Assembly: GCF_040712075.1 (NCBI RefSeq)
Contig: NZ_JBFCVL010000007.1
Coordinates: forward strand, 124,001-188,000
Length of the DNA: 64,000 nucleotides
Direction: 5' to 3'
DNA from: Fodinicurvata sp. EGI_FJ10296
Lineage (GTDB): Bacteria > Pseudomonadota > Alphaproteobacteria > DSM-16000 > Inquilinaceae
Shown here: in pieces, positions 1 through 64,000 of the stretch
Numbering within the stretch: position 1 is the stretch's first letter
How the letters are laid out: every line of letters begins with the position of its first letter
Notes under the pieces: generated by a model
The model's input: the letters and a program-made list of their open reading frames with translations, nothing else
What the model was told of the DNA's origin: nothing
Databases searched by the model: none
Translations under genes and position numbers: made by a program

Positions 1-1083
1 CGACACGTTGTCCCCCGGCATGACCATCTCCGTGCCTTCCGGAAGGGTCACGCTGCCCGTCACGTCCGTCGTTCGGAAATAGAATTGCGGCCGGTAATTC
101 GAGAAAAACGGCGTGTGGCGACCGCCCTCTTCCTTGGTCAGAATGTACGCTTCGGCCTTGAACTTCGTGTGCGGCGTGATCGAGCCCGGCTTCGCCAGCA
201 CCTGGCCACGCTCGACATCTTCACGCTTCGTCCCGCGAAGCAGTGCGCCGATGTTGTCCCCCGCCTCGCCGCTGTCCAGCAGCTTGCGGAACATCTCAAC
301 GCCGGTGCAAACCGTCTTGACCGTCTTGTGAAGGCCGACAATCTCGACCTCTTCACCCACCTTGACGATCCCGCGCTCCACACGCCCCGTCACGACCGTG
401 CCACGGCCCGAAATCGAAAACACGTCTTCGATCGGCATCAGGAACGGCAGGTCCTTCGGACGCTCAGGCGTCGGTATATACGCGTCGACCTGCTTCATCA
501 GCTCAAGAATGGCTTCCTTGCCAAGCTTGTCGTCCGTGCCCTCGATCGCCGCCAGCGCCGAACCCTTCACGATCGGAATATCGTCGCCTGGGAAATCATA
601 CGAACTCAGCAACTCGCGGATTTCCATCTCCACAAGCTCAAGCAGCTCTTCGTCATCCACCTGGTCGCATTTGTTCATGAACACCACCAGACCGGGAACG
701 CCAACCTGGCGTGCCAGAAGGATGTGCTCACGGGTCTGCGGCATCGGGCCGTCCGCCGCCGAAACCACCAGAATCGCACCGTCCATCTGCGCCGCACCCG
801 TGATCATGTTCTTCACGTAGTCGGCGTGGCCAGGACAGTCCACATGCGCATAGTGACGCGCATCCGTCTCGTATTCCACATGCGCCGTCGAAATCGTGAT
901 CCCGCGCGCCTTCTCTTCGGGCGCCTTGTCGATCGCGTCATACGCCAGATAACTGCCGGAACCGGATGACTCGAACAAAACCTTCGTGATCGCCGCCGTC
1001 AGCGTCGTCTTGCCGTGGTCAACGTGACCGATCGTTCCTATGTTCGCATGCGGCTTCGTCCGCTCAAACTTTGCCTTGGCCAT
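1..1083 (-). CDS. tuf: Elongation factor Tu, first copy (C-terminus cut by window start)
   Basis: EF-Tu carries aminoacyl-tRNA to the ribosomal A site as a GTPase. Residues 1-361 of about 397 are present; the rest lies before the window. The P-loop GHVDHGKTT is near residues 19-27, followed by the DCPGH switch II motif and the NKCD guanine-binding motif. It is the last gene seen of the rpsL-rpsG-fusA-tuf (str) operon, 41 nt after fusA, with a GGAGA ribosome site. It matches the second copy at 17117-18310 except at three silent positions (7, 1048 and 1060), while the flanking sequences are unrelated. Confidence 0.97.
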
Positions 1084-1124
1084 GTTATCAAATTCTCCGT
1101 TCTCAGAATGCCGCTCTTGGACCG

Positions 1125-3206
1125 CTAGGCTAGCTTCGCCTTCACCTCATCGGCGATCGCCTGAGGTACCGGGTCGTAATGGTCAAAGAACATACTGTAT
1201 TGCGCACGCCCCTGTGACATCGAACGCAGGGTGTTCACATACCCGAACATGTTCGCGAGCGGGACCATCGCGTTCACGACATTTGCGTTCCCGCGGTTTT
1301 CCATTCCCGTGACGTTACCGCGCCGGCTGTTCAGATCGCCGATAATGTCACCCATATATTCTTCGGGGGTGACCACCTCGACCCGCATCACAGGCTCGAG
1401 AAGAACCGGCTTCGCCTTGGGAATCCCTTCCCGATAGGCCGCACGGGACGCGATTTCAAAGGCCATGACACTCGAATCGACATCATGATAGGCGCCATCA
1501 ATGAGGGTCACTTTGAAATCGACCATCGGGAAGCCAGCGATCACGCCAGTTTCCTTGGAAGACTCCAACCCATGCTGAACGCCAGGGATGTATTCCTTCG
1601 GCACGGAACCGCCGACGATCTTGCTCTCGAATTTGAAGCCTTCGCTCCGCTCGAGCGGCTCGAACTGCAACTTTATTCGAGCGAATTGACCGGAGCCGCC
1701 AGTTTGCTTCTTGTGCGTGTAATCCACTTCGGCCTTCGCCGAAATTGTCTCACGATAGGCGACCTGCGGCGCACCAACATTCGCGTCAACTTTGAATTCC
1801 CGGCGCATGCGGTCGACGAGAATGTCAAGGTGAAGCTCACCCATTCCCTTGATGACCGTTTGCCCGCTTTCATGGTCAACACTAACGCGGAAAGATGGAT
1901 CCTCCGCCGCCAGCCGTTGAAGAGCCGTCGACATCTTTTCCTGGTCAGCCTTGGATTTGGGTTCCACCGCAACTTCAATAACCGGGTCGGGAAACTCCAT
2001 CCGCTCCAGAATGATCGGCTTCGATGGATCGCACAACGTATCGCCGGTCGTCGTGTTCTTCAGACCGACCAGCGCAACAATGTCGCCCGCTGACGCGAAT
2101 TTGATTTCTTCTCTTGTGTTCGCATGCATCAACAGCATACGACCCACGCGTTCCCGCTGCTCTTTTACGCTGTTGAACAGATAGCTGCCGGCTTCAACGG
2201 TACCGGAATAGACCCGCACGAATGTCAGCGTCCCTACATAGGGATCCGACATGATCTTGAATGCCAATGCCGAGAAAGGGGCTTCATCGTCTGTCGGCCG
2301 GGAAACCTTCTCTTCGGTGGAGGGGACAATTCCCTCAACCCTCTCCACATCGAACGGCGACGGAAGGTAATCAACCACGGCGTCCAGAAGCGGCTGAATA
2401 CCTTTGTTCTTAAAGGCAGTGCCGAGCATAACCGGAACGAAACTGAGACCGATTGTGCCCTTTCGGATACAACTTCTCAGCGTATCGGCGTCCGGCTCCT
2501 TGCCCTCGAGGTAAGCTTCCATCGCCGCATCGTCATGCTCCACGGCCATCTCGAGAAGCTTGTACCGCCATTCCGCAGCATGCTCCTTGAGTTCTTCCGG
2601 AATTTCCCGATACTCGAATTCCGCTCCGAGCGACTCGTCTTTCCAGATAATCGCCCTCATCTCAACGAGATCGATTACGCCGGCAAACTCTGCTTCGCTC
2701 CCAATCGGCAGCTGCAATACCAAAGGCGTCGCACCCAGCCGATCAACAATCATGTCGACGCTGCGGTAAAAGTTTGCGCCCATGCGATCCATCTTATTGA
2801 TGAAACACATACGCGGAACCTTGTACTTGTCCGCTTGGCGCCAGACCGTTTCCGATTGAGGTTCAACACCAGCAACGGAGTCGAAGACAGCAACCGCACC
2901 ATCAAGTACGCGAAGCGATCTTTCGACTTCAATTGTGAAATCGACGTGTCCCGGCGTGTCAATGATATTGACGCGATGATCCCGCCAGAAGCAGGTCGTC
3001 GCGGCCGACGTAATCGTTATGCCGCGCTCCTGTTCCTGCTCCATCCAATCCATCGTCGCGGCGCCGTCATGGACCTCGCCGATTTTGTGCGAACGCCCCG
3101 TATAGTACAGGATGCGTTCCGTAGTCGTCGTTTTACCCGCATCGATATGCGCCATAATACCGATATTTCGGTAATTGGCGATCGGTGTCTGGCGCTTCAA
3201 AGACAT
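1125..3206 (-). CDS. fusA: Elongation factor G
   Basis: EF-G is the translocation GTPase and also works in ribosome recycling. The product has 693 residues, the usual length. It opens with the G-domain P-loop AHIDAGKT at residues 19-26, has DTPGHVDFT (switch II) and NKMDRMG (base recognition), and continues through domains II to V. It sits 34 nt after rpsG and 41 nt before tuf in the str operon, so co-transcription is expected. No truncation or unusual substitution was noticed. It is a single uninterrupted frame with codon use like its neighbours. Confidence 0.98.
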
Positions 3207-3240
3207 TATGCCATTCCCGGTTTGCAGTCGGTTAATCGCC

Positions 3241-3714
<474 letters not shown>

Positions 3715-3721
3715 CTATCCC

Positions 3722-4093
3722 TTACTTCGGTCGTTTCGCGCCATACTTTGAACGGCGCTGCTTCCGGTTTTTCACACCCTGCGTGTCCAATGCACCGCGA
3801 ACCGTGTGGTACCGGACGCCGGGAAGATCCTTTACGCGGCCGCCACGGATCAGCACGACCGAATGCTCCTGAAGGTTATGCCCCTCACCCGGAATATAGC
3901 TCGTGACCTCGAAGCCGTTCGTCAGTCGGACACGCGCTACCTTACGAAGTGCCGAGTTCGGCTTCTTCGGGGTGGTCGTATAGACGCGGGTGCATACGCC
4001 GCGTTTCTGGGGGCAGGCCTCCAGCGCCGGAACCTTGTTGCGCGCCCGCACCGGCGTACGCGGCTTACGGATCAACTGATTGATCGTTGGCAT
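3722..4093 (-). CDS. rpsL: 30S ribosomal protein S12
   Basis: S12 sits at the 30S decoding centre and controls reading accuracy. The 123-residue product has the invariant [15 protein letters not shown] segment (residues 37-51) and the [10 protein letters not shown] loop. The lysine at position 43, the classic streptomycin-resistance site, is wild type, so the protein looks like the drug-sensitive form. It is the first gene of the str operon. The start is supported by a purine-rich AAAAAAGGG stretch just upstream. A terminator about 140 nt further upstream separates this operon from rpoC. Confidence 0.98.
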
Positions 4094-4572
4094 ATCAGCC
4101 CTTTTTTAAAACTCGTTAGATTATCAGTCCAATAGCGGAACGAGCTCCGCCACAGACCGCCGAGCCCTGAAAGGAACCGGTGGCGCCCGATTGCTTTTCC
4201 TGCTGTGTCGCCGATGCAAGACGATGCGCAAAACAAAAGAAAGCCAGCCAGGCGTTTCCGCGATGCGGACTCCGGCGGCTTTCTTTGGCGGCGTGGATGG
4301 ATTCGCCACGATCTATCGTCATTTCACCGACGGCGATCAGCGTCTAGACAGCGTTCGTCTACTGCCAGGTCCCGTCAAGGTTCGCGGACTATACGTATGG
4401 CCGCACAGCACGTCAAGAAGACTCCTCGCTGCCCTCGTCAATAAACGGTCATGCCTGTCACAAGGCGGCCGGCAGCATGGGCCACGGACGGACCATCGAT
4501 GTCCGTCCATGAACCACGAAACCGAGCCCTGCTGGCGATCAGAAACGAGTCGAGGCACCTGCATCGAGTCAA
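4094..4572. other. Intergenic region rpoC-rpsL
   Basis: This 479-nt gap holds no credible gene; the short frames across it lack ribosome sites. It contains a terminator-like hairpin (4227-4286) that should end rpoBC transcription, and a smaller 8-bp hairpin at 4486-4508 (GGACGGAC, 7-nt loop, GTCCGTCC) without a T-run. The str operon promoter must lie between the terminator and rpsL. The best -10-like box, GATAAT on the minus strand about 30 nt before the rpsL start, has no convincing -35 partner. Confidence 0.6.
4227..4286 (-). terminator. Rho-independent-type terminator after rpoC
   Basis: On the minus strand AAAGAAAGCC pairs perfectly with GGCTTTCTTT (10 bp; arms at 4277-4286 and 4236-4245) and runs straight into TTTTGTTTTG. 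It lies about 290 nt after the rpoC stop and ahead of rpsL, so it should insulate the rpoBC and str operons. The loop is long (about 31 nt) but can partly pair inside. Confidence 0.65.
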
Positions 4573-9003
<4,431 letters not shown>

Positions 9004-9037
9004 TCAGGAGCCGACACTGCCGGCCCCTGAAAAGGCA

Positions 9038-12000
9038 TCAGTCACTTTGGCCGAGTTCGACGTTCAAGCCGAGGGACCGCAGTTCTTTGACCAGAACATT
9101 GAAGCTCTCGGGAATACCGCTTTCGAAATTGTCGTCCCCGCGTACGATCGCCTCATAAACTTTCGTTCGACCGGAAACATCGTCCGACTTGACCGTCAGC
9201 ATTTCCTGAAGCGTGTACGCAGCGCCATACGCCTGCAGTGCCCAAACTTCCATTTCACCAAATCGCTGACCGCCGAACTGGGCCTTACCGCCCAACGGTT
9301 GCTGGGTGACGAGGCTGTAGGGACCAATCGATCGGGCATGGATCTTGTCGTCCACAAGATGGTGCAGCTTCAACATATAGATGTATCCGACGGTCACCAT
9401 GCGATGGAACTGCTCACCGGTGCGGCCATCGAACAACGTCACCTGTCCGCTCGACTCCAGGCCGGCCTGTAGAAGCATGTCGACAATGTCATCTTCGCGA
9501 GCGCCATCAAAGACAGGCGTGGCCATTGGTACGCCATTGCGAAGGTTGCCCGCCATCTCAAGAAGTTCAGCATCATCCAGATCGGACACGTCCTCACGGA
9601 ACTGTTCGTCTCCGTAGATCTTCTTGAGCTTGTCCAACAGGGTCTGCTTGGCCGGGTCGTTCATCTGACCATTGATCGACTCAAGCATTTCCGCAATCTG
9701 CTTCCCAAGATTGGCCGAGGCCCACCCCAGATGCGTCTCGAGAATCTGCCCCACATTCATACGGGACGGCACGCCCAGTGGATTGAGGACGATATCAGCT
9801 GGTGTCCCGTCTTCAAGATACGGCATGTCTTCGACGGGCATGATGCGCGAGACGACGCCCTTGTTACCATGGCGACCTGCCATCTTGTCCCCAGGCTGCA
9901 TCTTGCGTTTGATGGCTATGAACACCTTGACCATCTTCATGACACCAGGAGGTAATTCGTCACCGCGCTGGAGCTTGTCTACCTTGTCTTCAAACCGACG
10001 CTGCAAATTCTGCACCGACTGCTCGAACTGCTGCACCACAGCTTCAACGTCGGTCATCACCGTCTCGTCATCGACAGTGATCTGCTTCCATTGCGGAACC
10101 GACAAAGCGCTGAGATCGGCCTCCTCGATCGGTCGCCCAGTCGGGAATCCCCTCGGTCCGGAAACCGCCGGCCGGCCTACTAGCTGTTCCCGAAGCCGGG
10201 CAACATAGCCGCGCTCCAGAATACCGCGTTCATCATCGCGGTCCTTGGCCAGCCGCTCGATCTCTGCCCGCTCGATGGCCAATGCCCGCTCGTCCTTGTC
10301 CACGCCTCGGCGTGAGAAAACACGAACTTCTACAATGGTTCCCGTTACACCTGGTGGTAACCGTAGCGACGTGTCCCGCACGTCTGACGCCTTCTCACCG
10401 AATATCGCCCGCAGCAGCTTTTCTTCCGGCGTCATCGGGCTCTCGCCCTTTGGCGTCACCTTGCCAACGAGAATATCGCCAGGATTCACCTCGGCGCCGA
10501 CATAGACGATGCCCGCCTCGTCAAGCTGACGAAGGCTTTCCTCGCCAACATTGGGAATGTCGCGCGTGATTTCTTCCTGGCCAAGCTTCGTATCGCGGGC
10601 CATCACCTCGAACTCTTCGATATGGATCGAGGTGAAAACGTCGTCGCGAACGATCCGTTCAGAAAGAAGGATCGAGTCCTCGAAGTTGTAGCCATTCCAG
10701 GGCATGAAAGCGACGAGCACGTTCCGCCCCAAAGCCAGGTCGCCCAGATCCGTCGACGGACCGTCGGCGATAATGTCACCCTTGTTGATCCAGTCGCCCT
10801 TGCGCACGACCGGCCGCTGGGTAATGCAGGTGTTCTGATTCGACCGCTGGAACTTCAGAAGGTTATAGATATCGACGTTCGAAGCGCCGTCTGCGATATC
10901 CTCCGTCGCCCGAATGACGATACGCGTGCCGTCAACCTGATCGACGACTCCGGTTCGCCGCGCGCTAAGCGCCACGCCGGAGTCCTTGGCCACGGTGCCT
11001 TCCATACCGGTGCCCACCAGCGGCGCCTCGGCGCGCAGCAGCGGCACGGCCTGGCGTTGCATGTTCGAGCCCATCAATGCCCGGTTCGCATCATCGTTTT
11101 CCAGGAACGGGATCAATGCCGCCGCCACGGAAACAATCTGCTTTGGACTGACGTCGATGAGATCTATCGCCTCCGGCCGCGATAGCATGTAGTCGCCGCC
11201 GGACCGCGTGGAGATCAGTTCGGAGACGAACCGGCCCTCACCATCCAATTCCGCATTTGCCTGGGCAATTGTGAACCGGCTCTCTTCCATGGCGGAGAGA
11301 TAGATGACTTCGTCCGTAACCTGCCCGGACACGACTCGCCGATACGGACTCTCGATGAAGCCGTATTTATTGACACGTGCGTAAGTCGCCAAGCTATTAA
11401 TCAGACCGATATTGGGTCCTTCAGGCGTCTCGATAGGGCAGATTCGGCCATAGTGAGTCGGATGAACGTCGCGGACCTCGAAGCCAGCGCGCTCGCGGGT
11501 CAGACCGCCCGGGCCAAGCGCAGACAGCCGGCGTTTATGCGTAATCTCAGAAAGCGGATTCGTCTGGTCCATAAACTGCGAAAGCTGAGACGAACCAAAA
11601 AATTCGCGTACAGCCGCGGCTGCAGGTTTGGCATTGATGAGATCATGGGGCATGACAGTGTCGATATCGACGCTGCTCATCCGTTCCCGGATCGCCCGCT
11701 CCATGCGCAGAAGCCCGACCCGGTACTGGTTTTCCATCAACTCACCGACCGACCGCACGCGCCGGTTGGCAAGGTTATCGATGTCATCGATCTCTCCCCG
11801 ACCGTCCTTGAGGTCCAGCAAAATGCGCAGTATTTCAAGGATATCGGTCTTGCGAAGTACGCGCATCTGATCATCGGTCTCGAGTCCGAGACGCGAGTTC
11901 ATCTTCACGCGACCGACGGCAGAAAGATCGTACCGCTCCGATTCGAAGAAAAGGTCGTTGAACAGCTTTTCCGCCGATTCCAGCGTCGGGGGTTCGCCCG

Positions 12001-13213
12001 GCCGCATCACCCGATATATATCGATCAGTGCGTCTTCACGCGTCGCGTTCTTGTCGACTGCCAACGTATTGCGCAGATACGGCCCGACATTCGAATGGTC
12101 AATGGCAAGAACCGGCAACTCGTCGATGCCTTTTTCGACAAAAGTCGCCAGCATGGCCTCGTCAACTTCATCGCCGGCTTCGAAGAACACCTCTCCCGTC
12201 GACTCGTCGATCACATCCGCTGCCAGATAGCGGCCCGTCAATTCTTCCTGTGCCACGAGCTGGTTCTGAAGTCCCGCCTCGACGAGCTTTTTCGCAGTGC
12301 GTGGCGTCATTTTCGTGCCGGCTTCGGCCGCAACCTCTCCGGTGTCGGCGTTAATCAGATCGTTCGTCAGCTTGACCCCGCGCAGCCGCTCCTGATCGAA
12401 CGGGGTCGTCCAGCCATCATTGGACCGCTTGAACGTGATCGTCTCGTAGAAATACTGAAGTATCTCCTCGCGGCCCATGCCAATCGCTTCGTAAGGCGCG
12501 AGTTGGCGGCCTTCCTCTCTGACTTCTGCCCGCCGCCGCTCTGTCTCGGCACTGTCAAGCGCCAGTAGCAGCGTGGAAGACGGAAGTTTACGCCGACGGT
12601 CGATCCGGACATAGAGAACGTCCTTGGCGTCGAATTCGAAATCGAGCCACGACCCGCGATACGGGATAACGCGCGCAGCAAACAGGTATTTTCCGGATGC
12701 GTGTGTCTTTCCCTTATCGTGGTCAAAGAAAACACCGGGGCTACGGTGCATCTGCGATACGATGACTCGCTCGGTACCGTTGATGACGAACGTGCCGTTC
12801 CCGGTCATCAAGGGCATATCGCCCATATAGACGTCCTGCTCCTTGATGTCCCGGATGGACTTCAGACCGGTTTCCTCTTCCACGTCGAAAACCGTCAGAC
12901 GCAACGTCACCTTCAGCGGGGCGGCATAGGTCAGCCCGCGTTGCTGACATTCTTCAATGTCGTATTTCGGGTGTTCCAGCTCATAATGCACGAAATCGAT
13001 CTCGGCCCGCTCGGAGAAATCCCTGATCGGGAAGACCGACTTGAATACCTCCTGCAGACCGAGGAACTGCCGATCCTCCGGCCTAATGTGCATCTGCAGA
13101 AACTGATCGTAGGAACTACGTTGAACCTCGATCAGATTGGGCATCTGGGCGACCTCGGGAATTCGCCCGAAGCTCTTGCGGACGCGCTTACGACCCGTGA
13201 ATGACTTGGTCAT
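9038..13213 (-). CDS. rpoB: RNA polymerase beta subunit
   Basis: Second-largest RNA polymerase subunit, forming one side of the active cleft and the rifampicin pocket. The 1,391-residue product has the rifampicin region with [18 protein letters not shown] and [13 protein letters not shown] spelled as in rifampicin-sensitive enzymes. It also has the conserved [12 protein letters not shown] segment and a C-terminal domain ending [10 protein letters not shown]. It lies about 290 nt after rplL, beyond a strong attenuator-like hairpin, so its level relative to the ribosomal proteins is probably set by partial readthrough. Confidence 0.99.
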
Positions 13214-13417
13214 ATATGCCCCTCGATAAAGCAGGGTTGGCCTAGTACCGCGGTGCTACCGTATACTGCGGTTCGATCCGGCGCAGGGCGGTTCGGCGAA
13301 GCATGGACGGAAGGCCTGCACCTTTCCGTGCCGCATTCGCCGCACTGCCTTGCTCCGGTTGAGTCCGCCGGCAACTGCCGAGGCGCTTCTTCGGTTTCAC
13401 AACCGACCGAAAACGAC

Positions 13418-13482
13418 AAAAAGCACCCAGCTACGCCGGGTTCGGTACCTCCGAACCCGACATAGCGGAAGGCGCTGAGTGC
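13418..13482 (-). terminator. rplL-rpoB attenuator hairpin
   Basis: On the minus strand the outer arms GCACTCAGC and GCTGGGTGC pair over 9 bp with one G-T. An inner stem CGGGTTCGG/CCGAACCCG (9 bp) closes a 5-nt loop. TTTTT follows directly. It begins about 24 nt after the rplL stop and rpoB starts about 200 nt later. This matches the position of the partial terminator that sets the ribosomal protein to RNA polymerase ratio in other bacteria. The remainder of the 293-nt gap shows no gene. Confidence 0.75.
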
Positions 13483-13506
13483 AGCTGAGGCTGTCGTCAC
13501 GCGAAG

Positions 13507-13884
13507 TTACTTGACTTCGACTGTGGCGCCCGCTTCTTCCAGCTGCTTCTTCATCTTGGCGGCATCGTCTTTCGATACAGCCTCCTTCACTGGCTTCGGT
13601 GCGCCCTCGACCAGATCCTTGGCTTCTTTCAGGCCAAGGCCCGTGATGGCGCGAACTTCCTTAATGACGTTGATCTTCTTGTCGCCTGCGCTGGCAAGAA
13701 TGACATCAAATTCGGTCTGCTCTTCTTCCGGTGCGGCGTCGCCGCCACCACCACCACCGGCCGCAACCGCCACAGGGGCTGCAGCGGATACGCCCCATTT
13801 CTCTTCCAGCATCTTCGACAGCTCAGCGGCTTCGATGACGGTAAGGGCGGAAAGCTCGTCTGCGAGCTTGTCCAGATCTGCCAT
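13507..13884 (-). CDS. rplL: 50S ribosomal protein L7/L12
   Basis: The stalk protein that recruits and activates translational GTPases; it binds L10 as dimers. The 125-residue product has an N-terminal dimerisation helix, a flexible Ala/Gly/Pro hinge around residues 38-55 containing a run of six glycines, and the C-terminal factor-binding domain with [20 protein letters not shown]. It lies 51 nt after rplJ, and translational coupling or RNA processing there is typical. A strong hairpin attenuator follows. Confidence 0.98.
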
Positions 13885-13935
13885 TTTATTGAACTCCTGA
13901 CTTGAACGTTTTCATCGTCTGCAACGGTGCCTTTA

Positions 13936-14454
13936 TCAGGCCGCCTGGTCCTTGTCGGCATACGCTTTGAGCACCCGGGCCATCTGGCCACCCGGCGCCT
14001 GCAGCACACCCGCAATGCGGGTCGCCGGCGTCTGAATCACGCCCACGATCTTGCCCCGCAGCTCGTCGAGTGACGGCAGCTTGGCAAGGGCAATGATTTC
14101 ATCGGCATTGAGCTTCTGAGATCCCATGGCCCCGCCGAGAACTTTCAGCTTCGTATTCTTCTCCGAATAGCCGACAGCCACACGGGCTGCAGCAACCGGA
14201 TCGGAAGACACCGCTATTGCGGTGGGACCGTTAAAGAGATCCGCCAAATGCTCAAATGGCGTACCGTCAAGGGCGATCTTGGCGAGCCTGTTCTTGGTCA
14301 CCGTAAACGAGGCGCCCGCCTCGCGCATCTGGCCTCGGAGAGCCGTAACTTCCGCTACGGTAAGACCCGTCTGATGGGTCACCACCACAAGATGGGCGGC
14401 TCCGAAAGCCTCGTGCAACGCGGCGACCTTCTCTTCCTTTTGTGGACGTCTCAC
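13936..14454 (-). CDS. rplJ: 50S ribosomal protein L10 (GTG start)
   Basis: L10 anchors the L7/L12 stalk to 23S rRNA. I choose the GTG at 14454-14452 because GGAGG sits 7 nt before it and the product then begins RRPQKEEKVAALHEAF, as L10 proteins do. A longer in-frame ATG would add 19 residues with no L10 similarity. The product has 172 residues and the conserved TGLTVAEVTALRGQMREAG. It is followed by rplL. The long leader upstream probably carries the L10 feedback site. Confidence 0.95.
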   Translation of the reverse strand: MRRPQKEEKVAALHEAFGAAHLVVVTHQTGLTVAEVTALRGQMREAGASFTVTKNRLAKIALDGTPFEHLADLFNGPTAIAVSSDPVAAARVAVGYSEKNTKLKVLGGAMGSQKLNADEIIALAKLPSLDELRGKIVGVIQTPATRIAGVLQAPGGQMARVLKAYADKDQAA

Positions 14455-14789
14455 GGATCGCCTCCGTTGTTCGACTGCCGACCGAAACGAATCCGGGTCG
14501 GCGCCGCACATTACACCTCGGTTTCATCCCGCTGCCTGGGCCCCGAAGCGCCACAAGATCCGGGATCAAACCACACCGTCCTGCCCTAGAAGTTCAAGTC
14601 ACGTTGTCCAATTCAACCCTGGGGTCAATGCGAACATGGTTCTCAAACTCCCGTCTGTGCAGGATTTGCGGCCAAAATATGACCCACCTGCAGTCTCGGA
14701 CAGGAAATCGCGCCATTTCATCTCATCGAGACGATTGGACGCGACCCTTTCACCCGCTAAACGCGGGCCAATCGACTCCGACCGTCGCT
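14455..14789 (-). promoter_or_regulatory. rplJ leader, candidate L10-binding autoregulatory RNA
   Basis: This 335-nt gap has no credible gene. Just after rplA a nested hairpin (14732-14774; outer CGATTGG/CCAATCG, inner CCCGC-GTTTA-GCGGG) could stop or process the rplKA transcript. Further on, CTGCACAGACGGGAGTTTGA (minus strand, 14643-14662) resembles conserved leader sequence I associate with alphaproteobacterial rplJ. The match is from memory and was not aligned. L10 or the L10-L12 complex repressing its own mRNA is well established in other bacteria. Confidence 0.4.
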
Positions 14790-15506
14790 CTATGCAGCCG
14801 CCGAAGTGGATTCCGTTGCCACCGTTCCGACATCGATCCGAATTCCGGGACCCATGGTCGACGCCAGGACGAGCTTCTTCAGATATGTGCCTTTCGCGCC
14901 CGACGGCTTGGCGCGAAATATCGCTTCGACGATCGCCTTGACGTTGGCCGCCAGCGCCGCCTCGTCGAAGCTGATCTTGCCGATCCCGGCATGCACAACA
15001 CCTGCGCGTTCTGCACGAAATTCGACCGCTCCGCCCTTTGCCGCGGCAATAGCACCGGCAACATCGGCTGTTACGGTGCCGAGCTTCGGGTTCGGCATCA
15101 GGCCGCGTGGGCCCAAAATCTTACCCAGCCGACCGACGACCGGCATCATGTCAGGTGTGGCGATAACCCGATCGAAATCAAGCCGTCCGCCCTGGATTTC
15201 CTGTGCCAATTCTTCCGCACCGACGACTTCTGCTCCGGCCGCGGTCGCTGCCTCTGCCTTCTCGGCCCGTGCGAAGACGGCAACCCGAACTGTCTTGCCG
15301 GTACCACTGGGAAGCTGGACCATTCCACGCACCATCTGGTCGGCGTGGCGAGGATCGATGCCCAGATTCATGGCAATCTCGACCGTCTCGTCGAATTTGA
15401 CGGTCGACCGCTCCTTGAGCATCTTTATCGCCGCATCCAGAGGATATGTCTGGTCGGGATCGACGCCCTTACGAACGCTGCGCAAACGCTTGCTTAGCTT
15501 AGCCAT
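14790..15506 (-). CDS. rplA: 50S ribosomal protein L1
   Basis: L1 forms the mobile stalk at the ribosomal E site and in many bacteria represses its own operon. The 238-residue product begins [16 protein letters not shown] and includes the conserved [12 protein letters not shown] and [17 protein letters not shown] segments, the second of which belongs to the RNA-binding domain. It follows rplK with a 3-nt gap, so the two are almost certainly co-translated. Length and composition are normal. Confidence 0.98.
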
Positions 15507-15509
15507 TCC

Positions 15510-15941
15510 TCAGCCCTCCACCACATCAATGCCCATGGAGCGGCATGATCCGCGGACCATCCGTACCGCCGCGTCGAGATCGAAAGCGTTGAGGTCGACC
15601 ATCTTGGCCTCGGCAATTTCCTGCGCCTGAGACACCGTGATCGTCCCGACCTTCGACTTGTTCGGCGTCGGGCTTCCCTTGGGGATGCCGGCAGCCTTCT
15701 TGATCAGGTAACCAGCCGGAGGAGTCTTCGTAACGAACGTAAATGTACGGTCACCGAAAGCCGTGATGACGACCGGGATTGGCATACCTTTTTCAAGATG
15801 CTGCGTCGCGGCGTTGAAGGCCTTGCAGAACTCCATAATATTCAGGCCACGCTGACCGAGCGCAGGACCAATAGGCGGCGACGGATTGGCCGCGCCGGCT
15901 GGAACTTCCAGCTTGATGTAACCGACAATCTTTTTTGCCAT
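15510..15941 (-). CDS. rplK: 50S ribosomal protein L11
   Basis: L11 binds the GTPase-associated region of 23S rRNA, assists factor-dependent GTP hydrolysis and is needed for RelA activation. The 143-residue product starts [20 protein letters not shown] and contains the conserved [19 protein letters not shown]. The proline-rich N-terminal switch is intact, and the C-terminal rRNA-binding domain ends SMGIDVVEG. It follows nusG by about 100 nt, with a short hairpin in the gap, and precedes rplA by 3 nt. Confidence 0.98.
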
Positions 15942-15962
15942 TACTGCTTCCCTTTTTTGTTA

Positions 15963-15981
15963 TCCGGGCGGACGGCCCGGA
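15963..15981 (-). promoter_or_regulatory. Hairpin in rplK leader, possible L1 site
   Basis: TCCGGGC and GCCCGGA form a 7-bp stem with a 5-nt loop, 22 nt upstream of the rplK start and just before its AAAAAAGGGAAG ribosome site. L1 binds a leader hairpin before rplK in E. coli. Position is the only support here; the characteristic internal L1 loop was not checked. Confidence 0.3.
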
Positions 15982-16038
15982 AGTCGGAAAGATGCGGTAC
16001 GGCCATGGCAAGCCTTCCGCAGCGAAACTGGTCGAGCG

Positions 16039-16569
16039 TCAGAGCTTCTCAACCTGCGTGTACTCCAACTCAACCGGGGTCGCCCGGCCAAATATCGAGA
16101 CAGCGACTTTTAGGCGTGCACGCTCTTCATCGACTTCTTCTACATAGCCTGTAAAGGAGGTAAACGGCCCATCCGTAACGCGTACCTGCTCACCGACTTC
16201 GAATGTTATCGATGGCTTCGGCCGCTCAAGACCATCCTTTACCTGCTTGAGAATACGATCGGCCTCGGCGTCGCTGATCGGCGCAGGTTTGCCGCGCGCG
16301 CCAAGAATGCCCGCAACCTTGTTCGTATTCTTCACCAAATTCCACGATTCGTCGGTCAAGTCCATGCGGACGAGAACATAGCCGGGGAAAAACTTGCGCT
16401 CCGCGTTGACCTTCTGGCCTCGCCGCATTTCGACCACCTCTTCGGTCGGCACCGAGATTTGCTCGAAGAGGTCGGTCATCCCTTTCTTCTCAGCCTGCTC
16501 CTGGATCGCTTCGGCCACACGTTTTTCCGAGCCCGAATAGGCCTGCACGACATACCACCGCATCGCCAT
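16039..16569 (-). CDS. nusG: Transcription termination/antitermination factor NusG
   Basis: NusG binds RNA polymerase across the cleft, raises processivity and links to Rho and to ribosomal S10. The 176-residue product has an NGN domain (about residues 4-110, starting [17 protein letters not shown], with [12 protein letters not shown]). A C-terminal KOW domain (about 125-176) contains the [19 protein letters not shown] signature. It starts 2 nt after secE, the classic pair, and precedes rplK. The alternative ATG two codons in would change nothing. Confidence 0.98.
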
Positions 16570-16571
16570 GG

Positions 16572-16769
16572 TCAGCCCCCGACGCCAAGTATGAATTGGA
16601 TCGCCACTGCCGACACCTGGTCAACGACGAGGAAAAATAGCGCCATGATCGTAACGAATACGAAGACCATTGCCGTCGTGATTCCGGTCTCCTTACGCGT
16701 CGGCCACGTAACTTTGGAAACCTCTTGCCGGACCTGGCGAACATACTCAGCGGGATTGGTTCTTGCCAT
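16572..16769 (-). CDS. secE: Preprotein translocase subunit SecE
   Basis: SecE clamps the two halves of SecY in the inner-membrane translocon. I start at the ATG giving [20 protein letters not shown], which matches short SecE proteins; a longer frame adds ten unrelated residues. The 65-residue product has an amphipathic helix with the conserved KVTWPTRKE motif (residues 19-27), then one membrane helix around residues 33-57. This is the single-helix form usual in alphaproteobacteria. nusG follows 2 nt later, and tRNA-Trp lies about 90 nt upstream. Confidence 0.97.
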
Positions 16770-16856
16770 GGCGTGGTAAAGGCTTTCAATACAGCACAAA
16801 GGCCGGCCCGTCAGTGACGCGCCGACCGCTTGATCAGTTTCCGTCTTAGTCCCGGA

Positions 16857-16932
16857 TGGCAGGAGTGGAGGGACTCGAACCCCCAGCCCCCGGTTTTGGA
16901 GACCGGTGCTCTACCAATTGAGCTACACTCCT
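16857..16932 (-). tRNA. tRNA-Trp (CCA anticodon)
   Basis: The minus strand folds as a full cloverleaf: acceptor AGGAGTG/CACTCCT, D-arm with AGCTCAATTGGTAGAGC, anticodon loop CTCCAAA, and T-arm with GGTTCGAGTCC. The discriminator is G and CCA is encoded. The anticodon CCA reads UGG. It lies between tuf and secE, in the conserved tuf-trnW-secE-nusG order, and is probably processed from a common transcript. Confidence 0.97.
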
Positions 16933-17037
16933 CCGAGACATCAGCCGGAACGCAAACCATGCATCATCGCGGTGATGGCGGGAACGGCCGGCCCGACAGG
17001 TCCCCGTACATTTCGATCCGAACCTGGACAGGGGCGG

Positions 17038-17066
17038 GTTTTAGCCGAACCGAAACAGCGATGCAA
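17038..17066 (-). promoter_or_regulatory. Candidate promoter for tRNA-Trp-secE-nusG
   Basis: On the minus strand TTGCAT and TAAAAC are separated by 17 nt, about 100 nt upstream of tRNA-Trp and about 50 nt after the tuf stop. The spacing is ideal for a sigma-70-type promoter and the boxes are fair. Transcription could equally read through from tuf. Confidence 0.35.
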
Positions 17067-17116
17067 CAGGAAACGCTCCACCCGGTTGCACCGTTGTTTC
17101 GCTCACCTCTGGTCGC

Positions 17117-18310
17117 TTATTCGACGATCGAAGCGACGACGCCGGCGCCAACGGTACGGCCACCTTCGCGGATTGCGAACCGAAGGCCTTCATCCATCGC
17201 GATCGGCGCGATCAGTGTCACTTCCATCGACACATTGTCCCCCGGCATGACCATCTCCGTGCCTTCCGGAAGGGTCACGCTGCCCGTCACGTCCGTCGTT
17301 CGGAAATAGAATTGCGGCCGGTAATTCGAGAAAAACGGCGTGTGGCGACCGCCCTCTTCCTTGGTCAGAATGTACGCTTCGGCCTTGAACTTCGTGTGCG
17401 GCGTGATCGAGCCCGGCTTCGCCAGCACCTGGCCACGCTCGACATCTTCACGCTTCGTCCCGCGAAGCAGTGCGCCGATGTTGTCCCCCGCCTCGCCGCT
17501 GTCCAGCAGCTTGCGGAACATCTCAACGCCGGTGCAAACCGTCTTGACCGTCTTGTGAAGGCCGACAATCTCGACCTCTTCACCCACCTTGACGATCCCG
17601 CGCTCCACACGCCCCGTCACGACCGTGCCACGGCCCGAAATCGAAAACACGTCTTCGATCGGCATCAGGAACGGCAGGTCCTTCGGACGCTCAGGCGTCG
17701 GTATATACGCGTCGACCTGCTTCATCAGCTCAAGAATGGCTTCCTTGCCAAGCTTGTCGTCCGTGCCCTCGATCGCCGCCAGCGCCGAACCCTTCACGAT
17801 CGGAATATCGTCGCCTGGGAAATCATACGAACTCAGCAACTCGCGGATTTCCATCTCCACAAGCTCAAGCAGCTCTTCGTCATCCACCTGGTCGCATTTG
17901 TTCATGAACACCACCAGACCGGGAACGCCAACCTGGCGTGCCAGAAGGATGTGCTCACGGGTCTGCGGCATCGGGCCGTCCGCCGCCGAAACCACCAGAA
18001 TCGCACCGTCCATCTGCGCCGCACCCGTGATCATGTTCTTCACGTAGTCGGCGTGGCCAGGACAGTCCACATGCGCATAGTGACGCGCATCCGTCTCGTA
18101 TTCCACATGCGCCGTCGAAATCGTGATCCCGCGCGCCTTCTCTTCGGGCGCCTTGTCGATCGCGTCATACGCCAGATAACTGCCGGAACCGGATGACTCG
18201 AACAAAACCTTCGTGATCGCCGCCGTCAGCGTCGTCTTGCCGTGGTCAACGTGACCGATCGTTCCTATGTTCGCGTGCGGCTTCGTACGCTCAAACTTTG
18301 CCTTGGCCAT
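17117..18310 (-). CDS. tuf: Elongation factor Tu, second copy
   Basis: Complete EF-Tu, 397 residues, with GTP-binding motifs GHVDHGKTT (19-27), DCPGHADY and NKCD, then the two beta-barrel domains ending in VVASIVE. It is preceded by tRNA-Tyr and tRNA-Gly on the same strand and followed by tRNA-Trp and secE, the tufB-type context known from E. coli. The first 1,083 nt match the other tuf except for three silent changes (17234, 18275 and 18287 here), while the flanks differ completely. That pattern indicates ongoing gene conversion. Confidence 0.99.
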
Positions 18311-18376
18311 TTCCGGAGATCCTGTGGTTTATCTGCCCGTTTGGGGGCGTCCGACTGACAATAACGCGGTTCCCGG

Positions 18377-18450
18377 TGGAGCGGGTGAGGGGAATCGAAC
18401 CCCCGTATTCAGCTTGGAAGGCTGCTGCTCTACCATTGAGCTACACCCGC
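18377..18450 (-). tRNA. tRNA-Gly (TCC anticodon)
   Basis: The minus strand reads GCGGGTGTAGCTCAATGG and pairs GCGGGTG with CACCCGC. The anticodon loop is CTTCCAA, giving TCC, which reads GGA and by wobble GGG. The T-arm is GGGGGTTCGATTCCCCT, and TCCA is encoded at the 3' end. It lies between tRNA-Tyr and tuf, as glyT does before tufB in E. coli. Confidence 0.97.
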
Positions 18451-18540
18451 ATAGCCGGAACGACTTTTTAACCGGTCGGAATAACACGCGAGCAGTAACC
18501 GATACCATAGCACGACGTCCGGTACTATGGCGTCGCAAAT

Positions 18541-18626
18541 TGGTGGAGGGGGTAGGATTCGAACCTACGAACACGTACGTGGGCAGATTTACAGTCTGCT
18601 GCCTTTGACCGCTCGGCCACCCCTCC
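18541..18626 (-). tRNA. tRNA-Tyr (GTA anticodon)
   Basis: An 86-nt class II tRNA on the minus strand, with acceptor GGAGGGG/CCCCTCC, anticodon loop CTGTAAA and the expected long variable arm (CCCACGTACGTGTT region). The T-arm is GTAGGTTCGAATCCTAC and ACCA is encoded. It is the first gene of the tRNA-Tyr, tRNA-Gly, tuf transcript. A good promoter lies about 50-80 nt upstream. Confidence 0.97.
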
Positions 18627-18676
18627 GCAGGGCTACATTGTCACGCCCAGTCTTCCCGACCAGCCGGTGGATGCGG

Positions 18677-18705
18677 GAAGTAAATTTTTTGGCTTCGGCT
18701 GTCAA
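18677..18705 (-). promoter_or_regulatory. Promoter for tRNA-Tyr-tRNA-Gly-tuf
   Basis: On the minus strand a perfect TTGACA is followed, after exactly 17 nt, by TACTTC. The AT-rich spacer contains CCAAAAAATT. The predicted start is about 45 nt before tRNA-Tyr. Orientation and strength fit a highly expressed stable-RNA/tuf operon. Confidence 0.65.
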
Positions 18706-18814
18706 CAGGTTATCGTCACCGGACGCAAATTCCGTGCATTCATTGACAAGCCTGCACATCTAGGGGGTCGACGATATTCTCGCCTCTGCCCCAATTCGCC
18801 AACAGGAGCCACCC

Positions 18815-19873
18815 TTGTCCCGTGATCGCAAGCCACAGAGACCGCCGCGGAAGACCGAGCGAGAAGGTCCGGGTCGAACCGCCGGAAAGCCACAGGAGGC
18901 ATCGGCGGAAAGGAATGCCACCAAACGGGCCGGAAAAAGGCCGCCGAAACCGCTGGGACCGAAAACCGGCAGCAGATCCGGCCCCGCATCGCAGGACAGC
19001 TCCCGAAGTGGCCCGCGGCCCGGAGACGGACCGCGCGGCAGCGTTCGCCCGGGAAAGTCAATGTCTGTGGCGCCGGCTCCTGCAAAGGACCCACGGCCCC
19101 CGGTAGCGTCTCCGGAGCCCGTCGACGAAACCGCGATCTACGGCCACCACGCGGTAGCGGAGGCATGGACCAACCCGGGACGCAAGATCCGTCACCTGGT
19201 GGCGACCAGGGCAGCGCTGGACGCGTTGAACGATCAAATACAGGCGGCCTCGGCTGCCGGTCTCCGCCGCCCGGCGCCAGAGATTGTTCAGCGTGCAACA
19301 ATCGATGCGCGCCTGCCGGAAGGGACTGTACACCAGGGTGTGCTGGCATCCGTCGATCCGCTGTCCACACCCACATTTGAGGCGATGCTGGAAAGGGCAC
19401 GTGAACGGTTTACGCTGCTCATTGTTCTGGATCAGGTGACGGACCCGCACAACGTCGGCGCGATTCTCCGTACGGCCGCCGCCTTTGGAGCCGCGGCCTT
19501 GATCATGACCGAACGGCATGCCCCGCCGGTCTCTGGGACCCTGGCAAAAATCGCCAGCGGCGCCGTGGAGCATGTCCCGATCATCCGCGTCACGAACATG
19601 GCCCGGACACTCACAGATCTGACTGATTCGGGCGTAGCGTCGCTGGGTCTGGCCGAAGAGGCCGAGCAAACGCTGGCAACCGTCGTGTCAGGGCTGCCCC
19701 ACGGGCTTTCGACCGCACTGGTGTTGGGATCGGAGGGCGCGGGCCTGAGACGGCTGACACGCGAGAACTGCACCCATCTCGTCCGGCTGCCGACATCCGG
19801 TCCGATCGCCAGCCTCAACGTTTCGAACGCGGCGGCCGCGGCGCTGTATGAACTCGTCCGGAATATTGGATAG
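18815..19873 (+). CDS. rlmB: 23S rRNA (guanosine-2'-O)-methyltransferase RlmB, TTG start
   Basis: SpoU/TrmH (SPOUT) family 2'-O-methyltransferase that modifies G2251 in the 23S P-loop using S-adenosylmethionine. The TTG start has AGGAG 8 nt upstream. The first 105 or so residues of the 352 are low complexity, rich in Arg, Lys, Pro and Gly. The enzyme proper then begins at AIYGHHAVAEAW with the substrate-binding domain. The catalytic domain includes LIVLDQVTDPHNVGAILRTA and the C-terminal knot signature VLGSEGAGLRRL with SLNVSNAAAAAL. It is divergent from tRNA-Tyr and followed by tRNA-Thr. Confidence 0.93.
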   Translation: MSRDRKPQRPPRKTEREGPGRTAGKPQEASAERNATKRAGKRPPKPLGPKTGSRSGPASQDSSRSGPRPGDGPRGSVRPGKSMSVAPAPAKDPRPPVASPEPVDETAIYGHHAVAEAWTNPGRKIRHLVATRAALDALNDQIQAASAAGLRRPAPEIVQRATIDARLPEGTVHQGVLASVDPLSTPTFEAMLERARERFTLLIVLDQVTDPHNVGAILRTAAAFGAAALIMTERHAPPVSGTLAKIASGAVEHVPIIRVTNMARTLTDLTDSGVASLGLAEEAEQTLATVVSGLPHGLSTALVLGSEGAGLRRLTRENCTHLVRLPTSGPIASLNVSNAAAAALYELVRNIG

Positions 19874-19921
19874 GGTCACTTGCATCGGACGCCGGTTGAA
19901 TGTATTTCCGTTCGCGTGGAC

Positions 19922-19997
19922 GCCGACTTAGCTCAGCTGGTAGAGCAACCGCCTTGTAAGCGGTAGGTCGTAGGTTCGAGTCCTACAGTCGGCACCA
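19922..19997 (+). tRNA. tRNA-Thr (TGT anticodon)
   Basis: The cloverleaf starts GCCGACTTAGCTCAGCTGG, with acceptor GCCGACT/AGTCGGC. The anticodon stem-loop ACCGC-CTTGTAA-GCGGT gives TGT, reading ACA. The T-arm is CGTAGGTTCGAGTCCTACA, and ACCA is encoded. Decayed phage and IS sequence begins right after its 3' end, so it is a plausible former integration site, although no repeat of its 3' end was found downstream. Confidence 0.97.
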
Positions 19998-20299
19998 CCG
20001 AATCCCCGCAAATCCGCCGTTTTTCGCATTGCCTGGCTGTGGCTTTCACAACCGCACATGGGAACAGACCGGCGTCGAAACGCACGTGATTCTCCGGTCC
20101 GTTACGAAAAGTTTTGACGCAAACCTCGACCGACCGCACATTCGATGGCCCGCATTGCGGCGAGTCGGGCACGGGTATTCCCGTTTTAAGGGCGGCGGCA
20201 CCATGCCCCAAACCAATCCTGAGGACACGGGTTCGCCACCTCCCACCCGGTTATTGTTCAACATTTGCTCAGTCGAGCATCGACCAGATCACGAACCCC

Positions 20300-20470
20300 C
20301 GTCTCAATCAGGCCGAGCCGCCCGGCGTCTTGCTCCTGACAGCCGGAAACGACGTACAGCGTGACCGCCCGGAATTCGAAATCCCGGAAACCAACTCTTC
20401 GTTCCGCGCAAAACGTCATCTGGGGCAGCCCCCATGTAAATCACACCTGGGCGGAACCGGACGACTTCCC
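20300..20470 (+). pseudogene. Relic resembling phage terminase large subunit (GpA type)
   Basis: One frame reads PGVLLLTAGNDVQRDRPEFEI (coded at 20321-20383), close to the GpA-family pattern of GVL-LTAG-DVQ-DR-E-E. After a frameshift the next frame reads NVIWGSPHVNHTWAEPDDF (about 20412-20468), which fits the segment that follows in such terminases (VIWG, then W..LDD). No start or stop makes a working protein and nothing else of a prophage is readable. The match rests on remembered family patterns, so it stays tentative. Confidence 0.4.
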
Positions 20471-20622
20471 ACTGGCATCCTGTCCCTGCCATGTCTGGAT
20501 CGCATCCCAGACGGTGCGCATGTCCGTTACCCGAGAACGTCCGACCTTGCTCCGCGAGGGGGAAGTGTCGCTGAGTCTGAGGACGATGACGTCGCCAGCG
20601 ACGTAAGCGCGACGGCGCTGCC

Positions 20623-20960
20623 CTATGTGGCGAGGCTTGACGGCTGATTGAAGCGCCATGGCATCAGGTCTTCGATGGCAGAGGGAGATGACGGTCGAGG
20701 ATGGCGCGGAGCGTGGCGGCGATGTAGTCGACCGGGTTCACGTCGGATATCTTGCAGGTGGCTACCAGTGACGCGAGCATGGCCAGTTTTCGGCGCCGAT
20801 CTCGTTGCCCGCGAAGAGCGCAATTTTCCTTGTAAGGGCTATCGGCCGGATCTGGCTCTCGACCGGGTTGGTATCCAGTTCGAGTGCGCCGTCATCCAGG
20901 AACCGGATCAGGCCGGACCAATGCGCCAGCGTGTAGCGGATATCCCCGACCAGCGCGCGA
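20623..20960 (-). pseudogene. IS66 transposase TnpC, C-terminal remnant
   Basis: Minus-strand translation gives IRYTLAHWSGLIRFLDDGAL, then ELDTNPVESQIRPIALTRK and KIALFAGNEIGAENW, the signature C-terminal region of IS66 TnpC including the last catalytic acidic residue region. A frameshift follows; the next frame reads MLASLVATCKISDVNPVDYI, and a further shift leads to SAIEDLMPWRFNQP, the typical IS66 tail. At least two frameshifts plus loss of the N-terminal two thirds make it non-functional. Confidence 0.8.
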
Positions 20961-21240
20961 TGGCCCGTGTCAGTTGTCTTTCATCCACGCCGGCGCCAAC
21001 ACGGATCACAACGTCGCCCACGACAATTTGAAGATCGGGCTTACCGCATGCCGCGGCCTTACCCGGAACGCCGTCTTCAAGGACCAACTCGGCGAGCATC
21101 GGCGAGGACGCCACACCCGGGCATCAGGCATTACGCCGCGATCCGCGCCCGTTCTGCCTTCGTGCGCTGATGCCGTCCGCTCGGCCCCTCGATCACTTCC
21201 AGCCGGGAGACCCCAACATCCACGGAGCCGTCCAAATGGA
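20961..21240 (-). pseudogene. IS66 TnpA (OrfA) remnant
   Basis: The frame starts SRLEVIEGPSGRHQRTKAER and ARIAA, typical of IS66 OrfA N-termini, then meets a stop and a deletion. A second piece reads LVLEDGVPGKAAACGKP and LQIVVGDVVIRVGAGVDERQ, the OrfA C-terminal signature. It runs directly into TnpC sequence, so the deletion that removed TnpB joins these two remnants. Confidence 0.65.
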
Positions 21241-21348
21241 CGCCCGTTTTGCCGTCTCGATCCAATTCCAACACTCCCGCAGCACATGTCCGCGCAAAAT
21301 GGCAGGATCAGTCCGGAAATGGCAGGAGGTGGTCGGCATCGCGCTTAC

Positions 21349-21511
21349 GTTTCTGTTCTAGAACGACATTTCCCAGATCATGTTTCAGAAAGCTGACAAG
21401 CCAAATGCCGTCGCCGGCTGCGGTGGTTCCGACAAATTGGTCTGCGAAGATTGGAAGATACCGCTTGAGTAGATTGTGCAGTTGTTCCCGCAACGTCCGA
21501 ACAACTGGCAC
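21349..21511 (-). pseudogene. Transposase-like C-terminal relic cut by the IS66-like element
   Basis: The minus frame reads YLPIFADQFVGTT and then GIWLVSFLKHDLG before running into the IS66 terminal repeat. The pattern AxQxVG...IWLVSFxxxDLG is one I associate with the C-terminal tail of integrase-core transposases. Its expected continuation is not found on the far side of the IS66-like unit. It is best seen as an older insertion broken by a younger one. Confidence 0.35.
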
Positions 21512-21629
21512 AAGATCGACAATCGCCCACTCACCGCTCTATGAGGGAAATTTACTATAGTTATACATCTAGAACGTGCAAATTTCTCCCAAACAACCTA
21601 TAGTACGGTTCGAAATTTGGAGGAAGCGC

Positions 21630-22607
21630 ATGGCACGGATCGAGATTCGAAGTGAGGATGACCTTTTCGGCGCGATCGAGCGGGTCCGAACTACGCAGAC
21701 TACCAAAGCACCCGACGTGGAGTTTCTCGGTTGGCCGAAATTCGAGATTACAATTCGCGGTGAGAGCTTTGATGGCGGTGTGCCGACTCGAATCATGCCC
21801 GCCCTCATGAATCTACAAAAGCAGATCAATAGAACCTACTCGATAATACAATACGGTGAAGAAAAACCATTAATCAGACACGAAAAAAGGAAGACAGAAC
21901 TTGTCGTACGTTTTGAAAATGGCTCGACAAAATTTACGGCTGATTTAACGCATGTACTCAACACTATTGTCCAGCAGGCATCTATTAAGATGGACGGAAC
22001 GCAAACGACCATCACTATTCTTGGATTAGCCGCTATTTTAGGTGGATATTTTTCTTACAAGGCTTTTCTGAATAGCAAACTAAAAGAAAAAGAGCTAGAT
22101 CAGAGTATAAGTATGTCACAACAAGAAACAGAGCGACATCGTCAAATCGTCGAACTCGCAGGCAATAATGATACGCTTCAGCAACAGATAAATAACATAC
22201 ATGAAATGCAATCTGGATTCTTGAAAAAATTAGAGGTTCACGACCAAATCGTAATGGGTGATCACCCTGTTATAGACGGTGAAACGGCTCAGAGAATCAT
22301 GCGTAAACCACGGGCAATGCCCATAGAAGACCGGATCGATGGAGAGTTCGTTATTTTGACGGTAGATTCCGGCGCTATTGAGGGAGGCTATCGCATAAAG
22401 GTACGCGAGTCAGGAGGAAATCAAGAATTGACTGTAGATGTTCCAGAGGGAACCTTAACTTCCAGCCAAATTGACGCGCTGCAAGATGGAGAATGGGGCA
22501 AGACACCCGTCGAAATGAAGATCAACGTGAAGAAGACCCGAAACCGGATCAAGGAGGCGAAGCTAATTCGGGCAGGGTTAATCGGACGCGATCAAGAAAA
22601 TGATTGA
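21630..22607 (+). CDS. Unknown single-pass membrane protein, low-GC island gene
   Basis: No family was recognised. The ATG is chosen for GGAGGAAG 3 nt before it; the product has 325 residues. Residues 1-120 look like a soluble alpha/beta domain (includes LGWPKFEITIRGESFDGG and MNLQKQINRTYSIIQYGEE). One membrane helix is at about 124-146 (ITILGLAAILGGYFSYKAF). A Gln/Glu-rich, probably coiled-coil segment follows at 150-205. The last 100 residues form a second soluble, strand-rich domain (FVILTVDSGAIEGGYRIKV). Codons are visibly AT-rich (AAA, ATA, TTA, AGA) against a GC-rich background. It is the only intact gene of the decayed island, so horizontal origin is likely. A defence or phage-related role is possible but only inferred from context. 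Confidence 0.8.
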   Translation: MARIEIRSEDDLFGAIERVRTTQTTKAPDVEFLGWPKFEITIRGESFDGGVPTRIMPALMNLQKQINRTYSIIQYGEEKPLIRHEKRKTELVVRFENGSTKFTADLTHVLNTIVQQASIKMDGTQTTITILGLAAILGGYFSYKAFLNSKLKEKELDQSISMSQQETERHRQIVELAGNNDTLQQQINNIHEMQSGFLKKLEVHDQIVMGDHPVIDGETAQRIMRKPRAMPIEDRIDGEFVILTVDSGAIEGGYRIKVRESGGNQELTVDVPEGTLTSSQIDALQDGEWGKTPVEMKINVKKTRNRIKEAKLIRAGLIGRDQEND

Positions 22608-22814
22608 TCGGCTAGGATTTGCTGCGCCAGACGCAGCGAGGATCGATGTCAAACTTGCGAACAAGAACACATCTTCTACGGCCCAGTTCCCAAAGCGAAT
22701 CCCTCCACCCTATTCTTGAACAGCCCGCGAGCCATTCCACTCTCCGATTCTGGCATAGTCGACGAACACGCTAGCCATCACCGCCACCGCCCATTCCCCT
22801 TACACTCTCGGCCG

Positions 22815-24602
22815 CTACATGTGTTCAGGCACGTCAATGCCGAGCAGGGACAGGCCGAGAGCCATCTGATCGCGCGTGATCTTGACCACCGTCAGCCGCG
22901 AGGCTTTGACGGCCGGATCCGGTTCGCTGAGGATGTGGCAGGCCGAATAAAAGCGCGAGAAGGCCTGTGCCAGGGCATACAGATGCTCGCAGATGTCATC
23001 CGGCGAGCGGCCGTCATGGGCCGCCGCAATCGCATCGGGAAACTGCAGCAGGGTCAGCATGACCTCGCGCTCGACCGCTGTCGGCGGAGCGAGCGGCCCG
23101 GGTGCGGCGCCGGTTTCTGCCGCCTTCCGCAGCAACGCCCCCGTCCGCACTACAGCGTATTGAAGATAGGGTCCGGTCTTGCCTTCGAATCGCGTGAACC
23201 GGTCCAGATCGAAGATATAGTTTGTCTTGCGGTGGTTGCTGAGATCGGCGTATTTCAGCGCCGCCAATCCGACCTGTCGCGCGACCGTCTCATCGACATC
23301 GCCGCCTGTAGCAACCGGGGCTTCTTCGGATGGCGATTCGCGATCCAGTCCCACTTCGACCATGCGCTCGCGCGCCTTGTCGGTCGTCATCCGGATCAGA
23401 TCCTGCAGCTTCATGACGCCGCCTTCGCGGGTCTTGAAGGGCTTGCCGTCCGGACCATTCATGGTCCCGAACCCGATATGCTCAAGTCCCATTCCGCCAT
23501 CGATGCCGGCTTTGCGGGCGGCGCGAAAGACCTGCTCGAAATGCAGGTGCTGGCGCTGGTCGACGACATAGAGCGCCAGATCGGGGGCGATGGCATCCTG
23601 CCGGTCGGCAATCGTCGCCAGGTCGGTCGAACCGTACATCACGGCACCGTCGGATTTCAGCAGGATCAGCGGGGGGATCTCGGTCGTATCGTCTTCCTCG
23701 GCAACGGGAATCACCAGAGCGCCCTGGCTCTCGATCGCGACGCCCTCGGCCTTCAACCGATCGACCAGGCCCGGGATGCGGTCGTTGACGTCGGCTTCGC
23801 CCTTCCACAGGTCGAACTGGACGCCAAGACTCGCGAAGTCACGCTCCATGGCAGCTTTGGACACCGTCATGCAGTGCCGCCACAACGCGGTATATCCGGG
23901 GTGGCCCGACTGCAGCAGCGCCGTTGCCCTGCGCGCGGCCTCAAGCCTCTCTGGATCGGCTTTGCAGGCCGCTGACGCCTGCGGGTAGAGTTGTTCCAGT
24001 TCGTCCAGCCCGATCGGGCTTTCCGTGGGGAACGGCCCCGCGGCCCCCTCGGCGAAATAGGGCAAGTCGGGGTATCGAATGGCGATCTCGCTGATCACCA
24101 TACCCATCTGCAAGCCCCAGTCGCCCATATGGACGTCACTGACAGTGCGGTAGCCCAGGAACCGGAACAATCGCTGCAGGCTGTCGCCGATGATCGACGA
24201 GCGAAGATGACCGACATGCATCGGTTTGGCGACGTTCGGGCCACCGAAATCCAGCACCACTGTCTCACCTGCCGCCGGCGTAACACCGGATCGCGGATCG
24301 TCGTCCAACGCGGCAACCCGGCGCGCGATTTCCGCATCCGAAACACTGATGTTGATGAAGCCCGGACCGGCCACTGACAGATCGGATAGCGCCGGCGCAT
24401 CCTTCAGGCGCGCTACGATGTCGTCGGCAATGTCGCGCGGCTTGCGCCGGGCGGTTTTGGCGGCGGGCAATGCCCCATTGCATTGAAACTGGCCGAGGTC
24501 GGGCCGATTGGAAACAGCGACCACGCCAAGTTCGGGCGGGAGGCCGGCAGCCTCGAAGGCGTTCGCGACGAGCAGTGTCAGGTCGGCGGTCAATGAAGGC
24601 AT
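22815..24602 (-). CDS. argS: Arginyl-tRNA synthetase
   Basis: Class I synthetase that charges tRNA-Arg and needs the tRNA for amino acid activation. The 595-residue product has the N-terminal Add1 domain and the class I signature HVGH at residues 129-132 inside KPMHVGHLRSSIIGD. The catalytic Rossmann core continues through FGTMNGPDGKPFKTREGGVM, where the KMSKS lysine is lacking, as is usual for this enzyme. The C-terminal helical anticodon-binding domain ends LLGIDVPEHM. It borders the decayed island and is transcribed away from wrbA. Confidence 0.97.
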   Translation of the reverse strand: MPSLTADLTLLVANAFEAAGLPPELGVVAVSNRPDLGQFQCNGALPAAKTARRKPRDIADDIVARLKDAPALSDLSVAGPGFINISVSDAEIARRVAALDDDPRSGVTPAAGETVVLDFGGPNVAKPMHVGHLRSSIIGDSLQRLFRFLGYRTVSDVHMGDWGLQMGMVISEIAIRYPDLPYFAEGAAGPFPTESPIGLDELEQLYPQASAACKADPERLEAARRATALLQSGHPGYTALWRHCMTVSKAAMERDFASLGVQFDLWKGEADVNDRIPGLVDRLKAEGVAIESQGALVIPVAEEDDTTEIPPLILLKSDGAVMYGSTDLATIADRQDAIAPDLALYVVDQRQHLHFEQVFRAARKAGIDGGMGLEHIGFGTMNGPDGKPFKTREGGVMKLQDLIRMTTDKARERMVEVGLDRESPSEEAPVATGGDVDETVARQVGLAALKYADLSNHRKTNYIFDLDRFTRFEGKTGPYLQYAVVRTGALLRKAAETGAAPGPLAPPTAVEREVMLTLLQFPDAIAAAHDGRSPDDICEHLYALAQAFSRFYSACHILSEPDPAVKASRLTVVKITRDQMALGLSLLGIDVPEHM

Positions 24603-24913
24603 TTATTCGTTTCCGCTAAGGGCGGCGGGGTGCCGCGGGAATGGCCCCGGTGATGGCCCCGGTGATGGCTCCCGGCGACGATTTCGGTGGCGGCGCGCGG
24701 CGGCGCACTGCCGTCGCCCCGCACATCCGCCGTTTCTAGGAGGTCAAATCCCCGAAGGCAAGAGCGATGCGCACAGAGGCGCGCAGCGGCATTGTATCCA
24801 TCGGCGCAACAATCTCTTTCTTCGATCAGTGATTACAATCGAAGAGGAAGCAGCCATATACGGTCCATGCGGTGGACATCACCGAATGCCGAACAAACCA
24901 AGGAGTTGCCCTG
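24603..24913. other. Intergenic region argS-wrbA with candidate operator
   Basis: A divergent gap of 311 nt with no gene. It carries a short tandem GGCCCCGGTGAT repeat near 24645-24668. Closer to wrbA an inverted repeat at 24819-24845 has 8-bp arms (TCTTCGAT/ATCGAAGA) around an 11-nt spacer, about 70 nt before the wrbA start. The size suits a dimeric regulator such as the MarR protein encoded nearby, but no shared site in the marR promoter proves it. Confidence 0.35.
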
Positions 24914-25513
24914 ATGGCTAAAGTTCTCGTCCTGTATTACAGCTCGTATGGCCACGTAGAGACCATGGCTTCATCGATCGCCGACGGTGCCCGGGCAGCT
25001 GGCGCAAAGGTGGATGTGAAGCGCGTTCCTGAACTCGTGCCCGCCGAAGTCGCCGAGAAATCGGGCTTCAAGCTCGACCAGGCGGCGCCGATCGCGACAC
25101 CGGAAGAACTTGCCAATTATGACGCCGTGGTGTTCGGCACCCCCACACGGTTCGGCAACATGGCCTCGCAGATGAAGAACTTCATCGACCAGATGGGCGG
25201 CCTGTGGTTCTCGGACGCGCTGGTCGGCAAAGTCGGGTCGGTATTTACCTCGACGGCAACCCAGCACGGCGGGCAGGAAAGTACGATCCTGTCGTTCCAT
25301 ACCGTTCTCCTGCATCTCGGTTTCGTCGTCGTGGGCCTGCCCTACTCCGTCAAGGAGCAGACGACTCTGGCTGAAATTTCCGGCGGATCACCTTATGGTG
25401 CGACGACGATTTCCGGCGGCGACGGGGCGCGGCTACCCTCCGACAACGAATTGTCGATGGCTTATTCCCAGGGTCACCATGTCGCTGAAGTCGCGGCAAA
25501 GCTCGCCGGCTAA
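24914..25513 (+). CDS. wrbA: NAD(P)H:quinone oxidoreductase WrbA
   Basis: Flavodoxin-fold tetrameric FMN enzyme that reduces quinones by two electrons and so avoids semiquinones. The start is the ATG giving [19 protein letters not shown], with AAGGAG 10 nt upstream. The 199-residue product shows the phosphate-binding loop YSSYGHVE (residues 9-16) and [19 protein letters not shown], a WrbA hallmark. It leads a run with yqjG and pirin genes, all linked to quinone or redox stress. A strong hairpin separates it from yqjG. Confidence 0.95.
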
Positions 25514-25523
25514 CCACGGCACT

Positions 25524-25556
25524 ATGCGCATCGGGCCGACCTGGCCGGATGCGCAT
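25524..25556 (+). promoter_or_regulatory. Strong intercistronic hairpin wrbA-yqjG
   Basis: ATGCGCATCGGGCC pairs with GGCCGGATGCGCAT over 14 positions with one mismatch, closing a 5-nt loop (GACCT), 11 nt after the wrbA stop. No T-run follows, so it is more likely an mRNA-stabilising or processing element than a terminator. An 11-mer, ATTCTGATCCC, is repeated at 25555 and 25573 just after it. Confidence 0.5.
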
Positions 25557-25599
25557 TCTGATCCCGATCCGAATTCTGATCCCTGAAAGGAGCTTTTCC

Positions 25600-26607
25600 A
25601 TGGGCCTGCTGATTGAAGGCGAATGGCACGACAAATGGTATGATACCGACAAGACCGGTGGCCATTTCAAGCGTGAGGAAAGCGCCTTTCGGAGCTGGGT
25701 GACGGCGGACGGATTCGCCGGCCCGACCGGCGACGGCGGATTCCAGGCCGAAGCCGGCCGTTATCATCTTTATGTCAGTCTCGCCTGCCCCTGGGCGCAC
25801 AGAACGCTGATCTTCCGCGCCCTGAAGGGTCTGGAAGACGCTATCGGCGTATCTGTCGTCGACCCCTATATGGGCAGCAACGGTTGGCAGTTCGGAATCG
25901 ACAACGAGGGCGGCAAGCCGTCCGAAGGGGTGGTGCCCGACAGCGTCAACGGGGTCGAGCGGCTCCGCGACCTGTACGTCAAGGCGAACCCGACCTATAC
26001 GGGACGGGTGACGGTTCCGACGCTGTGGGACAAAAAGCGCCAGACCATCGTCAGCAACGAATCGGCCGACATCATCCGTATGCTGAACACGGCCTTCGAC
26101 GCCATCGCCACACGGCGCCAACCGGACATGTACCCCGAGCCGAAACGCGGGGAGATCGACGAAATCAACGCCCTGGTCTATGACCGGATCAACAACGGCG
26201 TCTACAAGTCGGGCTTCGCCACCACCAGCGCCGCTTATGAGACCAATGTCACGAAACTGTTCTATGCCCTGGACACGGTTGAACAACGCCTCGCCACACG
26301 GCGCTACCTGACCGGCGACACCTATACCGAGGCCGATTGGCGGCTGTTCACGACGCTCGTCCGGTTCGACCCGGTCTATGTCGGCCACTTCAAGTGCAAC
26401 CTGCGTCGTATTGTCGACTATCCCAACCTGTGGGGCTACACCCGCGATCTGTTTCAGGTGCCGGGCGTTGCCGGAACGGTCGATCTGACTCACATCAAGC
26501 GGCATTATTACGAGAGCCACCCGATGATCAACCCGACGCGAATTGTTCCGAAGGGACCGGTGATCGACTTTGCGGCCCCTCACGGGCGCGAGTCGATTCA
26601 GCGCTGA
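25600..26607 (+). CDS. yqjG: Glutathionyl-hydroquinone reductase (Xi-class GST)
   Basis: Reduces glutathionyl-hydroquinones to hydroquinones by thiol transfer, a quinone-detoxifying step in the cytoplasm. The ATG at the start has AAAGGAG 9 nt upstream and gives MGLLIEGEWHDKWYDTDKTG. The catalytic Cys63 lies in the hallmark CPWAHRT motif of this GST class. A helical C-terminal domain carries YLTGDTYTEADWRLFTTLVR. Length is 335 residues, typical of YqjG/ECM4 proteins. It lies between wrbA and a pirin gene on the same strand. Confidence 0.94.
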   Translation: MGLLIEGEWHDKWYDTDKTGGHFKREESAFRSWVTADGFAGPTGDGGFQAEAGRYHLYVSLACPWAHRTLIFRALKGLEDAIGVSVVDPYMGSNGWQFGIDNEGGKPSEGVVPDSVNGVERLRDLYVKANPTYTGRVTVPTLWDKKRQTIVSNESADIIRMLNTAFDAIATRRQPDMYPEPKRGEIDEINALVYDRINNGVYKSGFATTSAAYETNVTKLFYALDTVEQRLATRRYLTGDTYTEADWRLFTTLVRFDPVYVGHFKCNLRRIVDYPNLWGYTRDLFQVPGVAGTVDLTHIKRHYYESHPMINPTRIVPKGPVIDFAAPHGRESIQR

Positions 26608-26698
26608 CAGGTAAAACGGCGGCAAACGGGCTGTCGGAGCTGCCCGAGCCCCGTCGCGACGCTTCGACGGCCCGAAATGGCGCCGTCAGAGAGGAACC

Positions 26699-27439
26699 AT
26701 GAGCACAGCAGCACAGACGACAGAGGACACCAACATCGAACGGATCCCGTTCGAATCGCTTGGCGGCGCCGACCACGGCTGGCTGAGGGCGCGCCACCAT
26801 TTCAGTTTCGCAAACTATCACGACCCGAACCGCACGGGTCACGGTCCGCTGCTGGTCTGGAACGACGACGAAGTGCAGCGCGGCGCGGGATTTCCGATGC
26901 ACCCGCACCACGACATGGAAATCATTACCTATGTCCGCGAAGGCGCGATCACGCACGGCGACCACCTGGGAAATTCCGGGCGGACGGAAGCCGGGGACGT
27001 TCAGGTGATGAGCGCCGGCACCGGCATCAAACACAGTGAAATGAACCGCGAAGACGGGCGCTCGACGCTGTTCCACATCTGGATTCGCCCACACACTCTC
27101 GGCGTTACGCCGCGATGGGAGCAACGCCAGTTCCCCAAAGAGGCCCGCGACGGACGGTTCATCGCCCTGGCCTCCGGAAGGCAGGCCGATCTGGACGGGG
27201 GCGCGCTGTTGATCCACCAGGACGCGGCAGTCCTTGGCGCCTCACTCATGGCCGGTCAGACGACCGACTATCGAATCGGGGCCGGACGGCAGGGCTATAT
27301 GGTCGTTTCCAGGGGCAAGGTGACCGTCAATGGCGTTGCGCTTTGCCTGCGCGACGGCGCTGTTATCCGGGACACGCGGTCACTGTCGATCACGGCTGAC
27401 GAACCGGCGGAACTCGTTCTCGCCGACCTGCCGGTCTGA
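26699..27439 (+). CDS. Pirin family protein (YhhW/YhaK-like)
   Basis: Bicupin iron protein; some members are quercetin 2,3-dioxygenases and others redox-sensing regulators. The 246-residue product carries the four pirin metal ligands His68, His70, His112 and Glu114 (motifs HPHHDMEIITYV and GIKHSEMNRE). A second cupin half has lost metal ligands. GAGGA precedes the ATG. The gene is the third of the wrbA, yqjG, pirin series. In E. coli a pirin-like gene (yhaK) also neighbours yqjG, supporting a joint response to quinone or oxidative stress. Confidence 0.9.
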   Translation: MSTAAQTTEDTNIERIPFESLGGADHGWLRARHHFSFANYHDPNRTGHGPLLVWNDDEVQRGAGFPMHPHHDMEIITYVREGAITHGDHLGNSGRTEAGDVQVMSAGTGIKHSEMNREDGRSTLFHIWIRPHTLGVTPRWEQRQFPKEARDGRFIALASGRQADLDGGALLIHQDAAVLGASLMAGQTTDYRIGAGRQGYMVVSRGKVTVNGVALCLRDGAVIRDTRSLSITADEPAELVLADLPV

Positions 27440-27451
27440 CGGATCAAAGAG

Positions 27452-27486
27452 GGTTGCCGACGGTCAATTCTCGGCCGCCGGCAACC
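27452..27486. terminator. Hairpin between convergent pirin and marR genes
   Basis: GGTTGCCG and CGGCAACC form an 8-bp stem with a 19-nt loop, 12 nt after the pirin stop. There is no clear T-run on either strand, so a terminator role is suggested mainly by position between converging genes. Confidence 0.3.
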
Positions 27487-27556
27487 ATTGCCGTCGAGAC
27501 AATCGATGGCCCTTCTTATCGATGCAAAGCTGCCGGTATGTCTCTTGTGTGAGCAG

Positions 27557-28078
27557 TTATCGAGCTGCCGCGGTCGACAGATTGCCGTTGACGATCTTGA
27601 GCGCCCGGACGAGCGCTTCAACCTGATCGGCATTCAGCCCGTCGACCGCCTTGGCGTTCACGTCGGCCTCAAAGGTCAATAGCTGGTCCTTCAAGCTGCG
27701 ACCCTTGTCCGACAGGAAGATATTGACCTTCCGGCGGTCGCGCGGATTTCGGACCCGCTGGACCAGGCCTCGCCGCTCCATGCCGTTCAGGGCTGTGACC
27801 GTCGTCGGCTCCATCATTCCGACACGGTGGCTCAGTTCTCGCTGGGTGAGGCCGTCTTCCTCCCATAGGGCCCGGAGGAAATACCAATGCCCGATAGACA
27901 CCTGATGAGACGAAAGACGCAGGGCGAGTGTGCGCGACATCGCGCGCTGTGCGTCGCGCAACAGTTGCGCGATACCGTCAGGCTCCTCCACGGTGGAGGA
28001 TTCGACCTCTAATTCGTCTTCTGCCTGCATGGACATGGCGGCATCCGTTTTTCTGTCGATGACTTCGGCGTTCAGCAT
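27557..28078 (-). CDS. MarR family transcriptional regulator
   Basis: Winged-helix DNA-binding repressor, usually a dimer released by small ligands. The 173-residue product has an acidic 30-residue N-terminal tail, then the MarR fold. The recognition region LTQRELSHRVGMMEPTTVTA is followed by the wing with RNPRDRRKVNIFLSDKG. It contains no cysteine, so direct thiol sensing of quinones, as in YodB or QsrR, is unlikely. A GGAGGGGGG site precedes the start. It converges on the wrbA-yqjG-pirin genes, its likely targets, although this is inferred from position. Confidence 0.92.
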   Translation of the reverse strand: MLNAEVIDRKTDAAMSMQAEDELEVESSTVEEPDGIAQLLRDAQRAMSRTLALRLSSHQVSIGHWYFLRALWEEDGLTQRELSHRVGMMEPTTVTALNGMERRGLVQRVRNPRDRRKVNIFLSDKGRSLKDQLLTFEADVNAKAVDGLNADQVEALVRALKIVNGNLSTAAAR

Positions 28079-28585
28079 ATTGGCCCCCTCCTGCTCTTAA
28101 AGGGCGCAACAGCCCTCATTGCTTAGTAGATTAAGATCAAACGGTTCGCCAGACAAGAAAAAATTCGATATATGCCAAATCATACTGCGTGACGTTACAA
28201 ATATAATTCTCTGTCATAGCCCTATATTTAACCCCCCGCTCCGAGTTTTGATTTAGTAACGGTCGCCATATCATGCTATTCTCCGCATAACGTTCGAAGA
28301 AAACTTCCAACGTTTTATTCGGCCATATCAACTCCGTCGATGTCTCATTTTTTCAGAGGCAACGATGTCCTTTCGAAGGCTGATATCCCGCACAGGTTGT
28401 TTAATGGAATCGATATGCCTATTTTTCTTGAATTTGTTCCGAAAAATTTTTGGATGATAATGCGAGAAGGTCGAACTTTCGCAGCAGCCGACCCCACCGG
28501 CGGTTGACGAAGGCTTGGGGCAGTCGTCATATCCACCGGGATTGTCCCATTCTGTGATGCTTTGAAAAATCGAGGAAAACCGCCC
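28079..28585. other. AT-rich intergenic region marR-aguB
   Basis: A 507-nt divergent gap, clearly more AT-rich than its surroundings. No frame longer than about 64 codons exists and none has a ribosome site or recognisable product. Near marR are a small hairpin (AGGGC-GCAACA-GCCCT) and CTTAGTAGATTAAG at 28122-28135, an imperfect palindrome 44 nt before the marR start that could be its own operator. The rest could be promoter sequence or decayed acquired DNA. Confidence 0.4.
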
Positions 28586-29488
28586 ATGGCCCCAGTAACG
28601 CTGGCCGCAACCCAGACCGCGTGCGACTGGGATCGCAATGCCAATATCGACCGGGTCGAGGCACTTGTCCGCAAGGCAGCGGCGGCCGGTGCCGGCATCG
28701 TACTCCCACAGGAATTGTTCGAAACGCCCTATTTCTGCAAGGATCAGGAGCAGCGGTTTTTCGATCTGGCCCATCCAGCAAAGGGACATCCGGTAATAGA
28801 GCGGTTTGCCAGCCTGGCCAGGAGCCTGGGCATCGTCATCCCGGTGTCGTTTTTCGAGCGCGCGAACACGGCCTATTACAATTCCGTTGCCATGATCGAC
28901 GCCGACGGTTCGGTGCTCGGCGTCTATCGCAAGAGCCACATTCCCGACGGTCCCGGCTATCAGGAGAAATTCTATTTCAATCCCGGCGACACCGGCTTCA
29001 AGGTGTTCCGGACACGCTTCGGCGCGATCGGCTGCGCGATCTGCTGGGACCAGTGGTTCCCGGAGTCCGCGCGGGCCATGGCGCTGATGGGCGCGGAGAT
29101 CCTGATGTATCCCACGGCTATCGGATCGGAGCCTCAGGACCCCGAACTCGACAGCAGCGACCACTGGACCCGGGTGATGCAGGGGCACGCAGGCGCGAAC
29201 ATGATGCCCCTGGTCGCCAGCAACCGGATCGGCCGCGAGACCGGCAACAGTTGCGAGACGACCTTCTACGGATCCTCATTCATCGCAGGCGCGCAAGGTG
29301 AACTGCTGGCCCAGGCCAGCCGCGACCGTGAAGAGATCGTGACCGCCACCGTCGATCTGGACGCCATTCGCCGGGCGCGGGCCAGCTGGGGCGTATTCCG
29401 CGACCGGCGGCCGGATCTTTACGGTCCACTAACCACGCTCGACGGCCGGCTGCGTCATCCGGCCCATCGATTTGAACAGGACGCATAA
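28586..29488 (+). CDS. aguB: N-carbamoylputrescine amidase
   Basis: Nitrilase-superfamily enzyme that turns N-carbamoylputrescine into putrescine, CO2 and ammonia, the last step of the agmatine route to polyamines. The catalytic triad is visible as Glu43 (LPQELFETPYF), Lys116 (YRKSHIP) and Cys153 (CAICWDQWFPE). The DGPGYQEKFYFNPGDTGF loop is characteristic of AguB. Length is 300 residues. GAGG precedes the chosen ATG. The agmatine deiminase partner gene is not in the window. It converges with an acetylpolyamine deacetylase gene 32 nt away. Confidence 0.93.
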   Translation: MAPVTLAATQTACDWDRNANIDRVEALVRKAAAAGAGIVLPQELFETPYFCKDQEQRFFDLAHPAKGHPVIERFASLARSLGIVIPVSFFERANTAYYNSVAMIDADGSVLGVYRKSHIPDGPGYQEKFYFNPGDTGFKVFRTRFGAIGCAICWDQWFPESARAMALMGAEILMYPTAIGSEPQDPELDSSDHWTRVMQGHAGANMMPLVASNRIGRETGNSCETTFYGSSFIAGAQGELLAQASRDREEIVTATVDLDAIRRARASWGVFRDRRPDLYGPLTTLDGRLRHPAHRFEQDA

Positions 29489-29520
29489 GGGGGAGGCGCG
29501 GCGTCGGTCACAGCCCCCGA

Positions 29521-30555
29521 TCAATCCAGGGCCCCTTCGAATGCCGTCAGCACGTTGCAGACATTGACCCCCAGCGCGTCCACGGCATAGCCACCTTCCA
29601 TCACGAAATGGGTCGGCAGCGCCAACCCGGCGATGCGCTCGCCGATCCGGTTGAAATCATCGCTCTCCAGCTTGAATTTCGAGATCGGATCGTCCTTGTA
29701 GGTATCGGCGCCCAGCGACAACACCACGACGTCGGGACCGAAATCGGCAACGGCGGCGCAGGCAGTATCGAGGGCCTCGCCAAAACGCGCGTAGTCGGTA
29801 CCGAATGGCAGCGGCAGATTGAGGTTGGCCCCCTCGCCCGCTCCGACTCCGCGCTCGTCGGCATGGCCGAGAAAATAGGGGTACTCCTCCATCGGATCGG
29901 CATGGATGGAAACCACCTGAACATCGCCCCGGTCATAAAATATGGCCTGGGTGCCATTGCCGTGATGATAGTCGACATCCAGGATCGTCACCCGATCCGC
30001 GCCGGCGTCACGCCAGGCCTGGGCCGCAATTGCGGCATTGTTCAGAAAACAGTACCCGTTATAGACATCCGCCGAAGCATGATGGCCGGGCGGCCGGCAC
30101 AGCGAGAAGGCGGTGCGTTCGCCCGCCTGCATGATGTCGACACCCGTCAGCGCAACATTGGCCGAACTCGTTGCAGCCCGCCAGGTGCCGGCTGTGATCG
30201 GCGTGCCTGCATCGCCGGCATAGAATGCGATCCGGCCGTCAATGTAGCGCGGCTCCTTCTGACGGAGGCCCCGGACGAGCCAGTTCAGCGGCATGGCGTC
30301 GATCTCGCCGTGCAGCTTCGACCATTCGTCCCAGGCTGATTCCAGGAACGACAGATACGGCGCCGAATGGATTCGTCCGAGTGGGGCCGTGCCATGGTCC
30401 GTCGGAGCGTCGATCGCGCCCAACCCGACCTCGCGGACGCGGGCCAGGATGGTGTGGGCGCGCCGGGGCATCTCCACGACGGGCATCATGCGCCCCTCGT
30501 TCAGTTCGGCCGTGCCGTGCTGGCGTTCGTGATCCTTCGAATAGACAGTGCGCAT
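29521..30555 (-). CDS. Acetylpolyamine amidohydrolase (histone-deacetylase family)
   Basis: Zinc hydrolase of the class II HDAC fold that removes acetyl groups from acetylated polyamines. The start is the ATG with GAGGCAAG just upstream, giving MRTVYSKDHERQHGTAELNEG, an N-terminus typical of AphA-type enzymes. His158-His159 (RPPGHHA) supply the catalytic histidines. Zinc ligands come from DVDYHHGNGT (Asp195, His197) and a later aspartate near SLGADTYKDDPISKF. Length is 344 residues. Its neighbour aguB also acts on polyamines, so the pair probably serves putrescine recovery. Confidence 0.9.
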   Translation of the reverse strand: MRTVYSKDHERQHGTAELNEGRMMPVVEMPRRAHTILARVREVGLGAIDAPTDHGTAPLGRIHSAPYLSFLESAWDEWSKLHGEIDAMPLNWLVRGLRQKEPRYIDGRIAFYAGDAGTPITAGTWRAATSSANVALTGVDIMQAGERTAFSLCRPPGHHASADVYNGYCFLNNAAIAAQAWRDAGADRVTILDVDYHHGNGTQAIFYDRGDVQVVSIHADPMEEYPYFLGHADERGVGAGEGANLNLPLPFGTDYARFGEALDTACAAVADFGPDVVVLSLGADTYKDDPISKFKLESDDFNRIGERIAGLALPTHFVMEGGYAVDALGVNVCNVLTAFEGALD

Positions 30556-30784
30556 CTTGCCTCGGTCTCTAATGGGGGGTGTGAGGTCTGGTACAGGTGT
30601 CCGTCTTGCAGTCGAATTCGAGGCGTCATTCAGGCGTGTCGGGCGGCGATGGTCAAGCATGACGGGAAACCCGATGCCAGAGACGTGCCGCCGGGTCTTG
30701 CCGCCGGGGCACCGGCCGCCCTAGACTGCGATACGGTCGACTGCTTTTCGGGCGACTGCGGCATCTGACACGAGAGCAAACCCC

Positions 30785-31129
30785 TTGCCCACTGGCGCCA
30801 AAACCGGCGAATCGCGCCTGAACGAAGACCAGACCATCGAACTGGCGGACATGTTCCGTCTGATGGCCGACCCGACGCGGCTGCGTATCATACTGGCCTG
30901 CCTGCACGAGGCCCAATCGGTCAGCGTTATGGCGGAGGCGCTGGGCCTGTCAGCGTCGCTGACCAGCCATCACCTGCGCCTGCTGCGCGCCGGCCGCCTC
31001 ATCCAGTCGCAACGCCGGGGAACGCGGGTCTATTACCTCGTTTCCGATGCGCATATCCGCCGGACGCTGATCGACATGGTTGACCATGTCGCGGAATCGG
31101 CGCCCGAGGAGGACGCCGAAAACGTGTAA
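30785..31129 (+). CDS. ArsR family winged-helix regulator (TTG start)
   Basis: Small dimeric winged-helix regulator of 114 residues. The fold is clear: DMFRLMADPTRLRIILACL (helices 1-2), then LGLSASLTSHHLRLLRAGRL (recognition helix) and the wing QRRGTRVYYLVSD. The classic metal motif ELCVCDL is replaced by HEAQSVSVMAEA, with a single cysteine at the end of the preceding helix, so it may sense something other than arsenic or zinc. The TTG start has only a weak ribosome site, and a start a few codons on is possible. No obvious target gene adjoins it. Confidence 0.85.
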   Translation: MPTGAKTGESRLNEDQTIELADMFRLMADPTRLRIILACLHEAQSVSVMAEALGLSASLTSHHLRLLRAGRLIQSQRRGTRVYYLVSDAHIRRTLIDMVDHVAESAPEEDAENV

Positions 31130-31173
31130 TCCCACGGCTCCGCGTCATCCCGGCGGCATCGCTCCCCCAGGTT

Positions 31174-31869
31174 TCATTTCCCGGCACCCCGCTCGGGCAG
31201 CCAATATCCCGGACGACCATCGGCTTCGGCATAGAGACGGTCGACGAGCAGTCGGATAGCGTCGTCGGCACGCCGGGCCGGACGCATGCGATCGAACGTC
31301 ATGGTACGAGAGACACCATGCTCGCGATGCGCCAGACCGCCGGAGCGGACGTTCTGCCCGAAGGCCTGCAGGCGGTCCAATGCGCGCGCAAATTCCGCTT
31401 CGGCGGTATCGCCGGTTTCGAACTCGCGCCACCAGGACCAGACGCGGTCGCGCAGGTCGTCGGGCAGCATGGCGAAAAGCTCTGTCGCGGCCGCCTCTTC
31501 CCGTTCAGCCTGACCCTCCCGGCCGACCGCGTCGTATGCGAATGTGTCTCCGGCGTGGATCTCGACCAGGTCGTGGACCAGGATCATCGCCAGCACGCGG
31601 GTGATATCGACATCGGCCCCGATCTCGTCCTTGAGCATCAGGGCATAGAGGGCCATGTGCCACGTATGCTCGGCGTCGTTTTCCGGGCGCGAACCATCGG
31701 TGAGCGGGTTGCGCCGCTCGATCCGCTTGTAGCGGTCGCAGAACAGCAGGAACTCGTGAATCTGCGTCAGGCGATCGGGCACTACCGGCGTCGGCTCGGG
31801 CTCGTCGGGTAGTTCCCGGGACCGGTCGGGACGGGTTCGGGCCGGGGTTCCGGAATTGGGGTCGGTCAT
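31174..31869 (-). CDS. HD-domain hydrolase (YfbR/HDDC2-like)
   Basis: Metal-dependent phosphohydrolase of the HD superfamily; close relatives are 5'-deoxynucleotidases. The ATG with AGGAG 9 nt upstream gives a 231-residue product. Metal ligands are visible as His68 (AEHTWHMAL), His99-Asp100 (ILVHDLVEIHAGDTF) and a later Asp in ARALDRLQAF. The N-terminal 30 residues are Pro/Asp/Arg-rich and poorly conserved. It follows a Nudix gene by about 60 nt on the same strand, so the pair may serve nucleotide-pool cleaning. The exact substrate cannot be told. Confidence 0.85.
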   Translation of the reverse strand: MTDPNSGTPARTRPDRSRELPDEPEPTPVVPDRLTQIHEFLLFCDRYKRIERRNPLTDGSRPENDAEHTWHMALYALMLKDEIGADVDITRVLAMILVHDLVEIHAGDTFAYDAVGREGQAEREEAAATELFAMLPDDLRDRVWSWWREFETGDTAEAEFARALDRLQAFGQNVRSGGLAHREHGVSRTMTFDRMRPARRADDAIRLLVDRLYAEADGRPGYWLPERGAGK

Positions 31870-31932
31870 CGGCAGCAATCTCCTGGTGCATTCGGCAAGT
31901 GTTCGTGTGCAGTTACAGGTCGGCGGCACGGG

Positions 31933-32409
31933 CTACCAGTCTCTGGCCAGCGGCCGGCGCCCGCGCCATTCCTCGATCCGGCGCAGACTCGACCCGCAGA
32001 TATCGGGCGGCAGTTCGTCCAGATTGAACATGGCCGCGGCCGCGATTTCCAGCCGCGACGGCGGCCGCACGGGCAAATCGACGTCGGCCGTGATATCGCG
32101 GCTGACATAGACGGCAACATGATCCGACCATCCGACACCGAAATTGGCATAGAGGCCGAGCAGCCCGTCGACTGCGCCGACCCTGTGGCCGCTCTCTTCC
32201 CATGCTTCCCGGATCGCGCCCTCGTCCGCCCGCTCGCCGGTCTTCAGGCCACCGCCCGGCAGATGCCAGCCGGACACGTAGGTATGCTTGACCAGCAGGA
32301 CATGCTCATCAGGTGACACGGCGAGCAGCCGGACCCCGATGCGGGGGACCGTCGACAGGGAAAGCAGGCGGCGCCGGGCCACCATCAGGGATCTCGCCAG
32401 AAACGACAT
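31933..32409 (-). CDS. Nudix hydrolase
   Basis: Hydrolyses a nucleoside diphosphate linked to another group, with magnesium. The Nudix box is complete at residues 53-75: GGLKTGE, seven residues, then REAWEESG. I start at the ATG giving MSFLARSLMVARRRLLSLST (158 residues) because Nudix proteins of this type begin near there; a start 19 codons upstream is possible. The basic N-terminal helix with [20 protein letters not shown] may be membrane-associated. It probably shares a transcript with the HD gene downstream. Confidence 0.85.
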   Translation of the reverse strand: MSFLARSLMVARRRLLSLSTVPRIGVRLLAVSPDEHVLLVKHTYVSGWHLPGGGLKTGERADEGAIREAWEESGHRVGAVDGLLGLYANFGVGWSDHVAVYVSRDITADVDLPVRPPSRLEIAAAAMFNLDELPPDICGSSLRRIEEWRGRRPLARDW

Positions 32410-32593
32410 GGCTTCTTCGTCGGCGCGGACAGCCGGTCTTGTCAAGGACGCTGATCTGGCACCCATTCAGAGCCACTCGCCTTGCGATCCCCCCCGGCCG
32501 CAGGTCTATACTGCCGGTCGAGACTGGACGTTCAGGCCGCCGACAGGCCAAAGAGCGCACCCGGCAGCACGACGACAGGCAGGAGGACTACCA

Positions 32594-34015
32594 GTGACCG
32601 ACAGCACGCTCCCCACCGATCCGGCTCTCTGGCCGGCAACGGCGATGGTGACCGCCTATCGCGCCGGAACGCTTTCCCCGGTCGAGGTCGTTGCTGCCTG
32701 CCTGCGCGCCGTCGAACGCGACAACGGCAGATTGAACGCCTTTAACGCGGTCGACGCCGACGGCGCCTGTGCCGCCGCCCGCAAAAGCGAGGCGCGGTGG
32801 GCGGCCGGCCGGCCGATCGGCCCCGCCGACGGCGTTCCGGCCTCGGTCAAGGATATCGTCCTGGCCAAGGGCTGGCCAACGCTCAGGGGGTCGCGGACAA
32901 CGGACCCGCTTCAGACCTGGGACGAAGACAGCCCCGTGGTGGCTGGCCTTCGCGACGCCGGGTGCATTCTTATCGGTCGCACGACGACACCGGAATTCGG
33001 CTGGAAGGGTGTGACGGACTCGCCCCTGACGGGCATCACCCGCAATCCGTGGGATGACTCGAAGACACCGGGCGGTTCGTCCGGCGGTGCCGCCGTCGCG
33101 GCCGCCTGCGGCATGGCGGCGCTGAATGTCGGCACCGACGGCGGCGGCTCCGTGCGCATTCCGGCCGCATTCACCGGGATTTTCGGGCTCAAGCCGTCCT
33201 TCGCCCGGATTCCCGTCCATCCGCCGAGCGTGTTCGGCTCGATCTCGCATGTCGGGCCTATGACCCGGACGGTTGCCGACGCCGCATTGATGATGCAAAT
33301 CACGGCGCGATCTGACGACCGCGACTGGACCCGCCCGCCGTTCCCTGAACTGGACTTCACCGCGGCGCTGGATCGGCCGATGGCCAAATCGCGCATCGGC
33401 GTCGTCAAGACGTTCAACGGCCACCATGTCGATCCGGAAATCGCGGCCCTGTTCGACGATGCCGTAGAGGTATTCGCCGATCTCGGCGCCGATCTCCGGC
33501 CGGTCACGCTGCCGTTCGAGGGGATCGAGGAAATCTTTCGCATTCACTGGCACGGCGCTGCCGCCGTCGCCGTGGGCAACATTCCCGAAGCGCGCCGCAA
33601 CCTGATCGATCCCGGGCTGCGCGCCATCGCCGAAGACGGCGACCGGATCACAAAGGCCGAGTACATTGCTGCGATGAACGAGCGGGCCCGGATCGGCGCT
33701 GCCGTTAATAAGCTATACCGGGATATCGACCTGCTGCTGATGCCGACGATTCCGATACCGGCGTTCGAAGCCGGGCACGACGTGCCGCCGGACAGCGCCT
33801 TTGGCGGCTGGCCCGACTGGACGCCATTTACCCCGCCGTTCAACCTGACCCAGCAACCGGCGGCCACAGTGCCCTGCGGTCTGACCGCCAGCGGCCTGCC
33901 TGCCGGTCTTCAGATCGTCGGCCCGATGCACGACGATGCCGCCGTGATGGCCGCCAGCCATGCCTTCGAGCAGGCCCGGCCCTTTGCCCTGCCGCCGCGC
34001 GTCACCGGCCGTTGA
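32594..34015 (+). CDS. Amidase (amidase-signature family, GTG start)
   Basis: Amidase-signature hydrolase with the Ser-cisSer-Lys triad. Lys86 is in ASVKDIVLAKG, the cis-serine Ser163 in TPGGSSGGAAVAAACG, and the nucleophile Ser186 in TDGGGSVRIPAAFTG. The GTG is chosen because AGGAGG stands 7 nt upstream and MTDSTLPTDPALWPATAMVT is a normal amidase N-terminus. The product has 473 residues. The substrate cannot be predicted: relatives include acylamidases, 6-aminohexanoate hydrolases and GatA. GatA is unlikely because gatB and gatC are absent. Confidence 0.9.
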   Translation: MTDSTLPTDPALWPATAMVTAYRAGTLSPVEVVAACLRAVERDNGRLNAFNAVDADGACAAARKSEARWAAGRPIGPADGVPASVKDIVLAKGWPTLRGSRTTDPLQTWDEDSPVVAGLRDAGCILIGRTTTPEFGWKGVTDSPLTGITRNPWDDSKTPGGSSGGAAVAAACGMAALNVGTDGGGSVRIPAAFTGIFGLKPSFARIPVHPPSVFGSISHVGPMTRTVADAALMMQITARSDDRDWTRPPFPELDFTAALDRPMAKSRIGVVKTFNGHHVDPEIAALFDDAVEVFADLGADLRPVTLPFEGIEEIFRIHWHGAAAVAVGNIPEARRNLIDPGLRAIAEDGDRITKAEYIAAMNERARIGAAVNKLYRDIDLLLMPTIPIPAFEAGHDVPPDSAFGGWPDWTPFTPPFNLTQQPAATVPCGLTASGLPAGLQIVGPMHDDAAVMAASHAFEQARPFALPPRVTGR

Positions 34016-34112
34016 CACCATTGGGAGGAATGACGATCTGTCCGGGGAATGTGGCATCAGGGGATGTGGCGCCGGGCCATCCATCCCCGGCCCCGGAATA
34101 TTGGAGAACAAA

Positions 34113-34394
34113 GTGATACAAGAAATATTCGCGGCCTTGGTTGCCTTTTTCCTTGTCGAGCCGATGCAAGGACACATTGTAGACTCGTATGTCGCAAATG
34201 GCATGGACCGCGAACAGGCAACCGAAATCGCCACCTGTTTCACTGATCAGACACCGGCAATTCTGGCACAGGCCGGACACGATCCGATGCAGGCTTTCAC
34301 AAACGCCATGAATTACTGGACAGGCCTGTCAGACATCGACGCCATTGTTGCAGATATGGCGCCACAATGTATGCAGAATACCGAAGTGGTCTGA
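34113..34394 (+). CDS. Small hypothetical protein with hydrophobic N-terminus (GTG start)
   Basis: No family recognised. GTG with GGAG 7 nt upstream gives 93 residues starting MIQEIFAALVAFFLVEPMQG, a short hydrophobic stretch that could be a signal or peripheral membrane segment. The remaining acidic helical part has two cysteines (IATCFTDQ and PQCMQN) that could pair if the protein is exported. It lies about 100 nt after the amidase gene and ends 30 nt before the convergent channel gene. Confidence 0.6.
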   Translation: MIQEIFAALVAFFLVEPMQGHIVDSYVANGMDREQATEIATCFTDQTPAILAQAGHDPMQAFTNAMNYWTGLSDIDAIVADMAPQCMQNTEVV

Positions 34395-34424
34395 GACAGG
34401 AAGGAGCAACAGAACGCTGCGGGT

Positions 34425-35066
34425 TTATTCCTTGTCGGCGGCTTCAGTCGGGGTTCGCCCCGGCCGAGACCTGTAGCGAGGAAAGGTCCAGCCGAAATAC
34501 AGCGCACCGCTGCGAATGCCGAGCGCGACCAGAAAACCGGAGCCGGCGGCGAGGATGAGCGGCAAGCCCAGGCCGTAAACCGCCACAAACGTCACCGCCC
34601 CGGCCATTGCAGCCGCCACGTAAATCTCCGGCCTCATGAGAACCGACGGCTGACTGGCCAGCACATCACGCAGTATTCCCCCCAACGTGCCGGTGATCAT
34701 GCCCATGACCACGGCCACGGTCGCGGAATCGGTCACCGCGAGCCCCTTGTAAGCACCGAAGACGCCGTAAGCCGACAAAGCCACGGCATCGAGCCACAGC
34801 AGCAATCGGTGCCGCGATTCAATCAGATGGGCTGCAAAATAGACGAGGACAGCTGTTGCGGCGCAAACCGGAATAAAGACCGGCTGCTCGACCCAGAACA
34901 CCGGCACGCCGAGAATCAGATCCCGCGCCGTTCCCCCGCCAATACCTGTCACGGCGCTGAGAAACAGAAAGCCGACGATGTCGAGTTGCTGGCGCGACGC
35001 CGCAAGGGCGCCGGTCGCGGCGAATAGAGCAACGCCAACATAGTCCAGGAAAAAGATCGGACCCAT
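34425..35066 (-). CDS. Trimeric intracellular cation (TRIC/YicG, UPF0126) channel family protein
   Basis: Inner-membrane protein of the TRIC channel family, whose prokaryotic members form homotrimeric potassium-permeable pores. The 213-residue sequence has about seven membrane helices arranged as two glycine-rich repeats, GIGGGTARDLILG and GTLGGILRDVLAS, the family signatures with GGG.(T/I)xRD. It ends in a charged cytoplasmic tail. It is a single gene between convergent and co-directional neighbours, and no role in the adjacent DNA-repair genes is suggested. Confidence 0.88.
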   Translation of the reverse strand: MGPIFFLDYVGVALFAATGALAASRQQLDIVGFLFLSAVTGIGGGTARDLILGVPVFWVEQPVFIPVCAATAVLVYFAAHLIESRHRLLLWLDAVALSAYGVFGAYKGLAVTDSATVAVVMGMITGTLGGILRDVLASQPSVLMRPEIYVAAAMAGAVTFVAVYGLGLPLILAAGSGFLVALGIRSGALYFGWTFPRYRSRPGRTPTEAADKE

Positions 35067-35140
35067 CGGAACTGGCCTCGTCCGTCGGTGCAGGAGATCG
35101 GGCGCATGCGTTCGATAATGACATTTGCATACCGGTATGG

Positions 35141-36754
35141 CTAATCCCGGACCAGCGCCCGCAGCGTTTCCAGCCGATCAGCCTCGGCCGCCGGCTTGTC
35201 CCAGCGGATGCGGTGAATACGCGGAAAGCGCATCGCCAGACCGGATTTGTGGCGGGTGGACGGATGGATGCTGTCGAACGCGACTTCGAGCACCAGCCCC
35301 GGCGGCACCTCGCGCACCGGACCATAGCGGCGCACCGTATTGGCACGGATCCATTTGTCCAGCGCGGTCAGTTCGGCATCGGTGAAACCGAAATACGCCT
35401 TGCCCACCGGGACCAGCGCGTCCTGGCCGGTCTCGGGGTCCGGGCGCCAGGCACCAAAGGTGAAATCGGAATAATAGCTCGACCGCTTGCCATGGCCGCG
35501 CTGGGCATACATCAGCACGGTATCCAGCGTCAGCGCACCGCGCTTCCACTTGAACCACGGCCCCTTGGGCCGGCCGGCGACATAGGCGCTCTCGCGGTGC
35601 TTCAGCATCAGCCCTTCGTCGCCGGTGTCGCGGGCGCTGTCGCGCAGCACCCGCAGATCGTCCCAGCCGGCGAACGCGATCAGCGGCGAAATATCCATCC
35701 GCGCCGGTGCCGTTCGTTCGATCCAGCCCTGGAGCCGCGCGCGCCGCTGGTCGAACGGCAACGCGCGCAAATCAGCGCCCTCGTCCATGAGGATGTCGTA
35801 GACGCGCACCCAGGCCGGGTGCTTCTGCAGCAGACCGGCATCGACCGTCTTGCGATTGAGACGCTGCTGGAGGGCGTTGAAGCTCTGCACCGCGCCATCG
35901 GTCATGACGAGCAATTCGCCGTCGAGCACGGCATCGAAGGTCATGGCCTCGACGATATCGGGAAAGGCGGCGCCGATCTCATCGCCCGTGCGCGAGAACA
36001 GGCGTCGCTGCCCGCCCCGTGCGGCAAGTTGGACGCGGATGCCGTCGAACTTCCATTCGGCCCGATAATCGGCCGGATCGAGACGCAGGATGTCCTCTTC
36101 TTCCAGCGGATTGGCCAGCATCATGGGCCGGAAAACGGCGCGGTCGTCGATGCTGGGCCGGTCTGCGGTTCCGTCCAGCCAGGCGAACAGGTCGATATAG
36201 GGCGGCTCCATGCCGTGCCAGACTTCCTCGATCGCCGCCAGATCGGCGTCGTGCCAGGCTTCGGTCAGCGCCGTCTTGGCCAGCCGCGCCGACACGCCGA
36301 CCCGCAGGCCGCCGGTGATCAGCTTGAGCAGGGCAAAGCGCTGCGTCGGCGCCAGCACATCCAGCCATCTCTCGACGACCGACGGCGCCGCACGGCGGCT
36401 GGTCGCGCGCAGCGTTTCCACGACTTCTGACAGGCTCAGATCGTGCGGCCCGGTCTCCGGCCCCGCCGCGTCGTCCGACGGGCCATCGGGCCAGACCAGC
36501 GACACGGTTTCCGCCAGATCGCCAACATAGTCGCAAGACCACGCGAACAGCTGCGGATGAATGCGCGCCGTCGCCAGACTGCGGATCGCACCCGCCTTGA
36601 CGCCGGTAAAGTCGAGCGTACCGGCCAGCGCCGCAAGCGCATAACCACGGTCGGGGTCCGGGGTCGAGCGGAAATAGGCCGCCATGTGGCGCAGCTTTCC
36701 ATTACGCGATGGCGTAAAGACGAGTTTCTCCATCAGGGCGGCGAAGCGCTTCAT
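35141..36754 (-). CDS. ATP-dependent DNA ligase
   Basis: Seals DNA nicks through a ligase-AMP intermediate, distinct from the NAD-dependent LigA. The 537-residue product has an N-terminal DNA-binding helical domain (1-205), a nucleotidyltransferase domain with the AMP-accepting Lys235 in EWKFDGIR, and a C-terminal OB domain with the GPWFKWKRG motif V region. It overlaps the exonuclease stop by 4 nt (ATGA), so the two are translationally coupled. This is the ligase of the ligase-associated repair set (family TIGR04120-like). Confidence 0.93.
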   Translation of the reverse strand: MKRFAALMEKLVFTPSRNGKLRHMAAYFRSTPDPDRGYALAALAGTLDFTGVKAGAIRSLATARIHPQLFAWSCDYVGDLAETVSLVWPDGPSDDAAGPETGPHDLSLSEVVETLRATSRRAAPSVVERWLDVLAPTQRFALLKLITGGLRVGVSARLAKTALTEAWHDADLAAIEEVWHGMEPPYIDLFAWLDGTADRPSIDDRAVFRPMMLANPLEEEDILRLDPADYRAEWKFDGIRVQLAARGGQRRLFSRTGDEIGAAFPDIVEAMTFDAVLDGELLVMTDGAVQSFNALQQRLNRKTVDAGLLQKHPAWVRVYDILMDEGADLRALPFDQRRARLQGWIERTAPARMDISPLIAFAGWDDLRVLRDSARDTGDEGLMLKHRESAYVAGRPKGPWFKWKRGALTLDTVLMYAQRGHGKRSSYYSDFTFGAWRPDPETGQDALVPVGKAYFGFTDAELTALDKWIRANTVRRYGPVREVPPGLVLEVAFDSIHPSTRHKSGLAMRFPRIHRIRWDKPAAEADRLETLRALVRD

Positions 36755-37878
36755 TCGCCACTCTCCTCATCATAGCCGAGCAGGTTGAGCGCCCGCCCGA
36801 CCCGCCCCTGCAGTTCGACCGCCAGAATCAGGGCCTCTTCCCGGCCATGGGTGACCCAGACCTCACTGGCTTCGACCTCGTCGATCGTGCGCAGCAACTC
36901 ATTCCAGTCGGCGTGGTCGGAAATGATCAGGGGCAGTTCGACACCGCCCTGTTTTGCCCGCTGACGAACGCGCATCCAGCCCGACGCCGCCGCCACGACC
37001 GGATCGGCAAGCCGTCGCGCCCAGCGGTCGGCAATCGCCGATGGCGGCGCCAGAACCAGTTCCCGCGCCAGATCGGCCTTTTTCATGCCGGTTGCCGGCG
37101 CCACGGCCCCCAACGGCACGCCGAACTGTTCATAAAGCGCGCACAGCGCCACCAGCGCCCCGTGCAGATAGATCGTCCGGTCATAGCCCGCACGGCGCAA
37201 AAGGGCGATGACACGCTGCGTCTTGCCCAGTCCATAGGTGCCGAGGGCATGGCTGCGTTCGGGAAACAGCGCCATGGACTCCAGCAGGCGTTTAATTTCG
37301 CCCGCCGGATCGGGATGGCGGAAGACCGGCAGACCGAATGTCGCCTCGGTCACGAACACGTCGCACGGCACCGGTTCGAACGGGGTGCAGGTCGGGTCGT
37401 CGCCGCGCTTGTAGTCGCCGGACACGACGACCCGTGCGCCCGCGTATTCCAGGACGATCTGCGCGCTGCCCAGGACGTGACCCGCCGGAACGAAGCGGAC
37501 ACTGACGCCGCCGATGGTCATGGGGTCGCCATAGACCGCCGGCTGCAGCCGCTCTCCGGCCCTTTCGGCATAGCGCACCCTCATGATGGCAAGCGTCTCC
37601 GGCGTTGCCAGCACGTTGCGGTGCCCGGGCCGGGCGTGATCGGCATGCCCGTGCGTGATCAGGGCCCGGTCGACGGCGCGCGACGGATCGATATAGAACG
37701 CACCTGGCCGACAATAGAGACCCTCCGGGCGTACCTCCATCCACGGCGCCTGTCGCGGCTGGTGAACGAGGTCGGTTGTTTCGGTGCTGTCGGTCGTCAT
37801 GTCATCTGCTGTCGTTTCATCTGCCGTCGTTACCGTGCCATGGGTATGAAAATTGGACGGCATCGGGTCGGCGTCCAT
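36751..37878 (-). CDS. Ligase-associated DNA exonuclease (metallo-beta-lactamase fold)
   Basis: MBL-fold nuclease of the SNM1/CPSF type, genetically paired with ATP-dependent ligase (TIGR04122-like). The metal motif THGHADHARPG is at residues 75-85, followed by HVLGSAQIVLEY and SGDYKRGDDPTC. A late ISDHADW motif supplies further ligands. The first 46 residues are an unusual Thr/Asp-rich tail before the conserved EVRPEGLYCRPGAFYIDP. The annotated ATG lacks a good ribosome site, so the true start may be internal. The frame overlaps the ligase by 4 nt. Confidence 0.9.
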   Translation of the reverse strand: MDADPMPSNFHTHGTVTTADETTADDMTTDSTETTDLVHQPRQAPWMEVRPEGLYCRPGAFYIDPSRAVDRALITHGHADHARPGHRNVLATPETLAIMRVRYAERAGERLQPAVYGDPMTIGGVSVRFVPAGHVLGSAQIVLEYAGARVVVSGDYKRGDDPTCTPFEPVPCDVFVTEATFGLPVFRHPDPAGEIKRLLESMALFPERSHALGTYGLGKTQRVIALLRRAGYDRTIYLHGALVALCALYEQFGVPLGAVAPATGMKKADLARELVLAPPSAIADRWARRLADPVVAAASGWMRVRQRAKQGGVELPLIISDHADWNELLRTIDEVEASEVWVTHGREEALILAVELQGRVGRALNLLGYDEESGE

Positions 37879-37964
37879 GGCTCCATTGACAAGCCCGACC
37901 GCGAACCCGCAATTCGTACGATCGCCGGACCCGCATCCGGCGGTCCACTGCTTTCGGTGACTCC

Positions 37965-38897
37965 ATGCTGTGCCTCGGCGCCGCCCATATCGATGAAACC
38001 ATTACGGCGACCGGACCCATTCGGTCCGGAACCTCCAATCCATGCGAAATCGCGACATCCTGCGGCGGCGTGGCATTCAACGTGGCAGTCGGGCTGGGAT
38101 GCCTCGGCCATCCGGTCGCGCTATGCGCCCCCATCGGCCACGATGGCGACGGCGAGCGCCTTCGCCAGCGCGCGGCCGAAGCCAACGTCGCCGGCGACTG
38201 CCTGATAACCCGCACCGAACGGCCGACCGGGCGCTATGTCGCCGCGCTCGACCCCTCCGGCAATCTGACCTATGGCTTTGCCGACACGCGCCTGTGCGAA
38301 ACCCTGACCCCTGGCGATCTGGAGCCGATTATCGCCAACCGACGCGATGACCGCGTCTGGTTCATCGATACCAATCTGCCGGAACCGGTATTGTCGATGC
38401 TGGCGGCCCGGTGTCCGCCACAGACCTGCCTGATCGCCGATTCCGTGTCGGTGGCGAAGGCGCCGCGGGCCGCCTGCCTCGTCGGACGCGTCACCATCCT
38501 GCGCACCAACCGTGCCGAAGCCGAGGCCATACTTGAACGCCCGGGCGTTCCCCTGGTTTCGCTGGCCCGCGCGCTGGCCGACCGCATGGCGGCCTCGATC
38601 GTTCTGACCGACGGCGCCCACGGTACCGTCGTCGTCGCCGGATCGGGCGAGCGGGCGCCGGCCTGGCTGGTCCCGGCGCCCAGCGTTACGACGGTCGACG
38701 TCACCGGGGCAGGAGACGCCGCTACGGTCGGAATGATCCACGGATTGGCCATGGGGCTGCAACTGGCCGACGCTGCGGTCGTCGGGCATGCCGCTGCCGC
38801 CGTCGTCCTTTGCCGGTCCGGGGCCGGCTTCGACGCCGTGACACCCGCGCTGCTGGCTGACAATGCGGCGAGGGTTATGCCATATCTTGCGCTCTGA
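37965..38897 (+). CDS. psuK: PfkB-family carbohydrate kinase, probable pseudouridine kinase
   Basis: Ribokinase-fold enzyme that would phosphorylate pseudouridine before PsuG cleaves it. The 310-residue product has the N-terminal substrate region CGGVAFNVAVGLGCLG and the C-terminal PfkB signature DVTGAGDAATVGMIHG with the catalytic aspartate. It is followed after 32 nt by psuG, the standard pair, which is the main reason for the specific call. It diverges from the exonuclease gene with an 86-nt gap that must hold both promoters. Confidence 0.85.
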   Translation: MLCLGAAHIDETITATGPIRSGTSNPCEIATSCGGVAFNVAVGLGCLGHPVALCAPIGHDGDGERLRQRAAEANVAGDCLITRTERPTGRYVAALDPSGNLTYGFADTRLCETLTPGDLEPIIANRRDDRVWFIDTNLPEPVLSMLAARCPPQTCLIADSVSVAKAPRAACLVGRVTILRTNRAEAEAILERPGVPLVSLARALADRMAASIVLTDGAHGTVVVAGSGERAPAWLVPAPSVTTVDVTGAGDAATVGMIHGLAMGLQLADAAVVGHAAAAVVLCRSGAGFDAVTPALLADNAARVMPYLAL

Positions 38898-38929
38898 CCC
38901 GCACTCTCCAGACTTCATGGTGACCTCCT

Positions 38930-39883
38930 ATGCAAACCCGATTCCGCAAGTCTGATACCCGTGCCGACCCCGCACTCGACCTTGTCGACATGACGCCGGA
39001 AGTTGCAGAGGCGATCGCCATTGGCGGCCCGGTCGTGGCGCTGGAAAGCACCATCATCGCCCACGGCATGCCCTATCCCGACAATCTCGCCACCGGCCGG
39101 ATGCTGGAGCAAACCGTCCGCGACAGCGGCGGTGTGCCGGCCACAGTCGCGGTGCTCGACGGGCGCCTCAAGCTGGGCCTGACACCGGACATGCTCGAAC
39201 GCATCGCCACGGATCCGGCTATCGCGAAAGCCAGCCGGCGCGATCTGCCGATCCTGATGGCGCGGGGCGGCAGCGGCGCAACGACCGTGGCGGCCACGAT
39301 GATCGTTGCCGGGCTCGCCAGTGTGCGCGTCTTTGCCACCGGCGCCATTGGCGGCGTCCATCGCGGGGCAGAAGCCAGCTTCGACATATCCGCCGATCTT
39401 CAGGAACTGGCGTCCACGCCCGTGGCCGTCGTCTGTGCCGGCGCGAAATCGATCCTGGATCTGCCGAAGACGCTCGAATATCTGGAAACTCACGGCGTGC
39501 CGGTTCTGGGTTATGGCACAGACGTCTTCCCGGCATTCTATTGCACCGACAGCGGGCTTGGCTGCGACGCCCGATGCGACACGCCAGACGAGATCGCGGC
39601 AATTCTGGCCCATCAGGATCATCTGGGCTACCGGCAGGGCACCGTTATCGCGAACCCGATACCGGCGGCCGACGCCATCGACCCGGCGACCGTCGACGCC
39701 GCAATCAACAACGCCCTGGCCGAAGCCGAACTGAAGGGGATCAAGGGCAAGGAAACCACGCCCTTTTTGCTGTCCCGTGTCGTCGACGCCACCGGCGGTG
39801 CCAGCCTGAAGGCCAATATTGCTTTGGCCCGAAACAATGCCGCCCTCGCCGGACGCATTGCAACCGCCTATGCCGCCCCGTAG
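38930..39883 (+). CDS. psuG: Pseudouridine-5'-phosphate glycosidase
   Basis: Cleaves the C-C glycosidic bond of pseudouridine 5'-phosphate to uracil and ribose 5-phosphate, using manganese and a lysine. The 317-residue product shows the family core ALESTIIAHGMPYPDNLATG near the start, then ATTVAATMIVAG and ATGAIGGVHRGAEASFDIS. An ANPIPAADAID segment lies toward the C-terminus. It is downstream of psuK with the same orientation. No uracil-specific transporter is adjacent. The start could be an internal ATG 20 codons on. Confidence 0.95.
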   Translation: MQTRFRKSDTRADPALDLVDMTPEVAEAIAIGGPVVALESTIIAHGMPYPDNLATGRMLEQTVRDSGGVPATVAVLDGRLKLGLTPDMLERIATDPAIAKASRRDLPILMARGGSGATTVAATMIVAGLASVRVFATGAIGGVHRGAEASFDISADLQELASTPVAVVCAGAKSILDLPKTLEYLETHGVPVLGYGTDVFPAFYCTDSGLGCDARCDTPDEIAAILAHQDHLGYRQGTVIANPIPAADAIDPATVDAAINNALAEAELKGIKGKETTPFLLSRVVDATGGASLKANIALARNNAALAGRIATAYAAP

Positions 39884-39907
39884 CCGGCCACCCCGCTCAA
39901 TATCCAG

Positions 39908-40294
39908 TCAGCGATCCGACCAGACCGACAGCTCGTACCCATCCGGATCGGTGAACTGGAACCGCCGGCCACCGGGAAACGAAAAGATCGGCTTGACGAT
40001 CGTCCCGCCCGCGGCTTCCACCTGCGCCTGCATACCTTCCAGATCGGCGCCGTAGAGGATGACCAGCGGCCCGCCCGGCATGACCCGGCCGTCGGTGGTA
40101 AACCCGCCTGTCAGCCGTCCATCAGAAAATTCGCAATAGGTCGGGCCGTAATCGGTGAATGTCCACCCGAATGCCGCTTGATAGAAGGCCTTCGACCGGT
40201 CGATGTCGCCGACGACGAACTCGATGTTGTCGATTCGCCGGTCGTTCTCCGTTCTGTCGTGATGTCCGGTATCAGCCACGGCGCCCTCTCTCAT
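39908..40294 (-). CDS. VOC (glyoxalase/bleomycin-resistance fold) protein
   Basis: Vicinal-oxygen-chelate protein of 128 residues with two beta-alpha-beta3 modules. IDNIEFVVGDIDRSKAFYQ opens the first, and GRRFQFTDPDGYELSVWSD closes the second with the usual metal-binding Glu. It resembles the small single-domain proteins annotated as glyoxalase-like; substrate unknown. The first 20 residues precede the fold and may not be translated. It converges with psuG and is followed upstream by ComB on the same strand. Confidence 0.82.
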   Translation of the reverse strand: MREGAVADTGHHDRTENDRRIDNIEFVVGDIDRSKAFYQAAFGWTFTDYGPTYCEFSDGRLTGGFTTDGRVMPGGPLVILYGADLEGMQAQVEAAGGTIVKPIFSFPGGRRFQFTDPDGYELSVWSDR

Positions 40295-40400
40295 TCTACC
40301 TGGAATTCCTCAGCCTGCACGCTATCGTCCACCGCCCAAGAATAGAACATATATGGAACACAATGCCGCGGCAATCGGATTCCGCGGCCCAAACACGGGC

Positions 40401-41138
40401 CTACCACTCGGCAGCGCGAAAAACGCCGTCGATGAATACCGGCGTATAGGGGCTGACATTCAGCGCGGCCGCATCGGTCACGTCCTGGGTATAGCCCGAG
40501 CGGCAGAGCGAATATCCCGTCGCCGATCCGGCCAGCGATCGTGGAAGACTGTCCCAGGCCGCCCGAAACGCGGCCCGCGCTGCCAGGGCTTCCGGCGATT
40601 GCGAGCCTTCCAGCCGGTGCGCGATAGCGCCCGCGCCAAGCAGATCTTCGACAGCCGGCCGCAATCCGCCGCGTGGCCACCGCTCGCCCGCGCAGATGAT
40701 CGATATCCGTCGCCCCATCCGGCGTGCCGTATCGGCGACCGCGCCGGCATTGCGAAGACAGCCGGCCAGCACCGTCGGCTGCACCTCCTCGCCCGTGGTC
40801 GAGGCCGCCCGGACGATCGCCGCGACGTCGGCGGCCGGCAGCGCCAGACGAACGCCGGGGGCCAGACCGACAAGGGATGACGGCAAGTCGCTGTATGTAC
40901 CGGTATCGGCGGCCTCTTTCGGCCGGGCAAGGAAGGCGCGCTGGCCCTTGGCGAACACATCCGCGGTGTCGGCGCGGTACAGGAACGGAATCACCGCCGC
41001 GCCCTGAGAGACCGCCTGATCGATGGCCGTGGTGGCGAGCAGGACGTCGACAACGATGAAGACGTCCGTATAGGGCGCGAGCGCGGCAACGCCGTCGGCT
41101 CCCCAGTCGCACCGGATTTCAAGCGTCGATTTCGCCAC
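40401..41138 (-). CDS. comB: 2-phosphosulfolactate phosphatase family protein (ComB-like)
   Basis: ComB converts 2-phosphosulfolactate to sulfolactate in archaeal coenzyme M synthesis; many bacteria hold relatives with unclear roles. The 245-residue sequence has the family landmarks VVDVLLATTAIDQAV near residue 29, CLRNAGAVADTARRMG in the middle, and ICAGERWPRGGLRPAVEDLL. No ComA or ComC homologue is in the window. It sits between VOC and nucleosidase genes on the same strand. The family call is good but the physiological substrate is uncertain. Confidence 0.8.
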   Translation of the reverse strand: MAKSTLEIRCDWGADGVAALAPYTDVFIVVDVLLATTAIDQAVSQGAAVIPFLYRADTADVFAKGQRAFLARPKEAADTGTYSDLPSSLVGLAPGVRLALPAADVAAIVRAASTTGEEVQPTVLAGCLRNAGAVADTARRMGRRISIICAGERWPRGGLRPAVEDLLGAGAIAHRLEGSQSPEALAARAAFRAAWDSLPRSLAGSATGYSLCRSGYTQDVTDAAALNVSPYTPVFIDGVFRAAEW

Positions 41139-41203
41139 TTCAGGGCCTTTTTCCCGTTACCGGCGGACCGGCGTTTGTGCGTCGCCCTTATTGGCCGCCC
41201 ACA

Positions 41204-41971
41204 TCATAGATGCCCGACGACCTGACGAACGATACCGGCCGCAACCGCCGCCGTCTCGTGCACAAAAGCACCGAAATCGACATGGCTGTCGGCACCGGCA
41301 AGATCGCTGAGTGCCCGGATCACAACAACCGGTACGCCAAACCGGTCGGCCGTCTGGGCCACCGCGGCCCCTTCCATTTCAACCGCAAGGCCGCCAAACC
41401 GGTTGAACAGCCGTTCCCGGGTCGCGCCGCAATTCATGAACGTGTCGCCGGTCAGCACAGTGCCGAAATGCACAGACGGCGTCCGGGGTTCCCCGCCCGC
41501 GGCTTCGGAACTGAGCGTCGGCAGATCAATGCCGTCCAGCACAGGGCGCAGACGGCCCAGCACGGCGGCGTCGATGTCGTAGCCGACCGTTTCGTCGAAG
41601 CCCGGAAGCGGCGGCACACCCGGCTGATAGGGCCGGATATCGCCGTCGATCAGGGCGCCGTAATCATGGGCGATCAACCGGGTGGCGATCACCACGTCAC
41701 CGACGCCCAGAGCCGGATCGAGCCCACCGGCAACACCGGAAAAGACGAGCCCGTCGCAGCCGAACCGCGAGATCAGCAACGTGGCAACGATGGCCGCATT
41801 GACCTTGCCGATTCCGGTTTCGACCAGGACGCATCGGCGACCCTCCAGCACGCCGCGCCGGAAGACGAGGCCGGCGACGACCTCGCGCCCTTCTTCGGTG
41901 AATGCCGCGCCCAGATCCTCAATTTCTTCGGGAATGGCCGTCATGACGCCAAGGGTGGCGGTTTTCGTCAT
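41204..41971 (-). CDS. 5'-Methylthioadenosine/S-adenosylhomocysteine nucleosidase
   Basis: Releases adenine from methylthioadenosine and S-adenosylhomocysteine in methyl-donor recycling. The start giving MTKTATLGVMTAIPEEIEDL matches the family, with Glu15 as the conserved N-terminal acid; a frame start 29 codons upstream does not match. The catalytic core is intact: VETGIGKVNAAIVATLLI, FSGVAGGLDPALGVGDVV, AVEMEGAAVAQTA and the catalytic Asp in IRALSDLAGAD. The product has 255 residues, slightly longer than E. coli Pfs because of an insertion around GVPPLPGFDETVG. Confidence 0.9.
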   Translation of the reverse strand: MTKTATLGVMTAIPEEIEDLGAAFTEEGREVVAGLVFRRGVLEGRRCVLVETGIGKVNAAIVATLLISRFGCDGLVFSGVAGGLDPALGVGDVVIATRLIAHDYGALIDGDIRPYQPGVPPLPGFDETVGYDIDAAVLGRLRPVLDGIDLPTLSSEAAGGEPRTPSVHFGTVLTGDTFMNCGATRERLFNRFGGLAVEMEGAAVAQTADRFGVPVVVIRALSDLAGADSHVDFGAFVHETAAVAAGIVRQVVGHL

Positions 41972-42114
41972 CGCCGCAGCCTTTTTCCAGCGGTCGTTCA
42001 AGGGAGAGGGCCGGCCGTCTTGTCGTGCCCGGCCCGCTGTCGTTGCCGTGTAGACCATCTTCCGTCCGGGTCCGCAACTCCGCCCTCACCCGGCTGAATT
42101 ATTGGGCACGGCTA

Positions 42115-42735
42115 TTACCCCTCGGCGCTGATCAGGGCCGAAATCAGATCCTGATTGACTTCACCCGTCACGGAAAGATCGTGTGCGCGTTGAAACGACC
42201 GGACGGCCGAGCGGGTTCTGGGACCCATCAGCCCGTCCGCAGGGCCAGCGTTGTAGCCAAGGCGGTTCAACAGGGTCTGAGCTTCGCGCACCTGATCGCG
42301 ATAGCTGGGGGACGGCGAACTCGTGGCCGGCTGTGTGGTGGCCGGGGACGACCTGACGGTGCCCGAGCCATCGACATAGGAGCCGACGATACGGTCTCCG
42401 GTATCGGGGCCCAGACGGCCATTATAGACTTCCGTGCCGTCGACCCGCCCGATAATGTTCAGGTGTGTGGCAACGGGGCATACCTCGTCCATCGTCCTGC
42501 GAATCGTGCCGCCGATCTCGCGGAAGGCCCAATCGCCATCACGGAACGAAGATCGGTTTGGCGCGTTGATCGTCACCGGCACGTTGGGCGCGCACCAGGC
42601 ACCGGATGGCACCGTCGCAACCAGGCTCTGTTGCCGGGCGATCTCTACCTGCGCCGCAGCTGTCACCGTTGTCGCAACAACGACAACAGCGGCGGCGGCC
42701 AGGCTCTGACCCGTACGAAGAATGGTCGATTTCAT
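42115..42735 (-). CDS. Secreted peptidoglycan-binding-domain protein
   Basis: The ATG with AAGGAG 9 nt upstream gives 206 residues. An N-terminal signal peptide (LAAAAVVVVATTVTAAA, cleavage near residue 28) is followed by an unassigned domain with two cysteines (AWCAPN and DEVCPVATHL). A Ser/Thr/Pro linker comes next, then a PF01471-type peptidoglycan-binding repeat (about 140-206) with QTLLNRLGYNAGPADGLMG and GPRTRSAVRSFQRAHDL. It probably acts in the periplasm at the cell wall. It is divergent from the helicase gene. Confidence 0.85.
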   Translation of the reverse strand: MKSTILRTGQSLAAAAVVVVATTVTAAAQVEIARQQSLVATVPSGAWCAPNVPVTINAPNRSSFRDGDWAFREIGGTIRRTMDEVCPVATHLNIIGRVDGTEVYNGRLGPDTGDRIVGSYVDGSGTVRSSPATTQPATSSPSPSYRDQVREAQTLLNRLGYNAGPADGLMGPRTRSAVRSFQRAHDLSVTGEVNQDLISALISAEG

Positions 42736-42839
42736 GATTTTGATCTCCTTGTTCGTGTATCGATACCTCACGCCGGACCTGTCGTATCCCGGTGTATTGG
42801 GACAAATCTTCGTCGGAAACATGGCGTCTTTGGCCGATC

Positions 42840-45434
42840 ATGGCACAGATCGCCCCCGGAGAACGAGCCCCGGAGCACGACTCCTTGCATAACGATGAAT
42901 TCAGACCGCCCCCGTCCGGTTCCGATTTCGGGACCGACGGCACTTCGGTTCCCCAGCGCAACGGCTCGGCCCTGCTGCCACCGGAGTTGCACGCCTGGTT
43001 CCGGCACCGGGGCTGGCACCCCCACCCGCACCAGTTGGCCATGGTCCAGGCGGCGGCCGACGGGGCGAATGCGCTGTTGATCGCACCGACCGGCGGCGGC
43101 AAGACGCTCGCCGGATTTCTGGCAACCCTCGCCGCGCTCAAGGACCGCCCGCGCGAAGGACTTCATACGCTTTATATCTCGCCGCTGAAGGCGCTGGCTC
43201 AGGACATCCGGCGCAACCTTGACGCCCCGCTCGCCGAAATGCGGCTGCCCATTCGTGCCGAGACCCGAACCGGCGATACGCCTGCGGCGGTGCGCGAGCG
43301 TCAGCGCCGCCACCCGCCGCAGATCCTGATGACGACGCCGGAAAGCCTGGCGCTGATGCTGTCTCTGGAAGACGCGCCACGCCTGTTCGGCGGTCTGCGC
43401 AGGATCATCATCGACGAATTGCATGCGCTGGCCGGGACCAAGCGCGGCGACCTGCTGGCACTCGGCCTGAGCCGGCTGGCGACGATCGCCCCCACCGCTC
43501 GCCGCGCCGGTCTGTCGGCCACCGTCGCGCACCCGGATGCCCTTGTCGCTTATCTTTCGATGGCGGGCCGCTCGGATGCCGGCGATGTCCGTACCGTCAT
43601 CGGCCGTGCGGGTGCCGCGGCGACGGTGGAAATTTTGGCGACACGGGAACGGCTGCCCTGGGCCGGGCATATGGGCCTGCATGCCGTGCCCGAGATCTAC
43701 GAGCGTATCCGCCAAGGCGGGACCACGCTGGTGTTCGTCAACACACGCGCCCAGGCAGAGCTGGTCTTTCAGGAATTGTGGCGGATCAACGACGACACTC
43801 TGCCGATCGCGCTGCACCACGGCAGTCTGGCGTTCGATCAGCGCCGTCGAGTCGAAGCCGCCATGGCCGCCGGAGACCTGCGCGCGGTCGTGGCGACCTC
43901 GTCGCTCGACCTGGGGATCGACTGGGCGTCGGTGGATCTGGTGGTGCAAATCGGCGCGCCCAAGGGCGTCAGCCGCCTGCTGCAGCGCATCGGCCGTGCC
44001 AATCACCGACTCGACGAGCCATCGCGCGCCCTGCTCGTTCCGGCAAACCGGTTCGAGGTTCTGGAATGCCGCGCCGCCATGGACAGCATCGCTGCCAACC
44101 AGCTCGACGGCGACCCGCCGCCACCTGGCGGTCTGGATGTTCTGGCCCAGCATATTCTGGGCACGGCCTGCAGCACGCCGTTCGATCCCGATACGCTGTA
44201 TCACGAGATCCGGCGGGCGGCGCCTTATGCCGATCTGGCGCGCAAGGATTTCGACGACGCCGTTTCGTTCGTCGCGACCGGCGGCTATGCGCTTGCCGCC
44301 TATGACCGCTTCAAGCGCCTCACCCCGATGCCAGATGGCAGACTGGCGGCCAGCGACCAGTCCGCCCGGCGCGCCTATCGCATGAATGTCGGCACCATCG
44401 TCGAGGCCGTGACCCTCAAGGTCCGTCTGGGACGGGGGCGGGTACTGGGCGAGATCGAGGAATATTTCATCTCGACGCTGGAGCCCGGCGATACCTTCAT
44501 GTTTGCCGGTGAACTGCTGCGCTTTGTCGGCGTCCGGGATACCTTTGCCGAGTGCGCGCGCGGCGGCAAGGGCGACCCGAAGGTGCCCGCCTATGCCGGC
44601 GGCCGATTGCCGCTATCCACCCATCTGGCGGATGCCGTGCGCGCGATCCTGCAATCGCCCGACACCTGGATCGATCTGCCCGAAGCGGTGCGGTGGTGGT
44701 TGCGCCTTCAGGCCGAAAAGTCGGAACTGCCGCGGCGGGACAACCTGCTCGTCGAGACGTTTCCGCGTGGCGGCAAGAGCTTTCTGGTCGCCTATTGCTT
44801 CGAGGGCCGCAACGCCCACCAGTCGCTGGGCATGCTGTTGACGCGCCGAATGGAACGTATGGGCTATGGCCCGCTCGGCTTCGTCGCCACCGATTACGTT
44901 CTGGCGGTCTGGTCTGTTCACGAGGTCGATGATATGCGCACGCTGTTCGACGAAGACATGCTGGGTGACGATCTCGAAGCCTGGATGGAGGAAAGCTCGC
45001 TGCTGCGGCGAACGTTTCGCAGTGTCGCGGTAATCGCCGGTCTGATCGAGCGGCGATATCCGGGCCAGCAGAAATCCGGCCGGCAGATCACGGTATCGTC
45101 GGACCTCATTTACGACGTCCTGCGCCAGCACGAACCCGACCACCTGCTGCTGAGGGCGACCCGCGCCGACGCCGCGCGCGGCCTCACCGACGTCTCGCGG
45201 ATCGGGAGCCTGCTGAAGCGGGCTGCCGAGCGACTGGCGCATCGCCGGCTGCACCGGGTCTCGCCCCTGGCCATTCCCGTCCTGCTGGAAGTGGGGCGCG
45301 AGCAGGTTTACGGATCCGCCGCCGACATGCTGCTGGACGAAACGGCCGACCAGATGCTGGCGGAAGCCGCCGGATCAGGGACAACAGACGCTCCGTCCGG
45401 CCCTCCACCGCCCTTCCAGCAGAGCCTTTTCTAA
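42840..45434 (+). CDS. Ligase-associated DEXH-box DNA helicase (Lhr-like)
   Basis: Superfamily 2 helicase of the Lhr type, family TIGR04121-like, normally found beside ATP-dependent ligase and MBL exonuclease. The 864-residue product has Walker A APTGGGKT (82-89), DELH box (192-195) and GLSATVAHPDAL (motif III). LVFVNTRAQAELVF, SSLDLGIDWASVDLV and QRIGRANHR represent motifs IV to VI. A winged-helix and Lhr C-terminal domain follow. Here it lies about 5 kb from the ligase and exonuclease, with pseudouridine and other genes between. The start is the internal ATG giving MAQIAPGERAPEH. Confidence 0.92.
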   Translation: MAQIAPGERAPEHDSLHNDEFRPPPSGSDFGTDGTSVPQRNGSALLPPELHAWFRHRGWHPHPHQLAMVQAAADGANALLIAPTGGGKTLAGFLATLAALKDRPREGLHTLYISPLKALAQDIRRNLDAPLAEMRLPIRAETRTGDTPAAVRERQRRHPPQILMTTPESLALMLSLEDAPRLFGGLRRIIIDELHALAGTKRGDLLALGLSRLATIAPTARRAGLSATVAHPDALVAYLSMAGRSDAGDVRTVIGRAGAAATVEILATRERLPWAGHMGLHAVPEIYERIRQGGTTLVFVNTRAQAELVFQELWRINDDTLPIALHHGSLAFDQRRRVEAAMAAGDLRAVVATSSLDLGIDWASVDLVVQIGAPKGVSRLLQRIGRANHRLDEPSRALLVPANRFEVLECRAAMDSIAANQLDGDPPPPGGLDVLAQHILGTACSTPFDPDTLYHEIRRAAPYADLARKDFDDAVSFVATGGYALAAYDRFKRLTPMPDGRLAASDQSARRAYRMNVGTIVEAVTLKVRLGRGRVLGEIEEYFISTLEPGDTFMFAGELLRFVGVRDTFAECARGGKGDPKVPAYAGGRLPLSTHLADAVRAILQSPDTWIDLPEAVRWWLRLQAEKSELPRRDNLLVETFPRGGKSFLVAYCFEGRNAHQSLGMLLTRRMERMGYGPLGFVATDYVLAVWSVHEVDDMRTLFDEDMLGDDLEAWMEESSLLRRTFRSVAVIAGLIERRYPGQQKSGRQITVSSDLIYDVLRQHEPDHLLLRATRADAARGLTDVSRIGSLLKRAAERLAHRRLHRVSPLAIPVLLEVGREQVYGSAADMLLDETADQMLAEAAGSGTTDAPSGPPPPFQQSLF

Positions 45435-45456
45435 CGAGCCGCAGTTCAGGGCCCGT

Positions 45457-45756
45457 TCAGGAGCGGCCATCGTTCATCCATTTGCGCAGCGTGTTGGCCA
45501 TCGCCTTGCGGCCATCGTCGTCGTTCATCAGCCCCTTGATCGACTCCGACGCATGCTTGCCCTTGACCGCCCCGGCCGCGCGATCGAGGATTTCGGGGTC
45601 GACATGCCCCTCGATTCGGGGGCCACCGTTGTTGCCGGATATCTGCGCCGCCTGTTGTTCTCGATTGGCCCCGGACTTGCCGTGTTCATTGTGTCCGTGG
45701 TCCGCCGCGCCCGTCCGTCGTTTCGCCGCCGGCTTCTTGCCGAACCATCCCAGCAT
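45457..45756 (-). CDS. Hypothetical basic protein
   Basis: No family recognised. The ATG has GAGGGGG just upstream and gives 99 residues starting MLGWFGKKPAAKRRTGAADH. The middle is hydrophilic (His, Asn, Gln, Gly rich) and probably disordered. The last 45 residues (DPEILDRAAGAVKGKHASES, then a Lys/Arg/Asp helix) look folded and helical. It is cytoplasmic as far as can be seen. It converges with the helicase gene, with a 22-nt gap. Confidence 0.6.
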   Translation of the reverse strand: MLGWFGKKPAAKRRTGAADHGHNEHGKSGANREQQAAQISGNNGGPRIEGHVDPEILDRAAGAVKGKHASESIKGLMNDDDGRKAMANTLRKWMNDGRS

Positions 45757-45915
45757 TTTGTCCCCCCTCGGGTGAAAATACGGCGCCATCAATGCCAACG
45801 CACCTGGGTAGCCGTTGACCTCGCCGCGTCCTATAGTCCGACAGCAATGCTGAAACTCTCTTAACATTGGTGCTGCATTGTGCCAATCGTCGTACTGCAA
45901 CCATGAGATGCATCG

Positions 45916-46863
45916 ATGCAGCCTATCCGGCCCGCCACCAGTCTGGACACCCTGAAACTCCTGTGCCTCGGCGCTTTATGGGGATCGACGTTCCTGTGGA
46001 TCGAGGTTGCCCTCAGGGGTATGCCGCCAATGACCATCGTTGCCGGGCGGACGGTCATCGGGGCGGCGCTGTTGCTCATCCTGTCGATCTCGGCGGGCTA
46101 CCGGGTGCCGATGGATCGCCGCGCGCTGATGCGCATTGCGGTTGCCGGCGCCTTCGGCAGCGCCATTCCGTTTTCGCTGGTCGCCTGGGGCCAACAGCAC
46201 ATCCCCAGCAGCACGGCCGCCGTGCTCATGGGCGCCGGTCCGTTCATGGCGCTGTTCATCTCACATTTCTTCACACCTGACGACCGGTTCACAGTCCCCA
46301 AGCTGGCAGGCCTCTGCGTCGGTTTGGCGGGGCTGTTGGTGCTTGTCGGGCCCGAAGCGGTATCGGGCGCATCGCCGTCGCTGGCCGGCCAATTGGCGAT
46401 CGTCGCGGCCACGTTCTCCTATGCCGTGGGGGGTGTGGTCATCCGGCGCATCGTCGGCGTCCCGGCACCTCTGGCGGCCGGACTGATGCTGGCCGCCACG
46501 GCGCTCTATATGCTGCCGATCGCGCTCGTCACCGACCGGCCATGGACCCTGTCGCCCGGCATCGGACCGGTTCTGGCGCTGGTGGCACTGGGGGTGGGGC
46601 CCACGGCGCTGGCGCATTTCCTGCGCGTGCAGCTGGTCCGGGACGTTGGGTCGACCTTCCTTTCCCAGGTCAACTATCTGATCCCGGTTTTCGGCATATT
46701 ATGGGTGTGGGTCGTGCTGTCCGACGTGCCCTCGCTGCGGGCCTGGATCGCGTTGGCGTTCATCCTTTTCGGCATCACCATCGTTCGGGCCGGCGCTCGC
46801 CTGGCCCACTCGCGGGCCCAGTCGCGGGCCGAGTCGCGGGCCGAGGCGCGGCCGCGGGCCTGA
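45916..46863 (+). CDS. DMT-superfamily transporter (EamA domain)
   Basis: Inner-membrane transporter with ten predicted helices in two EamA repeats. The first repeat has LLCLGALWGSTFLWIEVAL, and the second follows AIVAATFSYAVGGVVIRRIV with the usual glycine-rich pattern. The 315 residues end in a tail of repeated Ser-Arg-Ala units encoded by a 12-nt repeat. Members export or import small metabolites or amino acids; the substrate cannot be inferred. No ribosome site is clear at the first ATG. Confidence 0.88.
   Translation: MQPIRPATSLDTLKLLCLGALWGSTFLWIEVALRGMPPMTIVAGRTVIGAALLLILSISAGYRVPMDRRALMRIAVAGAFGSAIPFSLVAWGQQHIPSSTAAVLMGAGPFMALFISHFFTPDDRFTVPKLAGLCVGLAGLLVLVGPEAVSGASPSLAGQLAIVAATFSYAVGGVVIRRIVGVPAPLAAGLMLAATALYMLPIALVTDRPWTLSPGIGPVLALVALGVGPTALAHFLRVQLVRDVGSTFLSQVNYLIPVFGILWVWVVLSDVPSLRAWIALAFILFGITIVRAGARLAHSRAQSRAESRAEARPRA
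46810..46845 (+). repeat. 12-nt tandem repeat in the EamA gene 3' end
   Basis: Three near-identical copies of TCGCGGGCCGAG (first copy ends CAG) encode SRA-Q/E units in the transporter's C-terminal tail, followed by a degenerate fourth. The repeat keeps the frame, so copy-number change would alter only tail length. Confidence 0.75.
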
Positions 46864-46982
46864 CGGCGCTGATTCCGGGCGATACCGGGGCAGGCGTCAT
46901 TTCCCTTTCGCAGCGGCCGGACGTGCAGTACCGTCGGCAAAATGACGGCACCATGCCGGACGATGTCAGTGGACTTTGAGAC

Positions 46983-47615
46983 ATGATGATCAGGCTCGAC
47001 CGACTGGACGAAACGCCCCTGGCGACCGACCCGTTCAACTATGTGGTTGTCAAGGATTTCCTGACGCCGGAGGGACTGGACGCGGCGCGCAAGGCCTATC
47101 CGGAAGTACCGGGGCCCGGCTCTCACCCGCCCGACGGTCTGGCCATCGACGGCGCCTTCCAGTCCCTGATCGACGAGTTGCAGGGCAGTGCCTTTCGAAG
47201 CGCCGTGGAACGCAAATTCGACATCGACCTGACGGATCGGCCGACGATGTATACCGTGCGCGGCTATTGCCGGTCGCGCGACGGCAAGATCCATACCGAC
47301 TCGAAAACCAAGCTGATCACCGTCCTGCTTTACATGAACGACGACGGCTGGCCCAATGCGTCGGGTCGGCTGCGGCTGCTGCGCAACGGGACCGACCTTG
47401 AAGACTATGCAGACGAGGTCGAGCCCGCCGGCGGAACGCTGCTGATCTTCAAGCGCGCCGACAATTCATGGCATGGCCACCACTCATACGAAGGGCCGCG
47501 CCGGGCCGTTCAGCTGAACTGGGTCACCGACCAATCCGTCGTCGACCGCGAACAGGGCCGGCACGGATTCTCCTCCAGAATCAAGAAACTGTTCACTTTC
47601 GGCGCCCGTGTCTGA
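46983..47615 (+). CDS. 2-Oxoglutarate/Fe(II)-dependent oxygenase family protein
   Basis: Jelly-roll oxygenase of 210 residues. Iron ligands are His104 and Asp106 (KIHTDSKTK) and a distal histidine in WHGHHSYEG (164-168). The oxoglutarate-binding Arg lies in GPRRAVQLNW. The sequence TVLLYMNDDGWPNASGRLRL resembles the prolyl-hydroxylase-like 2OG-FeII_Oxy_3 type often found with carbohydrate or surface modification genes. No such partners are near, so the substrate is unknown. It starts 120 nt after the EamA gene. Confidence 0.85.
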   Translation: MMIRLDRLDETPLATDPFNYVVVKDFLTPEGLDAARKAYPEVPGPGSHPPDGLAIDGAFQSLIDELQGSAFRSAVERKFDIDLTDRPTMYTVRGYCRSRDGKIHTDSKTKLITVLLYMNDDGWPNASGRLRLLRNGTDLEDYADEVEPAGGTLLIFKRADNSWHGHHSYEGPRRAVQLNWVTDQSVVDREQGRHGFSSRIKKLFTFGARV

Positions 47616-47658
47616 GAGAACGGGGCCTGCTGAGGCGCCAGCAACGGTGCCTCGCCTT

Positions 47659-48360
47659 TTACCGGCGGCCAAGCGGATAGCGGGCCGTCATGGTGAACGG
47701 GGTCTCGCGATCCGGCTGCTCGTAAATGGCGATCGCATCGATCCACGCCGGCTCCCATAGAACCGGGGCGGCCAGGTCTTCGAGCGTATCGCGGATCAGG
47801 GAATGCTCCGGCTCCTGAAGCCGTGAGGTCAGGGTCATGTGGAACGTGAATTCATCGAAGACGCCGGGGTACCCCCAACGGTCGAGATAGTCGCGCTGAC
47901 GCTCGGTCAGCGGCGACCGCAGCCGCCGCTCTTGATCCTCTGGCGATAGCGGCGCCCGGAACGGCTCGAACATCTCGACACAATCGTCGCACAGGGCCCG
48001 CATTTCCGCGCAAGGTCGACTGAAGACCAGAGCCAGAAACCCGTCCAGCGACTCCAGGACGAGCGGTGGCGACATGAAAGCGGCGCTGTCGGCGGCAAAA
48101 GCCAAAACTTCCCCGTGCAACTGTTCCGCCGTCCGGCCGGGCGCCAGCGAAAACGGCGCCTTCAGGGTGCCGTGAAAGCCGTAGAACCGCGGACTGCGCG
48201 TCAACGCCGCCATCCGGTCCTCGGTAATGCCGGGGACAGTCGGCTGAGGCCGGGTCCGGCCGGTCACGACATCTCGGCCAAGCCAGACCCGCCCCAGATC
48301 GAACAGGGCCGTCTCGGCCGCCGGACCGAAATATATCGCGTATCGGGCATCGCTTGACAT
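47659..48360 (-). CDS. DUF1045 protein, 2H-phosphoesterase-like
   Basis: Member of the DUF1045 family (TIGR03223-like), often named a phosphonate-metabolism protein because of linkage to phn genes. Two HxT motifs of the 2H phosphoesterase fold are present: HGT at residues 63-65 (GFHGTLKAPF) and HMT at 174-176 (FTFHMTLTSR), predicting cyclic phosphodiester hydrolysis. The start giving MSSDARYAIYFGPAAE is the family N-terminus; product 233 residues. No phn genes lie in this window, so the role is unclear. Confidence 0.87.
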   Translation of the reverse strand: MSSDARYAIYFGPAAETALFDLGRVWLGRDVVTGRTRPQPTVPGITEDRMAALTRSPRFYGFHGTLKAPFSLAPGRTAEQLHGEVLAFAADSAAFMSPPLVLESLDGFLALVFSRPCAEMRALCDDCVEMFEPFRAPLSPEDQERRLRSPLTERQRDYLDRWGYPGVFDEFTFHMTLTSRLQEPEHSLIRDTLEDLAAPVLWEPAWIDAIAIYEQPDRETPFTMTARYPLGRR

Positions 48361-48430
48361 GAGTGCCGCCGTTGATCGGTAAGAGGAACGGCGGCGATCA
48401 TTGCGCGAGTGAGGAGCGCCAGGCAAGGGG

Positions 48431-48694
48431 TCAGATTAGTGGTGATTGACCCGATTGATCGGTCAACGCCAACTCCGCCCGCCAGGCCAGAAGTGCAAAC
48501 CACGCCGCGAATGCGAGGATCGCGACGCCGGTCGCACCATAGAGGACGACCGCAAATGCCGCCGGCAAATCCAACAGTCCGATGAAAGCCCAATCCGCGC
48601 TGAACAGGCAGACGCCGACGACGGACACGACGTAGAGCGTCGCGCACAGGGCCGTGAAAGACGCGAGCAGATGCCCGGAATATGAAGACTGCAT
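48431..48694 (-). CDS. Small two-helix membrane protein
   Basis: No family recognised. The 87-residue product has a short polar N-terminus, then two long hydrophobic segments (about residues 9-31 and 37-70, including LASFTALCATLYVVSVVGVC). The ending is charged. It precedes the DUF1045 gene by 70 nt on the same strand, so the two may be co-transcribed. Codon use matches the neighbours. Confidence 0.6.
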   Translation of the reverse strand: MQSSYSGHLLASFTALCATLYVVSVVGVCLFSADWAFIGLLDLPAAFAVVLYGATGVAILAFAAWFALLAWRAELALTDQSGQSPLI

Positions 48695-48877
48695 TGTCGT
48701 TGGAACCGGCGGACCGCCCGCGTCGGGACCATCCCGCGCACGTGCCGCAGATCAATAAGATGCTGCCGCGCGCTGCCAATCCGACATGCTATTTTTACGG
48801 CACGGACGCGAGGGTCATGCGGAAATTGCGGGACGGTCCGCCGCGAGACCCCGGCACGGTTCGCCAGCGGCGGCCCG

Positions 48878-49126
48878 TCACAGATCGTCTTGAGCGGAAA
48901 GTTGTTCCTGCAGAATCTGACACACCTGCGCTACTCGGCCAGTATTCGGACGGATGCCCGACTCGCCCATGACGTCGTCGGCATTCATCCATGTATGGGC
49001 CGCGGCGACATCCGATACCGACGCACCGGTCGCCACGATCCTGGCGATAACGAAGTCCTCTTGCGGACCGATGATATCGACGATATCCGCGGCGCGTGCA
49101 GGACGATCGGATTGGGTGTCTACCAT
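48878..49126 (-). CDS. Small hypothetical soluble protein
   Basis: The ATG has CGGAGA 7 nt upstream and gives 82 residues beginning MVDTQSDRPARAADIVDIIG. The sequence is acidic, well composed and probably helical, with GPQEDFVIARIVATGASVSD followed by a tryptophan and a C-terminal helix, RVAQVCQILQEQL. I have an impression of similar small proteins in related alphaproteobacteria but cannot name a family. It is divergent from the 30-residue membrane peptide gene. Confidence 0.6.
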   Translation of the reverse strand: MVDTQSDRPARAADIVDIIGPQEDFVIARIVATGASVSDVAAAHTWMNADDVMGESGIRPNTGRVAQVCQILQEQLSAQDDL

Positions 49127-49496
49127 CGCTGGTCTCCGGCTGCTCGTTCGGGTCCGCGGGATCAGATCCCGTCGTGCTTCCACAGATAAGAGCGCACAGG
49201 CTGACCGTCCAGAGAAAACCTGCCCCCGGTTCTGCTAACCGGTTCTGTCGCCCGACCGGCAGGGGCCCGGCAATTCCATGGACGCCTGTCCACGATCTGT
49301 GGCAAAGTCTTGCGGTATCCTGAGGTATTTGAATTAATCTTTCGCGTATTGCGGCGTTGCGGCCCCCTGTGGACAGTGACAGATTTCCAGCCGACCTGCC
49401 GGAAACGCTTGAGCCGGCAGATGCGAAGCGATAACGACATGCGGCACAGGCCCTACTTCCATAGCGGGCTCGACGCTGAAACAACGGAGGATGGAG
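49127..49496. other. Intergenic region between two divergent small genes
   Basis: This 370-nt gap shows no further gene. It should contain promoters for both the 82-residue protein (leftward) and the 30-residue peptide (rightward). An AT-rich stretch around 49313-49340 (GGTATTTGAATTAATC) is the likeliest promoter zone, but no convincing -35/-10 pair was found. Confidence 0.45.
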
Positions 49497-49589
49497 ATGT
49501 CTGGCGCAAAACAATCGGCTTATCTGGCGGTGGCGATCATCCTGACCTATCTGTTCATGCAGGGACTCTTTCAGCTGATTGCCCTTTAG
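49497..49589 (+). CDS. 30-residue single-helix membrane peptide
   Basis: ATG follows CGGAGG by 6 nt and opens 30 codons ending in TAG. The product begins MSGAKQSAYLAVAIILTYLF and ends MQGLFQLIAL: a short polar N-terminus and one strongly hydrophobic helix of about 22 residues. The good ribosome site, clean membrane-helix composition and open intergenic position argue for a real gene. Function is unknown; small proteins of this kind often modulate larger membrane complexes. Confidence 0.55.
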   Translation: MSGAKQSAYLAVAIILTYLFMQGLFQLIAL

Positions 49590-49691
49590 CGCAGTCCCGC
49601 AGGCAACGATGGAACAGTTTGCGCCGGTAACCATTTGACCGGCAGTGCAGCGGTCTAAAATGCGCCGAAGCAGCCGGCGCGGGAGGTCTGA

Positions 49692-50480
49692 ATGTCGATG
49701 TTCCAGCCCCTCTGCAGTGCCTCCCGCAAGGCGACGACGCGCGCCCTGATCGCTGCCGCGGCCCTGCTTGTTACCGCGTCCGCGTCGGCAGAGAACGGCC
49801 CCCTCCTGTCTGAAGACGATTACGCGCTGTTGCGATCCGAGATGGTGGAAAGCATGCGCTATCAGACGCTGGCGCTTGCCCCCGACCTCGGCGGCATTCG
49901 TCTGTCCGATAGCGTACTGGAAGCATTTCAGGTCGTGCCGAGGCACGAATTCGTGCCCGAGGACATCCGCATATATTCCTACTTCGACGCGCCGCTTCCA
50001 GTGGCCGAGGGCGCGACGGTGTCGCAGCCGTTCATTACGGCCTATATGCTCGAACTGCTCGATGTCGGCCCTGACGATGACGTTCTTCAGGCCGCCGTCG
50101 GCGGCGGTTATGAAACCGCGATCCTCTTGCAACTCGCGCGCTCGGTATCGGGGATGGAATTCCATGCGCCCGTCGCCGAGACGGCGGCCGAAACGCTGGC
50201 GGCGCTGGGGTATTCAGCCGACATCCGTCAGGGCGACATATACTATGGCTGGCCGGAAAACCGCCGCTTCGACGCCATACTGGTCCGCATGGCCATGCCC
50301 TATGTGCCCAGCCCGCTGATCGATCAACTCAAGCCCGGAGGGCGCCTGGTCGCCCCGATCGGTCCCGAGGAAGGCCCCCAGGACATGATGCTGATCACCA
50401 AGGAAGAGGATGGCAGGATCCGGCGCCAGCGCGGTCTTGCCGTCCGGTTTCAGCCCCTACCGGGCGGCACGCGGCTATAG
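49692..50480 (+). CDS. Exported protein-L-isoaspartate O-methyltransferase-like protein
   Basis: PCMT-family sequence, normally repairing isoaspartyl residues with S-adenosylmethionine. The 262 residues include PRHEFVPEDIRIYSYFDAPL and TVSQPFITAYMLELL, typical of PCMT. An N-terminal signal peptide (residues 1-33, ALIAAAALLVTASASA before ENG) predicts export to the periplasm, where the methyl donor is not expected. The SAM-binding motif usually written LEIGTGSGY reads LQAAVGGGY. It may therefore be inactive or use its fold for binding. Two closely spaced ATG starts are possible. Confidence 0.82.
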   Translation: MSMFQPLCSASRKATTRALIAAAALLVTASASAENGPLLSEDDYALLRSEMVESMRYQTLALAPDLGGIRLSDSVLEAFQVVPRHEFVPEDIRIYSYFDAPLPVAEGATVSQPFITAYMLELLDVGPDDDVLQAAVGGGYETAILLQLARSVSGMEFHAPVAETAAETLAALGYSADIRQGDIYYGWPENRRFDAILVRMAMPYVPSPLIDQLKPGGRLVAPIGPEEGPQDMMLITKEEDGRIRRQRGLAVRFQPLPGGTRL

Positions 50481-50484
50481 CGCG

Positions 50485-51102
50485 TCAACGCCCCAGTTCG
50501 TCAACGATTTCGGCCGTGTTGGCAACCCTGCAATAGCCCTTGAAGGCGGCGAGCGCATTGTCGTGGCGTTCCCTTGAATCCGTTGTGCAGGCATCGGCGG
50601 CGCAGATCATCCGAAAGCCGCGGTCGGCGCCGTCGCGTATTGTGTGGTCAACGCACTGATCGGTCAGGAAGCCGGCGACGACGACCGTGTCCAGGCCCAT
50701 GTTGCGCAGCAGGTACTCGAAAACCGTCGAGTTGAACAGGCTGGAGGATGACTTCGCGAGCACCATCTCGTCGGCCGCAGGCGCCACCTCGTCGCACGCT
50801 TCGGCCTCCACACTGCCGGGGGCAAAGTGGAAGCCGGTCTGCTTGTAGTCGATGCTCCGGTCCCGGCCGTCCCGGGTCAGACTCTGGATCACCGTATGGA
50901 CGACCTCCGCCCGCGCCGCCCGCGCCGCCGACAACAGTCGAGCCATGTTGGGCACGGCGCGTTCCGCCGCCGAGCGGTGAAACCAGGGGCGATCCTCTGC
51001 CGCTGCGGGAAAGAAGATCCCCTTCTGCACATCGATCAACAGAAGCGCCGTGCCTTCGGGGTCGATCGGCGCCGTGCGGGCGGGAATGGTTCGTCGGGCC
51101 AT
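50485..51102 (-). CDS. Isochorismatase-fold cysteine hydrolase (first paralogue)
   Basis: Amidohydrolase of the isochorismatase/nicotinamidase superfamily, 205 residues. The catalytic triad is Asp24 (LLLIDVQKG), Lys117 (VLAKSSSS) and Cys150 (FLTDQCVDHTIRDGADRGF). It shares long near-identical stretches with the 59234-59947 protein (SLTRDGRDRS versus SLTQDGRDRS; TDQCV; IRDGADRGF versus IRDAADRGF), so the two are paralogues. It is the last gene of the liv-GS-amidohydrolase run, 1 nt after the previous stop. It probably cleaves an amide or carbamoyl bond of an unidentified substrate. Confidence 0.88.
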   Translation of the reverse strand: MARRTIPARTAPIDPEGTALLLIDVQKGIFFPAAAEDRPWFHRSAAERAVPNMARLLSAARAARAEVVHTVIQSLTRDGRDRSIDYKQTGFHFAPGSVEAEACDEVAPAADEMVLAKSSSSLFNSTVFEYLLRNMGLDTVVVAGFLTDQCVDHTIRDGADRGFRMICAADACTTDSRERHDNALAAFKGYCRVANTAEIVDELGR

Positions 51103-51103
51103 G

Positions 51104-51937
51104 TCACGCGCTCCCGTTCCGGCCGTTCTCGTCGCGATCGAAGGTTTCGGCTGCAGCCGTCAGCACGCGTGCGAGCCGATCGGCCCAGCGGGTCTGACCG
51201 CCGGGATCCCCGATGAGATCCTGGCGAATCTCCAACTCGGCATAGGGCAGTCCGCGCTTCTCGCCATGTTCCGGGATCGAATAGTCGTTCGTCATATCGA
51301 CGGTATAGGGCTCGTTCTCACCCAGCACGAAATCGCCCTCCCGGGCCAGGGCCCGCAGGACATGGTGCGAAAACACCCCATGTTCGGCCCAGCACAGGCC
51401 GACATGCCACGGGCGATCGGCAGGACGAGCCTTCAGCGAAGGCGTGAAGCTGTGAACGGCCACCAGCAAGGTCGGGATGCCGGCAGCGGCACGGGCATCG
51501 AGACGGCGCCGGATGGTATCGTGATAAGGGGTCAGGATGGCATCGACCCGTGCCGCCCGGGCAGCGGCGTCGAGATTCTCGTTGCCCGGCACCGGCGTAC
51601 CGTCGGCCACGACGGGCATCGATGCACTGGCGTCGGTCCGCCGGTTGCAGTCGATCACGAGACGCGAATAGCGCTGAAAGACAAGCGGCGCGTCGAGCCT
51701 TGCCGCGAGGCCCTCTGCCACCGGCAGGGCGCCGATATCGATGCCGATATGGCGGCTGAGTTCGGACGCCGGCAAGCCCAGATCATTCAGCGCCGTCGGC
51801 ACGGCGTTGCCGGCATGATCGCAGATCAGAAAGATGCGCGAGCGGGAGTCGGCGTTCATTTCGCCGACCGGCTGCGGATCGCCGGGGCCCAGCAGGCCGG
51901 GGCCGGCGCCCCCGGCGATCTCGGATTGAAAAGACAT
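51104..51937 (-). CDS. N-formylglutamate amidohydrolase-family protein
   Basis: Zinc hydrolase family whose founding member HutG removes formyl from N-formylglutamate. The 277-residue product shows the family pattern: FLICDHAGNAVPTAL, HIGIDIGALPVAEGLAARL, YSRLVIDCNR, VAVHSFTPSL and NEPYTVDMTNDYSI. It is flanked within 12 nt by a glutamine-synthetase-like gene and within 1 nt by a cysteine hydrolase, not by hut genes. A role outside histidine degradation is therefore likely, for example hydrolysis of an N-acyl or gamma-glutamyl intermediate (inference). Confidence 0.88.
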   Translation of the reverse strand: MSFQSEIAGGAGPGLLGPGDPQPVGEMNADSRSRIFLICDHAGNAVPTALNDLGLPASELSRHIGIDIGALPVAEGLAARLDAPLVFQRYSRLVIDCNRRTDASASMPVVADGTPVPGNENLDAAARAARVDAILTPYHDTIRRRLDARAAAGIPTLLVAVHSFTPSLKARPADRPWHVGLCWAEHGVFSHHVLRALAREGDFVLGENEPYTVDMTNDYSIPEHGEKRGLPYAELEIRQDLIGDPGGQTRWADRLARVLTAAAETFDRDENGRNGSA

Positions 51938-51949
51938 TCTACAGGTTCC

Positions 51950-53269
51950 TCAGTAGGCCTCGGCGTAGACCCGGCACAGTTCGTCAGGGCTGCGATCTTC
52001 AAGCATCGATATCTCGCCGCGTTTGTGCATCAGATAAGCCTGGCGCAAGCCTGGGCCGAGCCAGCCACTGGCGACGTCGTCCGTCTCCAGGGCTTCCAGA
52101 GCCTCGGCCAGAGTTCGGGGCAATGCCTGGATGCCCATCGTCTCACGCTCGGCATCTGAAAGATCACCGGGATCTCCGTCGTGTATTGCGGGGGTCGGAA
52201 GCCCTTCTCGCAGTCCCTGAAGCCCGGCAAAAATCAGCATGCCCAGTTGCAGATAGGGGCTGGCGGCAGCATCGGCGGCGCGGAATTCCATGTTGTAGCG
52301 CGGCGCCGGGTCGATGTCGCCGGCTGCCGGCACGGGGCAGATGCGCAAGCCGGCCTCACGGTCACGCAGGCCGAGATTGCCCCAGAAGGCCGACCATGAA
52401 TGGGGCCGCAGGCGATCATACGACACCAGACTGGGGGCCGTGATCGCACAGAGGGCCCGCACATGGCGCAGGATCCCGGCGGCAAAGGCGCCCGCCTTCG
52501 GCGAAAGCCCGCCCACACCCTGTGGATCGTAGGTTACCGACTGTCCGTCGCTGTCCACCAGGCTGCAATGAATATGCACGCCGTTGCCGACACCGCCCCG
52601 CGCGACCAGCGGCGAGAAACTGGCGGTCATTTCGTGACGCTCGGCGACGGCGCGGCACAGCTCGCGCAGTTTGACCGCCCTGTCGGCCGCTTCCAGTCCG
52701 GTCGTCGGGTCAATCGTGATCTCGTATTGCCGGGTGCCATATTCCGGCAGGAAGGTATCCGGCTCCAGCCCGTTCGCCCTGAGCGCGCCGATGAAGTCGC
52801 GGGTGAATCCGGCGATCGATCGCATGGAGCCGAGCCCATAGGAATCCCCGCTTCGGGCGTGAGCCTTGTCGAGATGGAATTCGTGCTCGAAACTGGCCAG
52901 CAAGGACAGCCCGGTCTCCGTTTCCAATGCGGCCAGAGCCCGCTTCAGAAACGATCGCGGACAGCAGTCCCACGGGGTCTCGTCCAGTTCCAGAATATCG
53001 CCCAGATACCATTGCTCGCGCGGGGTGCCGTCGGCGAAATCGAGCAGGACGCGGCCTTCCCTGGCCGGGACCAGGAACAGGTCGCCGCGTGGGCCGAACG
53101 GCGTCGCCGGTATGCCGCCCAGGCAATTGATCATGATATTGGTCGGCGTCCACCCGACGCCGAGACGCCGGCGCTTTTCGAGATCGCGGGCGGGAAAGCC
53201 TTTTCCACGAACCTGACCGGCAATATCGCTGCAGCAGACCAGAATCACTTCTTCGGGCGTGGTTTCCAC
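51950..53269 (-). CDS. Glutamine-synthetase-family ligase (PuuA-like, GTG start)
   Basis: ATP-dependent ligase of the GS fold; related enzymes join glutamate to amines such as putrescine. GTG is chosen because AGGAG stands 8 nt upstream; a frame start 19 codons earlier lies inside a strong hairpin. The 439-residue product has the beta-grasp N-domain (VILVCCSDIAGQVRGKGFPA) and the catalytic LASFEHEFHL. GNGVHIHCSLVDSDGQS and the RPHSWSAFWGNLGLRDREAG arginine loop follow. It lacks the adenylylation-site context of housekeeping GlnA. It sits between livK and the formylglutamate-hydrolase-like gene. Confidence 0.9.
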   Translation of the reverse strand: METTPEEVILVCCSDIAGQVRGKGFPARDLEKRRRLGVGWTPTNIMINCLGGIPATPFGPRGDLFLVPAREGRVLLDFADGTPREQWYLGDILELDETPWDCCPRSFLKRALAALETETGLSLLASFEHEFHLDKAHARSGDSYGLGSMRSIAGFTRDFIGALRANGLEPDTFLPEYGTRQYEITIDPTTGLEAADRAVKLRELCRAVAERHEMTASFSPLVARGGVGNGVHIHCSLVDSDGQSVTYDPQGVGGLSPKAGAFAAGILRHVRALCAITAPSLVSYDRLRPHSWSAFWGNLGLRDREAGLRICPVPAAGDIDPAPRYNMEFRAADAAASPYLQLGMLIFAGLQGLREGLPTPAIHDGDPGDLSDAERETMGIQALPRTLAEALEALETDDVASGWLGPGLRQAYLMHKRGEISMLEDRSPDELCRVYAEAY

Positions 53270-53316
53270 GGTACTGGCTCCTGGAATGAGCTGGGGCGTG
53301 AGGCAGGAGGAAAGCC

Positions 53317-53346
53317 GGGGCGGCACGGGCTTTCCCGTGCCGCCCC
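53317..53346 (-). promoter_or_regulatory. 13-bp perfect hairpin between livK and the GS-like gene
   Basis: GGGGCGGCACGGG and CCCGTGCCGCCCC pair without mismatch around the 4-nt loop CTTT (plus-strand view). It lies 11 nt after the livK stop and about 50 nt before the GS-like start, with no T-run. It could block 3' exonucleases so that livK mRNA is more abundant than the rest, as known for many binding-protein genes, or act as a partial terminator. Confidence 0.65.
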
Positions 53347-53357
53347 GCCATCCGGCG

Positions 53358-54521
53358 TTATTCCGGACGCCAGATTTCCTCGACGTTGAACTCGGCGCCC
53401 TGAACGGAAATGATGGAGACCGGCTTCGGCGGCACCATGGTTTCGCGTGTATAGGAAACGGTGCCCGTTACGGCCGGATAGTCCCGCGTCGCCTCCAGCG
53501 CGTCGCGGACTGCAGCCGGGTCGTCGCTCCCCGCCTCTTCGATTGCGGCGGCGATCAGACCGATCGCGTCATAGCCGAGCGGCGCGAACGAATTCTCCGG
53601 CGGATGACCGAAATGCTCGGTGTAGTCATCAATGAACGCCTGCACCTCGGGCCGGTCGTCGGCCAGATAGGTGTGGGACGAGAAGAAGACGTCATTGGCC
53701 AGTTCCGGCCCCGGTACCGTCGCCACCAGTTCCGTATCGAATCCGTCACCGGAGATGATCGGGAACTCGATGCCGGCTTCGCGGATCTGGCGTACGGTCA
53801 GGCCGGCTTCGCTGGGGATGGCCGAAATGAACACGGCATCCGGTGCAGGGTCGACATCTTCCAGGCGGGCGATCTGGGCCGAGAAATCGGTGTCGCCCAT
53901 CATGAAGAAATCTTCGTCGATGATCTCGCCGCCACGCTCCTGGAACCGTTCGACGAAGAACTGGGTCAGGGCGCGGGTAAAGTCCATCGAGTTATCGGTC
54001 CAGACATAGACCCGGCGAAGCCCCATCGTGTCATAGGCATAGTCGGCGATGGCGTAGGACTGATCGTCATCGCCGAAGGCCGCCATGAACATGTGGTCGC
54101 CCACCCAGGTCGGCAGCATCGGATGCGTGGCACCCGATGTGACGAACGGGATGCCCGCTTCCTGGAAGGTGGGTGCGGCGGCCATCACGAAGGTCGTGTC
54201 CGACTGGCCGAAACCGGCAACGACATCCGACGAGACCGCTTCCTGCGCGGCGGTCGCCGTCACCTGCTGATCGGTGCGCGTGTCGAAGACGACCAGTTCC
54301 AGCGGCCGCCCGAGTACGCCACCTTCTTCGTTGATCTGCTCGACATGCAGTTCGGCGCCCTGCAGCGACGGGCCGTCCAGCGACGACAGACCACCGGTCA
54401 GCGAATAGAGGGCGGCGACGCGGATCGGCTCACCGTCCTGGGCCTGGGCCTGCGATCCGGTCGATGCGAGACCGGCCACGAGCGCGAGCGCCGTGGCGGT
54501 TGTCAGGGTATGCTTGATCAT
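53358..54521 (-). CDS. ABC transporter substrate-binding protein (Leu/Ile/Val type)
   Basis: Periplasmic binding protein of the LivK/type-1 fold, 387 residues. A signal peptide (LTTATALALVAGLASTGSQA, cleavage near residue 28) precedes the mature domain starting EPIRVAALYSLTGGLSSLDG. Family motifs include GAELHVEQINEEGGVLG and a long ligand-binding lobe with GFGQSDTTFVMAAAPTFQEA. Ligand class cannot be fixed; relatives bind amino acids, amides or urea. It follows livM by 20 nt and precedes a stable hairpin and the GS-like gene. Confidence 0.92.
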   Translation of the reverse strand: MIKHTLTTATALALVAGLASTGSQAQAQDGEPIRVAALYSLTGGLSSLDGPSLQGAELHVEQINEEGGVLGRPLELVVFDTRTDQQVTATAAQEAVSSDVVAGFGQSDTTFVMAAAPTFQEAGIPFVTSGATHPMLPTWVGDHMFMAAFGDDDQSYAIADYAYDTMGLRRVYVWTDNSMDFTRALTQFFVERFQERGGEIIDEDFFMMGDTDFSAQIARLEDVDPAPDAVFISAIPSEAGLTVRQIREAGIEFPIISGDGFDTELVATVPGPELANDVFFSSHTYLADDRPEVQAFIDDYTEHFGHPPENSFAPLGYDAIGLIAAAIEEAGSDDPAAVRDALEATRDYPAVTGTVSYTRETMVPPKPVSIISVQGAEFNVEEIWRPE

Positions 54522-54541
54522 GAAAAGCCTCCTTTTCCGTT

Positions 54542-55600
54542 TTATTTTTCAGCCGGCCTGGCCGCCGACGGGGCGCCCTGGTCGGGGAGTTCGGACCTTT
54601 CGGTCCGGGACGCGACAGGTCCGGGTCTCAATATTCGTGGCTCGGAACTGCCGAAGAATCCCTGCGGCCGCAGCAGCAGCGTTGCGATCAGCAATAGCGC
54701 AATGATCACCTGCACAAGTCCATAGGCGCCGACGGCCTGTTCGACCGGCCGCAGCACTTCTCTCAGAACCGTGATCGATACCGCAGCGAGAATCGCGCCG
54801 ACGAGACTGCCGCTGCCGCCGATCACCACCATGACGACCAGCATGAAGGCCATGGTGAGATTGAACGATCCAGGCGTCAGATTGGTCAGGAGATGCGCCC
54901 ACAATGCGCCGCTGATGCCGGCGAAGAAGGCGCCGACGGAAAACGCGGTCAGCTTGGCTCCGGCCCGGTTGACCCCCATACAGGCGGCCGCCATCTCGTT
55001 CTCGCGGATCGCCAGCAAACTGCGTCCGACCGACGAATGCTTCAGACGCCAGCAAACCAGTAGCGTCACCGCCAGCCAGCCGAGGATCCACCAGAGCGAC
55101 GTCATCCGGGGGATGCCGTTCAGTCCAAGGGCGCCGCGCGTCAGGCCGTCAGCATTATTGATCAGCACGCGCAGAATGATGATCAGGCCGAGCGTGGCCA
55201 CTGCCAGATAATGGCCGCGCAGACGCAGCACCGGAAAGCCGACGATCACCGCGGCAAACGCCGCCGCAGCACCGCCGATTACCGTGGCGGGAAACAGCGA
55301 CAGTTCCGCTGTGGCAAGCCATTCCGGCAGCGCGGGTAACATGAAGCCCTTGCGGTTGGCGGGGAATGTCAGGACCGCTGCGACATAGCCCCCCAGCATC
55401 ATGAACGCCGGATGGCCAAGTGAGAAAAGCCCCGTCAGGCCATTGGAAAAACTGAGACTGACGACCAGAATGGCATAGATCCCGGCAAAGCCGATCACTG
55501 TGCGCTCGTACCCACTGAGGAAGGTTTCCGCGAACGCGACCAGCAGCACGGCAGCGGCGGCCAGCACGGCCCAGGCGATCTGGTGACGCTGCGGCTTCAT
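54542..55600 (-). CDS. livM: Branched-chain-type ABC transporter permease LivM
   Basis: Inner-membrane permease of the LivM group, 352 residues with about ten helices. GLTGLFSLGHPAFMMLGGYV and the cytoplasmic EAA-like loop AIRENEMAAACMGVNRAGAK are diagnostic. The ATG overlaps the livH stop (ATGA), so translation is coupled. A longer upstream frame start is unrelated sequence. It pairs with LivH to form the translocation pore for LivG/LivF ATPases. Confidence 0.93.
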   Translation of the reverse strand: MKPQRHQIAWAVLAAAAVLLVAFAETFLSGYERTVIGFAGIYAILVVSLSFSNGLTGLFSLGHPAFMMLGGYVAAVLTFPANRKGFMLPALPEWLATAELSLFPATVIGGAAAAFAAVIVGFPVLRLRGHYLAVATLGLIIILRVLINNADGLTRGALGLNGIPRMTSLWWILGWLAVTLLVCWRLKHSSVGRSLLAIRENEMAAACMGVNRAGAKLTAFSVGAFFAGISGALWAHLLTNLTPGSFNLTMAFMLVVMVVIGGSGSLVGAILAAVSITVLREVLRPVEQAVGAYGLVQVIIALLLIATLLLRPQGFFGSSEPRILRPGPVASRTERSELPDQGAPSAARPAEK

Positions 55601-56493
55601 GCCCGTTCCTCCGAAACCCGGCCCATGATTCCGTTGGGCAGGAACAGCAGGATGACGATCAGCAAACCGAACACGAACGCGTCCCGATAGGATCCGTAGA
55701 TCGGCGGCAACATGCCGACGAACAGCACTTCGGCAAAGCCGAGGATGAAGCCGCCCAGCACGGCACCGGTCAGACTGCCGACACCGCCAATGACGGCCGC
55801 AACGAAGGCTTTCAGTCCCGGAAGGAAGCCCATGAGTGGATCGATCTGTCCGGCGCGTCCGGCCCACATGATGCCCGCAACCCCCGCAAGGGCGCCGCCG
55901 ACGCCAAAGGCCGTCGCGATCGCCCGGTTGATCCGGATGCCCATCAGGCTGGCCGCCAGCGGATTCTCCGCCGTCGCGCGCATGGCCATACCCAGCCGCG
56001 AGCGCTGCACGAACAGCGACAACCCACCCAGAATGACAGCGGTCAGGATGACGATGGTCAGTTCCAGAACCGTCAGCCGCGCGCCGAAGACGTCGATATT
56101 GGTCCGCATCCAGTCTGGCAAGTTGAACGGTCGCGGTTGGCCCGACAGCAACAATATGCCGAGATTCTGCATCAGGATCGAAACGCCGAGCGAGGTGATG
56201 AACCCGTTGACTTGCGGTGCATCGCGCTGCGGGCGAAAAGCCGCCATATCGATCAACATCGCAATCAGGGCGCCGATGATCAGCACCGCGAGCAGTGCCG
56301 TCCAGAGAGGCAGGCCGAACACCGTCAGAATGGCGAAGGCGCTGAACGCGCCGACCATCATCACGTCGCCATGGGCGAAGTTGATCAGCCGAACAATGCC
56401 GTAGATCATCGAGAATCCGACCGCGATCAGGGCGTAGAGCGACCCCAGCACCATGCCGTTGATAAGCTGCTGGAGGACATATCCCGCCGTCAT
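55597..56493 (-). CDS. livH: Branched-chain-type ABC transporter permease LivH
   Basis: Inner-membrane permease, 298 residues and about eight helices. LQQLINGMVLGSLYALIAVG and FSMIYGIVRLINFAHGDVMM are classic LivH signatures, and the EAA-like loop reads MAMRATAENPLAASLMGIRI. It overlaps livF upstream and livM downstream by 4 nt each, showing a tightly packed operon. Confidence 0.94.
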   Translation of the reverse strand: MTAGYVLQQLINGMVLGSLYALIAVGFSMIYGIVRLINFAHGDVMMVGAFSAFAILTVFGLPLWTALLAVLIIGALIAMLIDMAAFRPQRDAPQVNGFITSLGVSILMQNLGILLLSGQPRPFNLPDWMRTNIDVFGARLTVLELTIVILTAVILGGLSLFVQRSRLGMAMRATAENPLAASLMGIRINRAIATAFGVGGALAGVAGIMWAGRAGQIDPLMGFLPGLKAFVAAVIGGVGSLTGAVLGGFILGFAEVLFVGMLPPIYGSYRDAFVFGLLIVILLFLPNGIMGRVSEERA

Positions 56494-57266
56494 GACAGTT
56501 TCGCCCCGTCGGTTTCCGGATCGGTTCGGGCTTCGGATTGAGTAGGAGCGGTCGTCAGCCCCAGATAAGCCTCGCGCACACGCGGATCGTCGGCGAGGTC
56601 GCCGGCCGGTCCGGATAGCTGAATTTCGCCGGTTTCCAGCACATAGGCCCGATCGGCAACGTCCAGCGCCATACTGGCGTTCTGTTCGACCAGCAATACG
56701 GTGGTTCCCTCGTCGCGGATATCGTCGATAACATCGAAGATCGTATCGACCATCTGCGGCGCCAGGCCCAGCGACGGCTCGTCCAGCAGCAACAGCTTCG
56801 GCCGCGACATCATGGCCCGCGCCATGGCCAGCATCATCTGCTCGCCGCCGGAAAGCTGGCCAGCCAGGCCGCCTGCGCGTTCGCTCAGCACTGGAAACAG
56901 CACCATCATGGCGTCGATATCCGCCGCGATTCGGCTGTCGCTGCGCAAATACGCGCCCAGTTTCAGATTCTCCAATACCGTCATGCCGCCAAAAACCTGA
57001 CGGCCTTCCGGGCAGTGGGCGATCCCCGCCGCGACGATATCGCTGGGCTGAAGCCGGGCCAGATCCGATCTGCGGTTGTCGACTGTCAGGCCGATCGTCC
57101 CGCTTCGAGGACGCAATACACCTGAAATAGCCAGCAGCGTCGATGTCTTGCCGGCGCCGTTCGCGCCCAGCAAGGCGACGATTTCACCCTGATCGACATG
57201 CAGGCTGACCTGTCGCAGAACCTGCGAGGCGCCGCGCCAGACATCAAGGCCCTCAAGCGTGAGCAT
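56490..57266 (-). CDS. livF: ABC transporter ATP-binding protein LivF
   Basis: Cytoplasmic ATPase of the Liv system, 258 residues. Walker A is GANGAGKT at residues 34-41. The signature LSGGEQMMLAMARAMMSRPK and Walker B LLLLDEPSLGLAP are intact, followed by the switch histidine replaced in the usual LivF way (LLVEQNASMAL). It overlaps livG by 14 nt and livH by 4 nt. The C-terminal tail is acidic and variable. Confidence 0.94.
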   Translation of the reverse strand: MLTLEGLDVWRGASQVLRQVSLHVDQGEIVALLGANGAGKTSTLLAISGVLRPRSGTIGLTVDNRRSDLARLQPSDIVAAGIAHCPEGRQVFGGMTVLENLKLGAYLRSDSRIAADIDAMMVLFPVLSERAGGLAGQLSGGEQMMLAMARAMMSRPKLLLLDEPSLGLAPQMVDTIFDVIDDIRDEGTTVLLVEQNASMALDVADRAYVLETGEIQLSGPAGDLADDPRVREAYLGLTTAPTQSEARTDPETDGAKLS

Positions 57267-58068
57267 GTCGACGCCCTTTCCGGCTTCGCCGCCCGCTGCC
57301 CAGATAGGCGGCGATTACGTCTTCGTGGCGCTGGATGTCCGCGGGTTTGCCGTCGGCGATCAACAAACCGCGGTTGAGAACCTGAACCCGGCTGCAAAGC
57401 GACATGACGAGCTTCATGTCATGCTCGACCACGATCAGCGTCGGCGCGTCAGCGGCAGAGGCGATGCCGCGCAGCGTCTCGGTCAGGGCCGCAGTCTCCG
57501 ACGGGTTCATCCCGGCCGCCGGCTCGTCCAGCAACAGGACAGTGGGCGCCGTGGCCAGAGCCCGGGCAATCTCGACCTTGCGCTGCAAGCCATAGGGCAG
57601 ATCGCCGGCGCGCCGATCGACGGCGTCGGCCAGTCCGAGATCCGCCAGCAGCGCCGCCGAGCGGTCGCGGATCTCGCCTTCGCGGGCGACGGCGCCGGGC
57701 AATCCCAGTATCGTCGCGAGCCATCCGGGGCCCTGGCGCATGTGCAACCCGACCGCGACATTCTCCCAGACTGTCAGATCCCGAAACAGCCGGATATTCT
57801 GGAACGTCCGGGCGATACCGGCGCTGGCAAACGCCTCGGGACCGACACCGGCCAGATCGGCTCCGGCGAGCCGGATTCGGCCGCCAGTCGGCGCAAGAAC
57901 ACCGGTCAGCAAGTTGAATGCGGTGGTTTTTCCCGCGCCGTTGGGTCCGATCAGACCCAGGACATCGTTGCGCGCCAGATCGAGGCGATAGTCGCTTAAC
58001 GCCGCCAGGCCGCCGAAATGCTTCGACAGATCCTCAACTTCCAGGACAATGAGCCCGTCTGTCGACAT
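57253..58068 (-). CDS. livG: ABC transporter ATP-binding protein LivG
   Basis: Second Liv ATPase, 271 residues. The start is the ATG with GGAGACCGGA just before it, giving MSTDGLIVLEVEDLSKHFGG; an earlier in-frame ATG would sit at the predicted transcript start. Walker A GPNGAGKT is at 41-48, then the Q-loop, signature region DLPYGLQRKVEIARALA, Walker B VLLLDEPAAGMNP and switch VVEHDMKLVM. It is the first gene of the transporter operon, with its own promoter in the 131-nt gap after rpiR. Confidence 0.94.
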   Translation of the reverse strand: MSTDGLIVLEVEDLSKHFGGLAALSDYRLDLARNDVLGLIGPNGAGKTTAFNLLTGVLAPTGGRIRLAGADLAGVGPEAFASAGIARTFQNIRLFRDLTVWENVAVGLHMRQGPGWLATILGLPGAVAREGEIRDRSAALLADLGLADAVDRRAGDLPYGLQRKVEIARALATAPTVLLLDEPAAGMNPSETAALTETLRGIASAADAPTLIVVEHDMKLVMSLCSRVQVLNRGLLIADGKPADIQRHEDVIAAYLGSGRRSRKGRRHAHA

Positions 58069-58138
58069 TCCGGTCTCCGGGAAATGGCAACCGATTGCGC
58101 AAAGGCGGGAACTGGCGCCCCTATCCTTCATGATCTAA

Positions 58139-58167
58139 ACGTTACAGAATGCGTTCCAGAAGATCAA
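58139..58167 (-). promoter_or_regulatory. Candidate livG operon promoter with shared motif
   Basis: On the minus strand TTGATC and TAACGT lie 17 nt apart, about 70 nt before livG. The -10 box overlaps GCATTCTGTAACG (58140-58152), which recurs as GCATTCTGTAATG upstream of the divergent hydrolase gene at 59234. The shared sequence covers the same position relative to the -10 in both, suggesting common control, most simply by the RpiR protein. Confidence 0.5.
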
Positions 58168-58199
58168 TCCGGAATAATTCGAACAACCCGGATGGCCGC

Positions 58200-59090
58200 T
58201 CAGAGATCGCCGGAATCGTCGCTGTCCGCACCCGGAAGCAGCGTGTCGCGGTAGGATTCGATGACCTCGATCCGGCCTCTGGCGTTCGACCAGATCCGTT
58301 CGTCGAAGGCCTGGGCGATGACCTCGACCAGCGTGATCATGCCGACCAGACTGTCCCAACGGGACGGGCCGTCGACCCGGGCGCGGAACGCCATGTCAGC
58401 GGATTCCGCCGCATCCGACATCCATTGATCGGTAAACAGGACGGTTTTCGCCCCTCTTGCCTTTGCCAGCGCGACCGTGGTCACGGTCTCGCGCTGATAC
58501 CGGCGTATATCGAAGGCGATCAGCACGTCGCGCCGCCGCAGGTCGGTCAGGATATCGGCCCGCCGGACCAGATCGTGGCCGACCAGGCGCACGCGCGGGC
58601 GCATCTTTCTGAGATGGAACTCCAGGTGACGGGCCGCCATTTCGGTAAAATCGCCGCCGAGAACATAGATATCCCGGCGTTCGTCGCACAGCAGTTCGAG
58701 TAATCGGTCGATTTCCGAACGCTGGCACATGGAAACCGTATCGGTGACGGTCGCGACGAGCCGGTCGCCCAGAGCCGTGAAACCCGAAGCGTGGCTATCG
58801 GCTTCCGGCGGCCGGGTCAGGGGGTATTCCGCCTGCGCTTCAACCTCGTCGCGCAGGGCCCGGCGAAAATCGGCATAGCCGTCAAAACCGAGTTTGCCGA
58901 TGAAGCGCAGCACCGTCGGCCCGCTGACGCCGGCGCGTTCGGCGAACAAACCGACCGTATCCAGGCCGGTTGTCGGATAGCGGGCCAGCAGCGCCCGCGC
59001 TGCCCGCCGCTCTGCGTTGGTCAGCGAGGGCATGCTCGCCTTGATACGATCCATCAGTGTGGGTTGGTGTTGGCTTTCCGTGCTCGCCAC
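58200..59090 (-). CDS. RpiR/MurR family transcriptional regulator
   Basis: Regulator with an N-terminal helix-turn-helix domain (about 1-80; LTNAERRAARALLARYP and AERAGVSGPTVLRFIGKLGF) and a C-terminal SIS domain (about 125-260; RDIYVLGGDFTEMAARHLEF). SIS domains usually bind phosphosugars, but RpiR proteins also control amino-acid and amine uptake. The product has 296 residues. It lies between the liv operon and the divergent hydrolase gene, and palindromes are present in the divergent gap, so both units are probable targets. Confidence 0.92.
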   Translation of the reverse strand: MASTESQHQPTLMDRIKASMPSLTNAERRAARALLARYPTTGLDTVGLFAERAGVSGPTVLRFIGKLGFDGYADFRRALRDEVEAQAEYPLTRPPEADSHASGFTALGDRLVATVTDTVSMCQRSEIDRLLELLCDERRDIYVLGGDFTEMAARHLEFHLRKMRPRVRLVGHDLVRRADILTDLRRRDVLIAFDIRRYQRETVTTVALAKARGAKTVLFTDQWMSDAAESADMAFRARVDGPSRWDSLVGMITLVEVIAQAFDERIWSNARGRIEVIESYRDTLLPGADSDDSGDL

Positions 59091-59146
59091 GCCCGTCCTC
59101 CCCCGGTTCCGGCCCCGGCCCCGACCCCAGATCGGGCCGATCGTCG

Positions 59147-59193
59147 ATCGTTACGATATTGCCCTGATTCTTGCATTCTGTAATGCTCATTAC
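59147..59193. promoter_or_regulatory. Divergent promoter region with two palindromes
   Basis: Between rpiR and the hydrolase gene are ATCGT-T-ACGAT (59147-59157) and GTAAT-GCTC-ATTAC (59180-59193). The second overlaps a likely -10 (TAATGC), 16 nt after TTGCCC, and continues the GCATTCTGTAATG motif shared with the livG promoter. They are good candidates for RpiR operators. Confidence 0.5.
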
Positions 59194-59233
59194 GAGGGTC
59201 GAATCCCGATCCTGAAAGCCTGGAGCCGAAACC

Positions 59234-59947
59234 ATGTCAGCATTGGACACCCCTGCCGACCTTCCCGCAATTGACGCGCCCAGAGGTGCGTACCGGGAAC
59301 GACCCATCGACCCGGCACGAACAGCGCTGCTGTCGATCGACATGCAGAACGCCGAATACAGTGCCGAAAGGCTGAAGCGCGCAGAGGCCGGAGACGCTGC
59401 CGAAGCGCCATATGCGGAGTTCCTGGACCGAGTCGATCGGGTCGTGCTGCCCAACCAGCGCCGCCTGCAGACAGCCGCGCGGGCCAGGGGCATCGAAGTC
59501 ATCTATACGGTCATCGAAAGCCTGACCCAGGATGGCCGCGACCGCAGTCTCGACCACAAGATCTCCAGACTGCACCACCCCAAGGGCTCGTGGGAAGCGC
59601 AGGTGATCGACGCAGTCGGCCCCACCGGCGACGACATCGTCATTCCGAAAACGTCTTCGGGAATTTTCAATTCCACGAATATCGAGTATGTGCTGCGCAA
59701 TCTGGGCATCGACTTCCTGATCGTCTATGGCGTGATGACCGACCAATGCGTGGAATCGGCCATACGCGACGCGGCCGATCGCGGCTTTCTCGTCACACAG
59801 ATCGACGATGCCTGCGCTGCGGAGACCTCGACCGGCCACGACCAGTCTATCAGGGCGATGAAGGGCCATTTCTGCCGCACCAGGACCACGTCCGAAATGA
59901 TCGCCGAAATCGAGGCGCTGCCGGCAGTGGAAAGGCGACGTCTTTGA
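59234..59947 (+). CDS. Isochorismatase-fold cysteine hydrolase (second paralogue)
   Basis: Cysteine amidohydrolase of 237 residues with catalytic Asp36 (LLSIDMQNAEY), Lys139 (VIPKTSSG) and Cys172 (GVMTDQCVESAIRDAADRGF). Compared with the 50485-51102 paralogue it has a 12-residue longer N-terminus and an insertion around ERLKRAEAGDAAEAPYAEF, so substrate specificity may differ. It is divergent from rpiR and converges on the TRAP genes. The promoter motif shared with livG ties it to the liv-GS operon. Confidence 0.9.
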   Translation: MSALDTPADLPAIDAPRGAYRERPIDPARTALLSIDMQNAEYSAERLKRAEAGDAAEAPYAEFLDRVDRVVLPNQRRLQTAARARGIEVIYTVIESLTQDGRDRSLDHKISRLHHPKGSWEAQVIDAVGPTGDDIVIPKTSSGIFNSTNIEYVLRNLGIDFLIVYGVMTDQCVESAIRDAADRGFLVTQIDDACAAETSTGHDQSIRAMKGHFCRTRTTSEMIAEIEALPAVERRRL

Positions 59948-59971
59948 TGGCAGCCGGTCAGCACAGGCCCA

Positions 59972-61546
59972 TCAGAAAAGGACCGACGGCAGCCATGTGG
60001 CCAGCGCCGGGAACGCCGCCACGCCGATCAGCGCCACGATCTGAATGGCAATGAACGGCATGACGCCGCGATAGATGTCGCTGGTCCTGACCGACGCTGG
60101 CGCCACGCCCCGCAAATAGAACAGCGCGAATCCGAACGGCGGCGTCAGGAACGATGTCTGCAGATTGAGGGCGATCATGATGCCGAGCCAGATCGGGTCG
60201 ACTCCCATGATCATCAGAGCCGGCGCTACGAGCGGCACCACGACCAGCGTTATCTCGATGAAATCCAGGAAAAACCCGAGAACGAAGATCGTGGCCATGA
60301 CGACGATCATGGCACCGGTCACGCCGCCGGGCAGGCCTTCGAGCAGAGCGCGAATGGTTTCGTCCCCGCCCAGTCCGCGAAAAACCACGGCAAAAAGGGC
60401 GGCACCGATGAGGATCGCGAACACCATGGCGGTCAGCTCCGCCGTGTTGCGCATCACCGGCTGGAGCACGTCGGAACGGATGGTCGCCCGGATCGCTTCG
60501 GCGATGGCGGCCGCCGCCAGAACGGTCAGCAGAACCGCCGCGCCGATCGCGATACCCTCTCCCACCGAAAATTCCGACCGGGTAACCCTCAGGTCGAACA
60601 GCACTGTCAGCGCAACGAGGCCGACAAGACTGGTCACGCCGAGCCTCAACAGCCCCCGTCTGGCACCGTCAGACTGCAGCCCCGCGAGAAGGAGCGCACC
60701 GACCGCACCGACGCTCGCGGCCTCTGTCGGGGTGGCGATGCCGCCGAGGATCGACCCCAGAACGGCAAAGATAAGGGCGATCGGCGGCACCAGAGCCGAG
60801 AATAGATACCGCCAGATGCGTCCGACGGAGGCAGCCGGAATATCGTCCGGGGAAAGCGCGGGCATCGCCGCCGGGCGCAGCCACGCGGTCAGGATCTGAT
60901 AAACCAGGTAGAGCCCGACGAGACAGAGGCCGGGTATCAGGGCGCCCGCGAACAGGTCGCCCACGGCGATTGTTTCCGGCGAAAAAATGCCCTGATCCAG
61001 TTGAGCCTGCTGATAGGACGAGGCCAAAACGTCGCCAAGCAGGATAAGCACGATCGACGGCGGTATGATCTGCCCCAGCGTGCCCGCCGCCGAGATGGTG
61101 CCGGCGGCAAGGGCCGGATCATAGCGATGGCGCAGCATCGTGGGCAGCGCCATCAGCCCCATGGTGACGACCGTCGCGCCAACGATGCCCGTCGATGCCG
61201 CCATCAACGCACCCACGATACACACCGAGATTCCCAGGCCGCCCCTGAGGCGCCCGAACAACAGTGTCATTGATTCCAGGAGCTGTTCGGCGACCTTCGA
61301 GCGTTCCAGCAGCACGCCCATTGCAATGAACAGCGGAACGGCGATCAGGACCTGATTGGTCATCGTCCCGAAGATGCGTTGTGGAAATGCGCCCAGGATC
61401 GACAGATTGAATACGCCGAACGCGCTGCCGATCAGCGCGAACAGCAGACTGACCCCGGCCAGAGTGAACGCCACGGGAAAGCCGATCAGGATCGCGGCGC
61501 ACAGCGTCGCGAACATCAAAAGGTCCAGAATCTCGTTTACGGCCAT
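59972..61546 (-). CDS. dctM: TRAP transporter large permease (DctM family)
   Basis: Main sodium-coupled permease of a tripartite ATP-independent periplasmic transporter. The 524 residues give about 12-14 helices. Signatures include LLFGRLRGGLGISVCIVGAL and SAAGTLGQIIPPSIVLILLG, with FVLGFFLDFIEITLVVVPLV in the C-terminal half. It is longer than the usual 425 residues because of an added membrane segment in the middle (about 225-350), as in the larger DctM group. It starts 10 nt after the small permease stop. Confidence 0.93.
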   Translation of the reverse strand: MAVNEILDLLMFATLCAAILIGFPVAFTLAGVSLLFALIGSAFGVFNLSILGAFPQRIFGTMTNQVLIAVPLFIAMGVLLERSKVAEQLLESMTLLFGRLRGGLGISVCIVGALMAASTGIVGATVVTMGLMALPTMLRHRYDPALAAGTISAAGTLGQIIPPSIVLILLGDVLASSYQQAQLDQGIFSPETIAVGDLFAGALIPGLCLVGLYLVYQILTAWLRPAAMPALSPDDIPAASVGRIWRYLFSALVPPIALIFAVLGSILGGIATPTEAASVGAVGALLLAGLQSDGARRGLLRLGVTSLVGLVALTVLFDLRVTRSEFSVGEGIAIGAAVLLTVLAAAAIAEAIRATIRSDVLQPVMRNTAELTAMVFAILIGAALFAVVFRGLGGDETIRALLEGLPGGVTGAMIVVMATIFVLGFFLDFIEITLVVVPLVAPALMIMGVDPIWLGIMIALNLQTSFLTPPFGFALFYLRGVAPASVRTSDIYRGVMPFIAIQIVALIGVAAFPALATWLPSVLF

Positions 61547-61556
61547 CGAACGTTAC

Positions 61557-62087
61557 TCATCCGCCGGCGGAATAGGTGTCGTCCATGGGCCGGCCTGTCA
61601 GATGGGCGGCCGCGCGCACGGCCATGACGATACCCTGGGCGAACAGGGTAGCGGCAAACACCAGAATGAACGTTTTCAGCAGGAAAATGGCCGGCAGACC
61701 GCTGGTTTCCCGCGATCCTTCCAGGACCGCCCAGGACCGCGCGACATAGGGAAACCCCAACCACCAGACAAGCGCGCAGGTCGGCAGCAGCAGGAACAGC
61801 GCCCCGAAAAGGTCGATCGCGGCCTTTCGCCGGGGCGGGGCCTCACCGTAGAAGATATCGACGCGAACATGCTTGTCGACCGCCAGGGTGTACGCGGCGG
61901 CAGCCATGAACAGAATGCCGTGCATGTAGATCACGGATTCGAACATGTACAGCGATCCGACGCCGAAGACATAACGCAGGACGACGATCGCAAACTGGAC
62001 GAGCACCATGGCCAGCACCAACCACATGGCGGCAAGGCCCAGATATGTGTTCGCCCGCTCGATGAATCGACAGATTGAAAAGATCAC
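61557..62087 (-). CDS. dctQ: TRAP transporter small permease (DctQ family)
   Basis: Four-helix small membrane subunit, 176 residues, that scaffolds DctM. Helices start with WLVLAMVLVQFAIVVLRYVF; the family-typical LYMFESVIYMHGILFMAAAAYTL region and VDKHVRVDIFYG are present. The start is a GTG without a clear ribosome site, so the true start could be a few codons later. It follows the binding-protein gene by 113 nt and precedes dctM by 10 nt. Confidence 0.9.
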   Translation of the reverse strand: MIFSICRFIERANTYLGLAAMWLVLAMVLVQFAIVVLRYVFGVGSLYMFESVIYMHGILFMAAAAYTLAVDKHVRVDIFYGEAPPRRKAAIDLFGALFLLLPTCALVWWLGFPYVARSWAVLEGSRETSGLPAIFLLKTFILVFAATLFAQGIVMAVRAAAHLTGRPMDDTYSAGG

Positions 62088-62200
62088 GAAGAACTGTCCG
62101 GCATGCGCGTCGGGCTTGTGCGGTAATGGAGGGAGCGTCGTTGCTCAGCAGGATGAAGCCCGGCCCCGCGGCAAAGGCAGCGCGACCGAGCGGCGGGACC

Positions 62201-63301
62201 CTAGCGCGGGAACGGTATATCGAGCAACCGTGTTGCGGCGAAGGACTGCTCGCCGATGGCGGCCCAGCGTACGGCACTTTCACGGAACGAGGCCAGGGAG
62301 TCGACGATCCGGCCCGTCATCTCGTCGTTTTCGGCGACTTCTCCCACAACCTCGGCACTGGCTTCGGCCAGGGCGCGGGTGATGTCGTCGGGCCATTCGC
62401 GGAGCTGAACGTCATGTTCGTTGATCAGGACATCGAGCGCCCGGATGTTCTGCTGATTGAACTCTGCCGTCACGATGTTGTTCTCGGCGTCCGCAGCGGC
62501 GCGAACAATCATTTGCAGGTCACTCGGCAGTTCCTCGAATTTCGCCTTGTCGACGGTAATTTCCGTCGCGGCACTGGGCTCGATCATGCTCGGCCCATAG
62601 TAGAACTTGTTGACGCGGTGCAATCCGAGCGCCAGATCGTTCCATGGCCCCACCCACTCGGCGGCGTCGAGCGTTCCGGCGTCGAGCGCCTGATAGATCT
62701 CGCCGCCCGGCAGCGTCTGCACATTCATCCCAACGCGGCGCCACACTTCGCCACCCAGACCGGCAGTACGGAACGACAGCCCCTGGATGTCGTCCAGGCT
62801 CGACAATTCGTTCGGGAACCAGCCGCCCATCTGGATCGAGGTATTGCCGCTCATGAAGCCCTTGAGGCCGTAGCCGTCATAGAACTCGTCCCAGAGTTCC
62901 TGCCCGCCGCCCCAGCGGATCCAGGCATCGTGTTCGCCTACCGTCAGTGCATAGGGCGCGGAGGTAAAGAAGTTGAATGCCGGTGAGCGCCCCTGCCAGT
63001 AATAGGGAGTGCCGTGAAACAGATCTGCCGTACCGCCGGTCACGGCGTCGAACGCCTCGAAGGCCGGGACCAGTTCTCCGGCGCCGTAGACGTTGATCGT
63101 CAGCCGGCCGCCGCTCATCTCCGTCACGCGCTGGGCAAACCGCGCGGCGCCCGTCCCCAGGCCGGGGAATCCGGCCGGCCACGTGGTCACCATGGTCCAT
63201 TCACGGCTCTCCTGGGCGATCGCAGGGGCCGGAAAGCTGCTGGCAGCAGCCGCGCCGCCAATTGCGCCCGTGGTCGCGGAGATGAAGGAACGGCGTTTCA
63301 T
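62201..63301 (-). CDS. dctP: TRAP transporter substrate-binding protein (DctP family, Tat signal)
   Basis: Periplasmic binding protein of 366 residues. The start is the ATG giving MKRRSFISATTGAIGGAAAA, a twin-arginine signal with cleavage after AIA at residue 29; the longer frame upstream would bury it. The mature protein has the DctP pattern WTMVTTWPAGFPGLGTGAAR and FHGTPYYWQGRSPAFNFFTS, then GGEIYQALDAGTLDAAEWVG with the conserved carboxylate-binding Trp/Arg region. This resembles the subgroup for mannitol/chloroaromatic or 2-oxo acids, often Tat-exported. It leads the TRAP gene set. Confidence 0.92.
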   Translation of the reverse strand: MKRRSFISATTGAIGGAAAASSFPAPAIAQESREWTMVTTWPAGFPGLGTGAARFAQRVTEMSGGRLTINVYGAGELVPAFEAFDAVTGGTADLFHGTPYYWQGRSPAFNFFTSAPYALTVGEHDAWIRWGGGQELWDEFYDGYGLKGFMSGNTSIQMGGWFPNELSSLDDIQGLSFRTAGLGGEVWRRVGMNVQTLPGGEIYQALDAGTLDAAEWVGPWNDLALGLHRVNKFYYGPSMIEPSAATEITVDKAKFEELPSDLQMIVRAAADAENNIVTAEFNQQNIRALDVLINEHDVQLREWPDDITRALAEASAEVVGEVAENDEMTGRIVDSLASFRESAVRWAAIGEQSFAATRLLDIPFPR

Positions 63302-63465
63302 GTTGCGTCTCCCATTCAGGTTTCTGATTTGGCGCCCCGCCCGCTGATGCGCACGGGCCGATGCATTTATCGGCAACGGAGCCCGAGAGTGCCAACATTG
63401 GCAAATCCTCGTGCCCCTTTGCGCGCATTATTGTCGCCGTCGCCTGGTTATGCAACCGATCCCGC

Positions 63466-64000
63466 TCACGATCGACCGACCGCCACCGACGCAGCGGCGG
63501 GTGCGGTCGCCGTGTCGATCCAGCCGGCAAGATTCTCCATCGCCAGATCCTTCAGCATTTCGATATGCCCCGCCTCGTCGTTCAAACAGGGCAGCGCCGC
63601 GAAATGGGTTCCGCCGTTCTCGATGAACGCCTCGCGGACTTCCTGGTTCAGTTCTTCCAGCGTTTCAACGCAGTCGGAGGCGAACCCCGGGGCGACCACT
63701 GCGATCCGCCGGGCGCCCTTGCGCGCCAGATCGGCAACGGTTTCGTCGGTATAGGGTTGGAGCCAGGGTTCATTGCCGAAACGCGACTGAAACGACATGA
63801 CGATGCGCGTCTCTTTCCAGCCCAGCTTTTCTGACAACAACCGGCCCGTCTTGGCGCAATGGCAGTGGTAGGGATCGCCTTTCCTCAGATACGATTGCGG
63901 CAGACCGTGAAACGACATCAGCAGCACTTCCGGAACAAAGTCCAGCGCCGCAACGTGCCGCGTAACGGATGCGGCGAGTGTTTCAATATAGGCCGTATGC
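63466..64000 (-). CDS. hemH: Ferrochelatase, C-terminal part (N-terminus beyond window end)
   Basis: Inserts ferrous iron into protoporphyrin IX, the last step of heme synthesis. The visible 177 residues start inside the protein (AYIETLAASVTRHVAALDF) and include the active-site LLMSFHGLPQSYLRKGDPYH with the catalytic histidine. SFQSRFGNEPWLQPYTDETV and VVAPGFASDCVETLEELNQE carry the second metal-binding region (Cys/Glu). The C-terminal tail is Ala-rich. The frame is open through the window end. Confidence 0.95.
   Translation of the reverse strand, partial: HTAYIETLAASVTRHVAALDFVPEVLLMSFHGLPQSYLRKGDPYHCHCAKTGRLLSEKLGWKETRIVMSFQSRFGNEPWLQPYTDETVADLARKGARRIAVVAPGFASDCVETLEELNQEVREAFIENGGTHFAALPCLNDEAGHIEMLKDLAMENLAGWIDTATAPAAASVAVGRS

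What the first reader, a model, noticed from the sequence alone, without database searches (positions are those of the whole stretch)
21630..22607. Intact orphan membrane gene in a decayed low-GC island
This is the only functional gene among phage and IS relics between tRNA-Thr and argS. It is far more AT-rich than its surroundings and encodes soluble domain, one membrane helix, coiled coil and second soluble domain. No family is recognised. A gene kept intact in otherwise ruined mobile DNA is a common sign of a defence, immunity or phage-interaction role, or of very recent arrival. The two-domain membrane-spanning layout would suit a sensor or anchored effector.
Basis: partly seen in the sequence, partly recalled or inferred. 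Interest (0 to 1): 0.7.

Follow-up and report, generated by a model that had tools for sequence, protein, structure and literature searches.

The report
Stranded prophage immunity-slot membrane gene
This intact gene, stranded among transposon debris, belongs to an unstudied family of prophage genes that in some E. coli prophages exactly replaces lambda's rexA-rexB phage-exclusion genes, so it is probably a one-protein, membrane-anchored version of that kind of anti-phage function.

Summary
Window 21630-22607 (+) is an intact 325-codon gene (GC 0.45, neighbours about 0.64) next to a frameshifted IS66 relic. It is not an orphan. It matches the phage family PHROG 6191 over its whole length (E 4e-65, function unknown). 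Relatives at 16-31% identity lie in prophages, phage-plasmids and phage genomes of many Gram-negatives. It is absent from the other 16 genomes of its order.

The key result is the slot. In 9 of 27 relative clusters, and in coliphages phi458 and PhiR12, the gene directly follows the CI-type repressor. In one E. coli prophage with lambda immunity (CI 232/238 identical), a 1,075-bp cassette holding only this gene exactly replaces lambda rexA-rexB. Other clusters sit in other prophage accessory slots. Family genes are AT-richer than their surroundings in 27/27 clusters, so low GC is a family trait, not proof of recent arrival. dN/dS is about 0.02.

Predicted architecture: unmatched N-terminal domain, one membrane helix, coiled coil, C-terminal OB fold. 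Best reading: a lysogeny-expressed superinfection-exclusion or abortive-infection protein, Rex-like in role but not homologous to RexA. No activity has been tested; the role is inferred.

The parts
21630..22607 (+). Intact gene for a 325-aa membrane protein of PHROG 6191
   Evidence: phrog_6191 E 3.8e-65, residues 2-315 on profile positions 6-331 of 338
21619..21623 (+). Shine-Dalgarno-like GGAGG, 6 nt before the ATG
   Evidence: read from the sequence
21630..21995 (+). N-terminal alpha/beta domain (residues 1-122), no solved fold matched
   Evidence: models (mean pLDDT 79 alone); best VIA-align Z 3.4, Foldseek E 0.45 or worse
22011..22067 (+). Single hydrophobic membrane helix (residues 128-146)
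   Evidence: hydropathy over 22 aligned relatives
22095..22226 (+). Predicted coiled-coil helices (residues 156-199)
   Evidence: helices H156-177 and H181-199 in the model; coiled-coil assignment is inference
22314..22586 (+). C-terminal OB-fold domain (residues 229-319)
   Evidence: pLDDT about 90; VIA-align Z 9.2 to SilF, 8.1 to RecO, 7.8 to mitochondrial SSB Rim1; Foldseek best E 0.027
20688..20965 (-). Frameshifted IS66 transposase C-terminal relic (neighbour, not part of the gene)
   Evidence: PF03050 E 8.4e-15 and PF13817 E 3.2e-6 in different frames

Best explanation
The gene is a stranded prophage accessory ('moron') gene of PHROG 6191. Shown: the family is spread by temperate phages, is kept under strong purifying selection, and repeatedly occupies the slot behind the CI repressor, including an exact replacement of lambda rexAB. 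Inferred: because it is expressed from the repressor transcript in lysogens, it protects the lysogen against other phages. Inferred and least certain: the protein sits in the inner membrane through one helix and oligomerises through its coiled coil. The OB-fold and N-terminal domains recognise a sign of infection (a nucleic-acid or protein product of the invading phage). The membrane-anchored assembly then blocks or aborts that infection. In effect it would do in one polypeptide what RexA (sensor) and RexB (membrane effector) do as a pair. Whether the window copy is still expressed in its present host is unknown.
For: Full-length PHROG match. Prophage or phage-plasmid neighbours in E. coli, Moraxella, Syntrophotalea, Pasteurella and Mu-like phages. 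CI-type repressor 12-190 nt upstream on the same strand in 9 of 27 clusters, and annotated CI directly upstream in phi458 and PhiR12. Exact rexAB replacement: homology to lambda stops at 37226, next to the cI stop, and resumes at 35824, next to the rexB end. No terminator-like site between the cI stop and the gene on that strand; one lies 8 nt after the gene. The same slot behind near-identical CI holds rexAB, an NYN protein or other unrelated genes in other strains. Owen et al. 2021 note that the cI-n interval is a diversity hotspot holding bstA or rexAB, both abortive-infection genes (PMC8585504). Median dN/dS 0.02 over 47 pairs. On the tree the rex-slot label needs 8 changes, at least 5 forced by supported branches, so the slot was gained or lost repeatedly.
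Against: No phage-exclusion phenotype has been tested here, and the paper searches found no study of the family. The family also occupies slots with no repressor link: the Mu-like head operon and an antisense position between Q and the lysis genes. No match to PADLOC defence models beyond one member at E 0.0014. The window copy itself has no repressor beside it and no sigma-70-like promoter was found on its strand. OB folds also bind sugars, metals and proteins. Membrane topology is ambiguous.
Confidence: 0.55

Rival explanations
1. It is a lysogeny-control helper. Made with CI, it tunes repressor stability or the lysogeny-lysis switch, as proposed for 434 Hex and for RexAB in the lysogenic-to-lytic transition, and does not exclude other phages.
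For: Same direction and probably same transcript as cI in the rex slot. 434 Hex is expressed from the repressor transcript and prevents RecA-mediated repressor autocleavage (PMC3564112 title and abstract). Thomason et al. 2021 report that RexA and RexB assist the switch to lytic growth (title in the reference list shown).
Against: The same family sits in the Mu-like head operon and in an antisense late position, away from any CI gene. A membrane anchor is unexpected for a repressor partner.
Confidence: 0.15
2. It blocks DNA entry at the envelope, like P22 SieA or HK97 gp15. A domain on the periplasmic face binds an entry factor or the incoming genome, with no abortive response.
For: Single-pass membrane protein carried by prophages. 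The best OB-fold matches include the periplasmic proteins SilF and CusF.
Against: 16 of 22 relatives have more K/R on the C-terminal side of the helix (3 tied, 3 fewer, one of them on a doubtful segment), which by the positive-inside rule puts the OB domain in the cytoplasm. No signal peptide is apparent.
Confidence: 0.15
3. It serves host fitness or lysogenic conversion unrelated to phage: a general membrane or stress function carried by prophages.
For: Very low dN/dS and spread over several accessory slots fit any beneficial moron function.
Against: Exact allelic exchange with rexAB and recurrence in a slot whose known occupants are exclusion genes point elsewhere.
Confidence: 0.1
4. The window copy (as distinct from the family) is a stranded prophage fragment that happens to be intact and does nothing in this host.
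For: No repressor, no other phage gene, IS66 debris alongside; no relative copy in the order.
Against: A 325-codon frame with a good ribosome-binding site survives next to a frameshifted transposase; the family is under strong constraint elsewhere.
Confidence: 0.3

Closest known systems
PHROG 6191 (function unknown)
   Same: Full-length profile match, same layout, same family seen in phage context
   Different: The window copy is 16-31% identical to the relatives collected; it lies outside a recognisable prophage
Phage lambda RexA-RexB
   Same: Same genomic slot and direction behind cI in E. coli relatives; a membrane component; probable exclusion role
   Different: One protein instead of two; no detectable homology to RexA (hhalign probability 0.2%); OB fold and one membrane helix; RexB is described as an ion channel (PMC12894663)
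BstA (Salmonella prophage BTP1)
   Same: Single gene behind cI, prophage accessory (PMC8585504)
   Different: The PADLOC, Pfam and NCBIfam scans gave no match to any named defence family; BstA itself was not compared directly; here a membrane protein with an OB fold
SieA / SieB / HK97 gp15 superinfection exclusion proteins
   Same: Prophage-carried membrane proteins
   Different: No Pfam match to any such family; has a large soluble OB domain

Membership tests
PHROG 6191 | Full-length profile similarity | tested here: met
   E 3.8e-65, 221 bits, profile positions 6-331 of 338
PHROG 6191 | Carried by temperate phages or prophages | tested here: met
   For the family. The window copy itself has no phage neighbours
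RexA/RexB exclusion system | Sequence homology to RexA | tested here: not met
   Profile-profile probability 0.2%, E 0.25
RexA/RexB exclusion system | Position directly behind the CI repressor | tested here: met
   For relatives, exactly replacing rexAB in E. coli JNE132847. Not so for the window copy
RexA/RexB exclusion system | Two proteins, a sensor and a multi-helix membrane effector | tested here: not met
   The replacing cassette holds one gene with one membrane helix; the RexB helix count is from general knowledge
RexA/RexB exclusion system | Exclusion of other phages by a lysogen | not testable with these tools
   Needs plating assays
Known anti-phage defence families (PADLOC-DB 2.0.0) | Profile match | tested here: not met
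   No match for the window protein; only Mem_02 E 0.0014 and a CARF model E 0.017, each in one of 22 relatives
OB-fold proteins | Five-stranded OB barrel in the C-terminal domain | tested here: met
   In a predicted model only: residues 229-319, Z 9.2 (rmsd 2.3, 74 aligned) to SilF, many OB proteins in the list
Nucleic-acid-binding OB proteins | Binds DNA or RNA | not testable with these tools
   SSB, PriB and RecO are among the matches, but so are sugar- and metal-binding OB folds
Insertion-sequence passenger genes | Gene lies within the ends of a transposon | tested here: inconclusive
   IS66 relic beside the window gene and an IS1595-like transposase beside L003, but no convincing paired ends around either gene

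The most novel reading that the evidence does not exclude
PHROG 6191 is a new class of single-protein phage-exclusion system: a membrane-anchored OB-fold sensor-effector that takes the place of the two-gene RexAB system in lambda-immunity prophages and has spread across Gram-negative prophages, with this copy retained by a bacterium after the prophage was lost.
Probability: 0.3. Interest if true: 0.72.

Novelty: new variant of a known kind. Interest (0 to 1): 0.52.

Why it matters
The interval between cI and N is where lambda keeps rexAB and other prophages keep bstA. A precise natural swap of rexAB for one unstudied gene gives a ready comparison in the lambda system: near-identical repressor, same terminator, different gene. 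If it excludes phages, it adds a compact membrane-OB architecture to known prophage defences and names a function for a PHROG family of unknown function. It also shows that low GC in such islands can be a property of the gene family rather than a clock of arrival.

Tried and rejected
Pfam, NCBIfam, PADLOC and solved-structure sequence searches with the protein and (Pfam, PADLOC, solved structures) with the 22-row alignment gave no credible family. Relatives were sought with the window protein in viral and GTDB contigs by peptide patterns: none; they came through E. coli relatives and alignments. Alignment A1 was too diverged for pattern searches, and A2 failed for genome contigs. An att-site duplicate of tRNA-Thr was looked for and not found, so tRNA-borne integration is not shown. 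The empty site could not be defined: none of 15 argS loci of relatives shows a tRNA-Thr beside argS in the stretch held. The transposon-passenger idea was not supported. Homology to RexA was rejected. The N-terminal domain gave no fold match, which does not show that its fold is new; RexA (8twq) was not among the rows listed. The phi458 paper does not discuss the gene by the terms searched. No paper in the library mentions phrog_6191 or two of the E. coli protein accessions.

Full report
What is there. Window 21630-22607 encodes an intact 325-residue protein with a good ribosome-binding site. Its GC is 0.45 against about 0.64 around it. The flanks are tRNA-Thr on one side and argS on the other. 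The only recognisable debris is a frameshifted IS66 transposase C-terminus; parts of this stretch have 78-91% identical copies elsewhere in the genome. I found no phage relic beside it, so the phage link comes from the gene family itself.

Family. The protein is a full-length member of PHROG 6191, a phage family without known function (E 3.8e-65). tblastn found relatives in Moraxella phage Mcat17, a Vibrio plasmid, a Syntrophotalea phage-plasmid and small E. coli plasmids made of prophage pieces. Viral contigs added some 80 loci, with overlap between searches. The ORFs form 28 clusters at 85% identity, the window copy being one. In complete E. coli genomes two related types occur together in 95 genomes and a divergent type in 46 of 5,426. 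Among relatives of the window's host the gene is nearly absent: 1 of 17 genomes in the order (the window's own), 3 of 385 in the class, 4 of 398 in the phylum sample (each count includes the window's own genome). The nearest relative on the tree is L087, a viral contig with the gene behind a repressor (31% identity; the three-row group with a Mu-like relative has support 99/97).

Slots. Three accessory positions recur. (a) Behind the CI-type repressor: 9 of 27 clusters have it 12-190 nt upstream on the same strand, and phi458 and PhiR12 show it by annotation. (b) Antisense between the Q antiterminator and the lysis genes: four clusters that form one clade. (c) The head-gene operon of Mu-like phages: five clusters, L085 less clearly. 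Others lie near integrase or tail-fibre invertase genes. The rex-slot label needs 8 changes on the tree, at least 5 forced by supported branches, so the position was gained or lost more than once. Gene calls in the viral contigs are mine (longest non-overlapping ORFs), and the Mu-like and lysis-gene names there are by eye from the sequences.

The rexAB swap. The E. coli JNE132847 prophage has a CI 232/238 identical to lambda CI. Its DNA matches lambda at 95.3% from cro through cI and stops at lambda 37226, one base beyond the cI stop. It resumes at 35824, one base beyond rexB, at 92% into the leftward operators. The 1,075 bp between hold only this gene. No terminator-like site separates it from cI, and one lies 8 nt after its stop. 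In other strains the same interval behind near-identical CI holds rexAB, an NYN-domain protein or other gene pairs. Owen et al. [quoted passage not shown] This is the main ground for a lysogeny-expressed exclusion role. It is positional evidence, not a phenotype.

Selection and composition. Over 47 pairs of relatives the median dN/dS is 0.02; pairs are not independent and dS is large in some. All 27 relative clusters are AT-richer than their own locus (a notebook line says 26, the table shows 27).

Protein. The 22-row AlphaFold model has mean pLDDT 78; the C-terminal domain is near 90. That domain is an OB fold: Z 9.2 to SilF, 8.1 to RecO, about 7.4-7.8 to SSB-type and PriB proteins, with sugar-binding OB folds in the same range. 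The N-terminal domain folded alone gave no match (Z at most 3.4). One hydrophobic helix at the same place is seen in 21 of 22 rows; in L066 the scan picked an upstream segment of equal score. K/R counts favour a cytoplasmic C-terminus in 16 of 22 rows, but the N-terminal domain then has to cross the membrane without a signal peptide, so I leave topology open.

Mechanism. Shown: phage carriage, slot, co-directional arrangement with cI, constraint, OB fold in a predicted model. Inferred: expression in lysogens, oligomerisation, recognition of an infection product, and blocking or aborting infection at the membrane. RexA is described as a DNA-binding sensor and RexB as a membrane effector (PMC12894663); this protein could join both roles, but it is not a detectable RexA homologue.

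Verdict. I score interest 0.52: the window gene itself is a stranded copy whose activity is unknown, but the family is a well-placed, untested candidate, and the natural rexAB replacement makes the question directly testable.

Noticed in passing
L010 12001-12999 and 20714-21745 (E. coli JNE132847): Two divergent members of the family lie 8 kb apart: one in the rex slot, one next to a tail-fibre invertase (pinE).
   Followed up: partly
window 28080-28560: A second AT-rich stretch (GC about 0.5), between a MarR-like gene and a nitrilase-like gene (both names by eye), without a clear gene.
   Followed up: no
window 20688-20965: IS66 transposase remnant split over two frames; pieces of the surrounding stretch have 78-91% identical copies elsewhere in the genome.
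   Followed up: partly
L142 4899-5924 (phage PhiR12_2): This family member is annotated 'T2SS GspM containing protein'; Pfam scans of the 22 aligned relatives (this one not among them) listed no such match.
   Followed up: partly
L137, L139, L140 (E. coli slots behind lambda-like CI): The interval behind cI holds several other uncharacterised genes (NYN-domain, DUF1828 and others) in place of rexAB; these are further exclusion candidates.
   Followed up: no
L003 506-1387: An IS1595-like transposase gene (named from its sequence, not tested) lies convergent to a family member; whether that member is transposon cargo was not settled.
   Followed up: partly

Follow-up and report, generated by a model that had tools for sequence, protein, structure and literature searches.

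Organization of the cluster

An operon that is real and widely conserved among bacteria lies at positions 50485 to 59947 of the window, the whole 64,000-nucleotide stretch of Fodinicurvata sp. EGI_FJ10296 DNA that was analysed. The ten-gene cluster encodes a Liv-type ABC importer, a glutamine synthetase (GS)-like ligase, an FGase-family hydrolase, two cysteine hydrolases (CH1 and CH2) and an RpiR-family regulator. On balance, it probably forms an RpiR-controlled operon that scavenges a small amine also bearing an amide, lactam or carbamoyl group, and the imported small nitrogen compound is very probably tagged with glutamate.

The operon runs on the minus strand from the LivG ATPase (57253..58131; PF00005 and PF12399) through the LivF ATPase (56490..57266; PF00005, LivF/UrtE-like), the LivH permease (55597..56493; PF02653, E 1.6e-46), the LivM permease (54542..55600, start at 55600; PF02653) and a periplasmic binding protein of the LivJ/HAAT type (53358..54521; PF13458, E 5e-64) to the enzymes. 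These are the GS-like ligase, a proposed gamma-glutamyl-amine synthetase (51950..53326, alternative GTG start at 53269; PF00120, E 3e-70), the FGase-family zinc-type hydrolase, a proposed gamma-glutamyl hydrolase (51104..51937; PF05013, E 2e-42), and, as the last gene, CH1, an isochorismatase-family cysteine hydrolase of the amidase type (50485..51102; PF00857, E 6.5e-37). The RpiR-family regulator (58200..59090, minus strand; SIS PF01380 and HTH_6 PF01418) precedes livG, and CH2 (59234..59947, plus strand; PF00857, E 1.4e-34) diverges from it. All genes and families named in an earlier note on this DNA are thus present by Pfam profile matches, including the second paralogous hydrolase opposite rpiR, which is CH2 and is 44% identical to CH1. 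From livG to CH1 the genes overlap by 14, 4 and 4 nt and are then separated by gaps of 20, 31, 12 and 1 nt; the overlaps of 4–14 nt and smallest gap of 1 nt given earlier hold, whereas a gap of 88 nt requires the GS gene to begin at its alternative GTG codon. Convergent neighbours clearly delimit the cluster at both ends: a PCMT-family gene (ending at 50480) next to CH1 and a TRAP DctM gene (ending at 59972) next to CH2.

The 13-bp motif GCATTCTGTAAYG has exactly two sites in the 4.83-Mb genome, both in the two regulatory gaps of the cluster, where simple arithmetic gives a chance expectation of about 0.3 exact sites for a genome of this size. One candidate operator, GCATTCTGTAACG (58140..58152, minus strand), lies upstream of livG, and the other, GCATTCTGTAATG (59173..59185, plus strand), lies between rpiR and CH2 and is the core of the inverted repeat GCATT-CTGT-AATGC. 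Related GCAWTYCTGTA sites are found in four of the syntenic loci described below (L004, L071, L007 and L009). Scans for consensus promoters and terminators gave no signal exceeding shuffles.

Conservation and co-localization

Salinarimonas rosea and two more genomes (L004, L005 and L071) have the ten genes in identical order, and hence the arrangement is not due to chance; a near-identical arrangement is present in two Aureimonas species (L007 and L009). The order is thus shared with Salinarimonas and other Alphaproteobacteria. The proposal that the genes form a single uptake-and-catabolism unit is borne out by the overlapping genes and by the preservation of the ten-gene order across several genera. 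Among 35 loci retrieved by GS alone, with partner genes counted within about 9 kb, CH is found in 30, FGase in 25 and both in 24; CH is absent from 5 and FGase from 10, some of these being on short contigs. Three loci (L136, L158 and L162) possess an Amidohydro_2-like protein, with CH not detected. When loci were instead picked by FGase similarity alone, such a GS was present in only 3/19, ruling out co-localization as a general habit of FGase. Inter-cluster distances for GS, FGase, CH and RpiR correlate with r of 0.54–0.85, uncorrected for the species tree. The gene set spans Alphaproteobacteria, Pseudomonas-like bacteria, rhizobial megaplasmids and Klebsiella plasmids, and literature searches found no description of the exact set. 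Neighbourhood comparison had been named as the test that could refute a unit; the genes do travel together, and the refutation failed.

Sequence and structural features of the encoded proteins

The best PDB match of the ligase is PA5508 (4hpp, E 1.5e-101). Its best NCBIfam score is to gamma-glutamylputrescine synthetase (PuuA), yet this lies far under the curated cut-off (274.4 versus 650 bits), and the FGase likewise scores 18.6 bits against the HutG cut-off of 278.75. Puu and Hut assignments, both already doubted in the earlier note, are ruled out on these cut-offs. The ligase possesses the invariant metal-site residues E147, E149, E195, E202, H251 and E347. In true glutamine synthetase, the Glu of the flap motif PGYEAP is the ammonium-site residue; a Trp aligns with this position in every one of the 25 cluster ligases compared, among them the PA5508 relative, and a Phe occupies it in the two Eto-type ligases. 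The surrounding stretch reads PHSWSA in the cluster ligase versus PHHWSA in 4hpp. Replacement of the ammonium-site Glu by Trp supports the earlier assignment of a putative gamma-glutamyl-amine type ligase rather than a true glutamine synthetase.

The predicted structure of the FGase (pLDDT 93) has 2odf (Atu2144) as its best fold match, with weak matches to the poly-gamma-glutamate hydrolases 5onj and 3a9l. The CH2 model (pLDDT 92) has a fold nearest to 3kl2, followed by triuret, RutB and biuret hydrolases; plasmid loci were left out of the alignments behind the structure models. The CH fold matches are amide or carbamoyl hydrolases (TrtA, RutB, BiuH and N-carbamoylsarcosine amidohydrolase), and CH1 keeps the aligned columns of the Asp-Lys-Cys triad. 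BiuH and RutB are also the best NCBIfam models for the two enzymes, although far under cut-off (BiuH: CH1 66.6 and CH2 70.3 versus 370; RutB: CH1 54.7 and CH2 73.6 versus 377.95).

The importer subunits score under the E. coli-type Liv cut-offs (LivG 252/362, LivF 229/441, LivH 209/379 and LivM 141/366). By sequence, the importer is assigned to the Liv superfamily, and a branched-chain substrate is not implied. The binding protein keeps S/T and D at the aligned positions that we take to be those for amino-acid binding.

A substrate clue from sister clusters

A PLP enzyme that most closely resembles alpha-amino-epsilon-caprolactam racemase (2zuk; E 1.8e-149 in Shinella and 3.8e-116 in Klebsiella) or amino acid amide racemase (6gio) is encoded in many sister clusters. 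In the reciprocal search of alphaproteobacteria, 8/12 racemase-like genes adjoin GS and/or FGase. Such a gene is present in neither the window nor its close syntenic relatives: no racemase was found elsewhere in the genome (best 36% identity), and eight syntenic or near relatives yielded no orthologue (best 40% identity or less), so the clue is borrowed from the sister clusters. As the racemase-like gene occurs in many of these, the best, if tentative, guess at the substrate is an amino acid amide or (alpha-amino) lactam.

Proposed pathway and alternative explanations

In the proposed pathway, a small amine would be taken up by the Liv-type ABC transporter, and the GS-like ligase would join the gamma-carboxyl of glutamate to it at the expense of ATP. 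CH1 and/or CH2 would then cut the amide, carbamoyl or lactam bond of the tagged intermediate, freeing ammonia or opening a ring, and the FGase would take off the glutamyl tag to leave glutamate and an ordinary amino acid. GS and FGase alone would constitute a futile cycle; therefore, CH likely acts between them.

PMC6478659, citing Ladner 2012, reports that PA5508, the closest solved ligase, prefers bulky over linear amines, which would fit catabolism or detoxification of a bulky monoamine of the PA5508 kind. An aromatic or other bulky amine would be glutamylated, with the cysteine hydrolases acting either ahead of that step or on a by-product, and PA5508 orthologues do sit in RpiR-CH-GS-FGase-APC clusters. 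However, the cluster lacks an oxygenase, an amine oxidase and an aldehyde dehydrogenase, and this route would account neither for the constant pairing of GS with CH nor for the racemase-like gene, which makes it unlikely. Somewhat less probable again is that the substrate is a ureido or carbamoyl amine, such as a carbamoyl-amino acid, protected by glutamylation while its carbamoyl group is taken off by the cysteine hydrolases in the manner of BiuH, RutB and N-carbamoylsarcosine hydrolase. The nearest characterized folds of the hydrolase all cleave carbamoyl or ureido bonds and the best NCBIfam models agree, albeit far under cut-off, but the racemase-like genes of sister clusters favour amino acid amides over ureides, and hydantoinase, uracil and urea genes are absent from the cluster.

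The best NCBIfam score of GS and the presence of RpiR, FGase and GS in Eto clusters could also point to a Puu (polyamine) or Eto (ethanolamine) pathway with some genes missing. This is very improbable: the score is 274 bits against 650, the cluster has no PuuB/C/D or dehydrogenase genes, the ligase possesses Trp rather than the Eto-type Phe, and exact synteny across several genera indicates that nothing was recently lost. For Eto, the absent dehydrogenases and the Trp/Phe difference rule out such a reduced version. Finally, the same enzymes lie beside an APC permease rather than an ABC importer in Klebsiella, Pantoea and PA5508-type loci, as might be expected if importer genes for amino acids and a hydrolase/ligase set without a common substrate were merely adjoining units; this is scarcely credible given that genes overlap, that several genera share the ten-gene order and that one candidate operator recurs in the two regulatory gaps.

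If CH does act on a glutamate-tagged amide, as in the proposed scavenging pathway, the cluster would represent a gamma-glutamyl pathway with hydrolysis, not oxidation, as its middle chemistry, which would allow direct tests of what amino acid amide racemases do in nature and of what PA5508 acts on. The substrate of PA5508 also matters for the fungal developmental protein FluG, since PA5508 is able to replace its GS half (PMC6478659).

Comparison with known systems

The earlier description of the system as uncharacterized needs qualification, as its core is a module of the PA5506-PA5510 (PauA7) type whose ligase structure is solved, and its proposed chemistry parallels the published Eto pathway. 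The Puu putrescine pathway opens with a gamma-glutamyl-amine ligase, as proposed for the cluster, but possesses PuuB, PuuC and PuuD, none of which is encoded here, and the cluster ligase lies far under the PuuA cut-off. Biuret hydrolase, RutB and triuret hydrolase share their fold and Asp-Lys-Cys triad with the cysteine hydrolases of the cluster, which are about 20–29% identical to the matched structures and carry an extra conserved SLTxDGRDRSxDxK.

The PA5506-PA5510 module of Pseudomonas aeruginosa (PA5508 being PauA7, PDB 4HPP) combines RpiR, a cysteine hydrolase, a GS-like ligase and FGase, as does the cluster, and its ligase has the same acceptor-site Trp. Three PA5508-like loci (L146, L148 and L149) share the order RpiR-CH-GS-FGase-APC permease, and the ligase of L149 is the tested orthologue. 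PA5508-type loci have an APC-type permease, for which the window holds no match, and one cysteine hydrolase, whereas the cluster has a Liv ABC importer and two. The preference of PA5508 for bulky amines does not by itself indicate amides.

The nearest characterized pathway is the Eto ethanolamine pathway of Phaeobacter MED193, whose cluster comprises RpiR, the FGase-family GGAH, TRAP, an ethanolamine gamma-glutamylase and two dehydrogenases (PMC10132767). In both systems, a single operon combines RpiR, an FGase-family enzyme (in Eto, a gamma-glutamylglycine amidohydrolase) and a GS-like ligase with a dedicated importer. Eto, however, uses a TRAP importer, two dehydrogenases and a ligase with Phe, in contrast to the Liv ABC importer, cysteine hydrolases and Trp of the cluster. 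Eto-type loci (L016, L079 and L108) contain iron-ADH and ALDH and lack CH; conversely, iron-ADH is present in 0/35 GS loci, and neither iron-ADH nor ALDH has a match in the window or among the ten cluster genes. By analogy, the cysteine hydrolases likely act between the ligase and FGase, in place of the Eto dehydrogenases.

Gene layout and a candidate operator

The ten genes at 50485-59947 described in the earlier note were all recovered at these coordinates and in the families it had assigned. On the minus strand lie an isochorismatase-like cysteine hydrolase (CH1, PF00857), a PF05013-family hydrolase (FGase), a glutamine-synthetase-like ligase (GS, PF00120), a binding protein, LivM, LivH, LivF, LivG and an RpiR regulator; a second cysteine hydrolase (CH2), 44% identical to CH1, diverges from the RpiR gene on the plus strand. 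Along the eight-gene run that begins with livG and ends with CH1, three junctions overlap (14, 4 and 4 nt) and four have gaps (20, 31, 12 and 1 nt), and livG lies 68 nt downstream of the RpiR gene. The overlaps of 4-14 nt and the 1-nt gap noted previously stand, but the 88-nt gap arises from an alternative GTG start of GS (53269). The borders of the cluster are sharp, given that the flanking genes on both sides are convergent. A TRAP transporter (DctM, DctQ, DctP; 59972-63376) has its end converging on CH2, and a DUF1045 protein (PF06299, E 2e-52) is encoded at 47659-48426; members of this family are known from phosphonate gene neighbourhoods. The 4.83 Mb genome holds five isochorismatase genes, two of them in the cluster. 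Elsewhere in the genome, beyond the window, a divergent pair of GS-family genes adjoins a class III aminotransferase (contig C4:289194-293682), possibly a separate polyamine locus.

The sequence GCATTCTGTAAYG has exactly two sites in the whole genome, one upstream of livG and one between rpiR and CH2, and the related motif GCAWTYCTGTA is present in the corresponding gaps of four loci from other genomes (L004, L071, L007 and L009). Judged from sequence, GCATTCTGTAAYG is a candidate operator with RpiR as its putative binder.

Conservation of the gene set

The neighbourhood comparison showed that the genes travel together, as the earlier note had supposed. Among loci retrieved by FGase, the identical ten-gene order recurs in Salinarimonas rosea, a Geminicoccaceae MAG and another alphaproteobacterium (L004, L005, L071), part of the cluster is found on a short contig (L006), and two Aureimonas loci (L007, L009) carry the RpiR gene at the opposite end. 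When GS alone was used for retrieval (at least 40% identity), CH was present in 30 of 35 loci, FGase in 25 and both in 24, with a racemase-like PLP gene in 9 and an iron-ADH in none of the 35; FGase-selected loci possessed GS in only 3/19 cases. Annotated plasmids of Nitratireductor, Sulfitobacter, Sinorhizobium, Shinella, Ensifer, Maritalea and strain NT-25 carry the enzyme set with a Liv importer, whereas those of Pantoea and Klebsiella carry it with an APC permease instead.

In Klebsiella, 45 plasmid records contain FGase-family genes, L101 and L102 among them. In the two plasmids examined, the order is racemase-like gene, APC permease, GS, RpiR, FGase and CH, with IS elements close by. This is a plasmid-borne catabolic operon in a genus found in the gut and the clinic. 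An amidohydrolase-like gene adjoins GS or FGase in L132 (Amidohydro_2, PF04909), L135, L136, L158, L160 and L162, in some of which CH was undetected; the fungal protein FluG pairs GS and amidohydrolase domains. Plasmids of Deinococcus (L093) and Rhizobium (L094) encode a binding protein 40-43% identical to that of the window, alongside Liv genes and a gene of the cyclase family; the Deinococcus plasmid also has GS and an amidohydrolase. These loci possibly represent a related pathway using other hydrolases. At L129 (11680-14724), a PRK06148-family protein of ~1000 residues with a C-terminal aminotransferase-like domain follows the racemase-like gene, and L134, L141 and L142 have ORFs of comparable length close to GS.

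Ligase, hydrolases and a substrate clue

The best solved relative of GS is the Pseudomonas aeruginosa ligase PA5508 (4hpp, E 1.5e-101), and the alignment shows that the invariant metal-site residues are retained. In the flap, Trp (PHSWSA) occupies the aligned position of the Glu of true GS (PGYEAP). This Trp is present in 25/25 cluster ligases examined, whereas both ligases of the gamma-glutamyl ethanolamine (Eto) type possess Phe (n=2), which we take as sequence evidence that the ligases of the clusters have a common type of acceptor, neither ammonia nor ethanolamine. Amine-ligating GS-like enzymes are established in PuuA, GlnA4 and NpaA1.

The CH2 model (pLDDT 92) matches the folds of 3kl2, triuret hydrolase, RutB and biuret hydrolase; Asp36, Lys139 and Cys172 are kept in the CH alignment, alongside an additional near-invariant stretch, SLTxDGRDRSxDxK. 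The FGase model (pLDDT 93) exhibits strong matches to 2odf and 2q7s, and weak matches to carboxypeptidases and poly-gamma-glutamate hydrolases. The binding protein retains Ser/Thr and Asp at aligned positions which, in LivJ-type proteins, hold the head group of the amino acid.

A clue to the substrate comes from the class III PLP protein of sister clusters, which is closest to alpha-amino-epsilon-caprolactam (ACL) racemase and amino acid amide racemase, with amino acid epimerases and aminotransferases well behind. Across 385 alphaproteobacterial genomes, 8 of the 12 racemase-like genes adjoin GS and/or FGase. ACL racemase accepts the lactam and also amino acid amides (PMC7431475). The racemase-like gene is absent from the window, and the window cluster may therefore use a single enantiomer or a related compound.

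Comparison with known pathways

The cluster is a conserved catabolic operon and appears to operate like a gamma-glutamyl amine pathway. The earlier note was correct in proposing a single unit and, in outline, its chemistry of amine or amide import, gamma-glutamylation and hydrolysis. A ligase and a deglutamylating hydrolase alone would form a futile cycle, and so CH, which would act between ligation by GS and deglutamylation by FGase, is the best candidate for the intermediate step. The template is the Eto operon of Phaeobacter MED193, which comprises RpiR, a gamma-glutamylglycine amidohydrolase, a TRAP transporter, an ethanolamine gamma-glutamylase and two dehydrogenases; phosphorylethanolamine acts as its inducer, and ethanolamine is bound by the operon's binding protein (PMC10132767). 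In Streptomyces, the amidohydrolase step is predicted and is assigned to the formylglutamate amidohydrolase family (PMC6529630). Unlike the Eto pathway, the window-type cluster lacks the dehydrogenases and possesses CH instead, and the Eto-type loci L016, L079 and L108 are without CH. The core enzymes place the cluster with the PA5506-PA5510 type, whereas the transporter does not.
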